From Qipengyuania marisflavi (lineage in GTDB: Bacteria > Pseudomonadota > Alphaproteobacteria > Sphingomonadales > Sphingomonadaceae): DNA of 64,000 nt. Of the stretch, positions 1 through 64,000 are shown one piece after another (position 1 is the stretch's first letter; each line of letters starts with the position of its first letter). Made by a program: the position numbers and the translations under genes. The notes beneath the pieces were generated by a model. That model ran no database searches. It was not told the origin of the DNA and saw only the letters and a list, made by a program, of their open reading frames with translations. The stretch is taken from positions 1 to 64,000 of the forward strand of contig NZ_VCAO01000010.1 of NCBI RefSeq assembly GCF_005884405.1, read 5' to 3'.

Positions 1-255
1 GATTATCAAAAGATGCTGCAGGCTTACGGCCTGCGGCCATCGATGAGCGGCAAGGGTAATTGCTATGATAACGCCTCTGTCGAGACATTCTTCAAAAGCC
101 TGAAGGCGGAACTAATCTGGCGGCAGAGCTGGCCAACACGGCGACAAGCCGAGGCCGCCATCTTCCAGTACATCAACGGGTTCTACAATACCCGCCGCCG
201 CCATTCATATCTGGGCGGCATCAGCCCGCTCGCATTCGAAGCCAAAGTGGCATAA
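1..255 (+). CDS. IS3-family transposase OrfB, C-terminal part
   Basis: Only the last ~84 codons are present; the frame is open through the left window edge. The protein is the integrase-core (rve) half of an IS3 OrfB. It shows the MSGKGNCYDNA block followed by VETFFKSLKAE, which carries the catalytic glutamate of the DDE triad, and the family-typical ending YNTRRRHSYLGG-SPLAFE. It would normally be made by programmed -1 frameshifting between orfA and orfB; neither orfA nor the N-terminal DD residues can be seen here. Whether the whole element is intact cannot be judged. Confidence 0.9.
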   Translation, partial: DYQKMLQAYGLRPSMSGKGNCYDNASVETFFKSLKAELIWRQSWPTRRQAEAAIFQYINGFYNTRRRHSYLGGISPLAFEAKVA

Positions 256-292
256 TGAGATCAGTGACCGGCACAAAACCGTTACAAGTCCA
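1..292 (+). mobile_element. 3' end of an IS3-family insertion sequence
   Basis: The window opens inside an insertion sequence: the last third of an IS3-type transposase is followed by about 37 non-coding bases. The element probably ends near 292, where a sequence ending in GTTACAAGTCCA resembles an IS3-group terminal inverted repeat (roughly 269-292). Directly after it, codons of hsdM resume in frame, so this is the junction between the element and the gene it broke. The left end and any target-site duplication lie outside the window. The exact boundary is inferred from where hsdM similarity begins. Confidence 0.6.
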
Positions 293-303
293 GACCGCTC
301 CGG

Positions 304-861
304 ATGAAGATCGTGATCACGGAGGAAGGGTTCGACAGCCTCGGCACCGACAAGGCGTGGAACAAGCTGTCCGATACCCAAAAGGAAGCCTGGACTTCGG
401 CCCTCATCGCGCATGCCGGACAGGAACACGAATACGATTGGCTCGAACCCTTCGCCAAGTCCGCAGCGAAGAAGAACGCTTCGCTCGGCAAGGTTGGAAA
501 GCCGCTCATCAAGGTGTTCGTCGGCGCTTTCGGCGTGCGCGATCCCGATGTTGAGCCCGTGCGGGACGGGAAGGGCAACATCGTTCCCGATGACGGTCTG
601 ACCGATTTCGAGAACGTGCCGCTCGGCACCTCCATCGAGGACTACATGGATAGCGAGGTGTTGCCTTGGGCAGGCGATGCCTATGTCGATCAGAGCTACT
701 GCGATGACCAGGACGAAGGTGTCGGGATCGTCGGATACGAGATCAATTTTAATCGCTACTTCTATCAGTATCAGCCGCCGCGCGGTCTTGAAGAGATCGA
801 CGCTGATCTAAAAGCCGTTGAGGCAGACATCGCGGCGCTCTTGGACGAGGTGACGGAATGA
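304..861 (+). pseudogene. hsdM: Type I R-M methyltransferase subunit HsdM, C-terminal fragment
   Basis: The 185 residues match the C-terminal end of HsdM. They include the ENVPL...I-YM--EVLPWA-DA segment, the VGYEINFNRYFYQY block, and the closing PPR-LEEIDADLKAVEADIAALL helix that contacts HsdS. The N6-adenine methyltransferase core (F-G-G and NPPF motifs) is missing; a full HsdM is about 500 residues. The reading frame is open upstream only to a stop at 265, inside the IS end, so the gene was cut by the insertion. ATG 304 has no convincing ribosome-binding site. The stop overlaps the hsdS start by four bases, preserving the operon. Unless an intact methylase exists elsewhere, this fragment cannot methylate DNA. 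Confidence 0.82.
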
Positions 862-2123
862 CGCTCGCTCCTTACGCCGACTATCAACCTTCTCCTGCGG
901 GTTGGATCGGACAGATTCCAGCGCATTGGGACGTCGAGAGGATCAAGTTCAGCTTGTCCGAGAGGAGCAAGGTAATCGCAAGTGGGTTGCCCGCTGGAGC
1001 GATTAGCTATGGCCGGGTAGTTGAAAAGGATGGCGAGAAAATCCTGCCGGAAACGCTCGCTTCCTATCAAGAGGTTCGCGCCGGTGAGTTTCTAATCAAT
1101 CCCATCAATCTCAACTACGACTTAGTGAGTCTTCGCACAGCTCTGTCTGAGCTCAACGTAGTAGTCAGCCCTGCATACATTGTTCTTCGTGCCAATGAAG
1201 CGAAGTTAGATACCCGGTATGGCAAATACCTACTTCATATCTTCGACATTCGACATATGAAGACCTTGGGTGCAGGGATCCGACAAACGATAGGCTTCAG
1301 TGACATCGGCAACTGCAAGTGGGTCTTACCACCGTTAGATGAGCAGTCGCTAATCGCCGATTATATCGATCGGGAAACCTGCCGAATTGATGAACTTATC
1401 GTAAAAAAACAGGGGCTGGTCCAACTTCTCAAGGAAAAACGTGATGCAATGATTTCACGCATAGTGACAAAAGGACTAAATCCGTCGGGCGCAACAAGGT
1501 CAGCCAAAGCTTCTTGGTTGAGCGCCATCCCAAGGCATTGGTCGGAAGCGCCATTTTCCGCTGTTTCTGAAGAGCGTAAGACGAAAAATATGGGAATGCG
1601 GGAAAATAATCTTCTTTCCCTAAGCTATGGAAAAATCGTTCGCAAAGACATCAATACGAACGACGGCTTGTTGCCGGCATCTTTCGAAACCTATCAGATA
1701 ATTGAACGTGACGATGTCATTTTCCGTTTTACAGACTTGCAGAATGATAAGCGCAGTTTGCGATCAGCTATATCGACCGAAAGGGGTATAATCACATCTG
1801 CTTACTTAGCAGTTGCCTTGAAGGGGATCGTGCCTGCGTATTTCAATTACCTGATGCGCGCCTACGATCTGCATAAAGTGTTCTACGCAATGGGTGGGGG
1901 TCTTCGTCAGTCCTTGAATTACGATGACGTGAAGCGGATGCCTATCTTGCTTCCTACGAGGGACGAACAGATTGATATCATCAACATTCTTGATCGTGAA
2001 ACCGTGCGAATTGATAGCTTAGTTCAAAAGGTAACCAGCAGTATCGAACTGCTTCGTGAGCACCGCACCGCCCTCATCACCGCCGCCGTGACCGGCAAGA
2101 TCGACGTCAGGAATGCCGCATGA
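858..2123 (+). CDS. hsdS: Type I restriction-modification specificity subunit HsdS
   Basis: HsdS reads the bipartite recognition sequence for the type I methylase and restriction complex. The 421 residues have the expected layout: target-recognition domain 1 (about 10-160), a central conserved helix after PPLDEQSLIADYIDRET (about 165-215), target-recognition domain 2 (about 220-360), and a distal helix after PTRDEQIDIINILDRET (about 365-415). The two half-repeats are recognisable copies; each target domain carries an SYG-(V/I)V-KD...LP motif. The ATGA overlap with hsdM and with hsdR indicates translational coupling. The gene looks intact even though its partner hsdM is truncated. Confidence 0.93.
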   Translation: MTLAPYADYQPSPAGWIGQIPAHWDVERIKFSLSERSKVIASGLPAGAISYGRVVEKDGEKILPETLASYQEVRAGEFLINPINLNYDLVSLRTALSELNVVVSPAYIVLRANEAKLDTRYGKYLLHIFDIRHMKTLGAGIRQTIGFSDIGNCKWVLPPLDEQSLIADYIDRETCRIDELIVKKQGLVQLLKEKRDAMISRIVTKGLNPSGATRSAKASWLSAIPRHWSEAPFSAVSEERKTKNMGMRENNLLSLSYGKIVRKDINTNDGLLPASFETYQIIERDDVIFRFTDLQNDKRSLRSAISTERGIITSAYLAVALKGIVPAYFNYLMRAYDLHKVFYAMGGGLRQSLNYDDVKRMPILLPTRDEQIDIINILDRETVRIDSLVQKVTSSIELLREHRTALITAAVTGKIDVRNAA

Positions 2124-5100
2124 GCGACCTTCACCACGAAAAGCACCTCGAAGCCTATATCGTCGACAAACTCGACAAGCAGGGCTGGCTCGTTGGTGTG
2201 TCGTCCGAATACGACAAGGACTTCGCGCTCTACACCGACGACCTCGTCGAATGGATTAAGGAAACGCAACCGGCCAAGTGGGACAAGCTCGTCGCACTGA
2301 ACGGAGACAATGCCCTCAAGGTGCTGAACAATCGGCTCGACCAAGCGCTGGAAAAGCACGGGACCGTCCAGATCCTGCGCCGCGGGTTCGACATCGCTGG
2401 CTGTGGCCACATCGACGTGAGCGAGGCGGCGCCGGAGGATCAACGCAATCAAGATGTGGTCGCCCGCTATGCAGCGAACCGGCTGCGCGTGGTCCCGCAA
2501 CTTCGATATCACCACAGCGTGGACTATGAGATCGACCTCGTCTTCTTCATCAACGGATTGCCGGTCGCCACGGTCGAACTGAAGACCGATTTCGTCCAGT
2601 CGGCGGAAGCGGCAAAGCAGCAATATCGAGAAGACCGTCTCCCGGTCGATCCTCGCACGAAGCGCAAGGAGCCGCTGCTCACGTTCAAACGCGGCGCCGT
2701 GGTTCATTTTGCAATGTCCGATAGCGAAATTTGGATGGCTACCAAGCTGGCCGGCGATAACACCTTCTTCCTGCCTTTCAATCAGGGTCATGCTGGACGC
2801 GCTGGCAATCCCTCACGGGAAGATGGCGAATACCCTGTTGGTTACCTTTGGGAGCAAGTTCTGCAGCGCGATGCATGGCTGCGTATTTTCCATAGCTTTG
2901 TCTATGTTGAGAAGAAGGACGTGGTCGATCTTAAGGGTAATTGGACCAAGAAAGAAACGCTCATCTTCCCCCGCTTCCATCAATGGTCTGCGGTGAACAA
3001 GATGATAGCAGACGCCAAGGTAAATGGCCCAGGCCAGGCATACCTTTGTGAGCACAGCGCCGGATCCGGCAAGACGTCGACCATCGCTTGGACAGCGCAT
3101 GATCTCGTCAAGCTACGGCAAGACGACGGCACGCCGATCTTTGATGCCGCTATCATTGTGACCGATCGCAATATTCTCGACAGCCAGCTGCAGGACGCCG
3201 TCCAGCAGATCGACCATCAGGACGGCCTCATCGCAGCAATCGACCGTGAGACGAGTTCGAAATCGAAAAGCGAACAGCTTACTGGAGCGTTGCTCAAGGG
3301 CGTGCCAATCATCGTTGTTACGATCCAGACGTTCCCATACGCAATGGAAGCAATCTTGACCGAGAAGTCGCTCAAGGAAAAGAATTTCGCGGTCATCATC
3401 GATGAAGCACATAATTCGCAGACAGGCTCAACGGCTTCAAAGCTCCAGGCGACCCTTGCGTTGAGCTCGAAATATTCGATGGACAAAATGACCATCGAAG
3501 ACCTTCTGACTGAAATTCAGAACTCACGAGCGAGACCCAAAAACATTTCGCAGTTTGCCTTTACGGCGACGCCGAAGCATTCAACCTTGATGTTGTTCGG
3601 CCGGCCTGAAGACCCGTCTAAGCCGATGGACGACGACAACCAACCGGTGTCCTTCCACAAATATCCAATGCGCCAGGCGATCGATGAAGGTTTCATCCGG
3701 GATGTTCTGGAGGGCTACATTCCCTATAAGACGGCATTCAATCTCGGCAAGGATATGGTCGATGACAAGCGCGTTGACGGCAAGGCTGCGAAGCGCGCTT
3801 TAGCCAAATGGATGTCCCTCCACCCGACGAATGTGACCCAAAAAGTCCAGTTCATCATGGAGCACTTTTCCAAGAACGTGGCCCAGCTACTAGACGGCAA
3901 AGCTAAGGCAATGGTCGTAACCAGCTCTAGGGCGGCCGCTGTGCGCTACAAGAAGGCTTTCGACGCGTTCATTGAGAAGAACCCACAATACAGTGACGTT
4001 CACACGCTGGTGGCCTTCTCGGGCAAACTGACCGGCAAAGAGATTATGCACGACAGCGATGGTTCTGGAGTTGGCGAGCAGCTAATCGTTGATGACGAGG
4101 ATGAATTTACCGAAGCATCCATGAACCCGGCGGTTCGCGGTCAGGATTTGCGCCTTGCATTCGACCGGCCGGAATACCGCGTCATGCTCGTGGCGAACAA
4201 ATTTCAGACGGGATTCGATCAACCCAAGCTGGTCGCGATGTATATCGATAAGAAGATCGCCAATGAGGTCGAGATCGTCCAAACCTTCTCCCGTCTCAAT
4301 CGTATGTTCCCCGGCAAGAACCGAACGTTCGTTATCGATTTCGTCAACGATCCTGTTGCGGTGCGCGCGGCCTTTGCCAAATACGACGACGGCGCCAAAA
4401 TCGAGGAAGTGCAGGATCTGAACGTCATTTACGAGATGCGCGATCAGCTTGATGAGGCGCGCATCTATCATGATAGTCATTTGGAAACGTTCAAAATTGC
4501 AAGGTTCCGCACTGCAAAGGCAATCGTGTCGAGCAAAGGTGCTCAGCATAAAGACCTCTTTGCTGCGACACAGGAGCCGACAGAGACTTACAACTCCATG
4601 CTTAAGAATGCGCGGCGAGAAGTTCAGGCAGCTGAGGTAGAATATCAAAATGCGAAGGAAAAAGGCGACGAAGACGGCCAGAAGGGTGCCGATCATCGCA
4701 AAGAGCAGGCGTCGATACAGATTGGCGGTCTGACGGACTTTAAGGCAGGGCTGGCGCGGTTCGCACGGACCTATGCCTACATTTCACAGCTGGTAGAGCT
4801 GGGCGATCCAGAGCTGGAAAATTACGCCACGTTCGCGAAACTTTTGGCAGAGCGTCTAGACGGTGTTCCGCCCGAAGCTGTTGATCTCAGGGGCATCACT
4901 CTGACCGGTTTTGAGATCAAGGATCGAGATGACACTGGAAGTGGGCCTTTCGATCCGGAAGAAAACATCGCCTTGAAGCCCGTCGGCGCTGGCGGTTCGC
5001 CAATGCCAGGAAGCAAGTCAGTTTATCTGCAGGAAATCATCAAACGATTGAACAGCCTGTTTGGTGAGGCAGCGCCGCTTCGCGATCAAGCGCATTTTGT

Positions 5101-5359
5101 GAACCAGATCGCTTCAATCGCTCAAGAGAACGAAACTGTGATGGCTCAGGTAAAACAGAGCGACAAGCAGCTTGCCATGAAAGGCAATTTGCCAGGGTCC
5201 GTGGAAAATGCAGTCAGCCGGTCGCTAACATCAAACAAGAGCTTGGCTTCACTGCTGCTCAAAGAAGACCGTCAGGCAATGGGCATCCTGACCAACATTA
5301 TCTACGACATTCTCAAGTCTGGCGACAAGCTGGATACCGACGCTCTCGATCTTGATTAA
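2120..5359 (+). CDS. hsdR: Type I restriction enzyme motor/nuclease subunit HsdR
   Basis: HsdR translocates DNA and cleaves it at a distance from the recognition site. The 1079-residue protein has an N-terminal PD-(D/E)xK nuclease (EIDLVFF near residue 138, VELKT near 153), then a superfamily 2 motor. The motor shows Walker A AGSGKTS near 313-319, DEAH in VIIDEAHNSQ near 427, motif III FTATP near 481, a KFQTGFDQP segment near 695 and QTFSRLNR near 722. The length is normal for the family and no frame disruption is visible. It starts in a 4-base overlap with hsdS. With hsdM broken, free nuclease subunit should be harmless alone because the R subunit needs M2S to bind DNA. Confidence 0.95.
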   Translation: MSDLHHEKHLEAYIVDKLDKQGWLVGVSSEYDKDFALYTDDLVEWIKETQPAKWDKLVALNGDNALKVLNNRLDQALEKHGTVQILRRGFDIAGCGHIDVSEAAPEDQRNQDVVARYAANRLRVVPQLRYHHSVDYEIDLVFFINGLPVATVELKTDFVQSAEAAKQQYREDRLPVDPRTKRKEPLLTFKRGAVVHFAMSDSEIWMATKLAGDNTFFLPFNQGHAGRAGNPSREDGEYPVGYLWEQVLQRDAWLRIFHSFVYVEKKDVVDLKGNWTKKETLIFPRFHQWSAVNKMIADAKVNGPGQAYLCEHSAGSGKTSTIAWTAHDLVKLRQDDGTPIFDAAIIVTDRNILDSQLQDAVQQIDHQDGLIAAIDRETSSKSKSEQLTGALLKGVPIIVVTIQTFPYAMEAILTEKSLKEKNFAVIIDEAHNSQTGSTASKLQATLALSSKYSMDKMTIEDLLTEIQNSRARPKNISQFAFTATPKHSTLMLFGRPEDPSKPMDDDNQPVSFHKYPMRQAIDEGFIRDVLEGYIPYKTAFNLGKDMVDDKRVDGKAAKRALAKWMSLHPTNVTQKVQFIMEHFSKNVAQLLDGKAKAMVVTSSRAAAVRYKKAFDAFIEKNPQYSDVHTLVAFSGKLTGKEIMHDSDGSGVGEQLIVDDEDEFTEASMNPAVRGQDLRLAFDRPEYRVMLVANKFQTGFDQPKLVAMYIDKKIANEVEIVQTFSRLNRMFPGKNRTFVIDFVNDPVAVRAAFAKYDDGAKIEEVQDLNVIYEMRDQLDEARIYHDSHLETFKIARFRTAKAIVSSKGAQHKDLFAATQEPTETYNSMLKNARREVQAAEVEYQNAKEKGDEDGQKGADHRKEQASIQIGGLTDFKAGLARFARTYAYISQLVELGDPELENYATFAKLLAERLDGVPPEAVDLRGITLTGFEIKDRDDTGSGPFDPEENIALKPVGAGGSPMPGSKSVYLQEIIKRLNSLFGEAAPLRDQAHFVNQIASIAQENETVMAQVKQSDKQLAMKGNLPGSVENAVSRSLTSNKSLASLLLKEDRQAMGILTNIIYDILKSGDKLDTDALDLD

Positions 5360-5370
5360 GGTCCAAGTTC

Positions 5371-6459
5371 ATGGGCGAAAGTAAGACCTTGATTGGCAAC
5401 GATGGCAAAGTGCTCGTCTTCAGTGTCGAGGATTTTGTCGAGCGTATCTGTAACAGCAAAAGCTGCTTTGTATGCGGAGCACAACCTGGCACGACCTCCT
5501 TCAATGACGAACACGTCATTCCGAACTGGCTGTTGAAGCGGTTCAATCTATTCGGGAAGAGCATCACTCTCCCCAACGGCGAGCAGCATCGTTATGGCAC
5601 CTATAAGATGAAATGCTGTGCTAATTGTAACAGCCTTCTCGGCGAGTCTCTCGAGCAGCCAACCAGTGAAATGCTATCAGGGGGATTCGACGGAATAAAC
5701 CTGCAGCTGATGGATCCTGTCTATGGCTCCCTGAGGAGGAAAGCTCTCTACGTCTGGTTATGTTTGCTCTTCATAAAGACGCACCTAAAGGACAAGGAAC
5801 TTCAACAGCATCTGGATCCTCGCATTGGCTCACAAAAGATAGCTGACCAATACGTCTGGCAGATGTTGCACCACATTCACTGTGTAGCGCGGTTCCCATA
5901 TGTTGGAGGAGAGATCTGCTCGGAATTGATTGGCACCATGGCTTGGTTTCGCATCCAGGACGATATGGTTGCTGATGAATTTGACTATTTCGACCTGACC
6001 TATGACAGCACAATTGTGCTCAGAATTGGTGATATTGGTATTGTCGCTGTGCTCACCGACGCTGGAAAATGCAGCTTAATGCTGCGGGATGTCCTGTCGG
6101 AGGTGCGCGGCAAAACTTTAACGATGGTCCAATTGAGAGAGCTTGGAGCGAGGCTTGCACTTGCGAACCGGCAGCTGCTCAATAAGCCTCACTTCTATAC
6201 AGCGGTAGATCGCCGCCAAGAGCCGCCAAGAGTGGCAATCTGTGTGCAACCCGATCCTACTCTTGAGTGTGAAGATTTAGACGCTGAGCAGCTTGGAGAG
6301 ATAATGGCCTTTGCCCTGCAGAATTTCATGGGAAACCTTCAGGTCAACGACACAAACTCACCAGAAGACGTGGCCGCTGAAATCCTGAAGGGTCAAACTA
6401 GCTTCATTCTCGATGAAGAAATGCGTTTCATGAATCGGATCATCGCCAAGCCAGCGTAA
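5371..6459 (+). CDS. HNH-like zinc-binding protein appended to the R-M operon
   Basis: A 362-residue protein of unknown role lies 11 bp behind hsdR in the same direction, so it is probably co-transcribed. Its first ~90 residues look like an HNH/treble-clef nuclease module: CFVCG near residue 31-35, then NDEHVIPNWLLKRF, then CCANCNSLLG near 75-84. This gives the CxxC...H...CxxCN pattern of HNH domains. The rest (about 100-362) has no motif I recognise and may be a sensor or DNA-binding region. An additional restriction or defence nuclease is a reasonable inference from position, but the substrate is unknown. The G+C is lower than in the core genes beyond the tRNA. Confidence 0.6.
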   Translation: MGESKTLIGNDGKVLVFSVEDFVERICNSKSCFVCGAQPGTTSFNDEHVIPNWLLKRFNLFGKSITLPNGEQHRYGTYKMKCCANCNSLLGESLEQPTSEMLSGGFDGINLQLMDPVYGSLRRKALYVWLCLLFIKTHLKDKELQQHLDPRIGSQKIADQYVWQMLHHIHCVARFPYVGGEICSELIGTMAWFRIQDDMVADEFDYFDLTYDSTIVLRIGDIGIVAVLTDAGKCSLMLRDVLSEVRGKTLTMVQLRELGARLALANRQLLNKPHFYTAVDRRQEPPRVAICVQPDPTLECEDLDAEQLGEIMAFALQNFMGNLQVNDTNSPEDVAAEILKGQTSFILDEEMRFMNRIIAKPA

Positions 6460-6521
6460 ACCGAAAAGAGCTGCCTACCCCGCATCGGGATTGGTTCCTT
6501 TGCGCCATAATGTCGGAGAAA

Positions 6522-6595
6522 TGGATGCCCCGTGAGGATTCGAACCTCAATAGACGGAGTCAGAGTCCGTAGTCTTACCGTTAGACGACGGGGCA
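6522..6595 (-). tRNA. tRNA-Gln (anticodon CTG)
   Basis: Read on the minus strand, a complete cloverleaf can be folded. The acceptor stem TGCCCCG pairs with CGGGGCA, with the U1-A72 pair typical of glutamine tRNAs. The anticodon stem ACGGA/TCCGT carries a loop with CTG at positions 34-36, the T loop is GTTCGAATC, and an encoded CCA lies at 6522-6524. The 3' end points at the R-M island on the left, the orientation in which tRNA genes serve as integration sites. The discriminator base reads as U. Confidence 0.95.
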
Positions 6596-6808
6596 TCAGC
6601 CATACGGGCGGGTGCGCGCGGGGGGCGCGGCCTGTCCGGCAGAGGACGGCCATCTAGTTTCGCACGGCCCCAAGGTCAAGTCTGGTCGTTAACCCGCCTG
6701 CCCCCTGCCATGCCTGCGCCCTTGCCCCGCGCGCGCATGCTCTGTAGCATCGCCGCCAAGTCCCCGCGCCGGTGGTTGCGCGGGAGGAATAAACAGAAAG
6801 TGATAGTG

Positions 6809-8005
6809 ATGGCGGATGTTTTTCCGCCGGACGGTAACAGGAAGACCGGTACAAAACGGGGCGACAAGTCCGGCAAGGTAGCCGATTTCCGCTACAAACG
6901 TCCCCACCGGCCCGAACGACGCCAACATGATGCGCTGGCCGATCTGCGGCGGCGGGATATGCAATCTGGCGGCCATACGGCTGCCCCGAAACGGCGTCAG
7001 GCCTATGCCGCGCTGGATCTGGGTACCAACAATTGCCGCCTGCTGATCGCCCGGCCCGAGGGTGAAAACTTCACCGTTATCGATGCTTTCAGCCGCGTGG
7101 TGCGGCTGGGCGAAGGGCTGTCCGCCAGCGGCCGCCTGTCTGACGAATCGATGGAGCGGACGCTGGCAGCGCTGCACGTCTGCGCTGAAAAACTGCGCCG
7201 CCGCAATGTCCATCTGGCGCGTTCGGTCGCCACCGAAGCCTGTCGCCGCGCGTCGAACGGGGCCGCGTTTATTGAACGGGTGCGCGAAGAAACCGGTATC
7301 GCGCTCGACATCATCAGCGCGCAGGAAGAGGCGCGGCTGGCGGTGCTGGGCTGTCACATTCTGCTGGAAGACGGCGTAGGCCCGGCGGTGATCTTCGATA
7401 TCGGCGGCGGCTCCACCGAATTGGTGCTGATCGAACCGGGTGGCCCGGTGCCGCGTATTCTTGACTGGCTGAGCGTGCCGTGGGGTGTGGTTTCGCTGAC
7501 CGATACGGTGGACGGTTCGGACGAGACCGAACAGACAAGGCTGGAACGTTACCGCCAGATGCGGCGCACTGTGTCGGACAGTTTTGCCCCCTTTGCCGAA
7601 CGCATTCGCGACACTGCGCGGGAGGCGGATACGATCCGCCTGCTGGGCACCAGCGGCACCGTCACCACGCTGGCCAGCCTGCATCTGGAGCTGCCGCAAT
7701 ATGACCGGCGCGCGGTTGACGGATTGATCGTGCCGGCGGTGTCGATGCGTGATATCTCCGCCAAGCTGTCACGGATGAGCGGGCCGGATCGCCGCCAATT
7801 GCCGTGTATCGGTGATGACCGGTCGAATTTGGTCGTCGCGGGCTGCGCAATCCTGGAATCGATTCTCGACATCTGGCCATCGCCCACATTGGGGGTGGCC
7901 GACCGGGGCATCCGTGAGGGTATCCTGCGCAGCCTGATGGCCGCCGATGTCGAAGGCGAGCGGAGCCGCGCCGCGTTGCAGCGGATGCGAGAACAGGATG
8001 TTTAA
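6809..8005 (+). CDS. ppx: Exopolyphosphatase / pppGpp phosphatase family (Ppx/GppA)
   Basis: A member of the ASKHA-fold Ppx/GppA family that hydrolyses polyphosphate or pppGpp. Visible family signatures are AALDLGTNNCRLLIA (phosphate 1 loop), a VATEACR block, VIFDIGGGSTELVLI (phosphate 2 loop) and LLGTSGTVTTLAS. A basic, low-complexity N-terminal tail of about 65 residues precedes the fold. The start is uncertain: ATG 6809 is chosen, but an in-frame GTG at 6800 lies nearer a GGAGG at 6783. The downstream rlmE gene starts on the next base, so the pair forms an operon. Which of the two substrates is preferred cannot be told from the sequence. Confidence 0.88.
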   Translation: MADVFPPDGNRKTGTKRGDKSGKVADFRYKRPHRPERRQHDALADLRRRDMQSGGHTAAPKRRQAYAALDLGTNNCRLLIARPEGENFTVIDAFSRVVRLGEGLSASGRLSDESMERTLAALHVCAEKLRRRNVHLARSVATEACRRASNGAAFIERVREETGIALDIISAQEEARLAVLGCHILLEDGVGPAVIFDIGGGSTELVLIEPGGPVPRILDWLSVPWGVVSLTDTVDGSDETEQTRLERYRQMRRTVSDSFAPFAERIRDTAREADTIRLLGTSGTVTTLASLHLELPQYDRRAVDGLIVPAVSMRDISAKLSRMSGPDRRQLPCIGDDRSNLVVAGCAILESILDIWPSPTLGVADRGIREGILRSLMAADVEGERSRAALQRMREQDV

Positions 8006-8677
8006 GTGAGCAGATCAGGCAAAGACCGCGACACGCGGGTAAAGACCGCGAAAAAGCGCACCGCATCCTCCACCCGCTGGTTGCAGCGGCAGCTTAACGA
8101 TCCTTACGTCAAGCAGGCGAAGGCCGACGGCTATCGCAGCCGCGCGGCGTATAAGCTGAGCGAACTGGACGACAAATATTCGCTGCTGAAAGGCGTCACC
8201 CGCGTGGTCGATCTGGGCATAGCGCCGGGCGGCTGGGCGCAAGTGGTGCGCAAGCGCGCCCCCAAGGCGGCGATTGTCGGGATCGATCTGCTGCCTACGG
8301 AACCCATCGACGGCGTCACCATTTTCGAGATGGATTTCCTCGACGATGCTGCACCCGCCCTGCTGGAAGAGGCGCTGGGCGGACCGCCCGAACTGGTGCT
8401 GAGCGATATGGCGGCCAACACTGTGGGGCACAAACAGACCGACCATTTGCGTACAATGGGGCTGGTGGAAGCAGGCGCATGGTTTGCCATCGAAACACTG
8501 GCGCCGGGCGGGACCTATCTTGCCAAGGTGCTGGCGGGCGGCACCGACACCGCGCTGTTGACGCTGCTCAAGACGCATTTTCGCAGCGTGAAGCACGCCA
8601 AGCCGCCTGCCAGCCGCAAGGACAGCAGCGAATGGTATGTCATCGCCGCAGGCTTCAAGGGCCGCGCTGAGGGATAG
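8006..8677 (+). CDS. rlmE: 23S rRNA (uridine-2552-2'-O) methyltransferase RlmE
   Basis: RlmE (FtsJ/RrmJ) methylates U2552 of 23S rRNA on the 50S subunit using S-adenosylmethionine. The 223 residues show the SAM-binding loop VVDLGIAPGGWAQV and the K-D-K-E catalytic tetrad: Lys in SRAAYKL, Asp in LVLSDMAAN, Lys in YLAKVLAGG and Glu in SSEWYVIA. The basic N-terminus is usual for alphaproteobacterial copies. Translation starts at GTG 8006, immediately after the ppx stop, implying coupling. A hairpin terminator follows. Confidence 0.95.
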   Translation: MSRSGKDRDTRVKTAKKRTASSTRWLQRQLNDPYVKQAKADGYRSRAAYKLSELDDKYSLLKGVTRVVDLGIAPGGWAQVVRKRAPKAAIVGIDLLPTEPIDGVTIFEMDFLDDAAPALLEEALGGPPELVLSDMAANTVGHKQTDHLRTMGLVEAGAWFAIETLAPGGTYLAKVLAGGTDTALLTLLKTHFRSVKHAKPPASRKDSSEWYVIAAGFKGRAEG

Positions 8678-8690
8678 CAGGCAAAGAAAA

Positions 8691-8708
8691 GCCCCGCTGA
8701 AGCGAGGC
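8691..8708. terminator. Bidirectional hairpin between rlmE and the cytochrome c gene
   Basis: GCCCCGCT-GA-AGCGAGGC forms an eight-position stem with one mismatch. On the minus strand it is followed by TTTTCTTT, and on the plus strand by CTTTCG. It lies between two convergent genes and could end both transcripts. Confidence 0.7.
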
Positions 8709-8742
8709 CTTTCGACTCACATAAGCATTGGCTGGTCGGAGA

Positions 8743-9405
8743 TTACGGCGTTGCGCCCTGCTCCGTCGCAACCGGCTCGTCCGCCGACATTGCGCCCGCA
8801 GCTTCCGCCTCGCTTGGTGCTTCGCCCTCGACCGTAGCGGCCTCGGCCTCAAGCACCTCGTCGGCTTCCGCAACGACCGGCGCGGGATATTCGGGGCCGC
8901 CGCCATTTGCCTTGAGATAGGCGATCACATTGGCGCGATCTTCAGGCTTGGAAAGGCCGGCAAAGCTCATCTTGGTGCCATTGGCAAAGCCGCGCGGATT
9001 GGCGAGCCAGGCGTCCATATTGGCGTAATCCCAATTGCCGCCATGCCCCGATAATGCGGAGGAATAGGCGAAACCGGCGGCGTGCTTGCCGATCGGCTTG
9101 CCGATAATCGCGTTAAGATTGGGACCGATTCCGGCCGCGCCGCCCGCATTGATGGTGTGGCAGGCAATACATTTGGCGAACACTTTTTCGCCCGCGCCTG
9201 CATCGGCTGCGGCCAGCAACGTACCAAGGTCTGGTCCGGCCTGTTCGCCGCCGCCTTCGGCCTCACCTTCGATGAAGAAGCCCGGCTCCTCCAGATGGTG
9301 TTCTTTGTCGGCGCCGAAATACATGCCACTGACGATTGAGGAGCCTAGCGCGACGATCCCGGCAAACAGGACCCATCCGGCGGCAGTGTTAAAACGGTCA
9401 TCCAT
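8743..9405 (-). CDS. Membrane-anchored c-type cytochrome (CycM/c552-like)
   Basis: A 220-residue class I cytochrome c that probably carries electrons between the bc1 complex and the terminal oxidase. Residues 11-29 form an uncleaved N-terminal anchor. The haem-binding CIACH is at 79-83, and the axial methionine is in TKMSF at about 146. An acidic Ala/Glu-rich tail of about 45 residues follows residue 172; such tails are common in sphingomonad copies but have no known role. The gene is divergent from pheA, a neighbourhood I associate with this order. Confidence 0.9.
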   Translation of the reverse strand: MDDRFNTAAGWVLFAGIVALGSSIVSGMYFGADKEHHLEEPGFFIEGEAEGGGEQAGPDLGTLLAAADAGAGEKVFAKCIACHTINAGGAAGIGPNLNAIIGKPIGKHAAGFAYSSALSGHGGNWDYANMDAWLANPRGFANGTKMSFAGLSKPEDRANVIAYLKANGGGPEYPAPVVAEADEVLEAEAATVEGEAPSEAEAAGAMSADEPVATEQGATP

Positions 9406-9536
9406 GCGTGAAAGCCTGCTGTATCATTGGGTGCGAGGTTTGCGCGCCGCTCTAGTCAGCGCGCGCCTTTCGCGCAAGTGGGCGCGGCGCGAATTGCGCT
9501 TGCGGCCTGACTTGCGCCCCGATAGCAGGCGCTGCG

Positions 9537-10430
9537 ATGCGCAATTTTGCCAAGCCCGCCATCGCGATGGTCGACACCATGCGCGCCGCCGCCGCCAGAG
9601 ATCCGGACCGCGCGATCGCGTTCGGGGGCGCTCCCGGCTCCAATTCGCACCAATCGGCCATGCAATTCGCGCCCGAGGCATTGCCGCTGCCGTTTCTGGG
9701 GTTCGAGGACGCGTTGGATGCGGTGGAACAGGGCACCGCGGGCTGCGCGATGATCCCGATTGAAAATTCACAGCACGGGCGAGTCGCGGATATCCATTTC
9801 CTGCTGCCCGAAAGCGGGCTGGCCATTGTGGCCGAACATTTCATGCGCATCACCCATGCGCTGATGGCGGTGGGCGACGGCCCGTTCCAGGCAGCTTACA
9901 GCCATCCCCAAGCGCTGGGCCAGTCGCGCGAATATCTGCGCGCGCGCGGCATCGTGCCGATGAGCCATGCCGATACCGCAGGCGCGGCGGCCTTTGTGGC
10001 GGAACGGCAGGATCCCGCCATCGCAGCGCTGGCCCCGCCGATGGCCGCCGATCTTTATGGCCTGAAGATCATCGAAGATGCTGTGGAGGATGCGCATGAC
10101 AACACCACACGGTTTGTCGTGCTGGCGAAACAGCCGCTCGATCCCGCGCATCTGGCGGACACACAGGCGATGACCACGCTGGTGTTCGAAGTGAAGAACA
10201 TTCCCGCCGCCCTGTACAAGGCGCTGGGCTGCTTTGCGACCAATGGGGTCAACATGACCAAGTTGGAAAGCTATCAGAAGGGCGCGAGTTTCGCCGCCAC
10301 CATGTTCTATGCCGATATCGAAGGCGCGCTAGGCGATCCGCGCGTCGATGCGGCGCTGGAGGAGCTGGCATTTCAGTGCAATTCGGTGCGTCTGCTGGGC
10401 AGTTACGCACAAGCGCGCAAGCGGGGGTGA
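9537..10430 (+). CDS. pheA: Prephenate dehydratase (monofunctional PheA)
   Basis: Converts prephenate to phenylpyruvate in phenylalanine synthesis. The catalytic domain (about 20-200) includes IAFGGAPGSNSHQSA, CAMIPIENSQHGRV and the NTTRFVVL motif with the catalytic threonine. An ACT regulatory domain (about 212-290) follows, with the phenylalanine-binding ESYQKG segment. There is no chorismate mutase domain, as usual for alphaproteobacteria. ATG 9537 gives a sensible length of 297 residues. The beta-lactamase gene starts two bases after the stop. Confidence 0.95.
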   Translation: MRNFAKPAIAMVDTMRAAAARDPDRAIAFGGAPGSNSHQSAMQFAPEALPLPFLGFEDALDAVEQGTAGCAMIPIENSQHGRVADIHFLLPESGLAIVAEHFMRITHALMAVGDGPFQAAYSHPQALGQSREYLRARGIVPMSHADTAGAAAFVAERQDPAIAALAPPMAADLYGLKIIEDAVEDAHDNTTRFVVLAKQPLDPAHLADTQAMTTLVFEVKNIPAALYKALGCFATNGVNMTKLESYQKGASFAATMFYADIEGALGDPRVDAALEELAFQCNSVRLLGSYAQARKRG

Positions 10431-10432
10431 GC

Positions 10433-11359
10433 ATGGGGTTTGATCGGCGCGGAGTATTGGCGGGAGCAGTCGCACTGGCCGGAAGTGCCTGTGTGCCATT
10501 GCATCAGAGCCCCGATGGCCGATTGGCGGCCAAGCTGGCAATTCTCGAACGCGCCCTTGGCGGGACGCTGGGAGCGGCGTTTTACGATGTCGAACAGGGG
10601 CTGACCCTGACGCACAATGCCGAACTGCGGTTCCCGCTATGCTCGACCTTCAAATTCTCGCTCGCCGCGATGGTGCTGATGATGGAGCAGAACGGCACGC
10701 TCGACACGTCGCAGCATGTGACCTGGCAGGACAGCGATTTGCTGTCGCACGCACCCTTTACGCGGGAGCGAGGCGCGCAAGGCGCCACGCTGCTGGAGCT
10801 GGCACGTGCGGCACAGGTCGCGTCGGACAATACCGCCGCCAATCTGGTGCTGGACCGCGTTGGCGGACCTGCGGCGCTGACCGCGTTCTGGCGCGCGCTG
10901 GGCGATGATGTCTCGCGGCTGGACCGGATGGAGCCGCAGCTTAACGCCGTGGCCGAGGACGAGCTGCGCGATACCACCACCCCTGCGGCCATGGTCAGCA
11001 CGCTGACAAAGCTGATTGCGAGCGACAGCAAAACGCCGCTTGGGGCGCAGCGTCAGGCAATATTGCGGCAATGGATGCAGGACACCGCGACAGGCTCCAA
11101 GCTGGTGCGCGCGGGTCTGCCACCGGCTTGGGAAGCAGGGGACAAGACCGGCGCAACAGACTGGCCCGGCGCGGGAATTGCCCGGGCTGACATCGGCTAT
11201 ACGCTGTCACCGGGCGGCACCCCGGTGATGTTCGCGTTGTATTACCGTGCGGATCGCGATGCCCCGCCGCCACAAACCGAGATCAGTAGGACTTTTGCGG
11301 AGGTGGGCCGCGTATTGACCGGATGGATCCGGCGCAACTGGACTATCGTGCTTACCTGA
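10433..11359 (+). CDS. Class A serine beta-lactamase, lipoprotein form
   Basis: A complete 308-residue class A enzyme by its motifs: STFK at 71-74, SDN at 131-133, EPQLN with the general-base glutamate at 167, and KTG at 238-240, all with normal spacing. These residues predict hydrolysis of penams and possibly cephalosporins in the periplasm. The N-terminus begins MGFDRRGVLAGA and ends in a lipobox ending LAGSAC, which suggests Tat-type export and lipid anchoring. ATG 10433 is chosen because it sits just after the pheA stop and gives this signal peptide. There is no ampR- or blaI-like regulator beside it, so it is likely an intrinsic chromosomal gene expressed with pheA. Confidence 0.92.
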   Translation: MGFDRRGVLAGAVALAGSACVPLHQSPDGRLAAKLAILERALGGTLGAAFYDVEQGLTLTHNAELRFPLCSTFKFSLAAMVLMMEQNGTLDTSQHVTWQDSDLLSHAPFTRERGAQGATLLELARAAQVASDNTAANLVLDRVGGPAALTAFWRALGDDVSRLDRMEPQLNAVAEDELRDTTTPAAMVSTLTKLIASDSKTPLGAQRQAILRQWMQDTATGSKLVRAGLPPAWEAGDKTGATDWPGAGIARADIGYTLSPGGTPVMFALYYRADRDAPPPQTEISRTFAEVGRVLTGWIRRNWTIVLT

Positions 11360-11365
11360 CCCGCA

Positions 11366-12367
11366 TCACTCGTCGGCGTAGATCGCGACTTCGTTCACGC
11401 CGCTGCTGGTGGCGCGGCCGCGGTACATCCCGCTGGTGTTCATGCTGAAAATTGCATCGCCATTGGGCGCGACCACGATCACTCCGCCGTCGCCGCCCAG
11501 CTGGCCGACATCGGCAATCACGGCGTCAGACGCGGCCTGCGCATCTTCGCCCAGCATCTGCATCCGGTGGCAGATCGTCTGCGCCACGCCCACGCGGATG
11601 AAATATTCGCCCCAGCCGGTAGCTGAAACAGCGCAGGCGCGGTCATCGGCATAGGTGCCTGCGCCGATCACCGGGGCATCGCCAATGCGGCCCCAGCGCT
11701 TGCCCGTCATCCCGCCCGTCGAAGTCGCGGCGGCAAGGTGCCCGGATTTGTCGAGCGCCACCGCGCCAACGGTCCCGAATTTCAGATCGACATCCAGCGC
11801 AGACAGTTTCTCTGCTTTCATCCGCTCCAATGCATCCTTGCGCGGCTGCGTTTCGAAATAGCCGGGCAGGACGGTTTCCAGCCCATGATCAGCAGCGAAT
11901 TCCTCCGCCCCTGCACCAGACAGGAACACATGGCGTCCGTCATCCATCACCTTGCGCGCCAGCAGTACGGGGTTTTTGACCGAGGTGACCCCCGTGACCG
12001 CGCCCGCGCTGCGGTCTGTGCCGTTCATGATCGCGGCGTCCATTTCGTTGCGTTCGTCCCAGGTAAAGACGGCGCCCTTGCCCGCGTTGAACCGCTCATC
12101 ATCTTCAAGTCGGGTGATCACCGCCGTAATCGCGTCGAGCGCGCTGCCGCCATCGGCCAGCACTGCCGACCCAGCATCCAGCGCCGCCTGTAACGAGGCG
12201 CGATAGGCCGTGTCGCGTTCCGGCGTCATGTCATCGCGGTTGAGCGTGCCCGCACCGCCGTGGATTGCCAGCGACCAGCCCGCTTCCTCATGCGCCATCA
12301 CCGGTGCTCCGATAATCAGGGACAGGGCCGCAATGGCCCGCGCGATCGAGGTGGTAAATCGTTTCAT
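11366..12367 (-). CDS. iaaA: Isoaspartyl peptidase / L-asparaginase (Ntn hydrolase)
   Basis: A plant-type asparaginase family enzyme that removes isoaspartyl residues from peptides and hydrolyses asparagine. The AIHGGAGTL motif is near residue 34. The nucleophile threonine for autocleavage is in KFGTVGAVALD (about residue 201), and STGGM follows in the beta subunit. A signal peptide (residues 1-25, ending APVMA) predicts a periplasmic enzyme, unlike the cytoplasmic E. coli IaaA. The gene converges with the beta-lactamase, with six bases between the stops. Confidence 0.92.
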   Translation of the reverse strand: MKRFTTSIARAIAALSLIIGAPVMAHEEAGWSLAIHGGAGTLNRDDMTPERDTAYRASLQAALDAGSAVLADGGSALDAITAVITRLEDDERFNAGKGAVFTWDERNEMDAAIMNGTDRSAGAVTGVTSVKNPVLLARKVMDDGRHVFLSGAGAEEFAADHGLETVLPGYFETQPRKDALERMKAEKLSALDVDLKFGTVGAVALDKSGHLAAATSTGGMTGKRWGRIGDAPVIGAGTYADDRACAVSATGWGEYFIRVGVAQTICHRMQMLGEDAQAASDAVIADVGQLGGDGGVIVVAPNGDAIFSMNTSGMYRGRATSSGVNEVAIYADE

Positions 12368-12475
12368 GTGCGGGTGTTAGCAGGTCGGTTATCCACTTGC
12401 CTAGACGGTTGCGCTTTATACATCCTCCGCCGCGTGGTAGCTTCACGCTTTGGAAACCAAATGGGGAGAGGTTTC

Positions 12476-13735
12476 ATGCAAATTGGAAATTACCGTTTCG
12501 ACGAGAATGTAGCGATGGTGCTACTCCAGAAGATCGGATTGGCGCTGCTGGCGCTGATCGTCACCTGGGCCTTGGCGCGGGCCGCCAAATGGGCCTTTGC
12601 CAAGCTGGTGGACAATGTGTCCTTCTTCCAGCGCGGCACCGGCAGCGGGGCCTCGCTGGGGGAATCGCTGGGCAAGATTGTGGCACTGTTGATCTGGCTG
12701 TTTGGACTGCTGGTTATCCTGCAGGTACTGGGCCTTGGTGCGGTTGCCGGACCGGTTGATAGCCTGCTTGAAAACGTGGTCGAGTTCATTCCGAACATTG
12801 TCGGCGCAGGGCTGATCTTCTTTATCGGCATGATGGTGGCGCGGATTGTGCGCGACATCGTGGCGACCTTCCTGCGCACGGTCGATTTCGACAAATGGGC
12901 CAATCGCGGCGGGGTGGATAGTGTTACCGGCAACACCGCAATCAGCGGCACCATTGCCACCATCGTTTATGCAGTGATCGTGGTGTTCGTTTCGATCATG
13001 GCACTGGACGCACTCAACATCGAAAGCATTTCTGGCCCGGCGTCGGATATGCTGCGGATGATTTTTGCCGCCATTCCCAACATCATTGCAGCGGCAGTGT
13101 TGCTGGGCATCGGCTATCTGATCAGCAAGTTCGTGGTGCAGATCCTGCAAGAAGTTCTGCCCGGTCTGGGCGTTGATCGCGCGCTGGCAGACACCGGACT
13201 GGTCAGCGAAGGCACCAAGGCATCGACTGTCATCGCCCGTGTGGTTCAGGTGGCAATCCTGCTGTTCTTCGCCATTGCGGCAACGCGGCTGCTGAACTTC
13301 CCTGAACTGACGGCCATCCTCGACCAGCTGCTTGAGCTGGGCGGACGGGTGATCTTTGGTGCGGTGGTCATCGCCTTCGGCTTCCTGATCGCCAATCTGC
13401 TGGCCCGCCTGATCAGCGGCGACGGAGAGAACGGAACCGCGGCGACCATCGTCAAATGGGCAACCATCGTGATGTTCACCTTCATGGGTCTGCAGTTCAC
13501 CGGTATCGGCGGGATGATCCCCGGCACCGCCCTAACGGTCATCATCGCGGGCATCTCGGTGGCGGGCGCGCTGGCGTTCGGGCTGGGCGGCCGTGACTGG
13601 GCGGCCAGGAAGCTGGAGCAGATGGACGAGGCGGCACAGAACGCTGCTCCGCCTGCAACCACAGTGCCCAAGCCGGCGGCCCGCCGCGCTGCGGCTGCAC
13701 CCAAGAGCAACGAACCGCTGCCACCCGGCGCGTAA
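12476..13735 (+). CDS. Mechanosensitive-channel-related membrane protein (CmpX-like)
   Basis: A 419-residue polytopic inner-membrane protein. It contains repeated helix pairs of the conserved TM-helix family found in CmpX-type proteins, with Pro-Asn-Ile repeats (FIPNIVGAGLIF, AIPNIIAAAVLL). The last membrane helix ends ALAFGLGGRDWAARKLE, a typical closing motif of these proteins, followed by an Ala/Pro-rich cytoplasmic tail. Proteins of this type are linked to osmotic or membrane-stress responses; channel activity is inferred only from the family. ATG 12476 is preferred over upstream in-frame codons because GGGGAGAGG stands at 12463-12471 and the extension would cross an unrelated region. Confidence 0.82.
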   Translation: MQIGNYRFDENVAMVLLQKIGLALLALIVTWALARAAKWAFAKLVDNVSFFQRGTGSGASLGESLGKIVALLIWLFGLLVILQVLGLGAVAGPVDSLLENVVEFIPNIVGAGLIFFIGMMVARIVRDIVATFLRTVDFDKWANRGGVDSVTGNTAISGTIATIVYAVIVVFVSIMALDALNIESISGPASDMLRMIFAAIPNIIAAAVLLGIGYLISKFVVQILQEVLPGLGVDRALADTGLVSEGTKASTVIARVVQVAILLFFAIAATRLLNFPELTAILDQLLELGGRVIFGAVVIAFGFLIANLLARLISGDGENGTAATIVKWATIVMFTFMGLQFTGIGGMIPGTALTVIIAGISVAGALAFGLGGRDWAARKLEQMDEAAQNAAPPATTVPKPAARRAAAAPKSNEPLPPGA

Positions 13736-13766
13736 GACGCCGCGGAGCCTTTTGGGCAGCGCACAA

Positions 13767-13800
13767 ATGGGGGCGCGGGATTTCGGTCCCGCGCCCCCAT
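13767..13800 (+). terminator. Strong 14-bp hairpin terminator
   Basis: ATGGGGGCGCGGGA and its exact complement flank a six-base TTTCGG loop, followed by TCTTAT. It sits 31 bp after the channel gene and before the SDR gene, so it probably ends the former's transcript. Confidence 0.75.
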
Positions 13801-13886
13801 TCTTATGGGCAGGCTACCGCGCAGATTATTATACTGGGCTTTTCCCCAGCAACCGCTAGATTTTCGCCAAGAGAGAGGATGTGATC

Positions 13887-14849
13887 ATGGCGCAATTCGG
13901 ATTTGAGAGCACGGCTGACCAGGTTTTGGCAGATCAGGACCTGACCGGTCGCACCGCCTTCATCACGGGCGGCTATTCCGGGCTGGGCAAGGAAACCGCG
14001 CGGGCGATGGCAGCCAAGGGCGCGCATGTCATCCTGTCGGGCCGCGATGCGACCAAGCTGGGCGCTGCCGCCGATGAGATTGCCGTGGCCACCGGGGCCA
14101 AGGTCGATACGCTGGTCTGCGACCTTGCTTCGCTGGCCAGCATCCGCTCAGCCGCGAAAGACGCGCTGGCGCGGTTCGACAAGATCGATCTGCTGATTAA
14201 CAATGCCGGGGTGATGGCCTGCCCGCTCAGCCGCACCGCCGACGGGTTTGAAATGCAGTTCGGCACCAATCATCTGGGCCATTTCCTGCTCACCAATCTG
14301 CTGATGCCGCTGGTCGAAAAGGGCGCGGATCCGCGGATCGTCAATCTCTCCAGCCGGGGCCACCATATCGACCAGATGCATTTCAACGATCCCAATTATC
14401 AGGACCGCGATTACGAAAAATGGCAGGCTTACGGCCAGTCCAAAACCGCCAATGTCCTGTTCGCCGTGGGGCTGGAGCAGCGGCTGGGCGGACGCGGCAT
14501 CCATTCCTATTCGCTGCATCCCGGCGGGATCATGACCAATCTTTCGCGGCACATGTCCGAAGATGACATGGCCGCACTGATGACGCGCATCCGCAAAAGC
14601 GCCGAGGAAAGCGGGCAGGAGCCGCAGCCTTTCAAGACCATCCCGCAAGGCGCCGCGACCACCTGCTGGGCGGCCACCGCTGCGGAGCTGGACAATGCCG
14701 GCGGGCTGTATTGCGAAGATTGCCATGTCGCCGATCAGGACGACACATCGCCGCAATCGGGCGTGCGCAGCTATGCCATCGACAAAGGCAATGCCGACAG
14801 GCTGTGGGCACTGTCCGAAAAACTGGTCGGCGAAAGCTTCGCTTACTAA
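13887..14849 (+). CDS. Short-chain dehydrogenase/reductase
   Basis: A classical SDR of the retinol-dehydrogenase-like branch, 320 residues. It has the dinucleotide-binding motif TGGYSGLGKETA, the NNAGVMA motif, the NLSSRGHH catalytic-serine block, and the active-site YGQSK (Tyr-x-x-x-Lys). The basic residue after GR in the second strand suggests NADP(H). The substrate cannot be inferred. ATG 13887 is chosen over GTG 13881 because the GAGAGAGGA at 13871-13879 is spaced correctly only for the former. The gene is monocistronic and converges with the transporter gene. Confidence 0.88.
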   Translation: MAQFGFESTADQVLADQDLTGRTAFITGGYSGLGKETARAMAAKGAHVILSGRDATKLGAAADEIAVATGAKVDTLVCDLASLASIRSAAKDALARFDKIDLLINNAGVMACPLSRTADGFEMQFGTNHLGHFLLTNLLMPLVEKGADPRIVNLSSRGHHIDQMHFNDPNYQDRDYEKWQAYGQSKTANVLFAVGLEQRLGGRGIHSYSLHPGGIMTNLSRHMSEDDMAALMTRIRKSAEESGQEPQPFKTIPQGAATTCWAATAAELDNAGGLYCEDCHVADQDDTSPQSGVRSYAIDKGNADRLWALSEKLVGESFAY

Positions 14850-14856
14850 GCGCGCG

Positions 14857-15867
14857 TCACAGCCAGCGCAGCCGCCGGAACACCACCAGTATTGCGGTCA
14901 ACAGCAATCCGCACAGCGCCACCACGCCCCAGAACGCGTTGGGGTCATTGGTGCCCGGCATTCCGCCGACATTGATGCCCAGCAATCCGGTCAGGAAGCC
15001 CAGCGGCAGGAAGATGCCCGCCACGATAGTCAGCATGTAAGTGGCGTGTTCGCTGCTCGCCAGACTGCGCGCGCGCAATTCGTCCTGCAGGACCAGCGCG
15101 CTTTCCTTGCTGATGTCGATGTCATCCAGATAGCGGCTGAGCCGGGCGATGCTTTCGGCGATTTCGCGGCGGTCGTGATCCTCGAACCAGTCCGGCGCAT
15201 CGCGGCTGATCTGCTCCAGCGCCTCATGCTGCGGCGACATATGGCGTTTCAACGCCAGACAATTGCGGCGGATCGTGGAAATTCGCGGGAGCATGGCCTC
15301 GGCTTCGGATTCCTGATCCAGATCCTCAAGCTGGTCGAGCACATCGTTCATGTCGACTATCGACTGGTTCATCCGCGCAATCATCAATTCGGCCAGCAGC
15401 GTAATTGTCGCGCCCGCATCACTGGGACCAAACCCGCCATCGATCCGCGCCAGCACCTCACGCGGGGTCTGCAAGGCCAATCGCCGCAGCGTGATCAGGC
15501 GCGGGCCGTCGCACCACAATTGCAGCGAAACCATGTCCTCTGGCTGCGCCCCCGGGTTGAAATTGATGCCGCGCAAGGTTGCGACCAAAGTGTCGCGTTC
15601 GCGGAAAGCGCGCGGGCGCGTCTGATCGCTGGTCAGCAATTCTGCGGTGGGTTCGGGAATGGCAAATTCGCTTTGCAGCCACCCTTCGACTTCGGGGCGG
15701 GTGCGGCAAACATGCAGCCATATCACCTCGCCGGGCGCCGATGGCCGCCACCCCTGCGCTTCGTCCCAGGATATCTCACTGCCGCCGCCCTTGCCATCCA
15801 GCACCCGCCCGAACAGCAGCGGAGTGGAGATTTCGGAATCGTCGGTCAGCAGGGTCTGTGCATCCAT
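14857..15867 (-). CDS. zntB: CorA/ZntB-family divalent metal transporter
   Basis: A 336-residue CorA-superfamily protein. A long cytoplasmic, largely helical N-terminal funnel is followed by two C-terminal transmembrane helices. The loop motif is GINVGGMPG, the form characteristic of ZntB-like zinc transporters rather than the GMN-F of magnesium CorA. The last residues form a short basic tail (FRRLRWL). ATG 15867 is used; an in-frame GTG at 15891 would add eight residues. The ion is inferred from the loop motif and has not been shown. Confidence 0.82.
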   Translation of the reverse strand: MDAQTLLTDDSEISTPLLFGRVLDGKGGGSEISWDEAQGWRPSAPGEVIWLHVCRTRPEVEGWLQSEFAIPEPTAELLTSDQTRPRAFRERDTLVATLRGINFNPGAQPEDMVSLQLWCDGPRLITLRRLALQTPREVLARIDGGFGPSDAGATITLLAELMIARMNQSIVDMNDVLDQLEDLDQESEAEAMLPRISTIRRNCLALKRHMSPQHEALEQISRDAPDWFEDHDRREIAESIARLSRYLDDIDISKESALVLQDELRARSLASSEHATYMLTIVAGIFLPLGFLTGLLGINVGGMPGTNDPNAFWGVVALCGLLLTAILVVFRRLRWL

Positions 15868-16113
15868 AGGCGCAGTTATGCCGGATCGCACGCTGCTTGC
15901 CTATGGTGCACGCACCGGTTCGCGAAAGATTGCGCGTACCGACCGCCCTTTCCTACTGTAGCTGCGCGCGCTATCCTCCCCGCCATGGGCCCCAATTCGC
16001 AATCTGCCGCCGCAACACCATATTGGCACAATATCCCGCATTGGGCAGAGGCGGTTTTTTATTCTCTGGACTGTGTAACATGCGGTCCATGTTTCAGGAA
16101 AGTGGCCGGTTAA

Positions 16114-17241
16114 ATGAACTCAATCCGTCCGTGGCGCACGATAGAGCGCCGCAAGAGCCGCCAGATCATGGTCGGCAATGTTCCCGTGGGGGGCGATGCG
16201 CCGATTACGGTGCAGACCATGACCAACACGCCGACAGAAGATGTGCGCGCGACCATCGACCAGATCCGCCGCTGCGAAGATGCCGGTGCCGATATCATCC
16301 GCGTGTCCTGCCCGACTGCGGAATCGACTGCCAACTTTGACCAGATCACCCGCGCCGCGAGCATTCCGATCGTGGCCGATATCCATTTCCATTACAAACG
16401 CGCGCTTGAAGCTGCCGACAAGGGTGCGGCGTGTCTGCGGATCAATCCGGGCAATATCGGCTCCTCGCAACGGGTCGCCGAAGTGGTCCGCGCGGCAAAG
16501 GCCAATGGCTGCGCTATCCGCATCGGCGTCAACGCCGGATCGCTGGAGCGTGACTTGCTGGAAAAATACGGCGAGCCCTGCCCTGAGGCGTTGATCGAAA
16601 GCGCGCTGGACCATATCAAGCTGTTGCAGGACCATGATTTCCACGAATTCAAGGTGGCGGTGAAGGCCAGCGACGTGTTCCTCGCGGTTGCCGCCTATCA
16701 CGGGCTGGCAGAGACAGTGGATTGCCCGCTGCATCTGGGCATTACCGAAGCGGGCGGGCTGATCGGCGGAACGGTTAAAAGCTCGATCGGCATGGGCAGC
16801 CTGCTGTGGGCGGGCATCGGTGACACCATCCGCGTGTCACTGTCCGCCGAGCCTGAGCAGGAGGTCCGCGTGGGCTTCGAAATGCTCAAGGCATTGGGCC
16901 TCAGGACGCGCGGTGTGCGGGTGGTTTCGTGCCCCTCATGCTCGCGGCAGGGCTTCGACGTAATCCGCACGGTGGAGGCGCTGGAGAAGCGGCTTGAGCA
17001 CATCAAGACGCCGCTGTCGCTGTCTGTGCTGGGCTGCGTGGTCAACGGCCCCGGTGAGGCGCGCGAAACCGATATCGGCCTGACCGGCGGCGGCAATGGC
17101 AAGCACATGGTTTATCTGTCTGGGGTCAAGGATCACCATATCGAAAGTGACGCCATGCTGGACCACATCGTCAGCCTGGTCGAGAAAAAGGCCGCCGAAC
17201 TGGATGCCGAAGCTGCCGCACTGAGCGAAGCCGCCGCGTAA
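16114..17241 (+). CDS. ispG: 4-hydroxy-3-methylbut-2-enyl diphosphate synthase (IspG/GcpE)
   Basis: Reduces MEcPP to HMBPP, the penultimate step of the non-mevalonate isoprenoid pathway. It is a [4Fe-4S] enzyme; the cluster cysteines are visible in [11 protein letters not shown] and [11 protein letters not shown]. The 375-residue length is that of the short bacterial form (TIM barrel plus reductase-like domain, no plant-type insertion). The N-terminal [16 protein letters not shown] is conserved. The gene is followed 37 bp later by a flavoprotein gene in the same direction. Confidence 0.97.
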
Positions 17242-17278
17242 CCCCTCTTACTGCCGAAACCTTGCTGGAGACCTGCGC

Positions 17279-18730
17279 GTGGCCGATTTCGAGACAGATT
17301 ATCTGATCATCGGCGCGGGTGCGGTGGGGATGGCCTTTGCCGATACGCTGCTGGCCGAGGACCCCGATTGCCACATCACTATGGTGGACAAGCACGCCAA
17401 ACCCGGCGGGCACTGGAATGACGCCTATTCCTTCGTCGCGCTGCACCAGCCATCTGCCTTTTACGGCGTCAATTCGCGTGAGCTTGGCGAAGACCGGATC
17501 GACGATCATGGTCCCAACTCCGGGCTGTATCCGCTGGCCAGCGGCACCGAAGTCTCCGCCTATTTCGAGCAGGTGATGAACCGGCATTTCCTGCCCAGCG
17601 GGCGGGTGCGCTATTTTCCGTTGTCCGAATACAAGGGCGGCGCGGAGGACGGCGGTCACACCTTTGCCTCGGTGTTCTCAGGCGACGAGACACAGGTAAA
17701 AGTGCGCCGCAAGCTGGTCGATGCGACCAATTACAAAACCTCGGTCCCGGCCACGCACAAGCGCAAGTTCTCGGTCGCTGACAATGTTCGCATCACCATT
17801 CCGGGCAAGCTGCCCGATTTGTGGATGGAGGGCGGCGACATCCCCACCACCTTCGTGATCCTGGGCGCCGGCAAGACCGCGATGGATACCGGCGTGTGGC
17901 TGCTCGAAGCGGGCGTCCACCCCGACAAAATCATCTGGGTCCGCCCGCGCGATTCGTGGCTGATCAACCGCCGCTATACCCAGCCGGGTTCCGATTTCTT
18001 CGAGGATGTAGTCACCAGCCAGATCGCGCAATTGGACGCTGCCAGGGATGCCGAAGATGGCCACGCGATGTTTGCGGCGCTGGAGGTCGACGGCCACATG
18101 CTGCGCATCGACCCGGAAACCAAGCCGGAGATGTTCCACTACGCGACCATTTCCGAAGGCGAGATTGCCTTACTGCGGCAGATCACCAACGTCGTGCGCC
18201 AGGGCCGCGTGCAGTCGATCGAGCCGGGCAAGATGCTGTTTGCGGGTGGTGAGACTGCGGTGCCGGGCGGCGCACTGTATATCGATTGCACCGCCACTGC
18301 GGTCGACTTCCACGCCTATAATGCGCTGAAGCCGCAGTTTGACGGGGACACCATCATTTTGCAGGCGCTGCACGTTCCGCTGGTCACTTTCAGCGCCGCA
18401 TTGACCGCGTTTCTGGAGGTCAATTTCGATGATGACGCGACTAGAAATGCGCTGGGTATTCCGGGGCCGCTGACCGACACGCCCAACACCTATCCGGTGG
18501 CATTGCTGACCAATCTGATGAACCGCATGGCGTGGGCGCAGAATGACAAGATCAGGGGCTGGCTGGCCACGGCGCGGCTCGATCCCTCGGGGCCGACTGT
18601 GGCACGGCTGGTGCAGGAGAAAAGCCCCAAGCTGGCGATCATGGGCAAGTTCCAGAAAGCCGCGATGGAGGCGTTTCCCAGCCTGCAACGGCTCGCCGCT
18701 GCCGGGAAGATAGAGCACGACGCGGCATGA
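17279..18730 (+). CDS. FAD/NAD(P)-binding oxidoreductase of unknown substrate
   Basis: A 483-residue flavoprotein. An N-terminal Rossmann motif LIIGAGAVGMAFAD (about residue 9-22) is followed by GGHWNDAYSFV. A second dinucleotide site, FVILGAGKTAMDTGVWL, lies near residue 193. The layout resembles flavin monooxygenase-type enzymes, but I cannot assign a reaction. The start is GTG 17279 with GGAG a little upstream. Its stop overlaps the start of the next gene by four bases (ATGA), so flavoprotein and lipoprotein are translationally coupled, and both may be transcribed with ispG. Confidence 0.75.
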   Translation: MADFETDYLIIGAGAVGMAFADTLLAEDPDCHITMVDKHAKPGGHWNDAYSFVALHQPSAFYGVNSRELGEDRIDDHGPNSGLYPLASGTEVSAYFEQVMNRHFLPSGRVRYFPLSEYKGGAEDGGHTFASVFSGDETQVKVRRKLVDATNYKTSVPATHKRKFSVADNVRITIPGKLPDLWMEGGDIPTTFVILGAGKTAMDTGVWLLEAGVHPDKIIWVRPRDSWLINRRYTQPGSDFFEDVVTSQIAQLDAARDAEDGHAMFAALEVDGHMLRIDPETKPEMFHYATISEGEIALLRQITNVVRQGRVQSIEPGKMLFAGGETAVPGGALYIDCTATAVDFHAYNALKPQFDGDTIILQALHVPLVTFSAALTAFLEVNFDDDATRNALGIPGPLTDTPNTYPVALLTNLMNRMAWAQNDKIRGWLATARLDPSGPTVARLVQEKSPKLAIMGKFQKAAMEAFPSLQRLAAAGKIEHDAA

Positions 18731-19254
18731 TCATGCGTCATCTTACCCTGCCCGCGGCGCTTGTTGTTGCCACCTCATTACTAGGCGGATGTGCAGCAGC
18801 TGATCAGCGCGTGGCGCAAACCGCCGCCCCCGCGCATCCGGAGGCGCGCAGCTATGATGCCGCGAGCGATGCCAGCGCCGATGTAGATGCCGCTTTGGCG
18901 CGCGCGGCGCAGAGCGGCCGCAATGTGCTGATCGTGATGGGGGGCAATTGGTGCCATGACAGCCGCGCGCTTGCGGGCTGGCTGGAAACCCCGCGCTTTG
19001 CTGCTTTGGTGGAGCAGAATTTCGATCTGGTGTTCGTCAATATCGGGATGCCCCAAACCGGCGATGGCCACAATCTTGAGATCGCGCGCCGCTATGGCCT
19101 TGAAGAATTGCCCGGCACGCCGAACCTGCTGGTGGTCGCACCTGATGGCACGCTGCTGAATCCCGACACCGCCACCAGCTGGCGCAATGCCGCCAGCCGC
19201 AGCGAGGACGCGATTTTCACCGAATTGCAAAGCTTTGCGCAGGTCGCGCAATAG
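18727..19254 (+). CDS. Thioredoxin-fold lipoprotein with one active-site cysteine
   Basis: A 175-residue envelope protein with a type II signal peptide (lipobox SLLGGC, Cys at about 22). A thioredoxin-like domain shows VMGGNWCHDSRALAGWL near residue 76 and the cis-proline loop ELPGTPNLLVV. The usual CxxC is replaced by C-H-D-S, so disulfide exchange by a two-cysteine mechanism is unlikely. A chaperone, binding or monothiol role is possible. An alternative ATG lies six bases further on. It overlaps the preceding flavoprotein gene and precedes two peptidoglycan L,D-transpeptidase genes. Confidence 0.75.
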   Translation: MIMRHLTLPAALVVATSLLGGCAAADQRVAQTAAPAHPEARSYDAASDASADVDAALARAAQSGRNVLIVMGGNWCHDSRALAGWLETPRFAALVEQNFDLVFVNIGMPQTGDGHNLEIARRYGLEELPGTPNLLVVAPDGTLLNPDTATSWRNAASRSEDAIFTELQSFAQVAQ

Positions 19255-19296
19255 TCGTTCACCTGCGCGATAGCCCTGTGCTACTATAGTGAAATT

Positions 19297-20004
19297 ATGA
19301 ACCGCCGCGATCTGATCAAGGGCACACTTGCTGCCGGAGCGTTCACCGCGCTGCCCACCCGCCTGTTTGCGCAGGTCAATCCGACTTCAGTGCGCGACAC
19401 CAAGCTGCTCACCATTGCGCGCGAGCAATTGGCGCGCGTGGGATCGCGCGTCTGGCGGCAGGATATCGTGGCCATTGCCGATTTCGGCGTGCATTCGGCG
19501 CAGCGGCGCTTTTACTTCGTTGATGTCGTCAACAACCGGGTGGAAAATTACCACGTCAGCCACGGCACCGGCTCCGATCCCGAACATGACGGCTGGCTCA
19601 ACCGCTATTCCAATATCGAAGGGTCCGAAGCCAGCAGCCGCGGCGCCTATATGACGCGCAGCTGGTACAGCGGCCGCTATGGCACCTCGATCCGGCTGGA
19701 CGGGCTCGACCCGACCAATTCCGCCGCACTGCCGCGCGCGATTGTCATGCACAAGGCGAATTACGCCACGCCCGAACATGTCGAACGCTGGGGCCGACTG
19801 GGCCGCTCAAACGGCTGTTTTGCAATGGGGCCGGAGCAATTCGACCGTGCGCTGATCGATCTGTCGGGCGGACGGCTGCTATATTGCGACAGCCTTGGGC
19901 TGGCCGATGACGGCAGCACGATATCCCCGCCGATGCCGCAAACCGAATTGCTGCGAAACGAATATGGCGGCACATTCGAACGGACCAATCCGGGCGTTTA
20001 CTAA
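19297..20004 (+). CDS. L,D-transpeptidase-like murein enzyme (YkuD_2 type), Tat-exported
   Basis: A 235-residue member of the family annotated as murein L,D-transpeptidase catalytic domain proteins. The N-terminus begins MNRRDLIKG and continues as a hydrophobic stretch ending FAQ, a twin-arginine signal. The catalytic histidine lies in IVMHKANYA and the nucleophile cysteine in GRSNGCFAM, the expected H...SxGC pattern. It should act on peptidoglycan stem peptides in the periplasm. No peptidoglycan-binding module is present. It converges with an unrelated, larger L,D-transpeptidase. Confidence 0.85.
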   Translation: MNRRDLIKGTLAAGAFTALPTRLFAQVNPTSVRDTKLLTIAREQLARVGSRVWRQDIVAIADFGVHSAQRRFYFVDVVNNRVENYHVSHGTGSDPEHDGWLNRYSNIEGSEASSRGAYMTRSWYSGRYGTSIRLDGLDPTNSAALPRAIVMHKANYATPEHVERWGRLGRSNGCFAMGPEQFDRALIDLSGGRLLYCDSLGLADDGSTISPPMPQTELLRNEYGGTFERTNPGVY

Positions 20005-20016
20005 TCCGGTCTGGCA

Positions 20017-20040
20017 GCCCCGAAGCACAAGCTCCGGGGC
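20017..20040. terminator. Hairpin between convergent L,D-transpeptidase genes
   Basis: GCCCCG and CGGGGC pair, with an inner AGC/GCT stem and an ACAA loop. The hairpin sits 12 bp after the plus-strand stop and 15 bp before the minus-strand stop. There is no clear T run on either side, so terminator function is likely but not certain. Confidence 0.5.
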
Positions 20041-20055
20041 GATACCAAAATCAAA

Positions 20056-21486
20056 TCAAGTCTGCATATCGTCGATGATCTCGACGGCTTCCTCGCTGGT
20101 TTCGCGGGCGCGGTCACGCTGGCGCGGGGCGTCCAGTGCGGCCAGCACCGGGGCATCGCGGCCATAGATGTCGGCAAAGCTGCGTAGCTCGCCATTCACA
20201 TCCTGCGCCATGGTGAAATAGGTGATGTATACCGGCCACTGCTTGAGCATGGGATAACGCGTGTACGTGCGGCCCGCCGTAATCTCCGCCACTTCGGCCT
20301 GGATTGCAGGAATATCCTCACGGCTGCTGGCATTGCCCAGCATCGCCATCGTCATTGCCAGCTCGCGCGCGCCCTGCACGCGGATACAGCCATGTGACAG
20401 CGCGCGATTGTCCTGCGCAAACAGATGCCGCGAGGGTGTGTCGTGCAGGAAGATTGCGTGTTCATTGGGCATATCAAGCTTCATCAGGCCCAGCGAATTG
20501 CTTGGCCCCGGCTGCTGAACCACGCTGACCCATCCATTGGCGCCCTTGGTCGCCTTATAACCGGCCCGGCGCGCCCAGGCGGGATTGCTGAGAACCTTAT
20601 TGCCCAGACCCTCGCCCTTCACGATTGATTGCGGCACAGTCCAGGTCGGGTTAAAAATCACCGCTTCGACAATTTCGGACAGCTGCGGGGTCGCAGTGCG
20701 GCCCGGCTTGCCCACCACCACGCGGTAGTTCTTGATGATCTTGTCATTCACCGTCAGCCGCAGCTGGTATTCGGGCACATTGGTGAGCAAATATTTCTTG
20801 CCCAGATCATGCGCCAGCCACCGCCAACGGTCCATATTGGCACGGATCAGCTTGCTCTTCGCGCCGTCCTTGGTGCTCGCCAGCTCCTGTTTCAGCAGGG
20901 CGTAGTCGGGATGCACAGGATTGAGCGCGGTCAGCGTCCCTGCAATGTCATCACTTTCCAGCGCGCTTTCGAGCAGGCGGTGCGTTGGCATCCGGTCGGG
21001 ATCGGGATCGACCACAAACCATTGCTTGCGTGCTTCCATCGGTGTGCGGCCATCGCGCAGATCCTCCACCAGCCACACAAACACGCGGCTGGCCAGATCG
21101 TTCAGCGCATCACCTGCGCCCGCATCAATGGCGGCGCGCAATTCGCCGGGGGTGTAATCCGCAGGATTAAGCCCTTCGGCAGATACTGTCGGAATAAACG
21201 CCAGCAGCGCTTCGGCCTGAGCAGGCGACCATTCGCCCATCAGACTGGGAATTTCCTGCACAACTTCGCCCGATTGCACGGCGATATCACCAAACGCCTC
21301 GTCGACGCTGGGCTGCTGCGTTGCAGGTTTCGGCGCAGGGGTGGCGGTGTAATCGGGGAGCGGTTCGGAAACCGTCTCTGCCTCGGGCGGCAGCAAGTCC
21401 TCAGGCGCGTCCTGCGCCAGCGCGGCACTCGCCAAAAGCGCCGTACCCAGCGCGGTTGTCAGAGATAAATAAGACCTGGTCATCAT
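20056..21486 (-). CDS. L,D-transpeptidase, YcbB/LdtD type
   Basis: A 476-residue periplasmic enzyme expected to form 3-3 cross-links in peptidoglycan. It has a signal peptide ending ASAALAQ (about residue 25), a proline-rich spacer, a scaffold domain typical of YcbB proteins (RANMDRWRWLAHDLG near 215), then the YkuD catalytic domain. The catalytic domain has HDTPSRHLF and the nucleophile motif ALSHGCIRVQ (about residue 395). The C-terminal tail is acidic. Two consecutive ATG codons and an upstream GTG compete as start; 21486 is chosen. A perfect stem-loop lies in the leader at 21503-21521. Confidence 0.9.
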   Translation of the reverse strand: MMTRSYLSLTTALGTALLASAALAQDAPEDLLPPEAETVSEPLPDYTATPAPKPATQQPSVDEAFGDIAVQSGEVVQEIPSLMGEWSPAQAEALLAFIPTVSAEGLNPADYTPGELRAAIDAGAGDALNDLASRVFVWLVEDLRDGRTPMEARKQWFVVDPDPDRMPTHRLLESALESDDIAGTLTALNPVHPDYALLKQELASTKDGAKSKLIRANMDRWRWLAHDLGKKYLLTNVPEYQLRLTVNDKIIKNYRVVVGKPGRTATPQLSEIVEAVIFNPTWTVPQSIVKGEGLGNKVLSNPAWARRAGYKATKGANGWVSVVQQPGPSNSLGLMKLDMPNEHAIFLHDTPSRHLFAQDNRALSHGCIRVQGARELAMTMAMLGNASSREDIPAIQAEVAEITAGRTYTRYPMLKQWPVYITYFTMAQDVNGELRSFADIYGRDAPVLAALDAPRQRDRARETSEEAVEIIDDMQT

Positions 21487-21502
21487 GCCCACCCGTTATG
21501 CC

Positions 21503-21521
21503 GCCTTCCGAAACGGAAGGC
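21503..21521. promoter_or_regulatory. Perfect stem-loop in the leader of the L,D-transpeptidase gene
   Basis: GCCTTCCG-AAA-CGGAAGGC is an exact eight-base inverted repeat with a three-base loop, 16 bp upstream of the minus-strand start at 21486. There is no T run and no gene end here, so it is more likely an operator or mRNA leader structure than a terminator. Its function is unknown. Confidence 0.45.
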
Positions 21522-21641
21522 TTGCGGCAGTTCTATACGTCAATGCACAGCGATCATCCAATATCCCGGCTTTCGTCAGCCTGAATTGCGCCCCGCTAAA
21601 ATCACCGGCAATTGTGGATGACGCACCGCCGCCGTGATCCT

Positions 21642-22541
21642 ATGCCGGGAAATGTGAGCGCCGCGACTGCCCCCATCCGTCCGATCTTTGCCGCGCTGGC
21701 GGGGATAGCGCTGTTTTCGGGCATGGATGCGGCGATGAAGATCGCAGCGTTGGGGATCGGGGCTTACAGCGCCTTCCTGCTCCGCTGTATTCTGGGCACC
21801 GCGCTGATCGGGCCGGTATGGTGGCGGCGCGGCGGGCGCTGGCCGCAACCGTCGGTAATGCGCATCCATATCCTGCGCGGCGTGGTGGTGGCGTTCATGG
21901 GGTGGAGTTTTTTCTTCGCGCTGATCCGCCTGCCTCTGGCCGAGGCTATCGCCATTTCCTTCATCGCCCCGCTGATCGCGCTGGGACTGGCCGCAATCCT
22001 GCTGGGCGAGCGGATCGAACCGCGCGCGATTGTCGCGGCGCTGCTGGGGCTGGCGGGCGTGGTGGTGATCATCGGCGGCAAGATCGGGCGCGAAACGATG
22101 AGCGACGAGGCGCAATGGGGCGTCGCAGCAATTCTGGTGTCGGCCTGTCTCTACGCGTATAATCTGGTGCTGCAACGCCGCCTGGCGCTGGTGGCAAGCC
22201 CCGAGGAAATCAGCACGATCCAGCACGGCATTATCGCGCTGGTATTGCTCCCCGCCGCACCCTTCCTGCTGCAATGGCCAGAACCGTCTCTGTGGCTGCC
22301 CATTGGCGCGGCTGCAGTGCTGGCGGTGGGGGCGCTGCTGTGCCTGTCATGGGCCTATGCGCGCGCAGAGGCACAGGTGCTGGTGCCAATCGAATACAGC
22401 GGATTCCTGTGGGCGGCGCTGCTGGGCTGGCTGTTCTTTGACGAGGCGCTGACGCCGTCACTGCTGGTCGGCGCGCTGATGATCGTATGCGGATGCTGGA
22501 TCGCAACACGCAAAAAGCGGCCAGAAATGACCGCGCTCTGA
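21642..22541 (+). CDS. EamA-family (DMT) transporter
   Basis: A 299-residue protein with ten predicted membrane helices in two EamA repeats. The first repeat carries LRCILGTALIGPVWW and AISFIAPLIALGLAAILLGERIE. The second carries VPIEYSGFLWAALLGWLFFDEAL. Members export small metabolites or take up solutes; the substrate cannot be read from the sequence. ATG 21642 is chosen as the most likely start, although in-frame codons exist up to 21612. It is divergent from the L,D-transpeptidase gene. Confidence 0.85.
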   Translation: MPGNVSAATAPIRPIFAALAGIALFSGMDAAMKIAALGIGAYSAFLLRCILGTALIGPVWWRRGGRWPQPSVMRIHILRGVVVAFMGWSFFFALIRLPLAEAIAISFIAPLIALGLAAILLGERIEPRAIVAALLGLAGVVVIIGGKIGRETMSDEAQWGVAAILVSACLYAYNLVLQRRLALVASPEEISTIQHGIIALVLLPAAPFLLQWPEPSLWLPIGAAAVLAVGALLCLSWAYARAEAQVLVPIEYSGFLWAALLGWLFFDEALTPSLLVGALMIVCGCWIATRKKRPEMTAL

Positions 22542-22560
22542 AGTGGAGGGATTTGCGGGT

Positions 22561-22719
22561 TTAGCGCGCCGCTGCGGTTTTGACCGGAGCCGCCTGCACA
22601 GGTTCTTCGACCAGCGTCAGCGCGGCTGTGAAGCAGCCGATAACCGCCAGCGAGGCGGCGATCACGGCCATCCGCACTTTCTGATGCTTGCCGGTGTTGT
22701 TTTCCAAAAGCGAGTTCAT
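22561..22719 (-). CDS. Small single-pass membrane protein
   Basis: A 52-residue protein with one hydrophobic helix (about residues 19-37, AVIASLAVIGCFTAAL type) after a basic KHQK stretch, and a short Ala/Pro-rich outer tail. The start at 22719 is preceded by GGACG at a suitable distance; a longer reading would run through non-conserved sequence. The family is not recognised. It lies alone between the EamA gene and acnA on the opposite strand. Confidence 0.5.
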   Translation of the reverse strand: MNSLLENNTGKHQKVRMAVIAASLAVIGCFTAALTLVEEPVQAAPVKTAAAR

Positions 22720-22929
22720 GGTTGCGTCCCTGAGATCGGCCGCGCCATGCGCGCGCCTTGTTTTCGCCCTATCAACGCTGCGCACGACTCGTCGGTTCCC
22801 GCAGCACCCCAAAAGCGGCTGTGGCCCTTGATTTTTGGGCGCATTCGGCGCAGGTGCGCGGCAAATAATACCTGTCCCCGCGCGCCCGCGCCGGGGTCGG
22901 TTTCACGCTAGATAAGGAATGGCACACGC

Positions 22930-25602
22930 ATGACCCAGGTCGGCAAGGACACGCTCTCAACCCGCTCAACGCTCACGGTCGGAGGTAAGGATTACGCATA
23001 CTATTCCTTCGCCAAGGCGGCTGCGAAAATCGGCGACGTGTCGAAACTGCCATTCAGCCTCAAGGTCCTGCTGGAAAACATGCTGCGGTTCGAAGATGGC
23101 GGCTTTACCGTGGGTGAAGAACACATCCGCGCCGTGGCCGACTGGCAGAAGAACCCCGCCACCGGACAGGAAATCCAGTACCGCCCCGCGCGCGTGTTGT
23201 TGCAGGATTTCACCGGGGTGCCCTGCGTGGTCGACCTTGCCGCGATGCGCGATGCGATTGCGGGTCTGGGCGGCGATACCGGCAAAATCAATCCGCAGGT
23301 CCCGGTCAATCTGGTGATCGACCATTCGGTGATGGTCGATGAATTCGGCCATCCCAAGGCGTTCGAACACAATGTCGAGTTTGAATATGCCCGCAATGCG
23401 GAACGCTATGACTTCCTGAAATGGGGCTCCAAAAGCTTCCAGAATTTCTCCGCCGTGCCTCCCGGCACCGGCATCTGCCATCAGGTCAATCTGGAGCATA
23501 TCGCCCGCGGCGTGTGGGCCAGCGAAGATGCCGATGGCGCCATGGTCGCCTATCCCGACACCTGTGTCGGTACAGACAGCCACACCACCATGATCAACGG
23601 TCTGGGCGTGCTGGGCTGGGGCGTCGGCGGGATTGAGGCCGAGGCCGCGATGCTGGGCCAGCCGGTATCGATGCTGATCCCGCAGGTCGTTGGCTTCAAG
23701 CTGACCGGCGCGATGTCCGAAGGCATCACCGCCACCGATCTGGTGCTGACCTGCGTGGAAATGCTGCGCGAAGTCGGCGTGGTGGGCAGCTTTGTTGAAT
23801 TTTACGGCCCCGGCGTGTCAACGCTCAGCCTGGCCGACCGGGCGACCATCGCCAATATGGCCCCCGAATATGGCGCGACCTGCGGCATCTTCGGCATCGA
23901 CGAAAAAACCATCGACTATATGCGCCTCACCGGGCGTGACGAGCACGCCATCGCGCTGGTCGAAGCCTATGCGAAAGAACAGGACATGTGGTTCGAACCG
24001 GACGCAGAGCCGGTCTTCACCAAGACACTGGAACTGGATGTCGGCACGGTTGTCGCCAGCCTCGCCGGGCCCAAGCGCCCGCAGGACCGCGTTGCGCTGC
24101 CCGAAGTGGACGAGCTGTTCCATGCGGACCTCAAGACCATGTACAAGAAGGATGCGCCGCTCCGCGTGGCCGTGGATGGCAAGGATCACGATATCGGTGA
24201 TGGCGATGTGGTCATCGCCGCGATTACCAGCTGCACCAACACATCGAACCCCGATGTGATGGTGGCCGCCGGTCTGGTCGCGCAGAAGGCCAATGCGCTG
24301 GGCTTGAGGCCCAAGCCGTGGGTCAAGACCAGCCTTGCCCCCGGATCACAGGTGGTCACTGACTATCTGAACAAGGCCGGATTGCAGACCCACCTCAACG
24401 ATCTGGGTTTCGATCTGGTCGGTTATGGCTGCACCACCTGCATCGGCAATTCCGGCCCGTTGGCCGAACCGATCAGCAAGGCGATCAATGGCAATGACAT
24501 CGTCGCCGCCAGCGTGCTGTCAGGCAATCGCAATTTCGAAGGCCGCGTCAGCCCCGATGTGCGCGCCAACTTCCTCGCCAGCCCGCCGCTGGTCGTCGCT
24601 TATGCACTGAAGGGCACAGTGACCGAAAACATCACCACCACCCCGATCGGGCAGGATCAGCAGGGCAATGATGTGATGCTGGCCGATATCTGGCCCAGCA
24701 ATGAAGAAATCACCCGGGTGCGGTCGGGCGCAATCGACCGCCAGATGTTCGAAACCCGCTATGCCAATGTCTATGCCGGTGACGAGCATTGGCAGGCCAT
24801 CACCGTCGAGGCTTCGGACACCTATCAGTGGCGTCCCGGATCGACCTATGTCGCCAACCCGCCCTATTTCGAAGGCATGGGCATGACGCCCGCGCCGATC
24901 ACCGACATCAATGATGCCAAGCCGCTGGCGATTCTGGGCGATTCTGTCACCACCGATCACATCAGCCCCGCTGGTTCGATCAAGGAAGACAGCCCCGCTG
25001 GCAAATATCTGATGGAAAATCAGGTCGCGAAGGCGGACTTCAATTCCTATGGCAGCCGCCGCGGCAATCACGAGGTGATGATGCGCGGTACCTTTGCCAA
25101 TATCCGCATCAAGAACGAAATGGTCCCCGGCGTCGAAGGCGGCTTCACCACCTACAATGGCGAGCAGATGGCGATTTACGACGCCGCCATGAAGCACAAG
25201 GAAAACGGCACTCCGCTGGTGGTTGTCGGCGGCAAGGAATATGGCACCGGATCGAGCCGCGACTGGGCCGCGAAGGGCACGATCCTGCTGGGTGTGCGCG
25301 CAGTCATCGTCGAAAGCTTCGAGCGGATCCACCGTTCCAATCTGGTCGGCATGGGCGTGTTGCCGCTGCAATTCCGCGGTAGCGACACCCGCGCCAGCCT
25401 GGGCCTGACCGCCACGGATAGCTTCTCGATACTGGGGCTGGCCACGCTGACCCCGGGTCAGGATGTCGAAGTGGCCGTGACGCGCGAAGATGGCTCGACA
25501 TTCAGCTTCACCGCGCTGTGCCGGATCGATACTGCCAACGAGATGGAATATTACCGCAATGGCGGCATCCTCCAATACGTGCTGCGCAACCTCGCCGCCT
25601 GA
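22930..25602 (+). CDS. acnA: Aconitate hydratase A
   Basis: Catalyses citrate-isocitrate isomerisation in the TCA cycle. The 890-residue length and domain order are those of the AcnA/IRP1 type. The [4Fe-4S] cysteines are visible in [15 protein letters not shown] and [14 protein letters not shown]. The swivel-domain motif [15 protein letters not shown] is present near residue 770. Other conserved blocks are [12 protein letters not shown] and [17 protein letters not shown] stands about ten bases before the ATG. A strong bidirectional hairpin follows the gene. Confidence 0.98.
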
Positions 25603-25655
25603 GGGTGGTGGGGTCGCGCCCCGGCTGCGCGGGACAAGGTTACGCTAGACGCAAC

Positions 25656-25688
25656 AAAGGGCGGCTCCCACTGCGGGGGCCGCCCTTT
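25656..25688. terminator. Bidirectional hairpin terminator after acnA
   Basis: AAAGGGCGGC pairs exactly with GCCGCCCTTT around a 13-base loop. A T run closes the plus-strand side and the minus-strand reading also ends in Ts. It lies between the convergent acnA and PEP-CTERM-like genes. Confidence 0.85.
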
Positions 25689-25713
25689 TAGCGCGGTGTG
25701 CCTGATTGGAGGA

Positions 25714-26844
25714 TCAGGCTTTGCGCTTGATGCGGAACTTGCGCCGTCCAAGGATCGCTGCGGCGGCAAAGCCGAACAGCGCCATCATCGGCGGGGCGGG
25801 CACATCGGTGCCGCTGGTGGTGCTGACATCGCCCGAGGTCGAGCTGCTGGACGAGGAGGAGGAGCTGGAGGACGTCGAGGTGCTGCTCGAAGAGCTGGTG
25901 CTCGATGTGATATCGCCCGATGTCGAAGTGCTGGTCGATACGTCGCCCGAGGTTGATGTGCTGCTTGAGACGTCGCCCGAGGTCGAGGTGCTGCTTGAGA
26001 CATCGCCCGAGGACGAGCTGGACACATCGCCCGAGCTTGAGCTGGTCGTCGTGCTCGAAACCGCACCGGTTGAAGTCGATACCGAACCGGTGGACGTGGA
26101 TACCGATCCGGTTGAAGTGGACACTGCGCCAGTGGAGGTCGAAACCGCGCCGGTGCTGCTCGATGTCGAGCTTGAGGTCGATACCGCGCCCGTGCTGGTC
26201 GAGCTGGAAGTGGTCACTTCACCCGTGCTGGTGGTCGAGCTAATCCCGCCGGTCGATGTGCTGGTCGAGCTACCACCGGTCGAGGTTGAGGTCGAACTGC
26301 CTCCGGTCGAGGTCGAGGTGCTGACATCGATGTCGATATCGGGCAATTCGCCGCCAGTGGTGGTGGTCGAATTGACGACCACACGGCCGCCGCCACCGCT
26401 TGAACCGCTGAAGAAGCCGCCGAAGAAGCCGCCGCCGAAACCACCGCCGCCGCCATAACCGCCGCCGTATCCGCCACCGGGAATAGAGCGCACGCCGCCG
26501 CCGCCCGATACGGGCGCAGCTGCTGGAAGCGGGGGAACCGGCACGGGGGCCAGCGCGGCCTGATAGGCCTGCGGGCAGACATTGTTCGGCTGGTAAGCGG
26601 CCTGCGGCGATGTTGCCGGGACGCATTCAACCGGGCGGCGCGGAATGCTGCGCGCCTGGCGGACCGGACGGCGCGGGATTGCCCGCGGCACGGCCTTGAC
26701 CTGCTTCACCTGTTTGATCTGCTTGGTCTTGTAGCTGGGCGAATCGGTGATCGGCTTTTCGGCGACATGCACCGCGCCGCCCGCCAGCAACGCGCCACCT
26801 GCCGCGGTGGCCGACAATTTCGCAAGAGCTGATTTAACCGACAT
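25714..26844 (-). CDS. Ser/Thr-repeat surface protein with PEP-CTERM-like tail
   Basis: A 376-residue protein built as an export and surface-display module. It has an N-terminal signal segment (AGGALLAGGAVHVA), a basic Pro/Arg region with two IPRRPV copies, and a Gly-rich stretch (about 113-155). A low-complexity region of about 170 residues follows, made almost only of Ser, Thr and Gly with recurring STSTGG and SSGDV units (about 175-344). The C-terminus has TDVPAPPMMALFGF, a hydrophobic helix, and a basic end GRRKFRIKRK. This resembles the PEP-CTERM sorting tail, with PAP in place of PEP. Such proteins are processed by exosortase and often glycosylated. No exosortase is in the window, and the assignment rests on architecture. 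ATG 26844 has GGAAAG upstream. Confidence 0.72.
   Translation of the reverse strand: MSVKSALAKLSATAAGGALLAGGAVHVAEKPITDSPSYKTKQIKQVKQVKAVPRAIPRRPVRQARSIPRRPVECVPATSPQAAYQPNNVCPQAYQAALAPVPVPPLPAAAPVSGGGGVRSIPGGGYGGGYGGGGGFGGGFFGGFFSGSSGGGGRVVVNSTTTTGGELPDIDIDVSTSTSTGGSSTSTSTGGSSTSTSTGGISSTTSTGEVTTSSSTSTGAVSTSSSTSSSTGAVSTSTGAVSTSTGSVSTSTGSVSTSTGAVSSTTTSSSSGDVSSSSSGDVSSSTSTSGDVSSSTSTSGDVSTSTSTSGDITSSTSSSSSTSTSSSSSSSSSSSTSGDVSTTSGTDVPAPPMMALFGFAAAAILGRRKFRIKRKA
25813..26322 (-). repeat. Degenerate tandem repeats coding for Ser/Thr/Gly
   Basis: Short units related to TC(G/C)-AC(C/G) codons, with periodic GGCGATGTC or GGCG-CGGT inserts, fill the region that codes for the Ser/Thr stretch of the surface protein. 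The periodicity makes the opposite strand open too, which explains a long antisense frame that should not be annotated. Such repeats can expand or contract by slippage. Confidence 0.7.
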
Positions 26845-27049
26845 CGTAAGAACTTTCCGCTGCTTCCCGCCTGACATAACGCCCGGCTGCGATCCGAATG
26901 AACAGAGCGAATCCCCTGTGCTTCGGGTGCTCGCATGTGTTTACCAATCGCACCTTGCGGCAAGAATGTAAATTTTTACCGGAAAAGCGAGGCTTGCGGC
27001 GATGCTGTCCCGCCTTGGGACCACATTGGCGGCAAACCCTAACGGCGCA

Positions 27050-28096
<1,047 letters not shown>

Positions 28097-28110
28097 TCTC
28101 CACCCCTGCC

Positions 28111-28133
28111 GTCATGCTGAACTTGTTTCAGCA
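28111..28133 (+). repeat. Stem-loop repeat, copy 1 (upstream of GIY-YIG gene)
   Basis: TGCTGAA-CTTGT-TTCAGCA forms a seven-bp stem with a five-base loop (28115-28133), preceded by GTCA. It is nearly identical to the reverse complement of a second copy at 28488-28511. The two copies differ at a paired position (G-C here, C-G there), a compensatory change. Confidence 0.75.
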
Positions 28134-28158
28134 ACCATTGCCCGGCTACGGGCGGAGC

Positions 28159-28494
28159 ATGCGGCAAGAGCGCCAACCCTGCGTCTATATTCTGGCGAGC
28201 GGACATTACGGCACGCTCTACATCTGCGTCACCAGCGACTTGCTGGCCCGCATGGTCCAGCACCGTGAAGGCATCACGGGCGGTTTCACCAGCCGCTACG
28301 CAGTCCATCGTCTCGTCCATTTCGAGATGTTCGGCGAAATGGAGCCTGCGATCCTGCGCGAAAAGCAGCTCAAGAACTGGCGACGGCAATGGAAAATCAA
28401 TTTGATCAACGCCGAAAATCCCGAATGGCGTGATCTTGCTGTTGGTTTGGGACTTGACCCGATGCCTCCGCGCACTGCGCCCAATGGATCCTGA
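28159..28494 (+). CDS. Small GIY-YIG-family nuclease-like protein
   Basis: A 111-residue stand-alone GIY-YIG domain. Visible elements are VYILAS (the GIY strand), TLYICVTSDL (the YIG strand, with Cys in place of the usual Gly), the conserved arginine in LLARMVQHR, and the catalytic glutamate in ILREKQLKNW. NPEWRDL near the end is typical of this small family, whose role is not established. The start is ATG 28159 with GGCGGAG just upstream. Its stop codon lies inside the downstream stem-loop copy. The gene is opposite in direction to its ruvB and dsrE neighbours, which suggests insertion into the ruv region. Confidence 0.8.
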   Translation: MRQERQPCVYILASGHYGTLYICVTSDLLARMVQHREGITGGFTSRYAVHRLVHFEMFGEMEPAILREKQLKNWRRQWKINLINAENPEWRDLAVGLGLDPMPPRTAPNGS

Positions 28495-28511
28495 AACAAG
28501 TTCAGGATGAC
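28488..28511 (-). repeat. Stem-loop repeat, copy 2 (overlapping the GIY-YIG stop)
   Basis: ATCCTGAA-ACAAG-TTCAGGAT is a perfect eight-bp stem (28488-28508) followed by GACG. Read on the minus strand it begins CGTCATCCTGAACTTG, matching copy 1 in inverted orientation. The TGA at 28492-28494 inside it ends the nuclease gene. Confidence 0.75.
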
Positions 28512-28535
28512 GGGTGGAAAAGGTGGTTGCCCCGC

Positions 28536-29081
28536 TCAAAACGGGTTCACCGTATAGCCGCGCTGCTGGAGCAGGGCGAAGGCGGTCATGGCGGAGAGTG
28601 CGGTTTCGGTGCCGGCGATCAGTTCGGCTTCGCTGACGCCCTGCGCGGCGGAGCTTTGGCCGCAGACGATGAAGCGCACCCCGTGGTCGAGCATCTGGCG
28701 GATCATGGCGGCGCTGGGATTGTCGCCTTCCTTGCCATGCGCCGCCCAGCCTTCCGGCCCGAGCAGGTCGAGCACGGCCTTGCCATGCACCACCACCTCG
28801 ATGCGCAGGTTTTCCTCAGGCACGCCGTGGGCAACATGCATATTGATGAACCGCGCGGCGCTTTCGATGGCGCGGTTGCGCTTGCCGTCTTCCGCCCCCT
28901 CGGCAACGTCGAAGGCGACTGAGAATTCAGTATCGGCGGGCACTTCGCCAATCCCCTCCACCGGGGCGTGCGGGCCGAAATCGGTGAACACCGGCCCGGT
29001 CCTGAACACACTCATATCCTGCGCCGAGGCGGGGGGAGCAAGGATCAGTGCCGCCGAGGCCATTGCTGCATAAATTTTCAT
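28536..29081 (-). CDS. Periplasmic DsrE-family protein
   Basis: A 181-residue exported protein (signal peptide ending PPASAQ near residue 20) with a DsrE/DsrF-like sulfur-relay fold. The segment VRFIVCGQSSAAQGVSEAEL carries a single cysteine at the position that is functional in DsrE proteins. Its partner and substrate are unknown. ATG 29081 is chosen because GGGGTG stands seven bases upstream; it follows the ruvA stop by five bases, so the two are probably co-transcribed. The functional tie to ruvA is not obvious. Confidence 0.78.
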   Translation of the reverse strand: MKIYAAMASAALILAPPASAQDMSVFRTGPVFTDFGPHAPVEGIGEVPADTEFSVAFDVAEGAEDGKRNRAIESAARFINMHVAHGVPEENLRIEVVVHGKAVLDLLGPEGWAAHGKEGDNPSAAMIRQMLDHGVRFIVCGQSSAAQGVSEAELIAGTETALSAMTAFALLQQRGYTVNPF

Positions 29082-29086
29082 GTTTT

Positions 29087-29689
29087 TCACCCCGAAGCCC
29101 TTTTCAATGCCACCCGGATCAATTCGCCCTCGCCCGCACCTTCGCCCAGCTCGCCTTGTGCCAGTGCCACGGCGCGGGCGGCGACGGCGGGTTTGAAGCC
29201 GAGGTTCTCCAGCGCGCTGACCGCATCGGCGCTTGCCCCGCCAGCCGGGATCGCCGCCATTGCCGCGCCGCCCGGACCGGCTGGCAGTGCGCCTGCCTTG
29301 TCTTTCAGCTCGTTGACGATCCGCCCGGCCAGTTTCGGCCCCACCCCGTTGGCGCGCGCCACCATGGCGGCGTCACCCTGAGCGCAGGCCTGCTGCACCT
29401 CGCCAGTGGTCAGCGCCGACAGGATCGCCAGCGCCACCTTGCTGCCCACGCCCTGCACCTGTGTCAGCAGCCGGAACCAGTCCCGCTCCGCCGCGTCGGC
29501 AAAGCCGAGCAGCCGCATATCGTTTTCGCTCACCTGAAGGTCGGTATAGACCGTGCACCCCTCCCCCGGCTCGCCCAGCGATGCCAGCGTGCGCGAGGAG
29601 CAGTGGACCAGATAGCCCACGCCGCCCACGTCGATCACCGCCCAGTCCGCGCCGGTATCGTCGAGCAATCCCTTGAGCTTGGCAATCAT
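29087..29689 (-). CDS. ruvA: Holliday junction DNA-binding protein RuvA
   Basis: RuvA binds four-way junctions and loads RuvB. The 200-residue protein has the N-terminal OB fold ([11 protein letters not shown]...[13 protein letters not shown]), helix-hairpin-helix motifs ([17 protein letters not shown] and [17 protein letters not shown]), and a C-terminal domain III that binds RuvB. ATG 29689 is the family-conserved start; the longer open frame upstream is not coding-like. No ruvC lies immediately upstream or downstream, so it must be elsewhere if present. Confidence 0.97.
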
Positions 29690-29967
29690 GTGTCGCGTCC
29701 TGCAATCATGCTTTGTTCCTGAACCATCAGCGCCCCTTTGGCCAGACCCATCCTGCGGCGTTCCGCAGGCCGATGTAATGCCGAGACATGGACCGGGTGT
29801 TACACAGTCCTGGAGGATAAAAATTCGGCTGTTGCGGCGGCGGCGCAAATGGCTCGGGAAGGATGCTCGGCAAGGTCATCCGCACACTGTGTCAGCTCGC
29901 AGGAGTGTAGGAAATCTTTGCCCTGTGCCGCTCGACAAGTTGCGGCGCAGGCTTACAATCGCCGCGC

Positions 29968-31050
29968 ATGAGCTGGAACACATTCGGACGCGTTTTGCGC
30001 TTCACCACATGGGGCGAAAGCCACGGACCCGCGCTGGGCGCGGTGGTCGACGGGTGCCCGCCGGGGCTGCTGCTGGACGAGGGGGCGATCCAGCCATTCC
30101 TCGACGCGCGCAAACCGGGGCAAAGCAAATTCACTACGCAGCGCAAGGAGGCGGATCTTGTCCGTATCCTGTCGGGCGTGTTCGAAGGTCCAGATGGACA
30201 ACAGCAGACCACTGGCACGCCGATCAGCCTGATGATCGAGAACACCGATCAGCGGTCAAAGGATTATTCCGAGATCGCCAAAACCTATCGCCCCGGTCAC
30301 GCCGATTATTCCTATGACGCGAAATACGGTTTTCGCGATTATCGCGGCGGTGGGCGGTCATCGGCGCGCGAGACGGCGGCGCGGGTGGCGGCGGGCGCGG
30401 TGGCGCGGCTGGTGCTGCCCGAAGTGCAGATCATCGCCTATGTCGCGGAGATCGGCGGCGATGCGGCGGACGCGGCAAATTTCGACGCGGCAGAGATTGC
30501 GGGCAACCCCTTTTGGTGCCCCGACGCGGCAGCGGCCAAGCGGTGGGCGGCGCTGGTGGATGATGCGCGCAAGGCCGGTTCCTCGCTCGGCGCAGTGGTG
30601 GAATGCGTGGCCACCGGCGTTCCGGCAGGCTGGGGCGCGCCGGTCTATGCCAAGCTGGACGCCGATCTGGCGGCGGCCATGATGGGCATCAATGCGGTCA
30701 AAGGCGTGGAGATCGGCGACGGCTTTGGCGCGGCGCGGCTGACCGGCGAGCAGAACGCCGACCCGATGCGGCCCGGCGAGGATGTGCCAGAGTTTGCCGC
30801 CAATCATGCAGGCGGGATTGCTGGCGGCATCTCAACCGGCCAGCCGGTGGTGGTGCGCGTGGCGTTCAAGCCGACAAGTTCGATCCTGACCCCGGTCGAA
30901 ACCGTAGACCGCGACGGCAACGCCGCCGAAGTGCGCACCAAAGGCCGCCACGACCCCTGCGTCGGCATTCGCGGCACACCCGTGGTGGAGGCGATGATGG
31001 CGCTGGTGCTGGCGGATCATAAGCTGCTGCACCGGGCACAGTGTGGGTAG
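29968..31050 (+). CDS. aroC: Chorismate synthase
   Basis: Converts EPSP to chorismate, the last common step of aromatic biosynthesis, using reduced FMN. Family signatures are present: [18 protein letters not shown] near residue 15, the RPGHADYSY...[24 protein letters not shown] block, and [14 protein letters not shown] near the end. The 360 residues match the usual bacterial length. It stands alone, with about 280 bp of non-coding sequence before it in which I see no gene. Confidence 0.98.
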
Positions 31051-31081
31051 CTGGGGGCAGCTAACGATCCAGTGGCGGACG

Positions 31082-31456
31082 CTAGCTAAGAATGTATGCA
31101 GCAACGCCTAAAAGGGCGATCAGTGCAAAGCCGATAACCCATAGCCAAGACAATGCGTCGTGAATGCGGCGCCAAGAATGCCCCTCCAAAATCAAAAGGC
31201 TTTCCGGCTTTAGCGCCTTGGGATCGACACCAGTTTCCTGACATAGGGCGATGGCGAAACGATCCCAAAGGCCGATTTCAGCCAACTCGCTGTCAGATAG
31301 CGTCTTTTTGAGTGACGCGAACAAGTCGCCAGCGGTTATCCAATTGCGTACGTAATCGTAGTCAAATTTAATGTTGAATGCGTTTTCGACATCATAGATT
31401 GCCGAAATTTCATCCCCATCTCCAGCTAGCCCCACGGAAATTGCCACTTCGTCCAT
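31082..31456 (-). CDS. Hypothetical protein with C-terminal membrane helix
   Basis: A 124-residue protein. The N-terminal half (VENAFNIKFDYDYVRNWITAGDLFASL) resembles an acyl-carrier-like helical fold of the kind seen in small sphingomonad proteins, but lacks the DSL serine that carries phosphopantetheine. A single membrane helix (WLWVIGFALIALLGVAAYIL) ends the protein. The function is unknown. It is divergent from ahpC and shares a 253-bp upstream region with it. Confidence 0.6.
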   Translation of the reverse strand: MDEVAISVGLAGDGDEISAIYDVENAFNIKFDYDYVRNWITAGDLFASLKKTLSDSELAEIGLWDRFAIALCQETGVDPKALKPESLLILEGHSWRRIHDALSWLWVIGFALIALLGVAAYILS

Positions 31457-31631
31457 GGGGCCAATCTAGCGGAATTATCGGAAACACCAAAGGTCCGTTG
31501 CCCACCCCAATTTCTGCCGCTCTCTTGCTGACAAGCTTTGCGGCGTCCGGCGCGAAGCGTAGCAATATCTCCGCGCACTCCCACTTTCCAAAAGTTCCCC
31601 GCCACTGATTGATAATTTCGATGTTCGCAAT

Positions 31632-31653
31632 CGCACAAAATCGCTTTTGTGCG
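31632..31653. promoter_or_regulatory. Perfect 9-bp palindrome upstream of ahpC
   Basis: CGCACAAAA-TCGC-TTTTGTGCG is an exact inverted repeat centred about 67 bp before the ahpC start. It lies in a divergent promoter region, where no transcript should end, so an operator is more likely than a terminator. It does not match the spaced ATAG/CTAT pattern of OxyR that I know. The regulator is unknown. Confidence 0.55.
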
Positions 31654-31709
31654 GCGCAACATACCCTATCTGACGCCCATCAGTTTCATCCCAACAACGG
31701 AGCAAACCC

Positions 31710-32276
31710 ATGGGTATCATCGGCAGTCAGATCAAACCGTTCAACGCCACCGCCTTCCAGGCCGGCAAGGACTTTTTCCTCGTCACCGACGAGGATGTGC
31801 GCGGCAAGTGGGCGGTGTTCTTTTTCTACCCCGCAGACTTCACCTTCGTCTGCCCGACCGAGCTGGAAGATCTGGGCGAGCATTACGACATGCTCCAGAA
31901 GCTGGACGTGGAAGTGTACGGCGTTTCGACCGACACCCATTTCAGCCACAAGGCATGGCACGACACCAGCGACAAGATCGGCAAGCTCAAGTTCGCCTTC
32001 CTGGGTGATCAGAACCACACGCTCGCCACCAATTTCGACGTGCTGCGTGACGGGGCCGGCCTGGCCGACCGCGCGACTTTCGTGGTCGATCCCGATGGTG
32101 TGATCCAACTGGTCGAACAGACCTGCGAAGGTGTGGGCCGCAATGCCAATGAACTGGTGCGCAAGATCCGCGCCGCCCAATATGTCCGCGCCAATCCCGG
32201 TCAGGTCTGCCCGGCGGCATGGGAAGAAGGCGAAGCCACGCTGGCCCCATCGCTCGACCTCGTAGGCAAAATCTAA
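31710..32276 (+). CDS. ahpC: Alkyl hydroperoxide reductase subunit AhpC (2-Cys peroxiredoxin)
   Basis: Reduces hydrogen peroxide, organic peroxides and peroxynitrite in the cytoplasm. The 188 residues include the peroxidatic cysteine at 48 in [10 protein letters not shown] and the resolving cysteine at 167 in [10 protein letters not shown]. The [13 protein letters not shown] segment is typical of the AhpC/Prx1 group. It is regenerated by AhpF, encoded next. A C-rich hairpin separates the two genes and may lower ahpF expression relative to ahpC. Confidence 0.98.
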
Positions 32277-32339
32277 ACTGTGATCCGGGGCGTTACGGCG
32301 TCCCGGTAATAGAGCCCGGGCACTGCCCCGGGTCGCTGG

Positions 32340-32375
32340 AAGGCCCGGGGCATCCCCCCCCCCGCTCCGGGCCTT
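32340..32375 (+). terminator. Hairpin with a C10 loop between ahpC and ahpF
   Basis: AAGGCCCGG pairs with CCGGGCCTT around a loop that contains ten consecutive C residues (32354-32363), followed by TTGACTCTT. A second small hairpin (CCCGGG...CCCGGG) precedes it near 32315-32332. The arrangement could act as a partial terminator. Confidence 0.6.
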
Positions 32376-32410
32376 TTGACTCTTCCCCACTCCCGAAACC
32401 GGAGCCCGCC

Positions 32411-34000
32411 ATGCTCGACGCAGCGATGACCGCCCAGCTGAAAACCTATCTGGAAAATCTGCGCGAGCCGATCGAGCTTGTCGCCGCACTGGATGATAGC
32501 GCGAAGTCGGGCCATACCCGCGAGCTGCTGGTGGAAATCGCCGCGCTGCATGACATGGTCAGCACGCGCTTTGACGGGGAGGATAGCCGCCGCCCCAGCT
32601 TCATCATCCGCCGCGCCAGCGATGCGGAAAAATGGGTGCGGTTTGCAGGCTTGCCGATGGGGCATGAGTTTACCTCGCTGGTGCTGGCGCTGCTATGGGC
32701 CGGTGGCCACCCGCCCAAGGTCGACGCCGATCTGATGGAGCAGGTTAGCGGGCTTGAGGGGGATTTCGAGTTCGAGATGTATTTTTCGCTGAGCTGCCAC
32801 AATTGCCCCGATGTGGTGCAGGCGCTGGTGCTGATGGCGCTGGAGAATCCGCGCATCTCTGCCACGCTGATCGAAGGCGGCACTTTTCCCGGCGAGGTCG
32901 AAACGCGCGGTATTATGGCTGTGCCCGCGACCTTCCTGAACGGCGAGAGCTTCTACAACGGCAAGATGGAGCTGGCCGAGATTCTCGCGCGCCTGGACAA
33001 AGGAGCCGATGCCAAGGCAGCCAAAAAGCTCGCCGCGAAGGATGCGTTCGAAGTGCTGGTGATCGGCGGCGGCCCGGCGGGCGCAGCGGCCGCGATCTAT
33101 ACCGCGCGGAAGGGCTTCACCACCGGCATCGCAGCCGAACGCTTTGGCGGGCAGCTGCATGACACGCTGGGGATCGAGAACCTGCCCGGCACCGCCTATA
33201 CCGAAGGCCCCAAGCTGGCCGGCGAGCTGGCGGGACATGTCGGGCAATATGACATTGATGTGATGAATCTGGCCAAGGCGGTCAGGCTGGTCCCCGCCGC
33301 GCAGGATGGCGGTTTGCACACGGTCGAGCTGGGCAATGGTGCTTCGCTCAAGGCGCGCAGTCTGATTTTGGCCACCGGGGCGCGCTGGCGCAATCTGGGT
33401 GTGCCGGGCGAAGCGGAATATCGCAACAAGGGCGTGGCCTATTGCCCGCATTGCGATGGGCCGCTGTTCAAGGGCAAACGCATCGCCGTGATCGGCGGCG
33501 GCAATTCGGGGGTGGAGGCAGCCATCGATCTCGCCAAGATTGTCGGCCATGTCACGCTGATCGAATATGACGACCATCTGCGTGCCGACGCGGTGTTGCA
33601 GGCCAAGCTGCAAAGCATGGGCAATGTCGAGATTATCACCTCGGGCCAGACCACGCAGATCAGCGGCGATGGCGACCGGGTTGACGGATTGGTGGTCAAG
33701 GACCGCGCCAGCGGCGAAGAACGGCGCATCGCGCTGGAGGGCGTGTTTATCCAGATCGGGCTGGTGCCCAACACCGAATGGCTGGCCGATAGCGGGCTGG
33801 AACTGTCGCCCCATGGCGAGATTGTCACCGACAGCGAAGGCCGCACCAATCTGCCCGGCATTCTGGGCGCTGGCGACGTGACGACTGTGCCGTACAAACA
33901 GATTGTGGTGGCGATGGGTGATGGCTCGAAGGCGGGGCTGTCCGCCTTCGATTATCTGATCCGCAACGAGGCGACTGGCGACATCGCGCAGGCCGCCTGA
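32411..34000 (+). CDS. ahpF: Alkyl hydroperoxide reductase subunit AhpF
   Basis: NADH-dependent flavoprotein disulfide reductase that recycles AhpC. The N-terminal double-thioredoxin domain has CHNC at 129-132. The thioredoxin-reductase-like part has the FAD motif [18 protein letters not shown] (from about 219), [19 protein letters not shown] at 345-348 and a second nucleotide motif [13 protein letters not shown]. The cysteine positions are the same as in enterobacterial AhpF. The start at ATG 32411 gives 529 residues, close to the family length; the frame stays open further upstream only by chance. Confidence 0.98.
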
Positions 34001-34030
34001 CGCCGCGGCGCATAATCGGCACGCTCTATC

Positions 34031-34080
34031 AATTCATCCCAATCAATCGATTGGACGAATTACTGGAGAGCGCGCATTAT
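34031..34080 (+). promoter_or_regulatory. Promoter with overlapping dyad operator upstream of katG
   Basis: CCAATC-AATC-GATTGG (34039-34054) is an exact dyad, flanked almost symmetrically by AATTC and GAATT. A sigma-70-like promoter overlaps it: TTGGAC at 34051-34056 and CATTAT at 34075-34080, with an 18-bp spacer. The katG start is at 34127, preceded by GAGAGGAGAA. A LysR-type peroxide regulator such as OxyR is a plausible binder, by inference only. Confidence 0.5.
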
Positions 34081-34090
34081 CCTCTCGTAA

Positions 34091-36316
<2,226 letters not shown>

Positions 36317-36336
36317 GCACTGGCCGAATGAACCAA

Positions 36337-36365
36337 GGGCCGCGGGCGATCCCCGCGGCCCTTTT
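36337..36365 (+). terminator. Rho-independent terminator after katG
   Basis: GGGCCGCGGG pairs exactly with CCCGCGGCCC around a short loop and is followed by TTTTT, 20 bp after the katG stop. Confidence 0.9.
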
Positions 36366-36406
36366 TCGTATAGGCGCACGGCGCGCTGTGCCCTATTGCG
36401 CGCGCC

Positions 36407-37048
36407 ATGATCACCGGCACCCCGACCCTTGCCCGCGCCGCCGCCGCGCTGGTTTCCGCCATCGCGCTGGGCGCATTGACCCTCCAGATCGGGCTGAGCG
36501 CCCGCGCCGATGGGTCTGTGCTGATGGCGATGGGCAATTTGTCGCTATATTTCACCGTCTGGACCAATCTGGCGGTCGGCATCACGATGGCGCTGGTGGC
36601 AATGGGACGCCGCGTTGTCGCCACAGTGCTGTTCGCGTTGGCCACTGCGATTGCGGTGGTCGCTCTCGTCTATCACGCTCTGCTGGCGGTCTATAATCCG
36701 CAGACTGGCTGGGGACTGGTAGCCGATCAGGGCCTGCACAGCGCCGCGCCGCTGGCGATGGTTGGCTGGTGGCTGGCCTTTGCCCCGCCAGTATCGGCGG
36801 GCTGGCGCGCGTTGCCGCTGGTGACCATCGCCCCGATTGCCTATTCCGCTTTCGCATTGGCCGCCGCGCAGGTGAGCGGGTTCTATCCCTATTTCTTCCT
36901 CGACGCCGCCACCTTTGGCTGGGCGCAGGTACTGCTCAATCTGGTCGGTCTGGGGGTCGGCTTCATGGCGATTGGCGCAGTGCTGATGGTGGTGCGCAGG
37001 CTGTTGAAATTGCGCAGCCGAGGCACCGGCACGGCAGTTGCGGACTGA
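36407..37048 (+). CDS. Pr6Pr-like integral membrane protein
   Basis: A 213-residue protein with six predicted membrane helices. Conserved features are FTVWTNLAVG near residue 45, VYHALLA near 86, an LHSAAPLAMVGWWLAF segment, and YPYFFLDAATFGW near 165. These fit the Pr6Pr membrane family, whose function is unknown. It sits between katG and the catalase gene but behind a strong terminator, so a link to peroxide stress is only positional. Confidence 0.65.
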   Translation: MITGTPTLARAAAALVSAIALGALTLQIGLSARADGSVLMAMGNLSLYFTVWTNLAVGITMALVAMGRRVVATVLFALATAIAVVALVYHALLAVYNPQTGWGLVADQGLHSAAPLAMVGWWLAFAPPVSAGWRALPLVTIAPIAYSAFALAAAQVSGFYPYFFLDAATFGWAQVLLNLVGLGVGFMAIGAVLMVVRRLLKLRSRGTGTAVAD

Positions 37049-37135
37049 CCGCCGGAAACCTCCCCAACAAAGGAACCGGCAATCGCTTTGAGGCGTTGAT
37101 AGGGCAAGCTCCCTCAACCATCAGGATTATTCGCT

Positions 37136-38668
37136 ATGACCGGCAAGACCAAGGCTCCCCCGACCACCACTGACGGGGGTATCCCGGTCGCCAGTGAAGA
37201 GCATTCGCTGACTGTCGGCCCCAATGGCCCGATTGTCCTGCACGACCACTACCTGCTGGAGCAGATGGCCAATTTCAACCGGGAGCGGATTCCCGAACGC
37301 CAGCCCCATGCCAAGGGCAGCGGCGCCTTTGGCCATTTCGAAGTAACCAAGGATGTCAGCAAATACACCAAGGCCAAGGTGTTCCAGAAGGGCACCAAGA
37401 CCGATGTGCTGATGCGGTTTTCAACCGTCGCTGGCGAGCGCGGCAGCCCTGACACCTGGCGCGATCCGCGCGGCTTTTCGGTCAAGATGTACACCGAGGA
37501 TGGCAATTTCGATATGGTCGGCAACAACACGCCGATCTTCTTCATCCGTGACCCGATCAAGTTCCAGAACTTTATCCGCAGCCAGAAACGGCGCGCCGAT
37601 AACGGATTGCGCGATCACGATATGCAGTGGGATTTCTGGACGCTCAGCCCGGAAAGCGCGCATCAGGTCACGTACCTGATGGGTGATCGGGGTATTCCCA
37701 AGACCTGGCGCGAAATGAACGGCTATTCCAGCCACACCTATATGCTGGTGAACGCCGAGGGCGAGAAGTTCTGGGTGAAGTTCCACTTCCACACAGATCA
37801 GGGCGATGGCAACGCGCATTACACGCAGGCCGAAGCTGACAAGATGGCCGGGCAGGACGGCGATGTTCACCGCCGCGACCTGTTCGACAATATCGCCAAG
37901 GGCAATCATCCCAGCTGGACACTGAAATGGCAGATTATGCCGTTTGAGGACGCCAAGACCTATCGCTACAACCCTTTCGATTTGACCAAGACCTGGCCGC
38001 ATGCGGATTACCCGCTGATCGAGGTCGGCAAGCTGACGCTGAACCGCAATCCCACCGATTTCCATACCGAGATCGAACAGGCCGCGTTCGAGCCCAACAA
38101 TATGGTCCCGGGGATCGGCCTGAGCCCGGACAAGATGCTGCTGGCGCGAGGATTTTCCTATGCCGATGCGCATCGCCACCGGCTGGGCGTCAATTACAAG
38201 CAGATCCCGGTGAACGCTCCGCAGGCTCCGGTGCACAGTTACAGCAAGGATGGCGCTGGCCGGACAGTGAACGCCGTGGACCCGGTCTATGCCCCGAACA
38301 GCTATGGCGGCCCCGCTGCCGACCCTTCGCTGACCGACGATGCAGGTCAATGGCACAGTGATGGCGACATGGTGCGGCAGGCCTATACACTGCGCGAAGA
38401 CGATGATGATGTCAGCCAGCCCGGTATCCTGATCCGCGAGGTGATGGACGATGCGCAGCGCAAGCGGCTGGTCGAAAACATCGTCGGCCATCTGTGTGAC
38501 GGGGTGTCGGAAAAAGTATTGGTACGCGCCTTCGATTACTGGCGCGCGATCGATCAGAAGACTGGCGACAAGGTCGAAAAGGGCGTTCGTGACAAGCTGG
38601 GCGGAAAGTCCAAGGCGCCGGGCATGGCCTCAGCGGAATCGATCAAGCAAGCGATGAACGCCAAATAG
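37136..38668 (+). CDS. Monofunctional haem catalase
   Basis: Small-subunit catalase, 510 residues, which disproportionates hydrogen peroxide. Conserved elements are the distal histidine at 58 in [32 protein letters not shown], the distal asparagine in [12 protein letters not shown], and the proximal tyrosine in [20 protein letters not shown], the usual wording around the distal histidine, is QPHAKG here. The short C-terminus rules out the large-subunit KatE type. AGGA stands about nine bases before the start. Confidence 0.95.
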
Positions 38669-39280
38669 TCAGCCGCCGCGTTTAAGGACGATATAGAGCG
38701 CACCGTCACCGCCGTGGTGGCGGTGCGCTTTGCGGATGACGGCGATGCTGCTGGAGTGGCTGGAAGCGGCTAGCCAGTCCAGCACCTTGGCGCGGATCGC
38801 GCCGCGCTTGCTGCCGCGATCGGCAGCGTCGACTGGGCGGGGTTTTCCGGTCACCAGCAGGATTGTCCGCGCGCCCATCGCCCGCGCCTGCGTTACGCCG
38901 CCCATCAGGCGCTGGTATGCGGCATCGAGGCCCAGGCCATGCAGATCGAGCGTAAAATCTGGGGAGATCGCGCCGCCCTTGATGCGGCGTTCCCAGTGCC
39001 CATCGAGGCCGGGTTCGGGCTTGGTTCGTGGCAAGGGCGCGATAACCGCCGGGCGGGTCTGGATAGGAGTGCGCGGTCTTGCCAAAGCCGCGCGCAATTC
39101 TTCAGCAGACGTCGGGGCGGGGCTTGAAAGTTTGGCGGGTGGAGCGTTTTTCCGGGGCGCGCCAACAGCCTTTGGATGGTCCCGCTGCGCGGTTTGGCGA
39201 GGATTCAGCGGGGTTACGCTTGCGGCCAGCCGCGCCCAGGCGTCGGCCTCGTCAGAGGACAGCCCGCGCGGGGGCATCAT
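38669..39280 (-). CDS. Smr-domain protein
   Basis: A 203-residue protein with a C-terminal Smr (small MutS-related) domain: FTLDLHGLGLDAAYQRL, then TILLVTGKPRP, and the final SIAVIRKAHRHHGGDGALYIVLKR. The N-terminal half is charged and probably disordered. Smr domains bind or nick nucleic acid; here the role is not known. The start overlaps the mltA stop (ATGA), so it is translationally coupled to mltA in a timA-mltA-smr operon common in alphaproteobacteria. The stop directly abuts that of the catalase gene. Confidence 0.88.
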   Translation of the reverse strand: MMPPRGLSSDEADAWARLAASVTPLNPRQTAQRDHPKAVGAPRKNAPPAKLSSPAPTSAEELRAALARPRTPIQTRPAVIAPLPRTKPEPGLDGHWERRIKGGAISPDFTLDLHGLGLDAAYQRLMGGVTQARAMGARTILLVTGKPRPVDAADRGSKRGAIRAKVLDWLAASSHSSSIAVIRKAHRHHGGDGALYIVLKRGG

Positions 39281-40473
39281 CGCACGCCGAGCCGCGCCAG
39301 CGTTCCCTTCGGGAGCAGCAGCAACGCCTCTCCGCGGGCACTCATCCCGCCCGCGATGGTGCGCGCGTCTGCGCCATTGCCCCAGAATGTGTCGAACCGG
39401 TTAGCGCCCTTGATTGCGCCGCCGGTATCCTGCGCGATCCACAACCCGTCCGCCTCGGCCCGGTCCATGTCGAGCATGACCGGCGCACCCAGCGGCACGA
39501 AATTGGGATCGACCGCCACCGAAGATTCGCCGCGCACCGGCACTTCCAATGCGCCTAGCGGACCATCGGTCGTCAGCGGGCGGAAGAAAATCCAGCTCTT
39601 GTTGAGCCGCATCAGATCAGCCCCAGCCTGCGGATGTTCGCGGATATAGGCCATGATACCCTGCATCGATCCGGCATATTGGCCCGGCCCGTCACCCAGC
39701 AGCCCGCGTTCGCGCATCACGCCGCCGATGCCGACATATTCACGGCCATTCTGCCCGGCATAACCAATCCGCGTCAGCGACCCGTCGGGCAGCCGCAGCA
39801 GGCCCGAGCCCTGGATTTGCAGGAAGAACAATTCGACCGGATCAGCGGCCCAGGCAATCTCCAGCCCGCGATTGGCCAGCGCGCCCTGTTCGATCTCGGC
39901 GCGCTCGTAAAACGGTACGAAATTGCCGCTGGCGTCATAGCGGCCAAGTGGTGCGCGTCCGGTGCGTTCGGCCTCGGGCATGTCAGCGGGCCAGCCACGC
40001 ACCAGTTCGGGCGGCATTTTGTACACGGGCACGTCATAGCCGGGCGCGCGCACCAGACTCCCGCGAATTTCAGGTTCGTAATAGCCGGTGGCAAAGGCCT
40101 TGCCGTCAACCACACGCGCAGTGTCGAACTGGGCGGCGAAGAACCCGCGCGCATCGCTGTCAGACCAATTGGCGGCGGCCATGCAAGCGGGTTGCCATTC
40201 GCTGCGCAGTGTCAGCCCGCTCTTGTCCTCGCGCGCGAGCAGCTTGGGGCAGGATTCGCGAAAACTGCGTAGCGCACCCAGCGCATCATCGTGCCGCAAT
40301 GCCAGCGCGCTGATTGCGGGTCCGCGGGTCACGCCGGCGGCCAGCGCTTGCGCGGCAGGCAGCGCGGGCGGTGGCTCGACCGCGCCGGTGCTTTCGGGCG
40401 GACGCGCTTCGGGCACCATGCCCGCACAGGCGCTGAGCAGAAGGGTAGCCCCGAGAACTGCAAGGATACGCAT
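39277..40473 (-). CDS. mltA: Membrane-bound lytic murein transglycosylase A
   Basis: Cleaves the MurNAc-GlcNAc bond in peptidoglycan with formation of 1,6-anhydroMurNAc, acting at the outer membrane. The lipobox LLLSAC near residue 16 marks it as a lipoprotein. The MltA barrel domain is present (ATGYYEPEIRGSL, LFFLQIQGSGLLRL), followed by the 3D domain with the catalytic aspartate in IAQDTGGAIKGANRFDTFWGNG. ATG 40473 has GGAGGA five bases upstream. It is the middle gene of timA-mltA-smr. Confidence 0.95.
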   Translation of the reverse strand: MRILAVLGATLLLSACAGMVPEARPPESTGAVEPPPALPAAQALAAGVTRGPAISALALRHDDALGALRSFRESCPKLLAREDKSGLTLRSEWQPACMAAANWSDSDARGFFAAQFDTARVVDGKAFATGYYEPEIRGSLVRAPGYDVPVYKMPPELVRGWPADMPEAERTGRAPLGRYDASGNFVPFYERAEIEQGALANRGLEIAWAADPVELFFLQIQGSGLLRLPDGSLTRIGYAGQNGREYVGIGGVMRERGLLGDGPGQYAGSMQGIMAYIREHPQAGADLMRLNKSWIFFRPLTTDGPLGALEVPVRGESSVAVDPNFVPLGAPVMLDMDRAEADGLWIAQDTGGAIKGANRFDTFWGNGADARTIAGGMSARGEALLLLPKGTLARLGVR

Positions 40474-40496
40474 CAAAGTCCTCCCCGGCGCTGGCG

Positions 40497-41156
40497 TCAG
40501 CCTTCGTCGGTTTCGTCGAGGACCCAGTTCGGCTCCGCCGCGTCAACATTGCGCGAGAAGGTCCAGACATCGCGGCTTTCAATTGCATCGTCGAGCGAAC
40601 CGGCAAGCAGAGCGCCATCCTTGTCGCGAGTGACCGAGGCAATATCCGCCACAAACAGCACGGCAATCCGCGCCAGACGGCCATCCAGTTCAGCAGAATG
40701 GATATTGGCATCCTCAATCCGGATCAGCCGGTTGTCGAGCGTTTCACCCGAAGCCTCACGCGCATCGAGGGCGGCCATGAAGCTGGCATAAACATCATCG
40801 TCGCACAGTTCGCGCAGCGTTTCGCGGTCGGCTTCCCAGAACGCCTCCAGCACCATGCGGTAAGCACCCTTGGCGCCTTCGACAAAGGCCAGCAGATCGA
40901 ACTGCGGATCGGCAGTCGCAATGGCGCGAACCCCGCGTTCATTGGCCGAGGCATTGTTGTCAGTGGGACGCAGGCCGACAATGGCGGGCGCGATACGCGG
41001 CTGTTCGGTGCCGGCGCGCTCCTGCGGCGGATCGGTGCGTTCATAGCCGCGCGGCACGATTTCTTCTTCATGTTCCGACCGGCGGCCGAGCACGGAATAG
41101 AGTCGCAGCCCCAGAAAGGCTGCGATCATGGCGAGGATGACGATTTCGGTTATCAC
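40497..41156 (-). CDS. Tim44/TimA-family inner-membrane protein
   Basis: A 219-residue protein with an N-terminal membrane helix (EIVILAMIAAFLGLRLYSVLG), a charged linker, then a Tim44-like domain. The domain runs from FVEGAKGAYRMVLEAFWEADRETL to a C-terminal FVADIASVT...DVWTFSRNV...PNWVLDE. It is the bacterial TimA relative of the mitochondrial import motor adaptor. The start is taken as GTG 41156, which places the membrane helix at the N-terminus as in relatives; the open frame extends 18 codons further. It is divergent from secB, an arrangement seen in other alphaproteobacteria. Confidence 0.87.
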   Translation of the reverse strand: MITEIVILAMIAAFLGLRLYSVLGRRSEHEEEIVPRGYERTDPPQERAGTEQPRIAPAIVGLRPTDNNASANERGVRAIATADPQFDLLAFVEGAKGAYRMVLEAFWEADRETLRELCDDDVYASFMAALDAREASGETLDNRLIRIEDANIHSAELDGRLARIAVLFVADIASVTRDKDGALLAGSLDDAIESRDVWTFSRNVDAAEPNWVLDETDEG

Positions 41157-41437
41157 GATAAATGGCCTGCTTTGCGAAAGAACGCCGGACAGGGCAAAAC
41201 GTCCCGACAATTCCTGTTACCCCTGCCCTAGATAGGCAGGAATTACAAACCGGCAATGGCCCGGCAGTGAAGATCCTTGCGCGCGCGGCGTCGGAAATTG
41301 CCGCCATCCGGCAGGCGCGCGCAGGGCAGGTTGGTGCGCAGCGGATTGCTACGGGCCACGCACAATGCTAGGCGCGCGCCCGATGGCTCCATCCCCCCGG
41401 ATGGTACGCCCACCCCTTTGACAGAAAGCAAAAGAAC

Positions 41438-41983
41438 ATGGCCGACGAAGGCGACATTCTCACCGATTTGAACATGGACCCCGTGATGGACCCCGCAGCG
41501 GGCGCCAATGGCGAAGACACCTCGCCCGCCGCCGGGATGATCACGCAATATGTCAAGGATCTGTCGGTCGAAGTGCCCAATGCTCCGGCATCGTTCCAAT
41601 GGACCGACCAGCCGCAGATCGACCTGCAGTTCAACATTGCATCGACTCAGGTCGAACCCGAGATTCACGAAGTCGAGCTGAAAGTTGTCGTCACCGCCAA
41701 GGCGGAAAAGGGCAATCTGTACCTTGTCGAGCTGGCCTATTGCGGCCTGATCGGCCTGCGCAATATGCCTGATGAACACGCCCACGCATTCCTGTTTGCA
41801 GAATCGCCGCGGCTGCTGTTCCCATTTGCCCGCGCCGTGATCGCCGATGCGGTTCGCAATGCCGGTTTCCCGCCGCTGATGCTTGAGCCTATCGACTTTA
41901 CCGCTCTGTACCAGAACCAGCTCGCCCAGCGCGCGCAGGAACAGCAGGCCGGTGCGATGGCCAATCCGGCTGGCGAAGCCTGA
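41438..41983 (+). CDS. secB: Protein-export chaperone SecB
   Basis: Tetrameric chaperone that keeps preproteins unfolded and delivers them to SecA. The 181 residues include YVKDLSVEVPNAPASF, LVELAYCGLIGLRNMPDEHAHAFLFAESPRLLFPFAR, and GFPPLMLEPIDFTALY, all family hallmarks. The N-terminal acidic extension and Gln/Ala-rich C-terminal tail are longer than in E. coli (155 residues). A small CCATCC/GGATGG stem-loop lies at 41389-41404 in the leader, and no strong ribosome-binding site is seen. Confidence 0.97.
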   Translation: MADEGDILTDLNMDPVMDPAAGANGEDTSPAAGMITQYVKDLSVEVPNAPASFQWTDQPQIDLQFNIASTQVEPEIHEVELKVVVTAKAEKGNLYLVELAYCGLIGLRNMPDEHAHAFLFAESPRLLFPFARAVIADAVRNAGFPPLMLEPIDFTALYQNQLAQRAQEQQAGAMANPAGEA

Positions 41984-42009
41984 GCGGCTAGCGACGCAGA
42001 GTTCAGGCC

Positions 42010-43620
42010 ATGAGCCTGGTCAAGAACGTCGGCACCATTGGTGGCCTGACCCTGGTCAGCCGGGTGTTTGGCTTTGTCCGGGATATGCTGCTGGCGCGCG
42101 TGCTGGGCGCGGGATTGGCCGCCGACGCCTGGCAATTGGCTTTCACGCTGCCCAACACCTTTCGCCGCTTGTTTGCCGAAGGCGCGTTCAGCGTTGCCTT
42201 CGTGCCGATGTACACCCGGCGATTGCACGCAGAGACTGACGGCGGCGAGGCAGCCGCGGATGAATTTGCCGGTGATGTGTTGTCGGTGTTTGTCTGGGTG
42301 CTGCTGGGTTTCAGTGCATTGTGCATGATCTTCATGCCCGGGATCGTCTGGCTGCTGGCGCGCGAATATCAGACCGTTCCGGGCAAATTCGAACTGTCTG
42401 TCTATCTCAGCCGCATGACCTTCCCTTACCTGGCGTTGGTCAGCCTGGTTGCGATGTTGTCCGGGGTTCTCAATGCCCGCAGTCGGTTTGCCCCTGGTGC
42501 TTTTGTCCCGGTGTTGCTGAACATCGTGATGATCGCCGGCATCATGACGGGTTGGTATCTGCGCGGTGACAACGGTGATGATACCATCGTTGCCTGGGCG
42601 CTGGCTGCTTCGCTGACGGTATCAGGGTTTGCCCAGCTGTTGTACATGTGGTGGTCGGTCAGGCGCGCCGGGGTCAGCCTGAAAGTAACGCGGCCGCGCA
42701 TGACGCCACAGGTCAAGCGTTTGGGTGTCTTGATCCTGCCTGCGACATTCGGCGCCGGGATCTATCAGATCAGCCAGCTGGTCGACACTTTCTTTGCCAC
42801 CAGCCTGCCGCAAGGATCGCTGTCGTTGCTGAAATTCGCCGACCGGCTGAACCAGATGCCGCTGGGCATTTTCGGCATCGCATTGGGCACTGCCATTTTG
42901 CCCATGCTGGCTCGCCACATCCAGTCGGGCGATGACCGCCAGGCGCAGCGGCTGCAGACCAATGCCATAGAAATCGCCATGTTGTTGTGTCTGCCCTGCG
43001 CCATAGCGCTGTCGATCTGTGCCGAAGCGTTTACTACCGGTATATTCCAGGGCGGAAAAATGACGTTGGACGACACGCTGTTGATGGGCCGCATCGTGAT
43101 CGCGTTGGTCGCCGGCCTGCCTGCATATGTGCTGATAAAGGTCTTTCAGCCCGCCTTCTTCAGCCGCGAGGATTTGCGCACACCCGTGTTCGTGGCCGCC
43201 GGTGCGCTGGCAGTCAACATCGCACTGAACTTCTATGTCGTGCCGCGTTACGGCATCGTCGGCCTGGCAGCTGCCACGGCGATTACGGCAACGCTGAACG
43301 TGGCGACATTGTTCGCCATTTTGCAATGGCGTGGGTGGTTCCGTTTTTCCGGCGCGCTGGCGGGGAAAATCCTGCGCCAGGCCTTGGCGACGGTTGTGAT
43401 GGGTGCGGTGCTTTATTTCCTTACCCCGGCCTTGCGCCCATATTGGACCGGTGATGCGATCGAGCGAATCTGGTCGCTGGCCGCGCTGGTAATTGCGGGC
43501 GCCGGAGTGTTCTTCACTGCAGCCTATCTGCTGGGCGCGCTCGACAAGGATCTGCTGGCGCAGCTGCGCCGCAAGCCCGCCACAATTACGGACAGCTCAC
43601 CTCCCAATTTTTCTGAATAA
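42010..43620 (+). CDS. murJ: Lipid II flippase MurJ
   Basis: A 536-residue MOP-superfamily protein with about 14 membrane helices that exports lipid II for peptidoglycan synthesis. Characteristic segments are TLVSRVFGFVRDMLLARVLGAG near the N-terminus, NTFRRLFAEGAFSVAFVPMY, and the central LPQGSLSLLKFADRLNQMPLGIFGIALGTAILP. The essential arginines of the cavity lie in these blocks. It follows secB by 26 bp and precedes trpS by 18 bp, so the three probably form an operon. Confidence 0.97.
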   Translation: MSLVKNVGTIGGLTLVSRVFGFVRDMLLARVLGAGLAADAWQLAFTLPNTFRRLFAEGAFSVAFVPMYTRRLHAETDGGEAAADEFAGDVLSVFVWVLLGFSALCMIFMPGIVWLLAREYQTVPGKFELSVYLSRMTFPYLALVSLVAMLSGVLNARSRFAPGAFVPVLLNIVMIAGIMTGWYLRGDNGDDTIVAWALAASLTVSGFAQLLYMWWSVRRAGVSLKVTRPRMTPQVKRLGVLILPATFGAGIYQISQLVDTFFATSLPQGSLSLLKFADRLNQMPLGIFGIALGTAILPMLARHIQSGDDRQAQRLQTNAIEIAMLLCLPCAIALSICAEAFTTGIFQGGKMTLDDTLLMGRIVIALVAGLPAYVLIKVFQPAFFSREDLRTPVFVAAGALAVNIALNFYVVPRYGIVGLAAATAITATLNVATLFAILQWRGWFRFSGALAGKILRQALATVVMGAVLYFLTPALRPYWTGDAIERIWSLAALVIAGAGVFFTAAYLLGALDKDLLAQLRRKPATITDSSPPNFSE

Positions 43621-43638
43621 GCGAGTACGGATCTCATC

Positions 43639-44694
43639 ATGCGCGTTGTCTCCGGCATCCAGCCCACCGGTAATCTTCACCTCGGCAATTACCTTGGCGC
43701 GATCCGCAACTGGGTGCGGATGCAGGATACAGTCGAGGAAGATAACCGCGCTCAAGCCGCCGCTGGCGATGGCGCAGACAAAAACCAATGTCTGTTCTTC
43801 CTGGCCGATCTGCACGCCATATCCATGCCGCATGATCCGGCAGAGCTGCGCCGCGGCACGCTGGAAATGACCGCAGCGCTGGTGGCGTGCGGGATCGATC
43901 CGCAGCGCTCGGTGCTGTTCAATCAGGCACAGGTTCCTGCCCATGCCGAACTGCAATGGCTGCTGGGCGGCACCGCGCGGATGGGCTGGCTCAACCGTAT
44001 GACGCAGTGGAAGGACAAGGCAGGCAAGAACCGCGAAGGCCAGTCGGTCGCGCTGTTCGGCTATCCCGTGCTGCAGGCTGCCGACGTGCTGCTGTATCAG
44101 GCCACGCATGTGCCGGTGGGCGAAGACCAGAAACAGCATCTGGAGCTGGCCCGCGATATTGCGCAGAAGTTCAACAATGATTTCGCGCCTGACAACGCGC
44201 CCGTGTTCACCCTGCCCGACCCGATTGTCCCGCCGCAAGCCGCGCGGATCATGTCGCTGCGGGATGGACAGGCGAAGATGAGCAAATCGGACCCGTCGGA
44301 GCGCAGCCGGATCAATCTGGTTGACGATGCCGACACGGTGATGGCCAAGGTCAAGAAAGCCAAGACCGATCCCGAACCACTACCCAGCGAGCAGGCAGGG
44401 CTGGGCGGCCGCCCCGAAGCGCTCAATCTGGTCACAATCTACGCCGCGCTGGCCGACAGTTCGATTGACGACGTGCTGGGCGAATATGGCGGGCAAGGCT
44501 TCGGCAGCTTCAAGCCTGCGCTGGGCGAGCTGATGGTCGAAACGCTGCGCCCGATATCGCAGCGGCTGACCGCATTGCTCGAAGACCGCGAAGCACTTGA
44601 TGCAATTCTGGCGCGCGGTGCGGCGCGGGCGCGTGAGATCGGGACACCGACATTGCGCGCAACCTATGATGCGCTGGGGCTGGTTCGCGGCTGA
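43639..44694 (+). CDS. trpS: Tryptophanyl-tRNA synthetase
   Basis: Class I aminoacyl-tRNA synthetase that charges tRNA-Trp. The HIGH-like motif is [12 protein letters not shown] (about residue 9-20) and the KMSKS loop is [14 protein letters not shown] (about 213-226). [24 protein letters not shown] is the family's conserved central block. The 351 residues are the usual length. It is the third gene of secB-murJ-trpS. Confidence 0.98.
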
Positions 44695-44849
44695 TCGCGC
44701 GCAAGCGACTGTAACATTTGTGAATCGCGATATTCAAAGCCGGTTCATTGCCGCGCGCGTAGGAAATGTGCATCGTGGCCACGCCGGATAGGGGAAACCC
44801 CGGCTGACCAGACCCGTTTCGACCAGATTCGTTTCGAAAGGAATCGAGC

Positions 44850-45578
44850 ATGACCATCCTGACTCAGGATTGGGGGCGCAAGCTCAAGCTGGCCTCTGTC
44901 CCGCTGTTAATTGCAGGCCTTGCCGCCTGTGCCACTCCGTTCAACGCCGACGTCTCGCGTTATCAGACGCAGCTGCCGGCGCCGCAGGGCGAAAGCTTCT
45001 TTGTTGTCGCGGATGATCCGTCGCTGTCCGGCGGGCTGGAATTCTCGCAATATGCCGATCTGGTCGAAGCGCAGATGGCGCGGCTGGGCTATGCCGAGGC
45101 ACCCAGTGCCGAAGCGGCGACCATGCTGGTCCGCTTCGATTACGGTGTCGACAACGGCCGGGAGCGCGTGCGTTCAACCGGCTTCCATGACCCATTCTAT
45201 TCGCCCTGGTACGGTTATAGCCCTTATCGCGGATCGCGTTTTGGTTCGCGCTTCGGTTATGGCCGCCGCACCAGCTTTTACCGCCCGCGTTCGTTTGGCA
45301 GCCGCTGGGGTTACGGGTTCTATGATCCGTGGTTCGGCGGATCGCAGATCGACAGCTACACGGTCTACACCAGCGGCGTCGATCTGAAGATCGACCGCGC
45401 GGCTGACGGGCAACGGCTGTTCGAGGGTAAGGCGCAGGCCATGTCCACATCGCCCCGCCTGCCCTATCTGGTGCCCAATCTGGTCGAAGCGATGTTCACC
45501 GATTTCCCCGGCAATTCGGGCGAAACCCTGCGCATCTCGATCGCACCGGAAAAGACCACCGTACGCCGCGTCGATTAA
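44850..45578 (+). CDS. DUF4136-family lipoprotein
   Basis: A 242-residue lipoprotein: the lipobox IAGLAAC lies near residue 27. A DUF4136-type domain begins around VSRYQTQ and ends with VEAMFTDFPGNSGETLRI. Between them is a Tyr/Arg/Gly-rich stretch (about 110-165: PFYSPWYGYSPYRGSRFG and similar). Members are probably envelope-anchored; no function is known. A good AAAGGA ribosome-binding site precedes the start, and a terminator follows 23 bp after the stop. Confidence 0.82.
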   Translation: MTILTQDWGRKLKLASVPLLIAGLAACATPFNADVSRYQTQLPAPQGESFFVVADDPSLSGGLEFSQYADLVEAQMARLGYAEAPSAEAATMLVRFDYGVDNGRERVRSTGFHDPFYSPWYGYSPYRGSRFGSRFGYGRRTSFYRPRSFGSRWGYGFYDPWFGGSQIDSYTVYTSGVDLKIDRAADGQRLFEGKAQAMSTSPRLPYLVPNLVEAMFTDFPGNSGETLRISIAPEKTTVRRVD

Positions 45579-45601
45579 GCGGCCGGTTACAGAACGGAAT
45601 G

Positions 45602-45629
45602 AAAGGGCGGTCCGTGTGGGCCGCCCTTT
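45602..45629. terminator. Bidirectional terminator between the DUF4136 and regulator genes
   Basis: AAAGGGCGG pairs with CCGCCCTTT around a 10-base loop, followed by TTTTT on the plus strand. It lies between convergent genes. Confidence 0.88.
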
Positions 45630-45638
45630 TTGTATGCG

Positions 45639-46676
45639 CTAACGCCGTTTCAGCAAGAGCAGTGCCGCGCCGATGGCGGCGGTGAAAACTGCCCCTTCGA
45701 TGATTGCGCTGATGGCGTGGCTGCGCGCGCCGAACTCCTGTTCGCCAAACAGGGTCGCCACGCGCCCTAGTGCGAGCTGCGTATCAGGCAGCAATTGCTG
45801 AACCAGCAGCAGGCTCCCACCAAGCAGTCGGCCGCCAGCTGCATGAAGGAACAGTCCCGCGCAGCCGCCGATGCAGGCGCTGATCCCCAGCAGGCGAGCC
45901 GCAGGCCGAGGGTCCAGGCGGGTCATAATCAGCCACGCGGCCAGACCCGCGCCGGTCCCCAGCACCAAGCCTTCAAAAACGCCGGTAACCGGCCCGATAC
46001 GCTGCCCGGTGAGCAGGCCGAGCCCGTCCTGCCCCAGTAAATTGCCGAGCGCGCCCACCGCCATTCCGCCCACTGCGCCGCCCGCCACCAGCAGCGCAGC
46101 AACCTGTGGCCTCATCACCCGCGCGGTGGCTAGGCCCAGACCTACCCCCGCCCCGCCCAATATGCCTAGCGCAGCGACCATTGCGGCCAGCACCGGCACC
46201 ACCGCAGCGCCGCCTGCCGTACCGGCAAGCCCGTAGAACATTCCCCCCAGCGCGCCCGCAACACCGCCCGCCAGGGTGGTGGCCCCCGCAATCGCGCCCG
46301 GCATATCGCCCGACCAGCGCGCCGCGGCGACTGGCTGAGGAATCGGGTCTTCTCCGCCCTCGGGCAGCACTAGAAACCGATAGCCGTGCTTTGGAACGGT
46401 CGCGATGAAACGCGGGTTTGCCGCATCATCGCCCAGCGCGCGGCGCAGCGTGCGGATGCATTGGGTCAGCGCCTCGTCGGTAACCGGAATACCGCGCCAG
46501 ACCTCGTCCATGAAGCGGGTTTTCGAAACCAGCGAACCGGCCTCGCTCACCAACAGCAGGAGCGCGTCAAAATAACGGCTGCCAAGGTCGATGGCGGCGC
46601 CCGCGCGGCGTAACTGCCGATTGGCAATGTCCAGCTCGAACTCGCCGAATCGCAAGATGTTCGTGCTGTCGATCAT
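45639..46676 (-). CDS. Winged-helix transcription regulator fused to a polytopic membrane domain
   Basis: A 345-residue protein. Residues 8-105 form an OmpR/CadC-type winged helix (FGEFELDIANRQLRR..., recognition segment VTDEALTQCIRTLRRALGDD, wing IATVPKHGYRFL). From about 125 the rest is a Gly/Ala-rich membrane part with some seven helices (for example AALGILGGAGVGLGLATA and GGAVGGMAVGALGNLLG), ending LLLLKRR. There is no periplasmic sensor domain as in CadC or ToxR. It is likely a membrane-tethered one-component regulator. ATG 46676 is chosen as the start of the winged helix. The divergent membrane-protein gene at 46826 is its obvious candidate target. Confidence 0.8.
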   Translation of the reverse strand: MIDSTNILRFGEFELDIANRQLRRAGAAIDLGSRYFDALLLLVSEAGSLVSKTRFMDEVWRGIPVTDEALTQCIRTLRRALGDDAANPRFIATVPKHGYRFLVLPEGGEDPIPQPVAAARWSGDMPGAIAGATTLAGGVAGALGGMFYGLAGTAGGAAVVPVLAAMVAALGILGGAGVGLGLATARVMRPQVAALLVAGGAVGGMAVGALGNLLGQDGLGLLTGQRIGPVTGVFEGLVLGTGAGLAAWLIMTRLDPRPAARLLGISACIGGCAGLFLHAAGGRLLGGSLLLVQQLLPDTQLALGRVATLFGEQEFGARSHAISAIIEGAVFTAAIGAALLLLKRR

Positions 46677-46825
46677 TCCCGGTAACGTCCCCTTTGCACC
46701 GGCTCCTATGCCACCACCCGGCCGCAAGGGAAGATTTTCAGCGATTGCTCACGAATTGCTCATGCCGCTCAGCCGGAGTGCGGGCCACAAGGAAGGCATC
46801 CAAACCGCATCAGGAAGCACTTGTC

Positions 46826-47356
46826 ATGACCGAACCGATACCAACCCGCTCCCGCCTGCTCAACGGCTGGCGCATCGCCGGATGGGGGGCGCTGCTGGCG
46901 CTGCTCACGCTGCCGGCGATAACCATGGCGCTGACCGGCGAAGTCGAATGGACGGCGGGGGACTTCGTGTTCGCCGCCGTCCTGCTGGGCGCTCTGGGCG
47001 GCGGGGTCGAAATGGCGGTCAAGGTCTCCCGTAGCGGCACGCACATGGCCGGCCTCGTGATGTCGGCGCTTGCGGCATTTTTGACGATCTGGATCAATGC
47101 GTCGGTCGGAATCATTCGCGAGGGGCCGATCAATATCGCCTTCTTCGCGATCATCCTCGCAGCAGTGGCGGCGAGCGTGATCGTGTGTTTCCGCCCGCGC
47201 GCTATGCTGCTGATCGCAGGCTGCATCGTGGCGGCTGAACTGGCGGTGGGGCTGTTTGCCGAATTGACCGGCCAGCCCGATTGGGGGCCGGTGGTGTTTG
47301 TCGCAGGCTTGTGGCTGCTCCCTGCGATCCTGTTCTACAGCGCGCGAGCGTGGTGA
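46826..47356 (+). CDS. Five-helix membrane protein, divergent from the regulator
   Basis: A 176-residue integral membrane protein with about five helices (GALLALLTLPAITMAL; FVFAAVLLGALGGGVEMAV; AGLVMSALAAFLTIWI; NIAFFAIILAAVAASVIVC; VVFVAGLWLLPAILFYSA). No catalytic motif is visible and I do not recognise the family. AGGAAG at 46812-46817 sets the start. The 149-bp divergent intergenic region shared with the winged-helix regulator suggests joint regulation. Confidence 0.7.
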   Translation: MTEPIPTRSRLLNGWRIAGWGALLALLTLPAITMALTGEVEWTAGDFVFAAVLLGALGGGVEMAVKVSRSGTHMAGLVMSALAAFLTIWINASVGIIREGPINIAFFAIILAAVAASVIVCFRPRAMLLIAGCIVAAELAVGLFAELTGQPDWGPVVFVAGLWLLPAILFYSARAW

Positions 47357-47378
47357 GACCGGCCTCGGGGGCGCGGGG

Positions 47379-47840
47379 TCAGACCAGCTTTGCGTGACCG
47401 CCGGTCGAGCCGAAGCCGCCTGCGCCGCGGGCGGTGTCGTCCAGCGTGGCCACTTCTTCCCATGCCGCCTGCACCACGGGCGCCAGCACCAGCTGCGCGA
47501 TCCGGTCTCCGCGCGCGATGGCGAAATCGGCATCGCCGTGGTTGATCAGGATGACTTTCAGCTCGCCGCGATAATCGCTGTCGATGGTGCCCGGCGTGTT
47601 GGGCACCGTGATGCCGTGCTTGAGCGCGAGGCCTGAACGCGGGCGGACCTGCACTTCGTAACCGTGCGGGATCGCCAGCGCCAATCCGGTTGCGACCGCG
47701 TGCCGCTGGCCCGGCGCGAGCAAGGCATCCTCTGCCGCGACCACATCCATTCCGGCGGCGCCGTGCGTGGCATAGGCGGGCAAATCCAGCCCCTCACCAT
47801 GTGGCAGGCGCTTGATCCGCACGCCGACAGGGTCAGTCAT
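47379..47840 (-). CDS. dut: Deoxyuridine triphosphatase
   Basis: Hydrolyses dUTP to dUMP and pyrophosphate, preventing uracil incorporation and supplying dTMP synthesis. All five trimeric dUTPase motifs are present in the 153 residues: [52 protein letters not shown], and the C-terminal [10 protein letters not shown]. The start overlaps the end of coaBC by eight bases, so the two are co-translated; the coaBC-dut order is widespread in proteobacteria. Confidence 0.98.
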
Positions 47841-49521
47841 GCTCGTCCTCGGGCGGTGCGTTAATCAGCTCTGCCGCGCGTTCGATTAGCGCGAAAGCGA
47901 CATCTTCCTTGGGCATTTCGGCCAGGCTTTCGACGCCGGAGGACGTGATGATGTGGATCTGGTTGAGATCCCCGCCCATCACGCTGTCGCCAGCAGCCCC
48001 GGCAACATTGTTGGCAATGATCCAGTCGGCACCCTTGCGCTTGCGCTTGGATTTGGCGTTTTCGATGACATTTTCGGTTTCCGCCGCAAAGCCGATCAGC
48101 AGTGCCGGACGTTTCCGCCCCGCAGCCACAGCGGCAAGAATATCGGGATTCTCTGCCAGGATCAGCGCGGGCGGCGCGCTGCCGCGTTTCTTCATCTTTT
48201 CGCCAGCGATATGGCGGCTCTTCCAGTCGGCCACAGCGGCAACCATAAAGGCGATATCGGCGGGCAGCGCATTGCGCACTTCGGTCGCCATATCGTCTGC
48301 GGTTTCGATGTCGATGCGGTCCACGCCCGGCGGGGTCGGCAGATGCACCGGCCCGGTGACCAGCGTCACCCGCGCGCCCGCTGCGGCGGCGGCGGCGGCG
48401 ATGGCAAAGCCCTGCTTCCCGCTCGACCGGTTGGCGATATAGCGCACCGGATCGATCGGTTCATGCGTCGGACCGGCAGTAACCAGCACATGCTTGCCAT
48501 ACAGCGGACGGTGTTCGGGGTTCTGGTCGAACGCACCCTGCCCATCCAGCGGGTCTGCGGCCAGCACGGCACCGCCGTCATCAGCCATCGGCTGCGGGCG
48601 CGCGCGACCATCCTGTCTGGCAACTTCGTGATTGATAGCTTCCGGGTCGATTGACGGGGCAGAGGCAGCGCCGCCTTTCTTGGCCAGCAACGGACCGCCC
48701 ATATCGGGCTTGAACGCCACTTCCTCGACAAAGCTTTCCGCGTCGAAGGGCTCTTCAATCTCGGGTGTTTCTTCGAGCTCTTCTTCGATGATTTCGTGGC
48801 TGCGTTTGGCGGTGCTGCGCGGGATAATCGCGGATAGCAGGCTGCCGAGGCCGAATTTGGAGGTTTCTTCCTCTTCCTCGTAATCAGGCTCCGGCTCCAG
48901 CGCTTCGCTGGCCAGATCGGGCAGCGCGGCCTGCTGTGTCTGAGACGCAGGGGGAGCGGCCAGTTCGGGCAGGTCGATGTCGAGATCAAGTTCCTGCGCG
49001 ATGGCCGCCAGGATCGCGGCGGATTCGGGCAGGCGGCCAGCGCCATATTCGCCGCAGGCCATTGCGCCTTCATCAGGGTCCATCACCTTGACGCCGGCCT
49101 GACGCAGCCAGTCGGCATTGCGCTGCGTCGCCGGGGCTTCCCACATCCGCACATTCATGGCGGGCACAGTCATCACCGGCTTGTCAGTCGCCAAAATCAG
49201 CGTGGTCGCCAGATCATCGGCGATGCCTGCCGCCATTTTTGCGAGCAAATCGGCGGTTGCCGGGCACACCACCACAAGGTCGGCCTGACGCGACAGCTGG
49301 ATATGCCCCATCTCGACCTCGTCCTTCAGGTCGAACAGGCTGGTATAGACCTTGTTCTCGGACAAGGCGGCCAATGTCATCGGAGTGACGAATTGCTGTC
49401 CGCCCTCGGTCAGGACGCAAGTAACCTCGCCCCCGGCCTTGCGGATCAGACGCACCAGCTCGCATGATTTGTAGGCAGCGATACCGCCGCCGATGACAAG
49501 CAGGATCTTCGGGCTGCTCAC
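47833..49521 (-). CDS. coaBC: Bifunctional CoaBC with a long acidic linker
   Basis: Makes 4'-phosphopantetheine from phosphopantothenate and cysteine. The CoaC half (1-182) has GGGIAAYKS, the catalytic histidine 73 in [16 protein letters not shown], and the Cys156 flap [12 protein letters not shown]. The CoaB half (339-562) has [27 protein letters not shown] and AAVADW. Between them lies an insertion of about 155 residues, rich in Glu and Pro, absent from the roughly 400-residue standard enzyme. GTG 49521 is preferred as start because it begins right at the conserved Rossmann strand; ATG 49587 is possible. Confidence 0.93.
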
Positions 49522-49710
49522 GCGCCCGTCCCGCCGCTGGCTTGTTCCTGCACGGTGGTCCGTGCTGATCGGCGAATGCAATCCCATCGTCTCATCAAAG
49601 CGCTTGCTAGCGCCCCCCGTTATGTAATGCCAGCACACTTGCACCGACAATTTGCCCGCACCGCGATTGGAACCTATGGCTGGGGCCACAGGAATAACCG
49701 GGACAGGCGA

Positions 49711-50100
49711 ATGCACCTGATATTAAGCGCAATCATCCTTCTGCTCGCCATACTGGATATGGTGTTAGGAATTGGTTTCTTTCTTAACCCTGTTTCTGCC
49801 GGGGCGGATTTCGGGCTGGATGTCGCCAGCACGCATGGCAGTTCGACGCTGCGCGGCGATATGACCGCGTTTTTCGTGGTGGCGGCGGTGTTCATGGCAT
49901 GGGGCGCGTGGAAGCGCCGCGGCGCGGTGCTGATCCCGGCGCTGATGTTGTTCGCCATCGCCTTTACCGGGCGGCTGGTGAATTTGCTGGCGGTTGGCAC
50001 TTACGATGGCTGGCATTTGCCGATGACGGTGGAGGCGCTGCACATCATCGTGATGCTGCTGGCGATCAGGGCGTGGGGCGGTTCTGCGCAGCGGGTGTGA
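49711..50100 (+). CDS. Small four-helix membrane protein (DUF4345-like)
   Basis: A 129-residue membrane protein with four helices. Conserved-looking segments are LGIGFFLNPVSAG, STLRGDMTAFFVVAAVFMAWGAWK and AFTGRLVNLLAVG. This resembles the DUF4345 group, an assignment from memory and moderate only. GGACAGGCG precedes ATG 49711. Its last 35 bases overlap the end of the convergent membrane-protein gene. Confidence 0.6.
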   Translation: MHLILSAIILLLAILDMVLGIGFFLNPVSAGADFGLDVASTHGSSTLRGDMTAFFVVAAVFMAWGAWKRRGAVLIPALMLFAIAFTGRLVNLLAVGTYDGWHLPMTVEALHIIVMLLAIRAWGGSAQRV

Positions 50101-51217
50101 AGGCACTGCGCCACAGTGACCGCAGCGCCATTGGCACGAATGCCAGCCCGATAAACATCGCCGGTGCGACCACAGCGCCCCAGTAGTAATTGTTGGCCCG
50201 CCCGGCCAGCATGAAGGCCAGCGCATAGCCGCCATACAGCAGCGTGCCGGTGGTCCCGGCGCTTGACCGCCAGCCGGCCCAGCCCGCCAGCATCAACACC
50301 ACAATCGGTCCTGCGACTTCATGCGGCAGGAAGCGCAAATTCGACGACAGCACGACATTGCCCAGCCAGCCGCCCAGTCCGCGCAGTACCAGCCACGGCG
50401 GGCTGGCGGGATCGGCGGGCGAGACCTGCGGGGCGACCAGCGCCAGATGCCAAGCCATCGCCGCGAAGAACACTGCGACCAGCGCCGCCCAAGCAGCAGT
50501 CTCGCGCCAGTCCCGCCGCCACGCAGCCATTGCGCCCATCAACCCCGCAAAGGGCAGCGCGTGCTCGCGGATCGCCAGCGCCAATGCCGCGGCCAACAAT
50601 GCCGCACGCCATTTACCGGGACGATGGAGGCCAAATGCCAGCGCAATCAGCATTCCTGCCCACAGTTCATGCAGCACGAAAAAATAATGATTGAGCCCAA
50701 GCGCGCCGCCCATGGCCATCAGCGCAGTGCCCAAAATCCGCACCCGCTGCCCGCCCGGCTCCTCGCCCAGCCGCTGCCACCACGCCCAGATCGTTGCCGC
50801 CAGCAGCAGCACCGCCAGCGCAATCATGCCCGGCTTGCCCAGCCATGCGTGAATGTAAGCGAGCGTCGGCAGGCGCACGGCGATGCCCGGCCGCACCGGA
50901 TAATCGCGGCTGCGCTGTTCCGCGACCACGAAGTCGTAATAGTTCTCGCCGCCAGCAACGCGCTCGATCACGCGGTCATAAAAGGCGAGGTCTTCGTCGC
51001 GTTCGGGAACGGCAGCGGGCGTTGAATCATCCGCTGGCACAACGCTGAATTCGGGCACTTCGCTGGCCGTGCCATCCATGCTGGCTGACAGCGGGGTCAG
51101 CGCGGCAAGCACCAAAAGCAGCGCCAGCGCGCCCAGCGCCAGTCGCGCGGCCAGCGGCGGCCAGCGCGCAAAGCGGTCCCATGCGGGCACCGCATTTGTT
51201 GATGTCAGCCGATCCAT
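50066..51217 (-). CDS. Polytopic membrane protein of unknown function
   Basis: A 383-residue protein with about nine membrane helices. Between the first helix and the second lies an extracytoplasmic segment of about 85 residues (to about 115) containing DLAFYDRVIERVAGGENYYDFV, a pattern that recalls membrane glycosyltransferase-type proteins whose first loop begins this way. No catalytic motif is certain. The start overlaps the ubiB stop by 13 bases, so it is probably the last gene of the ubiE-ubiB operon. Confidence 0.68.
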   Translation of the reverse strand: MDRLTSTNAVPAWDRFARWPPLAARLALGALALLLVLAALTPLSASMDGTASEVPEFSVVPADDSTPAAVPERDEDLAFYDRVIERVAGGENYYDFVVAEQRSRDYPVRPGIAVRLPTLAYIHAWLGKPGMIALAVLLLAATIWAWWQRLGEEPGGQRVRILGTALMAMGGALGLNHYFFVLHELWAGMLIALAFGLHRPGKWRAALLAAALALAIREHALPFAGLMGAMAAWRRDWRETAAWAALVAVFFAAMAWHLALVAPQVSPADPASPPWLVLRGLGGWLGNVVLSSNLRFLPHEVAGPIVVLMLAGWAGWRSSAGTTGTLLYGGYALAFMLAGRANNYYWGAVVAPAMFIGLAFVPMALRSLWRSAFTPAAQNRPTP

Positions 51218-52761
51218 CCCTGCGCCATCGCTCCCCAGACGAGTGCTGCACCGGCCCCGGCAGCCAGCAGATAGCCCGGCCAGCGGCGCGGCTCGCGCAG
51301 CTTGCGGTCCCACATCAATTCGATGTCGGGCAGCGGCGGCGGTTCGGGCGCCCCGCCCTTGGCGGGATAGGTGTCTTCGATCCGGCGGATCAATTGCGGC
51401 AGCCGCATCAGCGTTTCGGTGTCTTCACGAATCCGGTCGGCAATCGCCGCTTCGGGCCCCAACTCGTCACGGATCCAGCTTTTCACATAAGGTGCGGACA
51501 CGTCCCACATATTGATTTGCGGATCGAGCTGCGTCGCGATGCCTTCGACCATCACCATCGTCTTTTGCAGCAGCAGCAGATGCGGCTGGGTCTGCATGTC
51601 GAAATCGCGGGTGATGGCAAACAATCCGTCAAGCATCTGCCCGACCGACAGTTCGCTTACCGGCTTGCCGCGCATCGGCTCACCCACCGCGCGCAGGGCC
51701 GTCGCGAACTCGTCAACATTGTGATAGCTGGGCACATATTGCGCTTCGAAGTGAATTTCCGCGACGCGTTTGTAATTGCCCGTGGTCAGGCCGTAGAGAA
51801 TTTCCGCCAGCCACATGCGCGCGCGGCGGTCGATGCGGCCCATGATCCCGAAATCAATCGCCACGATGGTGCCATCCGCGCGCACGAACAGATTGCCCTG
51901 GTGCATATCGGCGTGGAAATACCCGGCGGCGATGGCCTGTTTCAGGAAGGACAGCACCAGCCGCTGCGCCAGCGCGGGCAGATCGTGCCCGGCGGCTTTC
52001 AACGCGTCCACATTGCTGATCTTGACCCCGTCGACCCATTCGATGGTCATCACCCGGCCATTGGTGCGGTCCCAGTCGATATCGGGCACGCAGTAACCGG
52101 CGGTGCCCACCATCGCCTCGGCCAGTTCTGAGGCTGACGCCGCCTCGCGCCGCAGGTCCAGTTCGCGCAAGGTCCAGCGCTTGAAATTGGCAATCGTCAG
52201 GCGCGGGCGCAGCCGCGTGGCTTCGCCGCCCATCGCCTCGACATGCGCGGCGGCCCATTCATAGGTCGCGATGTCGCGCGCGAATTTTTCGCGAATGCCG
52301 GGCCTCAGCACCTTGATCGCAACTTCGCGGCCCTCGGTCGTCACAGCACGGTGGACCTGCGCGATGGAGGCGGAGCCGACCGGCACCGGGTCAATCTCGG
52401 AAAACAGGCTTTCCAGCGGCTGGTCAAAGCTGGATTCGATGCTCTGGCGGATCAGCGCGAAATCCACTGGCGGCAAATTGTCCTGCAGGGTCAGCAGATT
52501 GCGCGCGGCATCTTCGCCCACAATATCGGGCCGGGTGGCCAATGTCTGGCCCAGCTTGATCGCAGCGGGGCCGATATCGCGAAATGCGCCGGCATAATCG
52601 GGCTCGCTGGATTTGCGCGCGCCCAGACTGAAAAACCCGATCAGCCGTTTGACCGGCAGCGGGGTGTTGGGATCGTGCTGAATCCCGCGCAGCGCCCCAT
52701 GGCGCGCCGCAGTGCGCGCCCATTTCCCGAGCCGCCAGATATGCGTAATCGGGCGCGTCAC
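51205..52761 (-). CDS. ubiB: Ubiquinone biosynthesis kinase-like protein UbiB
   Basis: Atypical ABC1/ADCK-type kinase-like ATPase needed for ubiquinone synthesis, thought to act on the lipid intermediates or the Ubi complex. Visible are the KxGQ motif in AAIKLGQTLATRPD, the ATP-binding Ala-rich strand with AIKVLRPGI, the catalytic HADMHQGNLFV and the metal-binding AIDFGIMG. A C-terminal helix anchors it to the membrane. GTG 52761 lies one base after the ubiE stop. The 518-residue size is normal. Confidence 0.96.
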   Translation of the reverse strand: MTRPITHIWRLGKWARTAARHGALRGIQHDPNTPLPVKRLIGFFSLGARKSSEPDYAGAFRDIGPAAIKLGQTLATRPDIVGEDAARNLLTLQDNLPPVDFALIRQSIESSFDQPLESLFSEIDPVPVGSASIAQVHRAVTTEGREVAIKVLRPGIREKFARDIATYEWAAAHVEAMGGEATRLRPRLTIANFKRWTLRELDLRREAASASELAEAMVGTAGYCVPDIDWDRTNGRVMTIEWVDGVKISNVDALKAAGHDLPALAQRLVLSFLKQAIAAGYFHADMHQGNLFVRADGTIVAIDFGIMGRIDRRARMWLAEILYGLTTGNYKRVAEIHFEAQYVPSYHNVDEFATALRAVGEPMRGKPVSELSVGQMLDGLFAITRDFDMQTQPHLLLLQKTMVMVEGIATQLDPQINMWDVSAPYVKSWIRDELGPEAAIADRIREDTETLMRLPQLIRRIEDTYPAKGGAPEPPPLPDIELMWDRKLREPRRWPGYLLAAGAGAALVWGAMAQGWIG

Positions 52762-52762
52762 G

Positions 52763-53494
52763 TCAGACCTTCCACCCCGAGTGGATCGCGACCAGCCCGC
52801 CCATGATCGGTTCGACCCGCGTGTTTTCAAAACCGGCCTCGCGGATCATCGCCTCGAAACTGGGCATATCGGGGAAGCGGCGGATCGATTCGATCAGATA
52901 GCGATAGCTGTCTTCATCGCCCGCAATCGCTTTGCCCAGCTGCGGCACAAGCTTGTGCGAATAGAGGTCGTAAGCTTCTTTGAAGCCCGGCCATTCGGTG
53001 GTCGAAAATTCCAGGCAGTAAAACCGCCCGCCATAGTTCAGCACGCGGTGCGCCTCGGCCAAGGCCTTGGCGATATGCGTTACATTGCGGATGCCGAAGG
53101 CAATCGTATAGGCGTCGAAAGTGCCGCGCGAATAGCTCAGCTCCTCGGCATTCTGGCGGCTCCACACCAGCCCGTCGATCCCGCGCTCCAGCGCGCGTTC
53201 AATGCCCACGTCGAGCATTTCCTGATTGATGTCGGATACCGTCACGCTGGCGCCGTGTGCGGCCATACGAAAGGCGATGTCCCCGGTGCCGCCCGCCATG
53301 TCGAGGATGGCTTCGCCCGGCTGCGGCTTGACCCGCCGCACGAAACGGTCTTTCCACAAACGGTGCATCCCGCCAGACATCGCATCATTCATGATGTCGT
53401 ATTTGGCCGCGACATTGGAAAAGATTTCGCCAACACGGCCGGCTTTTTCCGCCGCGTCGATGTCCTGATACCCGAAGGAAACTGTTTCGCTCAT
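52763..53494 (-). CDS. ubiE: Ubiquinone/menaquinone C-methyltransferase UbiE
   Basis: SAM-dependent C-methyltransferase of ubiquinone synthesis. The 243 residues show the N-terminal VGEIFSNVAAKYDIMNDAMSGGMHRLWKD, the SAM-binding LDMAGGTGDIAFR, and IAFGIRNVTH, all family signatures. ATG 53494 is the conserved start (MSETVSFGY). It is followed at once by ubiB. The mutM gene starts 57 bp away on the other strand. Confidence 0.97.
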   Translation of the reverse strand: MSETVSFGYQDIDAAEKAGRVGEIFSNVAAKYDIMNDAMSGGMHRLWKDRFVRRVKPQPGEAILDMAGGTGDIAFRMAAHGASVTVSDINQEMLDVGIERALERGIDGLVWSRQNAEELSYSRGTFDAYTIAFGIRNVTHIAKALAEAHRVLNYGGRFYCLEFSTTEWPGFKEAYDLYSHKLVPQLGKAIAGDEDSYRYLIESIRRFPDMPSFEAMIREAGFENTRVEPIMGGLVAIHSGWKV

Positions 53495-53550
53495 GGTGCA
53501 GCGCCTTAGGGGAGTTTCGGGAGGGCGCAAAGACTGATACCGGCCTTTTC

Positions 53551-54366
53551 ATGCCGGAACTTCCCGAGGTCGAAACAACCATCCGCGGCCTTGCCCGTTT
53601 TATGACGGGCGAGCGGATTACCAGCGTGCGGCTCAATCGCCCCGATTTGCGGCGACCCTTCCCTGACGGGCTGGTGCAGGCGCTGACCGGGGCGAGGGTT
53701 TCAGGGCTGTCGCGGCGCGCGAAATACGGGCTGATCCATACCGACCGCGATCACGTAATGGTATTCCATCTGGGCATGAGCGGGCGCTGGCGGATCGACC
53801 CCGAGGATAACGACAAGCATGATCATCTGGTGCTGGAAACCGCCGGGCACCGCTTTGCGCTGAACGATCCGCGCCGCTTTGGCTCGGTCGATCTGCTGCT
53901 GACGCCCGAGCTGGACCAATGGCCCGCCTTTGCCGCCCTGGGGCCGGAGCCGCTGGGCGAATTGCTGACCGCCGAACATCTGCGCGCCGCCACCAAGGGC
54001 CGCGTGCCCGCGATCAAGCAGCTGCTGCTTGATCAGCGGGTGATCGCGGGGCTGGGCAATATATATGTGTGCGAGGCGCTGTGGCGCGCCGGGATCAACC
54101 CGCGCAGGGCTGGCGGCAAGGTGACCTTGCCCCAGTTGCGCCGACTAGTGCCTGCGATCCGCGATGTTCTGGAACAGTCGATCCGCGATGGCGGATCAAC
54201 CTTGCGTGATTTTGCCCAGCCCGACGGTAATCTCGGTTATTTCGCCACGCGATTCGATGTCTATGGGCGCGAGGGCGAGCCATGCCACCGCGATGATGGC
54301 GGGGTTGTGCGGCGCATCGTGCAGGGCGGGCGCAGCAGCTGGTACTGCCCGATCTGCCAGAAATAG
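53551..54366 (+). CDS. mutM: Formamidopyrimidine-DNA glycosylase (Fpg/MutM)
   Basis: Excises 8-oxoguanine and formamidopyrimidines and nicks the abasic site. The N-terminal catalytic Pro-Glu is in MPELPEVETTIRGL, and the helix-two-turn-helix KQLLLDQRVIAGLGNIYVCEALW is present. The C-terminal zinc-finger region reads EPCHRDDGG...QGGRSSWYCPICQK: the second pair CPIC is intact, but the first pair has Asp (C-H-R-D) instead of the second cysteine. Zinc binding may therefore use another ligand or be weakened. The size, 271 residues, is normal. Confidence 0.95.
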   Translation: MPELPEVETTIRGLARFMTGERITSVRLNRPDLRRPFPDGLVQALTGARVSGLSRRAKYGLIHTDRDHVMVFHLGMSGRWRIDPEDNDKHDHLVLETAGHRFALNDPRRFGSVDLLLTPELDQWPAFAALGPEPLGELLTAEHLRAATKGRVPAIKQLLLDQRVIAGLGNIYVCEALWRAGINPRRAGGKVTLPQLRRLVPAIRDVLEQSIRDGGSTLRDFAQPDGNLGYFATRFDVYGREGEPCHRDDGGVVRRIVQGGRSSWYCPICQK

Positions 54367-54370
54367 CGCG

Positions 54371-55042
54371 CTAGCTGTCCACCTTGGCATAATGCGGCGG
54401 CGGCGGCAGGCCTTCCATCTTCTCGCTGAGCAAAGGGCGGAAGCTGGGGCGGCTTTTCATCACCGCATACCAGCCGCGCGCCTGTTCGTGACCTTTCCAG
54501 TCGATCCCGCCCAGATAATCGGCCACTGAAATTTGCGCCGCGCAGGCCAGATCCGCCAGGCTGAGTGTCGCCCCGCCGATCCAGGGCCGGGTGTCGACCA
54601 GCCAGTCGATATAATCGAGATGGCCATGCGCCATCCGCATTGTGTCGCGCAGCACCCGCGAATCGGGCGGCTGGCGCAGGAACAGCCGCTTTTTCATGCG
54701 TTCATGCAGCAGCGGCTGAGTCACATCGGTGTAGAAATTCTCGTCGAACAGCGCGATCAGGCGGCGGACTTCGGCGCGCGCCACTGCTGAGCCGCCCAGC
54801 AGCGGATTGCGCTCGACCGTCTCTTCCAGAAACTCGCAGATCGCCTGACTGTCACACAGCGCCACGCGGCGGCCCGGATCGTGCAGCACCGGGGTGCGGC
54901 CCGCCGGGTTCAGCTGCAGGAAGGCATCATTACCCTCCCACGGGTTTTCGCGGATCAGCTCGTAAGCGACCGACTTCTCGCCCATCTGCAGGCGCAGCTT
55001 GCGGCTGAAAGGGCACAGGGGAAATTGGTGGAGCTGCCACAT
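54371..55042 (-). CDS. GST-fold protein, FzlA-like (FtsZ-localised)
   Basis: A 223-residue protein with a glutathione S-transferase fold: a thioredoxin-like N-terminal domain (LHQFPLCPFSRKLRLQMGEK, LNPAGRTPVL, DSQAICEFLEE) and an all-helical C-terminal domain. The end, KSRPSFRPLLSEKMEGLPPPPHY, matches the conserved C-terminal segment I know from FzlA, an essential alphaproteobacterial protein that binds FtsZ and links it to wall synthesis. A classical GST role is less likely. The call rests on the conserved tail and overall length. Confidence 0.78.
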   Translation of the reverse strand: MWQLHQFPLCPFSRKLRLQMGEKSVAYELIRENPWEGNDAFLQLNPAGRTPVLHDPGRRVALCDSQAICEFLEETVERNPLLGGSAVARAEVRRLIALFDENFYTDVTQPLLHERMKKRLFLRQPPDSRVLRDTMRMAHGHLDYIDWLVDTRPWIGGATLSLADLACAAQISVADYLGGIDWKGHEQARGWYAVMKSRPSFRPLLSEKMEGLPPPPHYAKVDS

Positions 55043-55112
55043 GAAGCGCGCTCATGCCTTACAGGCGGCGCGGCGTAAACCGCGCGGTGCGAAGATGTCA
55101 GACGATTTTGTG

Positions 55113-55589
55113 TCAGTCGGACGGATCGGCGCGCATTGCGGGCATGGTTTCTTCCAGCCGCTTGGCCATTTCCTTCAAGGCGGGAAGCATCGCTTCGAAC
55201 CCTTCGGCCATCCCGCCCATCGCCTGCATGGCGCGCGGGACATTGCGTTCGATCTGTTCGGGCACCTGCTCTGCCTCGGGCGACATGGTGCGCAGCGTGG
55301 CGTCGGGATCAACAGCTTCGGGATCCTCGCCCGCCATTTCCGCCACTGCTTCCATCATCGGGGCGAGCGGCATATCAAGCAGCACTTCGGACAAAGCACG
55401 GACCATCAGCGCCATCTGCTGTTGGCGCGCAGGATCGGTCATCTGCCGCGCCATTTCGGTCAGCGGCGCAGTTTCGTCAGCCTGCATCGGCGCCTGAGCA
55501 TCGGTATCCTGCGCGCCCTGATCCTGCGCATAGGCAGGCATGGCAAAGGCGGCAGTGATGACGGCGACAGGTAAGATCAGCTTGCGCAT
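55113..55589 (-). CDS. Secreted Met/Glu-rich protein of unknown function
   Basis: A 158-residue exported protein with a clear signal peptide (MRKLILPVAVITAAFAMPAYAQ). The mature part is rich in Met, Ala and Glu, mostly helical by composition (LTEMARQMTDPARQQQMALMVRALSEVLLDMPLAPMMEAV). No family is recognised. It ends in an acidic D-P-S-D tail. It is close to, and in the same direction as, another small secreted protein at 55660, so the two may be co-transcribed. Confidence 0.65.
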   Translation of the reverse strand: MRKLILPVAVITAAFAMPAYAQDQGAQDTDAQAPMQADETAPLTEMARQMTDPARQQQMALMVRALSEVLLDMPLAPMMEAVAEMAGEDPEAVDPDATLRTMSPEAEQVPEQIERNVPRAMQAMGGMAEGFEAMLPALKEMAKRLEETMPAMRADPSD

Positions 55590-55659
55590 GGAATTTCCCA
55601 AAAGTTCTGCGATGCCAGCTGTATAGTCAGCCCGTCCTGAAACTTGCCTGAACGGCCTG

Positions 55660-56031
55660 TTACAGCCCCGAAGCGTCGAGCATCATCAGACAGGCGGGAA
55701 TGATTTCGGCCAGTTTTCCCGGCTGCTGCAATTCCGCCACCACCGGCCCAGCCTGCAGCGCCAGCCCTTCACGGGTCATGCCGGTTTCATCCATCAGCTT
55801 GGCCAGCGACTGGACAAAAAACTCGCGCCCGCGTTCGCGCAGATCGGGCCAGCTGGGGTCTGCCCCGTTTCCCATACGCTGCCGTTCCGCAGCCATCGCA
55901 ATCGCGACCGAACAGCGCAGCGCGGTTTGCTGCTGGATCGGCAAGGGTGCCGGCGCCATCGTGACGGCGGGCGGCGGAGCGGGCGCATCGGCCTGAACGG
56001 CGAGCAGCGAGAGGGCAAGAAGCATGGTCAT
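55660..56031 (-). CDS. Small secreted protein of unknown function
   Basis: A 123-residue protein with an N-terminal signal (MTMLLALSLLAVQADA), a Pro/Ala-rich spacer, and a helical domain. Two cysteines (ALRCSVAIAMAAERQRMG and EIIPACLMMLDA) may form a disulfide. A second possible ATG is two codons downstream. It is followed 70 bp later by the other secreted gene in the same direction. The family is not recognised. Confidence 0.6.
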   Translation of the reverse strand: MTMLLALSLLAVQADAPAPPPAVTMAPAPLPIQQQTALRCSVAIAMAAERQRMGNGADPSWPDLRERGREFFVQSLAKLMDETGMTREGLALQAGPVVAELQQPGKLAEIIPACLMMLDASGL

Positions 56032-56131
56032 CCCGCTTCTGTATATCGCCCTGCCTTAACCGCAAGCGACGAACTTGCGGCGCTGTGCGCGCTCGCCTAC
56101 GCAGGCGCTCTATCAGGGAGATGCCAAGCTT

Positions 56132-57238
56132 ATGAAGACCCGCGCCGCAGTCGCATTTGCAGCCAAGCAGCCGCTTGAAATCGTCGAGCTTGACCTCGAA
56201 GGCCCCAAAACGGGCGAAGTGCTGGTCGAAATCATGGCCACCGGCATTTGCCACACCGATGCCTATACGCGGGACGGTCTGGACAGCGAGGGGCTGTTCC
56301 CCAGCGTGCTGGGCCATGAGGGCGCCGGAATTGTGCGCGAAGTGGGTGCAGGGGTCACCAGCGTGACGCCGGGCGATCATGTCATCCCGCTGTACACCCC
56401 CGAATGCCGCCAGTGCAAAATGTGCCTCAGCGGCAAGACCAATCTGTGCAGCGCGATCCGCGAAACACAGGGCAAGGGGGTGATGCCGGACGGGACCAGC
56501 CGGTTCAGTTACAAGGGTCAGACGATCCACCATTATATGGGCTGTTCGACCTTTTCCAACTTCACCGTCCTGCCTGAAATCGCATTGGCGAAGATCCGTG
56601 AGGACGCACCGTTTCACACCGCCTGTTACATCGGTTGCGGCGTCACCACCGGCGTGGGCGCGGTGACCAATACGGCGCAGGTCAAGCCGGGCGACAATGT
56701 GGTGGTGTTCGGCCTTGGCGGGATCGGCCTGAACGTGGTGCAAGGCGCGCGGATGGCAGGCGCTGACCGGATCGTAGGCGTGGACCTCAATCAGGACAAA
56801 AAGACCTGGGGCGAACATTTCGGAATGACCGATTTCATCAACCCCAGGGATACCCCCGATGTCGTCGCCGCGATTGTCGAAATGCTCGACGGCGGGGCCG
56901 ATTACAGCTTCGATTGCACCGGCAATACCGATGTCATGCGCCAGGCATTGGAATGCTGTCACAAGGGCTGGGGCACCTCGATCATCATCGGCGTGGCAGA
57001 AGCTGGCAAGACTATCGAAACCCGCCCGTTCCAGCTGGTCACCGGCCGCAATTGGCGCGGCACCGCATTTGGCGGAGCCAAGGGCCGCACCGATGTGCCC
57101 AAGATCGTGGACTGGTATATGGATGGCAAAATCCAGATCGACCCGATGATCACCCACGTCCTCAAGCTCGACGAGATTAACAAGGGCTTCGACCTGATGC
57201 ATTCAGGCGAAAGCATCCGCAGTGTCGTCGTCTTCTAA
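56132..57238 (+). CDS. adhC: S-(hydroxymethyl)glutathione dehydrogenase (class III ADH)
   Basis: Oxidises S-hydroxymethylglutathione, formed from formaldehyde and glutathione, to S-formylglutathione with NAD. A medium-chain zinc dehydrogenase of 368 residues: catalytic zinc ligands in [10 protein letters not shown] and GHEGAGIV, the structural-zinc lobe [17 protein letters not shown], and the nucleotide-binding [44 protein letters not shown] is typical of class III. ATG 56132 starts the conserved MKTRAAVAF. fghA, two genes on, encodes the next step. Confidence 0.97.
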
Positions 57239-57277
57239 GCCGCAAACCCCCTAAGCCACTCCAACGGAGAAAAATGA

Positions 57278-57659
57278 ATGTTCAGCCATGTCATGCTCGG
57301 CGCCGATGATATCGATGCCGCCAAGAAATTCTACGACGCCACCTTCAAGGCGCTGGGCGGGCGCGAAGGGTCGGTCGACCCCAAGGGACGGCTGATCTAT
57401 CTCAACAAGGGCGGGATTTTTCTGGTCACCAAGCCGATCGACGGCAAGCCCGCATCCTGCGCCAATGGCGGCACCATCGGCTTCGCGGTGGATTCCGAAG
57501 AGCAGGGGGCAGGCGTGGCATGAAGCCGGTCTGGCCAATGGCGGCACTGCAATCGAAGATCCGCCGGGCATCCGCAGCAGCGAAATCGGCAGCATGTATC
57601 TGGCCTATCTGCGCGATCCGGCAGGCAACAAGATCTGCGTCATGAAACGCATGGGCTGA
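57278..57659 (+). pseudogene. VOC-family (glyoxalase-like) protein, frameshifted
   Basis: Two overlapping frames together encode one 126-residue VOC-fold protein of the type often found between adhC and fghA. The first frame (57278-57523) covers MFSHVMLGADDIDAAKKFYD to GFAVDSEEQ, then stops. The second continues QAWHEAGLANGGTAIEDPPGI to the natural C-terminus YLRDPAGNKICVMKRMG. The frames join if one base is removed from a run of five G at 57505-57509. This could be a real mutation, a reversible slippage site or a sequencing error. The intact protein would be a small metal-dependent dioxygenase or lyase relative. Confidence 0.85.
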
Positions 57660-57663
57660 GCCT

Positions 57664-58494
57664 GTGAAAACGCTGTCCACAAACCGCGCCTTTGGCGGCA
57701 CGCAGGGCGTCTATTCCCATGCCTCCGCCGAGACCGGGACGGAGATGACCTTTTCGGTCTTCGTCCCCGATCATCCGCCGGGCGCCACGCTGCCGGTGCT
57801 GTGGTATCTCTCGGGCCTTACCTGCACCCACGCCAATGTCACCGAGAAGGGCGAATACCGCGCCGCCTGTGCGAAACACGGGATCGTCTTCATTGCCCCC
57901 GACACCAGTCCGCGCGGCGCGGATGTTGCCGATAACGACAGCTATGATCTGGGCACGGGCGCGGGCTTCTATGTCGATGCGGTGCAGCAGCCGTGGGCGC
58001 AGCATTACCGGATGCGCAGCTATATCGAGGACGAATTGCCGGCATTGATTGCCGAGCAGTTCGCGGTCGACATGGACCGGCAGAGCATCACCGGCCATTC
58101 GATGGGCGGCCACGGCGCGCTGATCACGGCGCTGCGCAATCCGGGCCGATACCGGTCGGTCAGCGCCTTCGCCCCGATCGTCGCCCCGGGCGAGGTGCCG
58201 TGGGGCGAAAAGGCGTTCTCTGCCTATCTTGGCGATGACCGTTCCGCGTGGCGCGAATATGACGCGGTCGCGCTGATCGAAGACGGCGCACGCGTGCCCG
58301 CATTGCTGGTTGATCAGGGCATGGCGGATGATTTCCTGACCGGGCAGCTGCGCCCTCACCGCCTGGCAGAAGCCTGTGAGGCCGCCGGGATTGACGCTAG
58401 CATCCGCCTGCAGGAAGGCTACGATCATTCCTATTATTTCGTCTCGACCTTCATGGCCGATCATGTCGCATGGCACGCCGGCCGGCTGGATTGA
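57664..58494 (+). CDS. fghA: S-formylglutathione hydrolase
   Basis: Hydrolyses S-formylglutathione to formate and glutathione, completing formaldehyde detoxification. An esterase-D-type alpha/beta hydrolase of 276 residues, with FVPDHPPGATLPVLWYLSGLTCTHAN, the nucleophile serine in ITGHSMGGHGALI, and the catalytic histidine near the end in YDHSYYFVSTFM. Start GTG 57664 lies four bases after the VOC stop, so the three genes form one operon. Confidence 0.96.
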   Translation: MKTLSTNRAFGGTQGVYSHASAETGTEMTFSVFVPDHPPGATLPVLWYLSGLTCTHANVTEKGEYRAACAKHGIVFIAPDTSPRGADVADNDSYDLGTGAGFYVDAVQQPWAQHYRMRSYIEDELPALIAEQFAVDMDRQSITGHSMGGHGALITALRNPGRYRSVSAFAPIVAPGEVPWGEKAFSAYLGDDRSAWREYDAVALIEDGARVPALLVDQGMADDFLTGQLRPHRLAEACEAAGIDASIRLQEGYDHSYYFVSTFMADHVAWHAGRLD

Positions 58495-58530
58495 AGCAGC
58501 CGGGCACCACGGCCCCGCGATAATGACCGC

Positions 58531-58707
58531 GTGATCGCAGCCGGATGCTTTGGCCTGATCGTGCTGCCCTTGCTCGGCCTGGTTGCGGGCGGTTTGCTGG
58601 GCGGAGCGCAGGGGGCACGCTGGGGCGCGGCGGCGGGCTTCACCGTGGCCGCAGCCGCCAGCGCGGCCGTCGGCTATGCGCTCGTCAAGGCCGGCCGGCG
58701 GGATTAG
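58531..58707 (+). CDS. Small glycine-rich membrane protein
   Basis: A possible 58-residue protein starting at GTG 58531, too short for most gene callers. It holds two hydrophobic Gly/Ala helices (GLIVLPLLGLVAGGLLGGAQGA and AAAGFTVAAAASAAVGYALV) joined by ARWG, and ends KAGRRD. The ribosome-binding site is weak. It follows fghA by 36 bp. The 236 bp after it (58708-58943) hold no gene I can support, only an AT-rich stretch around 58866-58900. Confidence 0.45.
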   Translation: MIAAGCFGLIVLPLLGLVAGGLLGGAQGARWGAAAGFTVAAAASAAVGYALVKAGRRD

Positions 58708-58943
58708 CCGGGCAGGCGGAACCGTTTTCCTACAGGGCTACGTGCCGCTATCCTTCGCGCTCTGCTCTTTCCCATTGTCGGCAAATAGCCGCCGCACAGT
58801 CTCGCGGCGCAGGAAATCTGAAAGGTTACACCTGCTAACCGGAATATTACCCTACCCTGCTGATAAGAAAACACTTTCGGAAGAAGCATTATTTTTTAAA
58901 ACCCCCCGGTATGTGGTCCACCCCCCCTGCTCTCGGAACAGGC

Positions 58944-59537
58944 TTAGCCGCGTTGCAGTTCGTAAAGCGCAGACTCGGCGCGCCAGTTGGCTGCCGCGGG
59001 GCGAATCGGACGCTCGCGGGTGAAAAACCATCGCCGCTCAAGCCGCACGTCCAGATCGGACGCCAGCTGTTCGAAATCCTTCACTGTCATGTGGTGGATA
59101 TTCTGCGTTTCGTACCAGCTCACCGGCAGCGCGCGCGTGACCGGCATCCGTCCCGCCAGCAGCAGCGAACTTCGCATCCGCCAATAGGCGAAATTGGGAA
59201 AGCTGACGAAGGCGCGGCGGCCCACGCGCAGCAATTCCGTCAGCATCCGGTCAGGACGCGAAGCGGTCTGCAAGGTCTGGCTCAGCACGGCATAATCGAA
59301 GGAGGCACCGGGATACTCCGCCAGATCGCGGCCCGCATCACCCTGCACCACCGACAGTCCCTGCGCTACGCAGCGTTCGACGCAGCCGCCGTCGATCTCC
59401 ATTCCGCGCGCATCCACCTGCTTGCCATCGCGCAGCGCGGCCAGCAGCGCGCCGTCACCGCAGCCGATATCCAGCACACGGCTGTGCGGGCGGATATGAT
59501 CGGCAATCACCGCCAGATCGGGGCGCAAGTCAGCCAT
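58944..59537 (-). CDS. metW: Methionine biosynthesis protein MetW
   Basis: A 197-residue methyltransferase-fold protein encoded with metX. The SAM-like motif [19 protein letters not shown] is near residue 21, with [25 protein letters not shown] and [12 protein letters not shown] following. It acts with MetX in acetylhomoserine formation in several proteobacteria. Its start overlaps the metX stop by eight bases. Confidence 0.95.
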
Positions 59538-60624
59538 CGAGGAACCCCTTTACCACCCGGTCGAGCGCGGGCACGTCGAGCAGGAAACTGTCATGGCCAT
59601 GCGGCGCGGACAGTTCGACAAAGCTGACTGGCGCGCCCGAGGCGTTGAGCGCGTGCACCAGATGGCGGCTTTCGGCTGTGGGATAGAGCCAGTCGCTGTC
59701 AAAGCTGACGAGGCAGAAGCGCGCGCCGGTCTGCGCAAAGGCATTGGCGAGCAGGCCGCCATGCTCCTCCGCCAGATCGAAATAATCCATCGCGCGGGTA
59801 ATGTAGAGATAGCTGTTGGCGTCGAACCGGCGGGTGAAGCCGCTGCCCTGATGGCGCAGATAGCTTTCGACCTGGAAATCGGCGTCGAAGCCGAAACTCT
59901 TCGCCTCCCGATCCTGCAAATTGCGGCCGAATTTCCCGGTCAGCGCGGCTTCGGAAAGATAGGTGATATGCGCCGCCATCCGCGCCACCGCCAGACCGGC
60001 GGCAGGCTGGATCTGGGCGCTGTAATAATCGCCGCCGGACCACGCCGGATCGGCCATGATCGCCTGCCGCCCCAGCTCGTGGAATGCGATGTTCTGCGCC
60101 GAATGGCGGCTGCTGGTGGCAATGGCCAGCACGCGGCCTGCCCGCTCGGGCCAATTGGCGGCGAGGCTGAGCGCCTGCATCCCGCCCATCGATCCGCCCA
60201 CCACGGCATGCAGCCGCTCGATCCCCAGCGCATCAAGCAATGCGATATGCGCGCGGACCATGTCGCGGATGGTGATGACCGGGAAGCGCATCGCAAAAGG
60301 TGCGCCATCTTCCGCCGCGCTGGCCGGGCCGGTCGAGCCCATGCAGCTGCCGATGACATTGGCGCAGACGACGTGGAAGCGATCGGTATCGATTGGTTTG
60401 CCGGGGCCGACCATCCGGCTCCACCAGCCGGGTCGGCCAGTCACCGGATGCAGGCTGGCGACGTGCTGGTCACCGCTCAGCGCATGACACAGAAGGATCG
60501 CATTACTGCCGTCAGCGGCCAGTTCGCCATAGGTCTGGTAAGCGATCACGACCTGATCCAGCACGCCCCCGCCATCGAGCGGCAGGGGGTCGGGCAAGGC
60601 AAGGCGGGTGACATCGGCGGACAT
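59530..60624 (-). CDS. metX: Homoserine O-acetyltransferase MetX
   Basis: Alpha/beta hydrolase-type acyltransferase that activates homoserine for methionine synthesis (acetyl or succinyl donor cannot be told from sequence alone). The catalytic triad is visible: Ser in [12 protein letters not shown], Asp in [10 protein letters not shown], and His in [22 protein letters not shown] and [14 protein letters not shown] are family-conserved. ATG 60624 gives 364 residues. It is divergent from hisC, with 70 bp between the starts. I found no convincing SAM-riboswitch in that gap. Confidence 0.95.
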
Positions 60625-60694
60625 GGCGGGTGCATCTAACCGCTCTGCACACGCTTGTCGAAGCGCCCTTTTTCTTTCATGCGACAAAGCCGCG

Positions 60695-61798
60695 ATGACT
60701 GAGAAACCTGAACTGAAACCATGGATCGCAGCGATCCACGCTTATGTGCCCGGCAAGTCGACCGGCGCAGGCGGGCGGGCGCTGATCAAGCTGTCGGCGA
60801 ATGAAAACCCGCTTGGGTGCAGTGCGCAGGCGCGCGCGGCGCTGGCCGAAACCGGTGATCCCGCGCGCTATCCTGACCCCGATGCCACTGCGCTGCGCGC
60901 GGCCATCGGCGCCTTGCACGGCATCGACCCGGCGCGGATCGTCTGTGGTTCCGGCTCGGGCGAGCTGCTGGAATGCGCGGTTCAGGCCTATTGCGGCGTG
61001 GGTGACGAGGTGGTGTTTTCGCAATTCTCGTTCTCACTCTATCCGCTGCTGGCGCACCGCGTCGGCGCAACTATCGTGGCTGCCGAAGACGATGATTTCG
61101 TTGCCAGCGTGGACCAATTGCTGGCCTGCGTGACAGAGCGGACCAGAGCCGTAATGCTCGACAATCCGAACAATCCGGCGGGGACATATCTGGGCCGTGA
61201 AGAACTGGCACGGTTGCACGCCGGATTGCCCGGCAATGTGCTGCTGGTGGTCGATCAGGCCTATGCCGAATATGTCGCGGATGGCGAAGGCGACGGCGCG
61301 CTGGAGCTGGCGGCGCAGCACGACAATGTGCTGATCACGCGCACGTTCTCCAAGGCCTATGGGCTGGCGGCGGAACGGATCGGCTGGGCCACCGGAGCGC
61401 CGGGGCTGGTCGATGCACTCAACCGGCTGCGCGGTCCGTTCAATGTCACCGCTATCGGTCAGCGGGCGGGGGTCGCGGCGCTGGAAGATCAGGCGTTCGT
61501 CACCGGCTCTCGTGATGCCAACAACACCGAACGCGCGCGCTTCACCGCAGCGATTGCGGCGCTGGGCAATCACGGGATGCGAGCAGTGCCCAGCCAAGCC
61601 AATTTCGTGCTGGTGCTGTTTGCCGGCGCGCTGGATGCGGCAAGCGCGCTCGCCGCGCTGGCAGAGGCTGGTTATGCGGTGCGCCATCTGCCCGGACAGG
61701 GCCTGCCCGACGCGCTGCGCATCACCATCGGCACTGCCGAACATATGGACGATATCGCCGCAGTACTGAAGGATCAGGCCGAACGCGTCAGTCGTTAA
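60695..61798 (+). CDS. hisC: Histidinol-phosphate aminotransferase
   Basis: PLP-dependent class I/II aminotransferase of histidine synthesis, possibly also active on aromatic precursors. Signatures in the 367 residues: [11 protein letters not shown] near residue 31, [23 protein letters not shown], and the PLP lysine in [16 protein letters not shown]. The C-terminal [18 protein letters not shown] is conserved. ATG 60695 begins [11 protein letters not shown]. Its end overlaps the convergent plsC by 11 bases. Confidence 0.96.
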
Positions 61799-62468
61799 GG
61801 CTGTTGATCGCTTCCATCACACGCGCTTCGACCTCATCGCGCTTCAGGCCGGGCGGGATTGGCTTGCCAAAGCGGTAAGTTATGCGCCCCTTGCGCTTGA
61901 GCACGCGGTGATAGAGCGGCCCGCTGTTCACCGAAACCGGCACCACGGGCAGGCCCAGCATCTTGTACAGGCCCGCAAATCCGGCCTGTAACGGGCGCCG
62001 CTCACCATGCGGGACCCGCGTGCCTTCGGGAAAAATCACCAGCGGGCGGCCATCCTGCGACAGCGCCTTGGCCGAGCGGATCATCGCCATCAGCGACCGC
62101 GCGCCCTTTTCGCGCGCCACCGGCACCAGCCCGTAAGCCGCCGCCGCGCGGCCCCACAGCGGGATCGCAAACAATTCCTGTTTCGCAAAGACACTAGGAC
62201 AATCAAACAGCCGCGGCGCATCGATCGCCTCGAAGAAGCTTTCGTGCTTCATCGCATACAGCACCGGCTCGTCTGAAGGTGCGCCATCCAACACCACTTC
62301 GATGCCCAGAATGTTGACCACGCACCAACGCTGCCACGCGCTCCAGTCACGCACCTTGCGGCGAAACACCTCAACCCCAAGCGGACGGGACGCCAAAGCC
62401 GCCGAAACAACGAACACAGAGCCGATGTAAAACACCAGATAAAAGGCAATATTGCGGAGCAACAGCAT
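61788..62468 (-). CDS. plsC: 1-acyl-sn-glycerol-3-phosphate acyltransferase
   Basis: Inner-membrane acyltransferase that makes phosphatidic acid. The 226-residue protein begins with a membrane helix ([19 protein letters not shown]). The catalytic box is KHESFFEAI, with Glu in place of the usual Asp of HX4D, a variant found in alphaproteobacteria, and the acceptor-binding [11 protein letters not shown] follows. It belongs to the ftsX-ydcF-plsC series and starts six bases after the ydcF stop. Confidence 0.93.
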
Positions 62469-62474
62469 GGCGGG

Positions 62475-63005
62475 CTATCCGGGCAACCCTTGCGAAATGG
62501 CTGCCGCAATCAGCTTGTTATATTCCAGAAACAGCGTCTTCAACTCCGGCTGGGAGCGCACAGCATCCTTCACCACCTGCAGATTTTCGGGCAGCGCTTC
62601 GCTAAATTCCGAACCTGCACGTGCCATGTGCCAATCGGTGGTTACCAGCCGTACACTGGAAAAATCATGCTCCTCCAGCCACTGCGCCACTTCGCCCGCA
62701 TTGCTGCGCGTATCGACGGCCAGATAGCCGAGCGTCACACAGCATTGCATCAGCCGCGGCGAGACATTGAATTCAGCGGCGAATTCCTGCGGCTTGACCT
62801 CAGGATCTACGCCAGAAACAAACATCTCTTTTGCCAGCCCCTTCTCGACCACCTCAACCCCGCGCGCGATCCGGCCGGGGCCGCCCGTCAGCACGATCAC
62901 CGCATCGGTTGGGGTGTTGGACGTGGGGCGCGGCAAAGCGACTGCAAAGGCAAGAAAACCCAGCGCGTAAATCATCACGACAGTGGCGAAGAACCGCAGG
63001 ATCAC
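62475..63005 (-). CDS. YdcF/SanA-like DUF218 protein
   Basis: A 176-residue DUF218 protein: an N-terminal membrane helix (RFFATVVMIYALGFLAFAVAL) then a Rossmann-like domain with AVIVLTGGPGRIARGVEVV, RSNAGEVAQWLEEHDFSSVRLVTTDWHMARA. The function is unproven; relatives are linked to envelope barrier function. GTG 63005 overlaps the ftsX stop (GTGA), which shows coupling to cell-division genes. Confidence 0.88.
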   Translation of the reverse strand: MILRFFATVVMIYALGFLAFAVALPRPTSNTPTDAVIVLTGGPGRIARGVEVVEKGLAKEMFVSGVDPEVKPQEFAAEFNVSPRLMQCCVTLGYLAVDTRSNAGEVAQWLEEHDFSSVRLVTTDWHMARAGSEFSEALPENLQVVKDAVRSQPELKTLFLEYNKLIAAAISQGLPG

Positions 63006-63934
63006 AGCATTTTCTTGAGCGAGGCAAGGACAGTCATGCGCGCCGTGTAGACGGCAATCACCAAGGCGAAAAGGGGGATCGAGCCCAGAATGATCCAGTC
63101 CCCACTGCCCAGCCCGCCGCCCTGCACCAGCCCGGAATCGAGCAAGGCAAACTGCGCGCCCAATACCAGCACCGCCGCGCCGCCAGCCAGCAGGCCCAGC
63201 GCCCCGCCCGCTGCCGCATCGAGCAAGATCGAGCGCTGGAAAATGCACGCAATCTGGTCATCATTGCCGCCCAGCAGATGTACGATCTCGATCGTATCGC
63301 GATTTGCACCCAGCGCATTGCGCGCCGCCAGCCACACTGCCGCCGCACTGGTCGCGGCGAGCAGCGCGATCAGGCCCCATGCCATCCAGCGCAGTGCCGA
63401 CACCGCTGACAGCACCGGGGCCAGCCAGTCCGATTGCGCATCGAGCCGGGCATCGGGCGCGGCCTCTGCCAGCCGGTCACGCAGCCGGCCCAGTGTCGCC
63501 GGGTCAGCATCGCCAGTGAGTGTCAGATCGATCAGCGCGGGCAGCGGGACCGCCTCCATCTCAGCGCCGCCGCCCAGCCATGGCTCGACCAGCGCCGCCA
63601 CTTCGGATTGCGGGACGATCCGCATTTTCGCGACCGCACCATCGCCGCCAAGAATTTCCGCCGCCGCACGCGTTTGCTCAGAACGGTCCGCCGGATCAGC
63701 CTCGACAATCTGCACAGTCACGCCGCCCGCCAGATCGCCGCGCGCGCGGTCGGCCAGATTGTCCAGCGCCAGCCCGCCTCCCGCCGCCACCACGGTCAGC
63801 GCGACCATGATGGCAATCACCCAGGGCATTGGCCCGCCAAGCCGTGCACGCGGCAGCAATTGTGCCGCACGGCGCCCCCGCAGCGGGGCCAGTCCGCGTT
63901 CCACTGCGCGGGCCAGGGCAGGCGGTTTCTTCAC
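63002..63934 (-). CDS. ftsX: Cell-division ABC transporter permease FtsX
   Basis: Membrane partner of FtsE at the divisome, thought to control peptidoglycan hydrolases. The 310 residues have a basic N-terminus, a first helix (MPWVIAIMVALTVVAAGGGLAL), an extracytoplasmic domain, and three C-terminal helices with LARNALGANRDTIEIVHLLGGNDDQIACIF before them. Start GTG 63934 overlaps the ftsE stop. Confidence 0.93.
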   Translation of the reverse strand: MKKPPALARAVERGLAPLRGRRAAQLLPRARLGGPMPWVIAIMVALTVVAAGGGLALDNLADRARGDLAGGVTVQIVEADPADRSEQTRAAAEILGGDGAVAKMRIVPQSEVAALVEPWLGGGAEMEAVPLPALIDLTLTGDADPATLGRLRDRLAEAAPDARLDAQSDWLAPVLSAVSALRWMAWGLIALLAATSAAAVWLAARNALGANRDTIEIVHLLGGNDDQIACIFQRSILLDAAAGGALGLLAGGAAVLVLGAQFALLDSGLVQGGGLGSGDWIILGSIPLFALVIAVYTARMTVLASLKKML

Positions 63935-64000
63935 CGGTCGGTCGGCCCGGCAGCAACCCGGCGCGGCGGATAGCGCAGCGCGCCGGTGGGATCGGCCAGC
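63931..64000 (-). CDS. ftsE: Cell-division ATPase FtsE, C-terminal end
   Basis: Only the last 22 codons lie inside the window. They read LADPTGALRYPPRR... and end in a TGA that overlaps the ftsX start (GTGA). Identity is inferred from position in front of ftsX and the fitting C-terminus. Confidence 0.75.
   Translation of the reverse strand, partial: LADPTGALRYPPRRVAAGPTDR

Follow-up and report, generated by a model that had tools for sequence, protein, structure and literature searches.

The window, a 64,000-nt stretch of Qipengyuania marisflavi DNA, contains a compact unit of 403 bp (28110–28512, plus strand; found by sequence search), in which the gene of a small GIY-YIG nuclease lies between two inverted hairpin repeats, with CGTC tags facing outward at both ends. 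In our view, the unit is likely to belong to the CGTC superfamily as a REP-type mobile element, with the GIY-YIG nuclease as its cognate enzyme, which would also drive its movement. More generally, the enzyme that moves CGTC REPs has been missing, and GIY-YIG nucleases of this kind are strong candidates for this role.

The unit and its surroundings

The left repeat, CGTCATGCTGAACTTGTTTCAGCAACCA (28110–28137, plus strand), consists of the tag CGTC, a paired stem of 7 bp with an A·A mismatch at its outer position, the loop CTTGT and the tail CCA. The right repeat, CGTCATCCTGAACTTGTTTCAGGATCCA (28485–28512, minus strand), has a stem of 8 bp (ATCCTGAA/TTCAGGAT) with the same loop and tail. Judging from its unpaired outer position, the left copy is slightly decayed, and a strict search returns only the right copy in the window. 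Between them, the nuclease gene (28159–28494, plus strand; identified by Pfam, alignment and predicted fold) encodes 111 residues plus a stop, and the right repeat overlaps its TGA stop codon (28492–28494). This is the arrangement that an earlier note on the same DNA had described, of two opposite-facing hairpins around a GIY-YIG gene with one of them across the stop, and the coordinates confirm it. The note was also right that the unit runs against the direction of ruvB and dsrE within the ruv region: the host genes that flank it, ruvB (27050–28096) and a DsrE-family gene (28536–29090), are both on the minus strand, as is ruvA (29087–29689), which provides its wider context; all three were identified with Pfam. 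Immediately beside the ruvB start codon, a G-poor tract (28097–28109; 1 G in 13) lies outside the left tag, mirrored by a C-free tract outside the right tag (28513–28525); we annotated both tracts from the local sequence together with a G depletion seen throughout the group (see below).

With its 403 bp, the unit has the commonest length among 50 units (15 of 50; range 353–426 bp). The hairpin core, searched with at most one mismatch, has exactly two matches in the 2.67-Mb genome, both in this unit, and the reversed-pattern control has none. A profile search of the genome returned the window gene as the only stand-alone PF01541 gene; one other PF01541 match, within a 681-aa open frame, is probably UvrC. 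The genome-wide count that the earlier note had suggested therefore places both core copies around the only stand-alone GIY gene. This was the one REP-GIY-REP unit found in the genome, and its copy is intact. Many copies per genome, as is characteristic of CGTC REPs, were not found here, where there are two, as compared to up to 105 in one relative.

The GIY-YIG nuclease

The protein has a single Pfam match, GIY-YIG (PF01541), with an E-value of 4.9e-11 and 43.2 bits against a cut-off of 22.6. Residues Y10, Y21, R31, E68 and N87, which we take to be the catalytic residues of the GIY-YIG superfamily, are invariant across 17 aligned homologues; in the window protein, YIC stands in place of the YIG motif. 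Its AlphaFold model (mean pLDDT 88.7) had the UPF0213 protein BH0048, Slx1 and the GIY-YIG domain of UvrC as best matches in the PDB, with modest scores and none at E ≤ 0.001, and a sequence profile search agreed with the assignment to the GIY-YIG fold. The protein thus has its fold and motif residues in common with stand-alone GIY-YIG proteins (UPF0213; BH0048 structure 1zg2), with the N-domain of UvrC and with Slx1. We know of no report of repeats around the genes of UPF0213/BH0048, UvrC or Slx1. An HUH Y1 tyrosine transposase was not found in the unit, the only Pfam match being GIY-YIG and the best fold matches GIY-YIG proteins.

The hairpins as CGTC REPs

According to the accessible text of the survey by Di Nocera et al. 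(2013; PMC3733652), CGTC REPs are defined by a stem of 8–9 bp starting with A-T, a loop of 4–5 nt, a CCA tail and a CGTC or TGTC tag. The right repeat of the window has this shape (8-bp stem closed by an outer A-T pair, 5-nt loop, CCA tail) and matches family 2 of the superfamily (stem 8, loop 5), while the left repeat has A·A in place of the outermost pair. The same text counts Neisseria dRS3 and Rickettsia RPE-4/6 within the superfamily, reports CGTC REPs from five phyla, chiefly Alphaproteobacteria, and locates REPs mostly downstream of coding regions (PMC3733652). It describes a dedicated transposase as “apparently” absent; in the portions available, no transposase gene is linked to these repeats and the word GIY does not occur, whereas the partner gene here is a GIY-YIG nuclease (PMC3733652).

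The two window copies differ by a paired change beside the CTGAA/TTCAG core, to which the earlier note had drawn attention, and this exchange of G-C for C-G is real. The note took it as a sign that the hairpin is selected as a hairpin, and the covariation test that it suggested agrees with this. Across 171 distinct contexts of the core CTGAACTTGTTTCAG, which are phylogenetically non-independent and in which only positions outside the core were considered, Watson-Crick pairing was seen at pair −1/+1 in 166 (CG 94, GC 72) and at pair −2/+2 in 170 (TA 107, CG 63), far above the 86.5 and 90.5, respectively, that independence of the paired positions would give. Pair −3/+3 was almost fixed as AT (157 of 171 contexts), and outside the stem pairing was at expectation. 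The tag in these contexts was CGTC in 157 cases, as in both window copies, and TGTC in 10. Counts of perfect hairpins with 7-bp stem and 5-nt loop in the window were little informative (12, against 3–10 in five shuffles).

Association of GIY genes and CGTC REPs

Among 149 genomes of the family, 69 contain the exact core, with one match overall for the reversed-pattern control, and 104 contain homologues of the window protein. Of the 44 genomes in which a GIY homologue was close (E ≤ 1e-35), 39 had REPs, as against 30 of the 105 others (Fisher p 8e-12), and REP number correlated with the presence of a close homologue (Spearman 0.60). Three or more repeats were present in five genomes where no GIY homologue was detected (G018, G070, G074, G136, G142), and five genomes with a close homologue had no exact repeats (G008, G029, G081, G091, G107). 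The earlier note had named a repeat that is abundant and unenriched near GIY genes as the outcome that would speak against its proposal, and this is not what we saw.

At 70 GIY loci, comprising the 30 best and 40 hand-picked from lower down (roughly every second row, then scattered rows), left-hand flanks carried the strict CGTC-REP pattern in 43 cases and right-hand flanks in 44, with 37 loci having it on both sides, compared to 12 occurrences in the remaining 336,360 bp of these loci. In named genomes, the best 80 of 574 confirmed loci had a REP on the left in 36, on the right in 41 and on both sides in 26 cases, against a background of 23 REPs in 356,871 bp; these 80, of which many are metagenome bins, are assigned by name to alpha-, beta- and gamma-Proteobacteria, Planctomycetes, Nitrospinae, Bacteroidetes and further groups. 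In a comparison that used no pattern, the two flanks of each gene were matched in inverted orientation, and 113 of 150 loci reached a score of 16 or more, as against 78 of 600 mispaired combinations. The 150 include one place twice, as L045 and as L109; the other 37 of them had no inverted match. Outside the family, further loci gave inverted matches in 11 of 20 cases against 27 of 400 mispaired (20 of 29 new loci, leaving out 6 within the family, L193 and 2 that were too short). Mispaired flanks, background density and distant GIY-YIG genes served as the controls; at 20 such distant genes (E about 1e-14 to 1e-8), we found no strict CGTC REP.

Azospirillum lipoferum and Novosphingobium aromaticivorans are both named, at species level, in the available text of the 2013 survey (PMC3733652). 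On a plasmid of A. lipoferum 4B, a GIY gene is located between sufB and sufC, and pNL2 of N. aromaticivorans DSM 12444 carries a GIY gene whose flanking repeat has the tag and a different tail. The A. lipoferum locus (L346) has a complete hairpin pair on each side of the gene (1387–1471 and 1811–1896) rather than single hairpins.

The hairpins of the units fall into several classes, namely CTGAA-CTTGT, CCGG-CTTG, CCCGC-GNRN with a 4-nt loop, and longer forms such as those of Bradyrhizobium and Vibrio. Every main class that we met has a GIY-YIG partner, including those on the plasmids of the two species named in the survey. Both ends were of the same class in 48 of the 55 units for which both could be called. 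When hairpin class was mapped onto the nuclease tree, 7 changes were required, compared to a mean of 30.2 for shuffled labels (range 24–36), the tree being a quick one of 150 rows (78 of them class-labelled) and 104 alignment columns with 81 of its 147 inner branches open. At the level of whole genomes the match between classes was weak and partly circular: A-type repeats were more numerous than C-type in 17 of 21 A-only genomes, and C-type more numerous than A-type in 5 of 7 C-only genomes (p 0.011).

Ends of the unit

Searching 50 units for a target site duplication of the kind made by DDE-type insertion sequences, we found no direct repeat of four or more bases at the tags and no common 6-mer within 15 bp. 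The composition outside the tags is distinctive, with G at 7–13% in the last 10 nt as opposed to about 33–40% further out, at both ends of the 50 units. It was 7–12% outside 48 REPs with a near partner and 13–15% outside 15 lone REPs. The resulting G-poor zone covers the last 10–15 nt outside the CGTC tags, is symmetric, and occurs in units as well as in gene-less pairs; it could be either part of the unit or part of the target. Beyond the tag, the outer flanks were only marginally complementary.

Gene-less, dispersed and collapsed forms

Pairs of head-outward hairpins without a gene occurred 23 times in 47 REP-centred loci, and 14 of them were exactly 91 bp long, with a 35-bp spacer; since 17 of the 47 loci had been chosen because a pair was visible, we note that in the other 30 loci the 91-bp form accounted for 8 of 15 pairs. 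One locus in a rhizobium-like genus (L303) has kept both subterminal stretches, with the gene deleted and a left hairpin of another class. The gene-less pairs and L303 have the appearance of REPINs or MITEs derived from the unit.

Full units are also dispersed within genomes. For five copies fetched from one genome (G202), the homology of four (L246–L249) extends to within a few bases of TTCGTCAT...ATGACGAA, with flanks that are otherwise unrelated and an identity of 75–88%; the fifth (L245) has no right hairpin and about 50 bp extra in common with L248. In a second genome (G314), three copies (L250–L252) share repeat DNA beyond the unit and may therefore have moved inside a larger repeat, and a fourth (L253) lacks the right end. 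Copies in three further genomes (G343, G196, G302) were little or more weakly similar in the same comparison. Several GIY copies elsewhere carry stops or frameshifts. As a separate observation, the units at L250, L251 and L326 are nested in a larger repeat that recurs in the rhizobium-like genus.

Sphingobium plasmids offer a view of one site in several states. Here, 18 records matched, of which 11 span both genes of the gap between fnrL and a response regulator; most are from one place in Japan. Seven of the 11 contain the full unit of about 383 bp at 100% coverage; of the four that were aligned, one has lost 1 bp within the gene. In TomTYG64 and TomTYG74, the gap holds one symmetric hairpin, tagged with CGTC on either side and imperfect in TomTYG74, and in the last two records it holds no CGTC hairpin. 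Together with the dispersed copies and the gene-less derivatives, these full, collapsed and empty states show that the unit comes and goes. In TomTYG65 (L374) the gap holds an unrelated hairpin, ATTCCAGCCTCCGCTGGAAT, so that it may be a hotspot for different hairpins.

A symmetric double-tagged hairpin also stands in place of the unit at L325. In the family, we found 18 such single hairpins in 14 of the 149 genomes (L378–L393), in addition to those at L325, L371 and L372. In ten of the 18, one position of the outer stem is unpaired, as if these hairpins were composed of halves of two different REPs, and we take double-tagged hairpins to be collapse scars, joined within the hairpin. They could also have arisen by replication slippage alone, with no enzyme, and the single symmetric hairpins at the two sites could be either homing targets or scars.

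Two other settings were tried for the comparison of occupied and empty sites. For Rhizobium plasmids, no comparison at strain level was possible, as all 8 records with a query coverage of at least 80% carry the unit. In the rhizobium-like genus g108 (57 of 61 and 58 of 61 genomes matched), the intergenic region is crowded with other repeats, which blur the exact boundaries of any clean empty site.

History of the ruv site

All 149 genomes have ruvB, and in at least about 15 a GIY gene is located just upstream of it, once in the opposite orientation (coordinates assessed by eye). The two congeners in the sample differ from the window at this site: one (G078) has a spacing of 1 bp between ruvB and dsrE, by reading, with no trace of the unit, and the other (G146) has a single decayed repeat. 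The comparison of ruv spacing among relatives, as proposed in the earlier note, thus did yield a unit-free and a decayed site, with gain and loss indistinguishable between them. Given its presence in at least about 15 of 149 genomes, the gene seems mostly inherited at this place, and the window unit looks old there, with losses. For ten stop-free ruv-site copies (45 pairs), excluding L042 and L043, which contain stops, as well as L037 and L054, the median dN/dS was 0.218 (range 0.086–0.54); by this sequence-based measure, purifying selection acts on these intact copies.

Proposed mechanism and alternatives

In the mechanism we favour, the two inverted CGTC-tagged hairpins would be the ends of the element, and the small GIY-YIG nuclease, its only gene, their cognate partner. 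The nuclease would recognise tag and hairpin together, as single-stranded or cruciform DNA, and nick there, after which the unit, or a gene-less, REPIN-like hairpin pair, would be copied or moved elsewhere through host polymerase, ligase or recombination. We propose such host assistance because GIY-YIG enzymes are hydrolases and form no covalent DNA intermediate. We infer that the nuclease binds and cuts the hairpin and in this way drives the movement. The earlier note had arrived at a related idea by analogy with REP hairpins and RAYT transposases, and the analogy has gained support from the flanking of the gene, the matched ends, the fit of hairpin class to phylogeny, the gene-less pairs, the dispersed copies and the presence and absence of the unit.

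An alternative, which we regard as unlikely, is that hairpin pairs spread by other means and that the GIY gene encodes a homing endonuclease; cleavage of a REP or REP pair by this enzyme would be followed by repair that copies the gene into the cut site. It would explain why the gene is found between two REPs wherever both ends could be called, why gene-less pairs with identical outward ends exist, and why, in two groups that are unrelated (L325 and TomTYG64/TomTYG74), the place of the full unit is taken by one symmetric hairpin. However, the only exact REPs of the window genome belong to the unit itself, and the unpaired outer stem position in 10 of 18 double-tagged hairpins is better explained by collapse of a unit than by an original target. 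Further, units and pairs have their ends and the G-poor outer tract in common, which points to one process.

Purifying selection (median dN/dS 0.218), the single intact copy, its long retention beside ruvA/ruvB and the lack of any other exact REP in the genome would also agree with a domesticated host function, in which genome upkeep or repair would rely on the nuclease to process REP hairpins, and selection would keep the units in place, with little mobility now. We judge this improbable, as the distribution is patchy, with at least about 15 of 149 genomes occupied at the ruv site and congeners traceless (G078) or decayed (G146), and as several copies elsewhere have stops or frameshifts. Still less probable, and disfavoured here, is hitch-hiking, whereby REPs would be terminators or RNA hairpins that spread independently of the nuclease and lie beside GIY genes only because both accumulate in the same intergenic regions. 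The location of REPs mainly downstream of coding regions, as given in the accessible survey text (PMC3733652), would fit, but left and right repeats match each other far above mispaired controls, hairpin class follows the nuclease tree, and none of the 20 distant GIY-YIG genes has a strict CGTC REP.

Relation to known systems

GIY-YIG nucleases are known to serve the spread of selfish DNA in the homing endonucleases I-TevI and Seg and, as a domain, in Penelope-like retroelements. Unlike these, the window unit has no intron, intein or reverse transcriptase, and its ends are hairpin repeats. REP/RAYT elements resemble it in that they have one enzyme gene each and make no target duplication. As in these, the gene of the unit is flanked by inverted cognate REPs; yet the REP/RAYT enzyme is an HUH Y1 tyrosine transposase and the tag GTAG, whereas the unit has a GIY-YIG nuclease and the tag CGTC. 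Since both enzyme and tag differ, we place the unit outside the REP/RAYT family. Short-tagged hairpins, paired repeats and a nuclease gene between repeats are likewise features of REP/RAYT (TnpA-REP) elements and REPINs in the available text of PMC3733652.

In the open-access PMC literature, to which our search was confined (preprints being outside its scope), we recognised no paper that links GIY-YIG genes to REPs. In their accessible text, PMC12306157 does not mention GIY, PMC9465073 contains both words, GIY and REP, in unrelated contexts, and PMC8266576 has nothing on CGTC. As far as its available text goes, the survey of CGTC REPs left the question of their enzyme open (PMC3733652), and this question can now be put to a direct test, namely whether the protein cuts its own hairpin. 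If it does so, GIY-YIG nucleases would represent a second, independent way of moving hairpin repeats beside HUH enzymes, and many genes annotated merely as “GIY-YIG nuclease family protein” would gain a role.

The link to CGTC REPs is not the only one. Among the 20 distant GIY-YIG genes, six (L352, L354, L355, L356, L358, L361) are flanked by another matching hairpin, compared to 4 of 400 mispaired combinations, in part of a CCTTC/CCGTTC...GAAGG type. These cases hint at a second GIY clade with a REP type of its own, which possibly belongs to neither the GTAG nor the CGTC superfamily. The chances seem to us about even that stand-alone GIY-YIG nucleases form a pan-bacterial class of REP-mobilising enzymes, with minimal elements of about 350–530 bp that comprise one nuclease and two hairpins and do without an HUH or DDE transposase, with hairpins specific to each clade, and with double-tagged scars of collapse; the second clade, of CCTTC type, would widen the principle beyond CGTC.

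Minor features of the window

A reverse open reading frame of 148 aa (28093–28539, minus strand) crosses the whole unit, translating the right hairpin as HPELVSGS, and is probably spurious. Beyond ruvB, at 25714–26877 (minus strand), the window encodes a repetitive protein of 387 aa, rich in Ser, Thr and Gly and with no Pfam match, whose C-terminus resembles a PEP-CTERM sorting signal.
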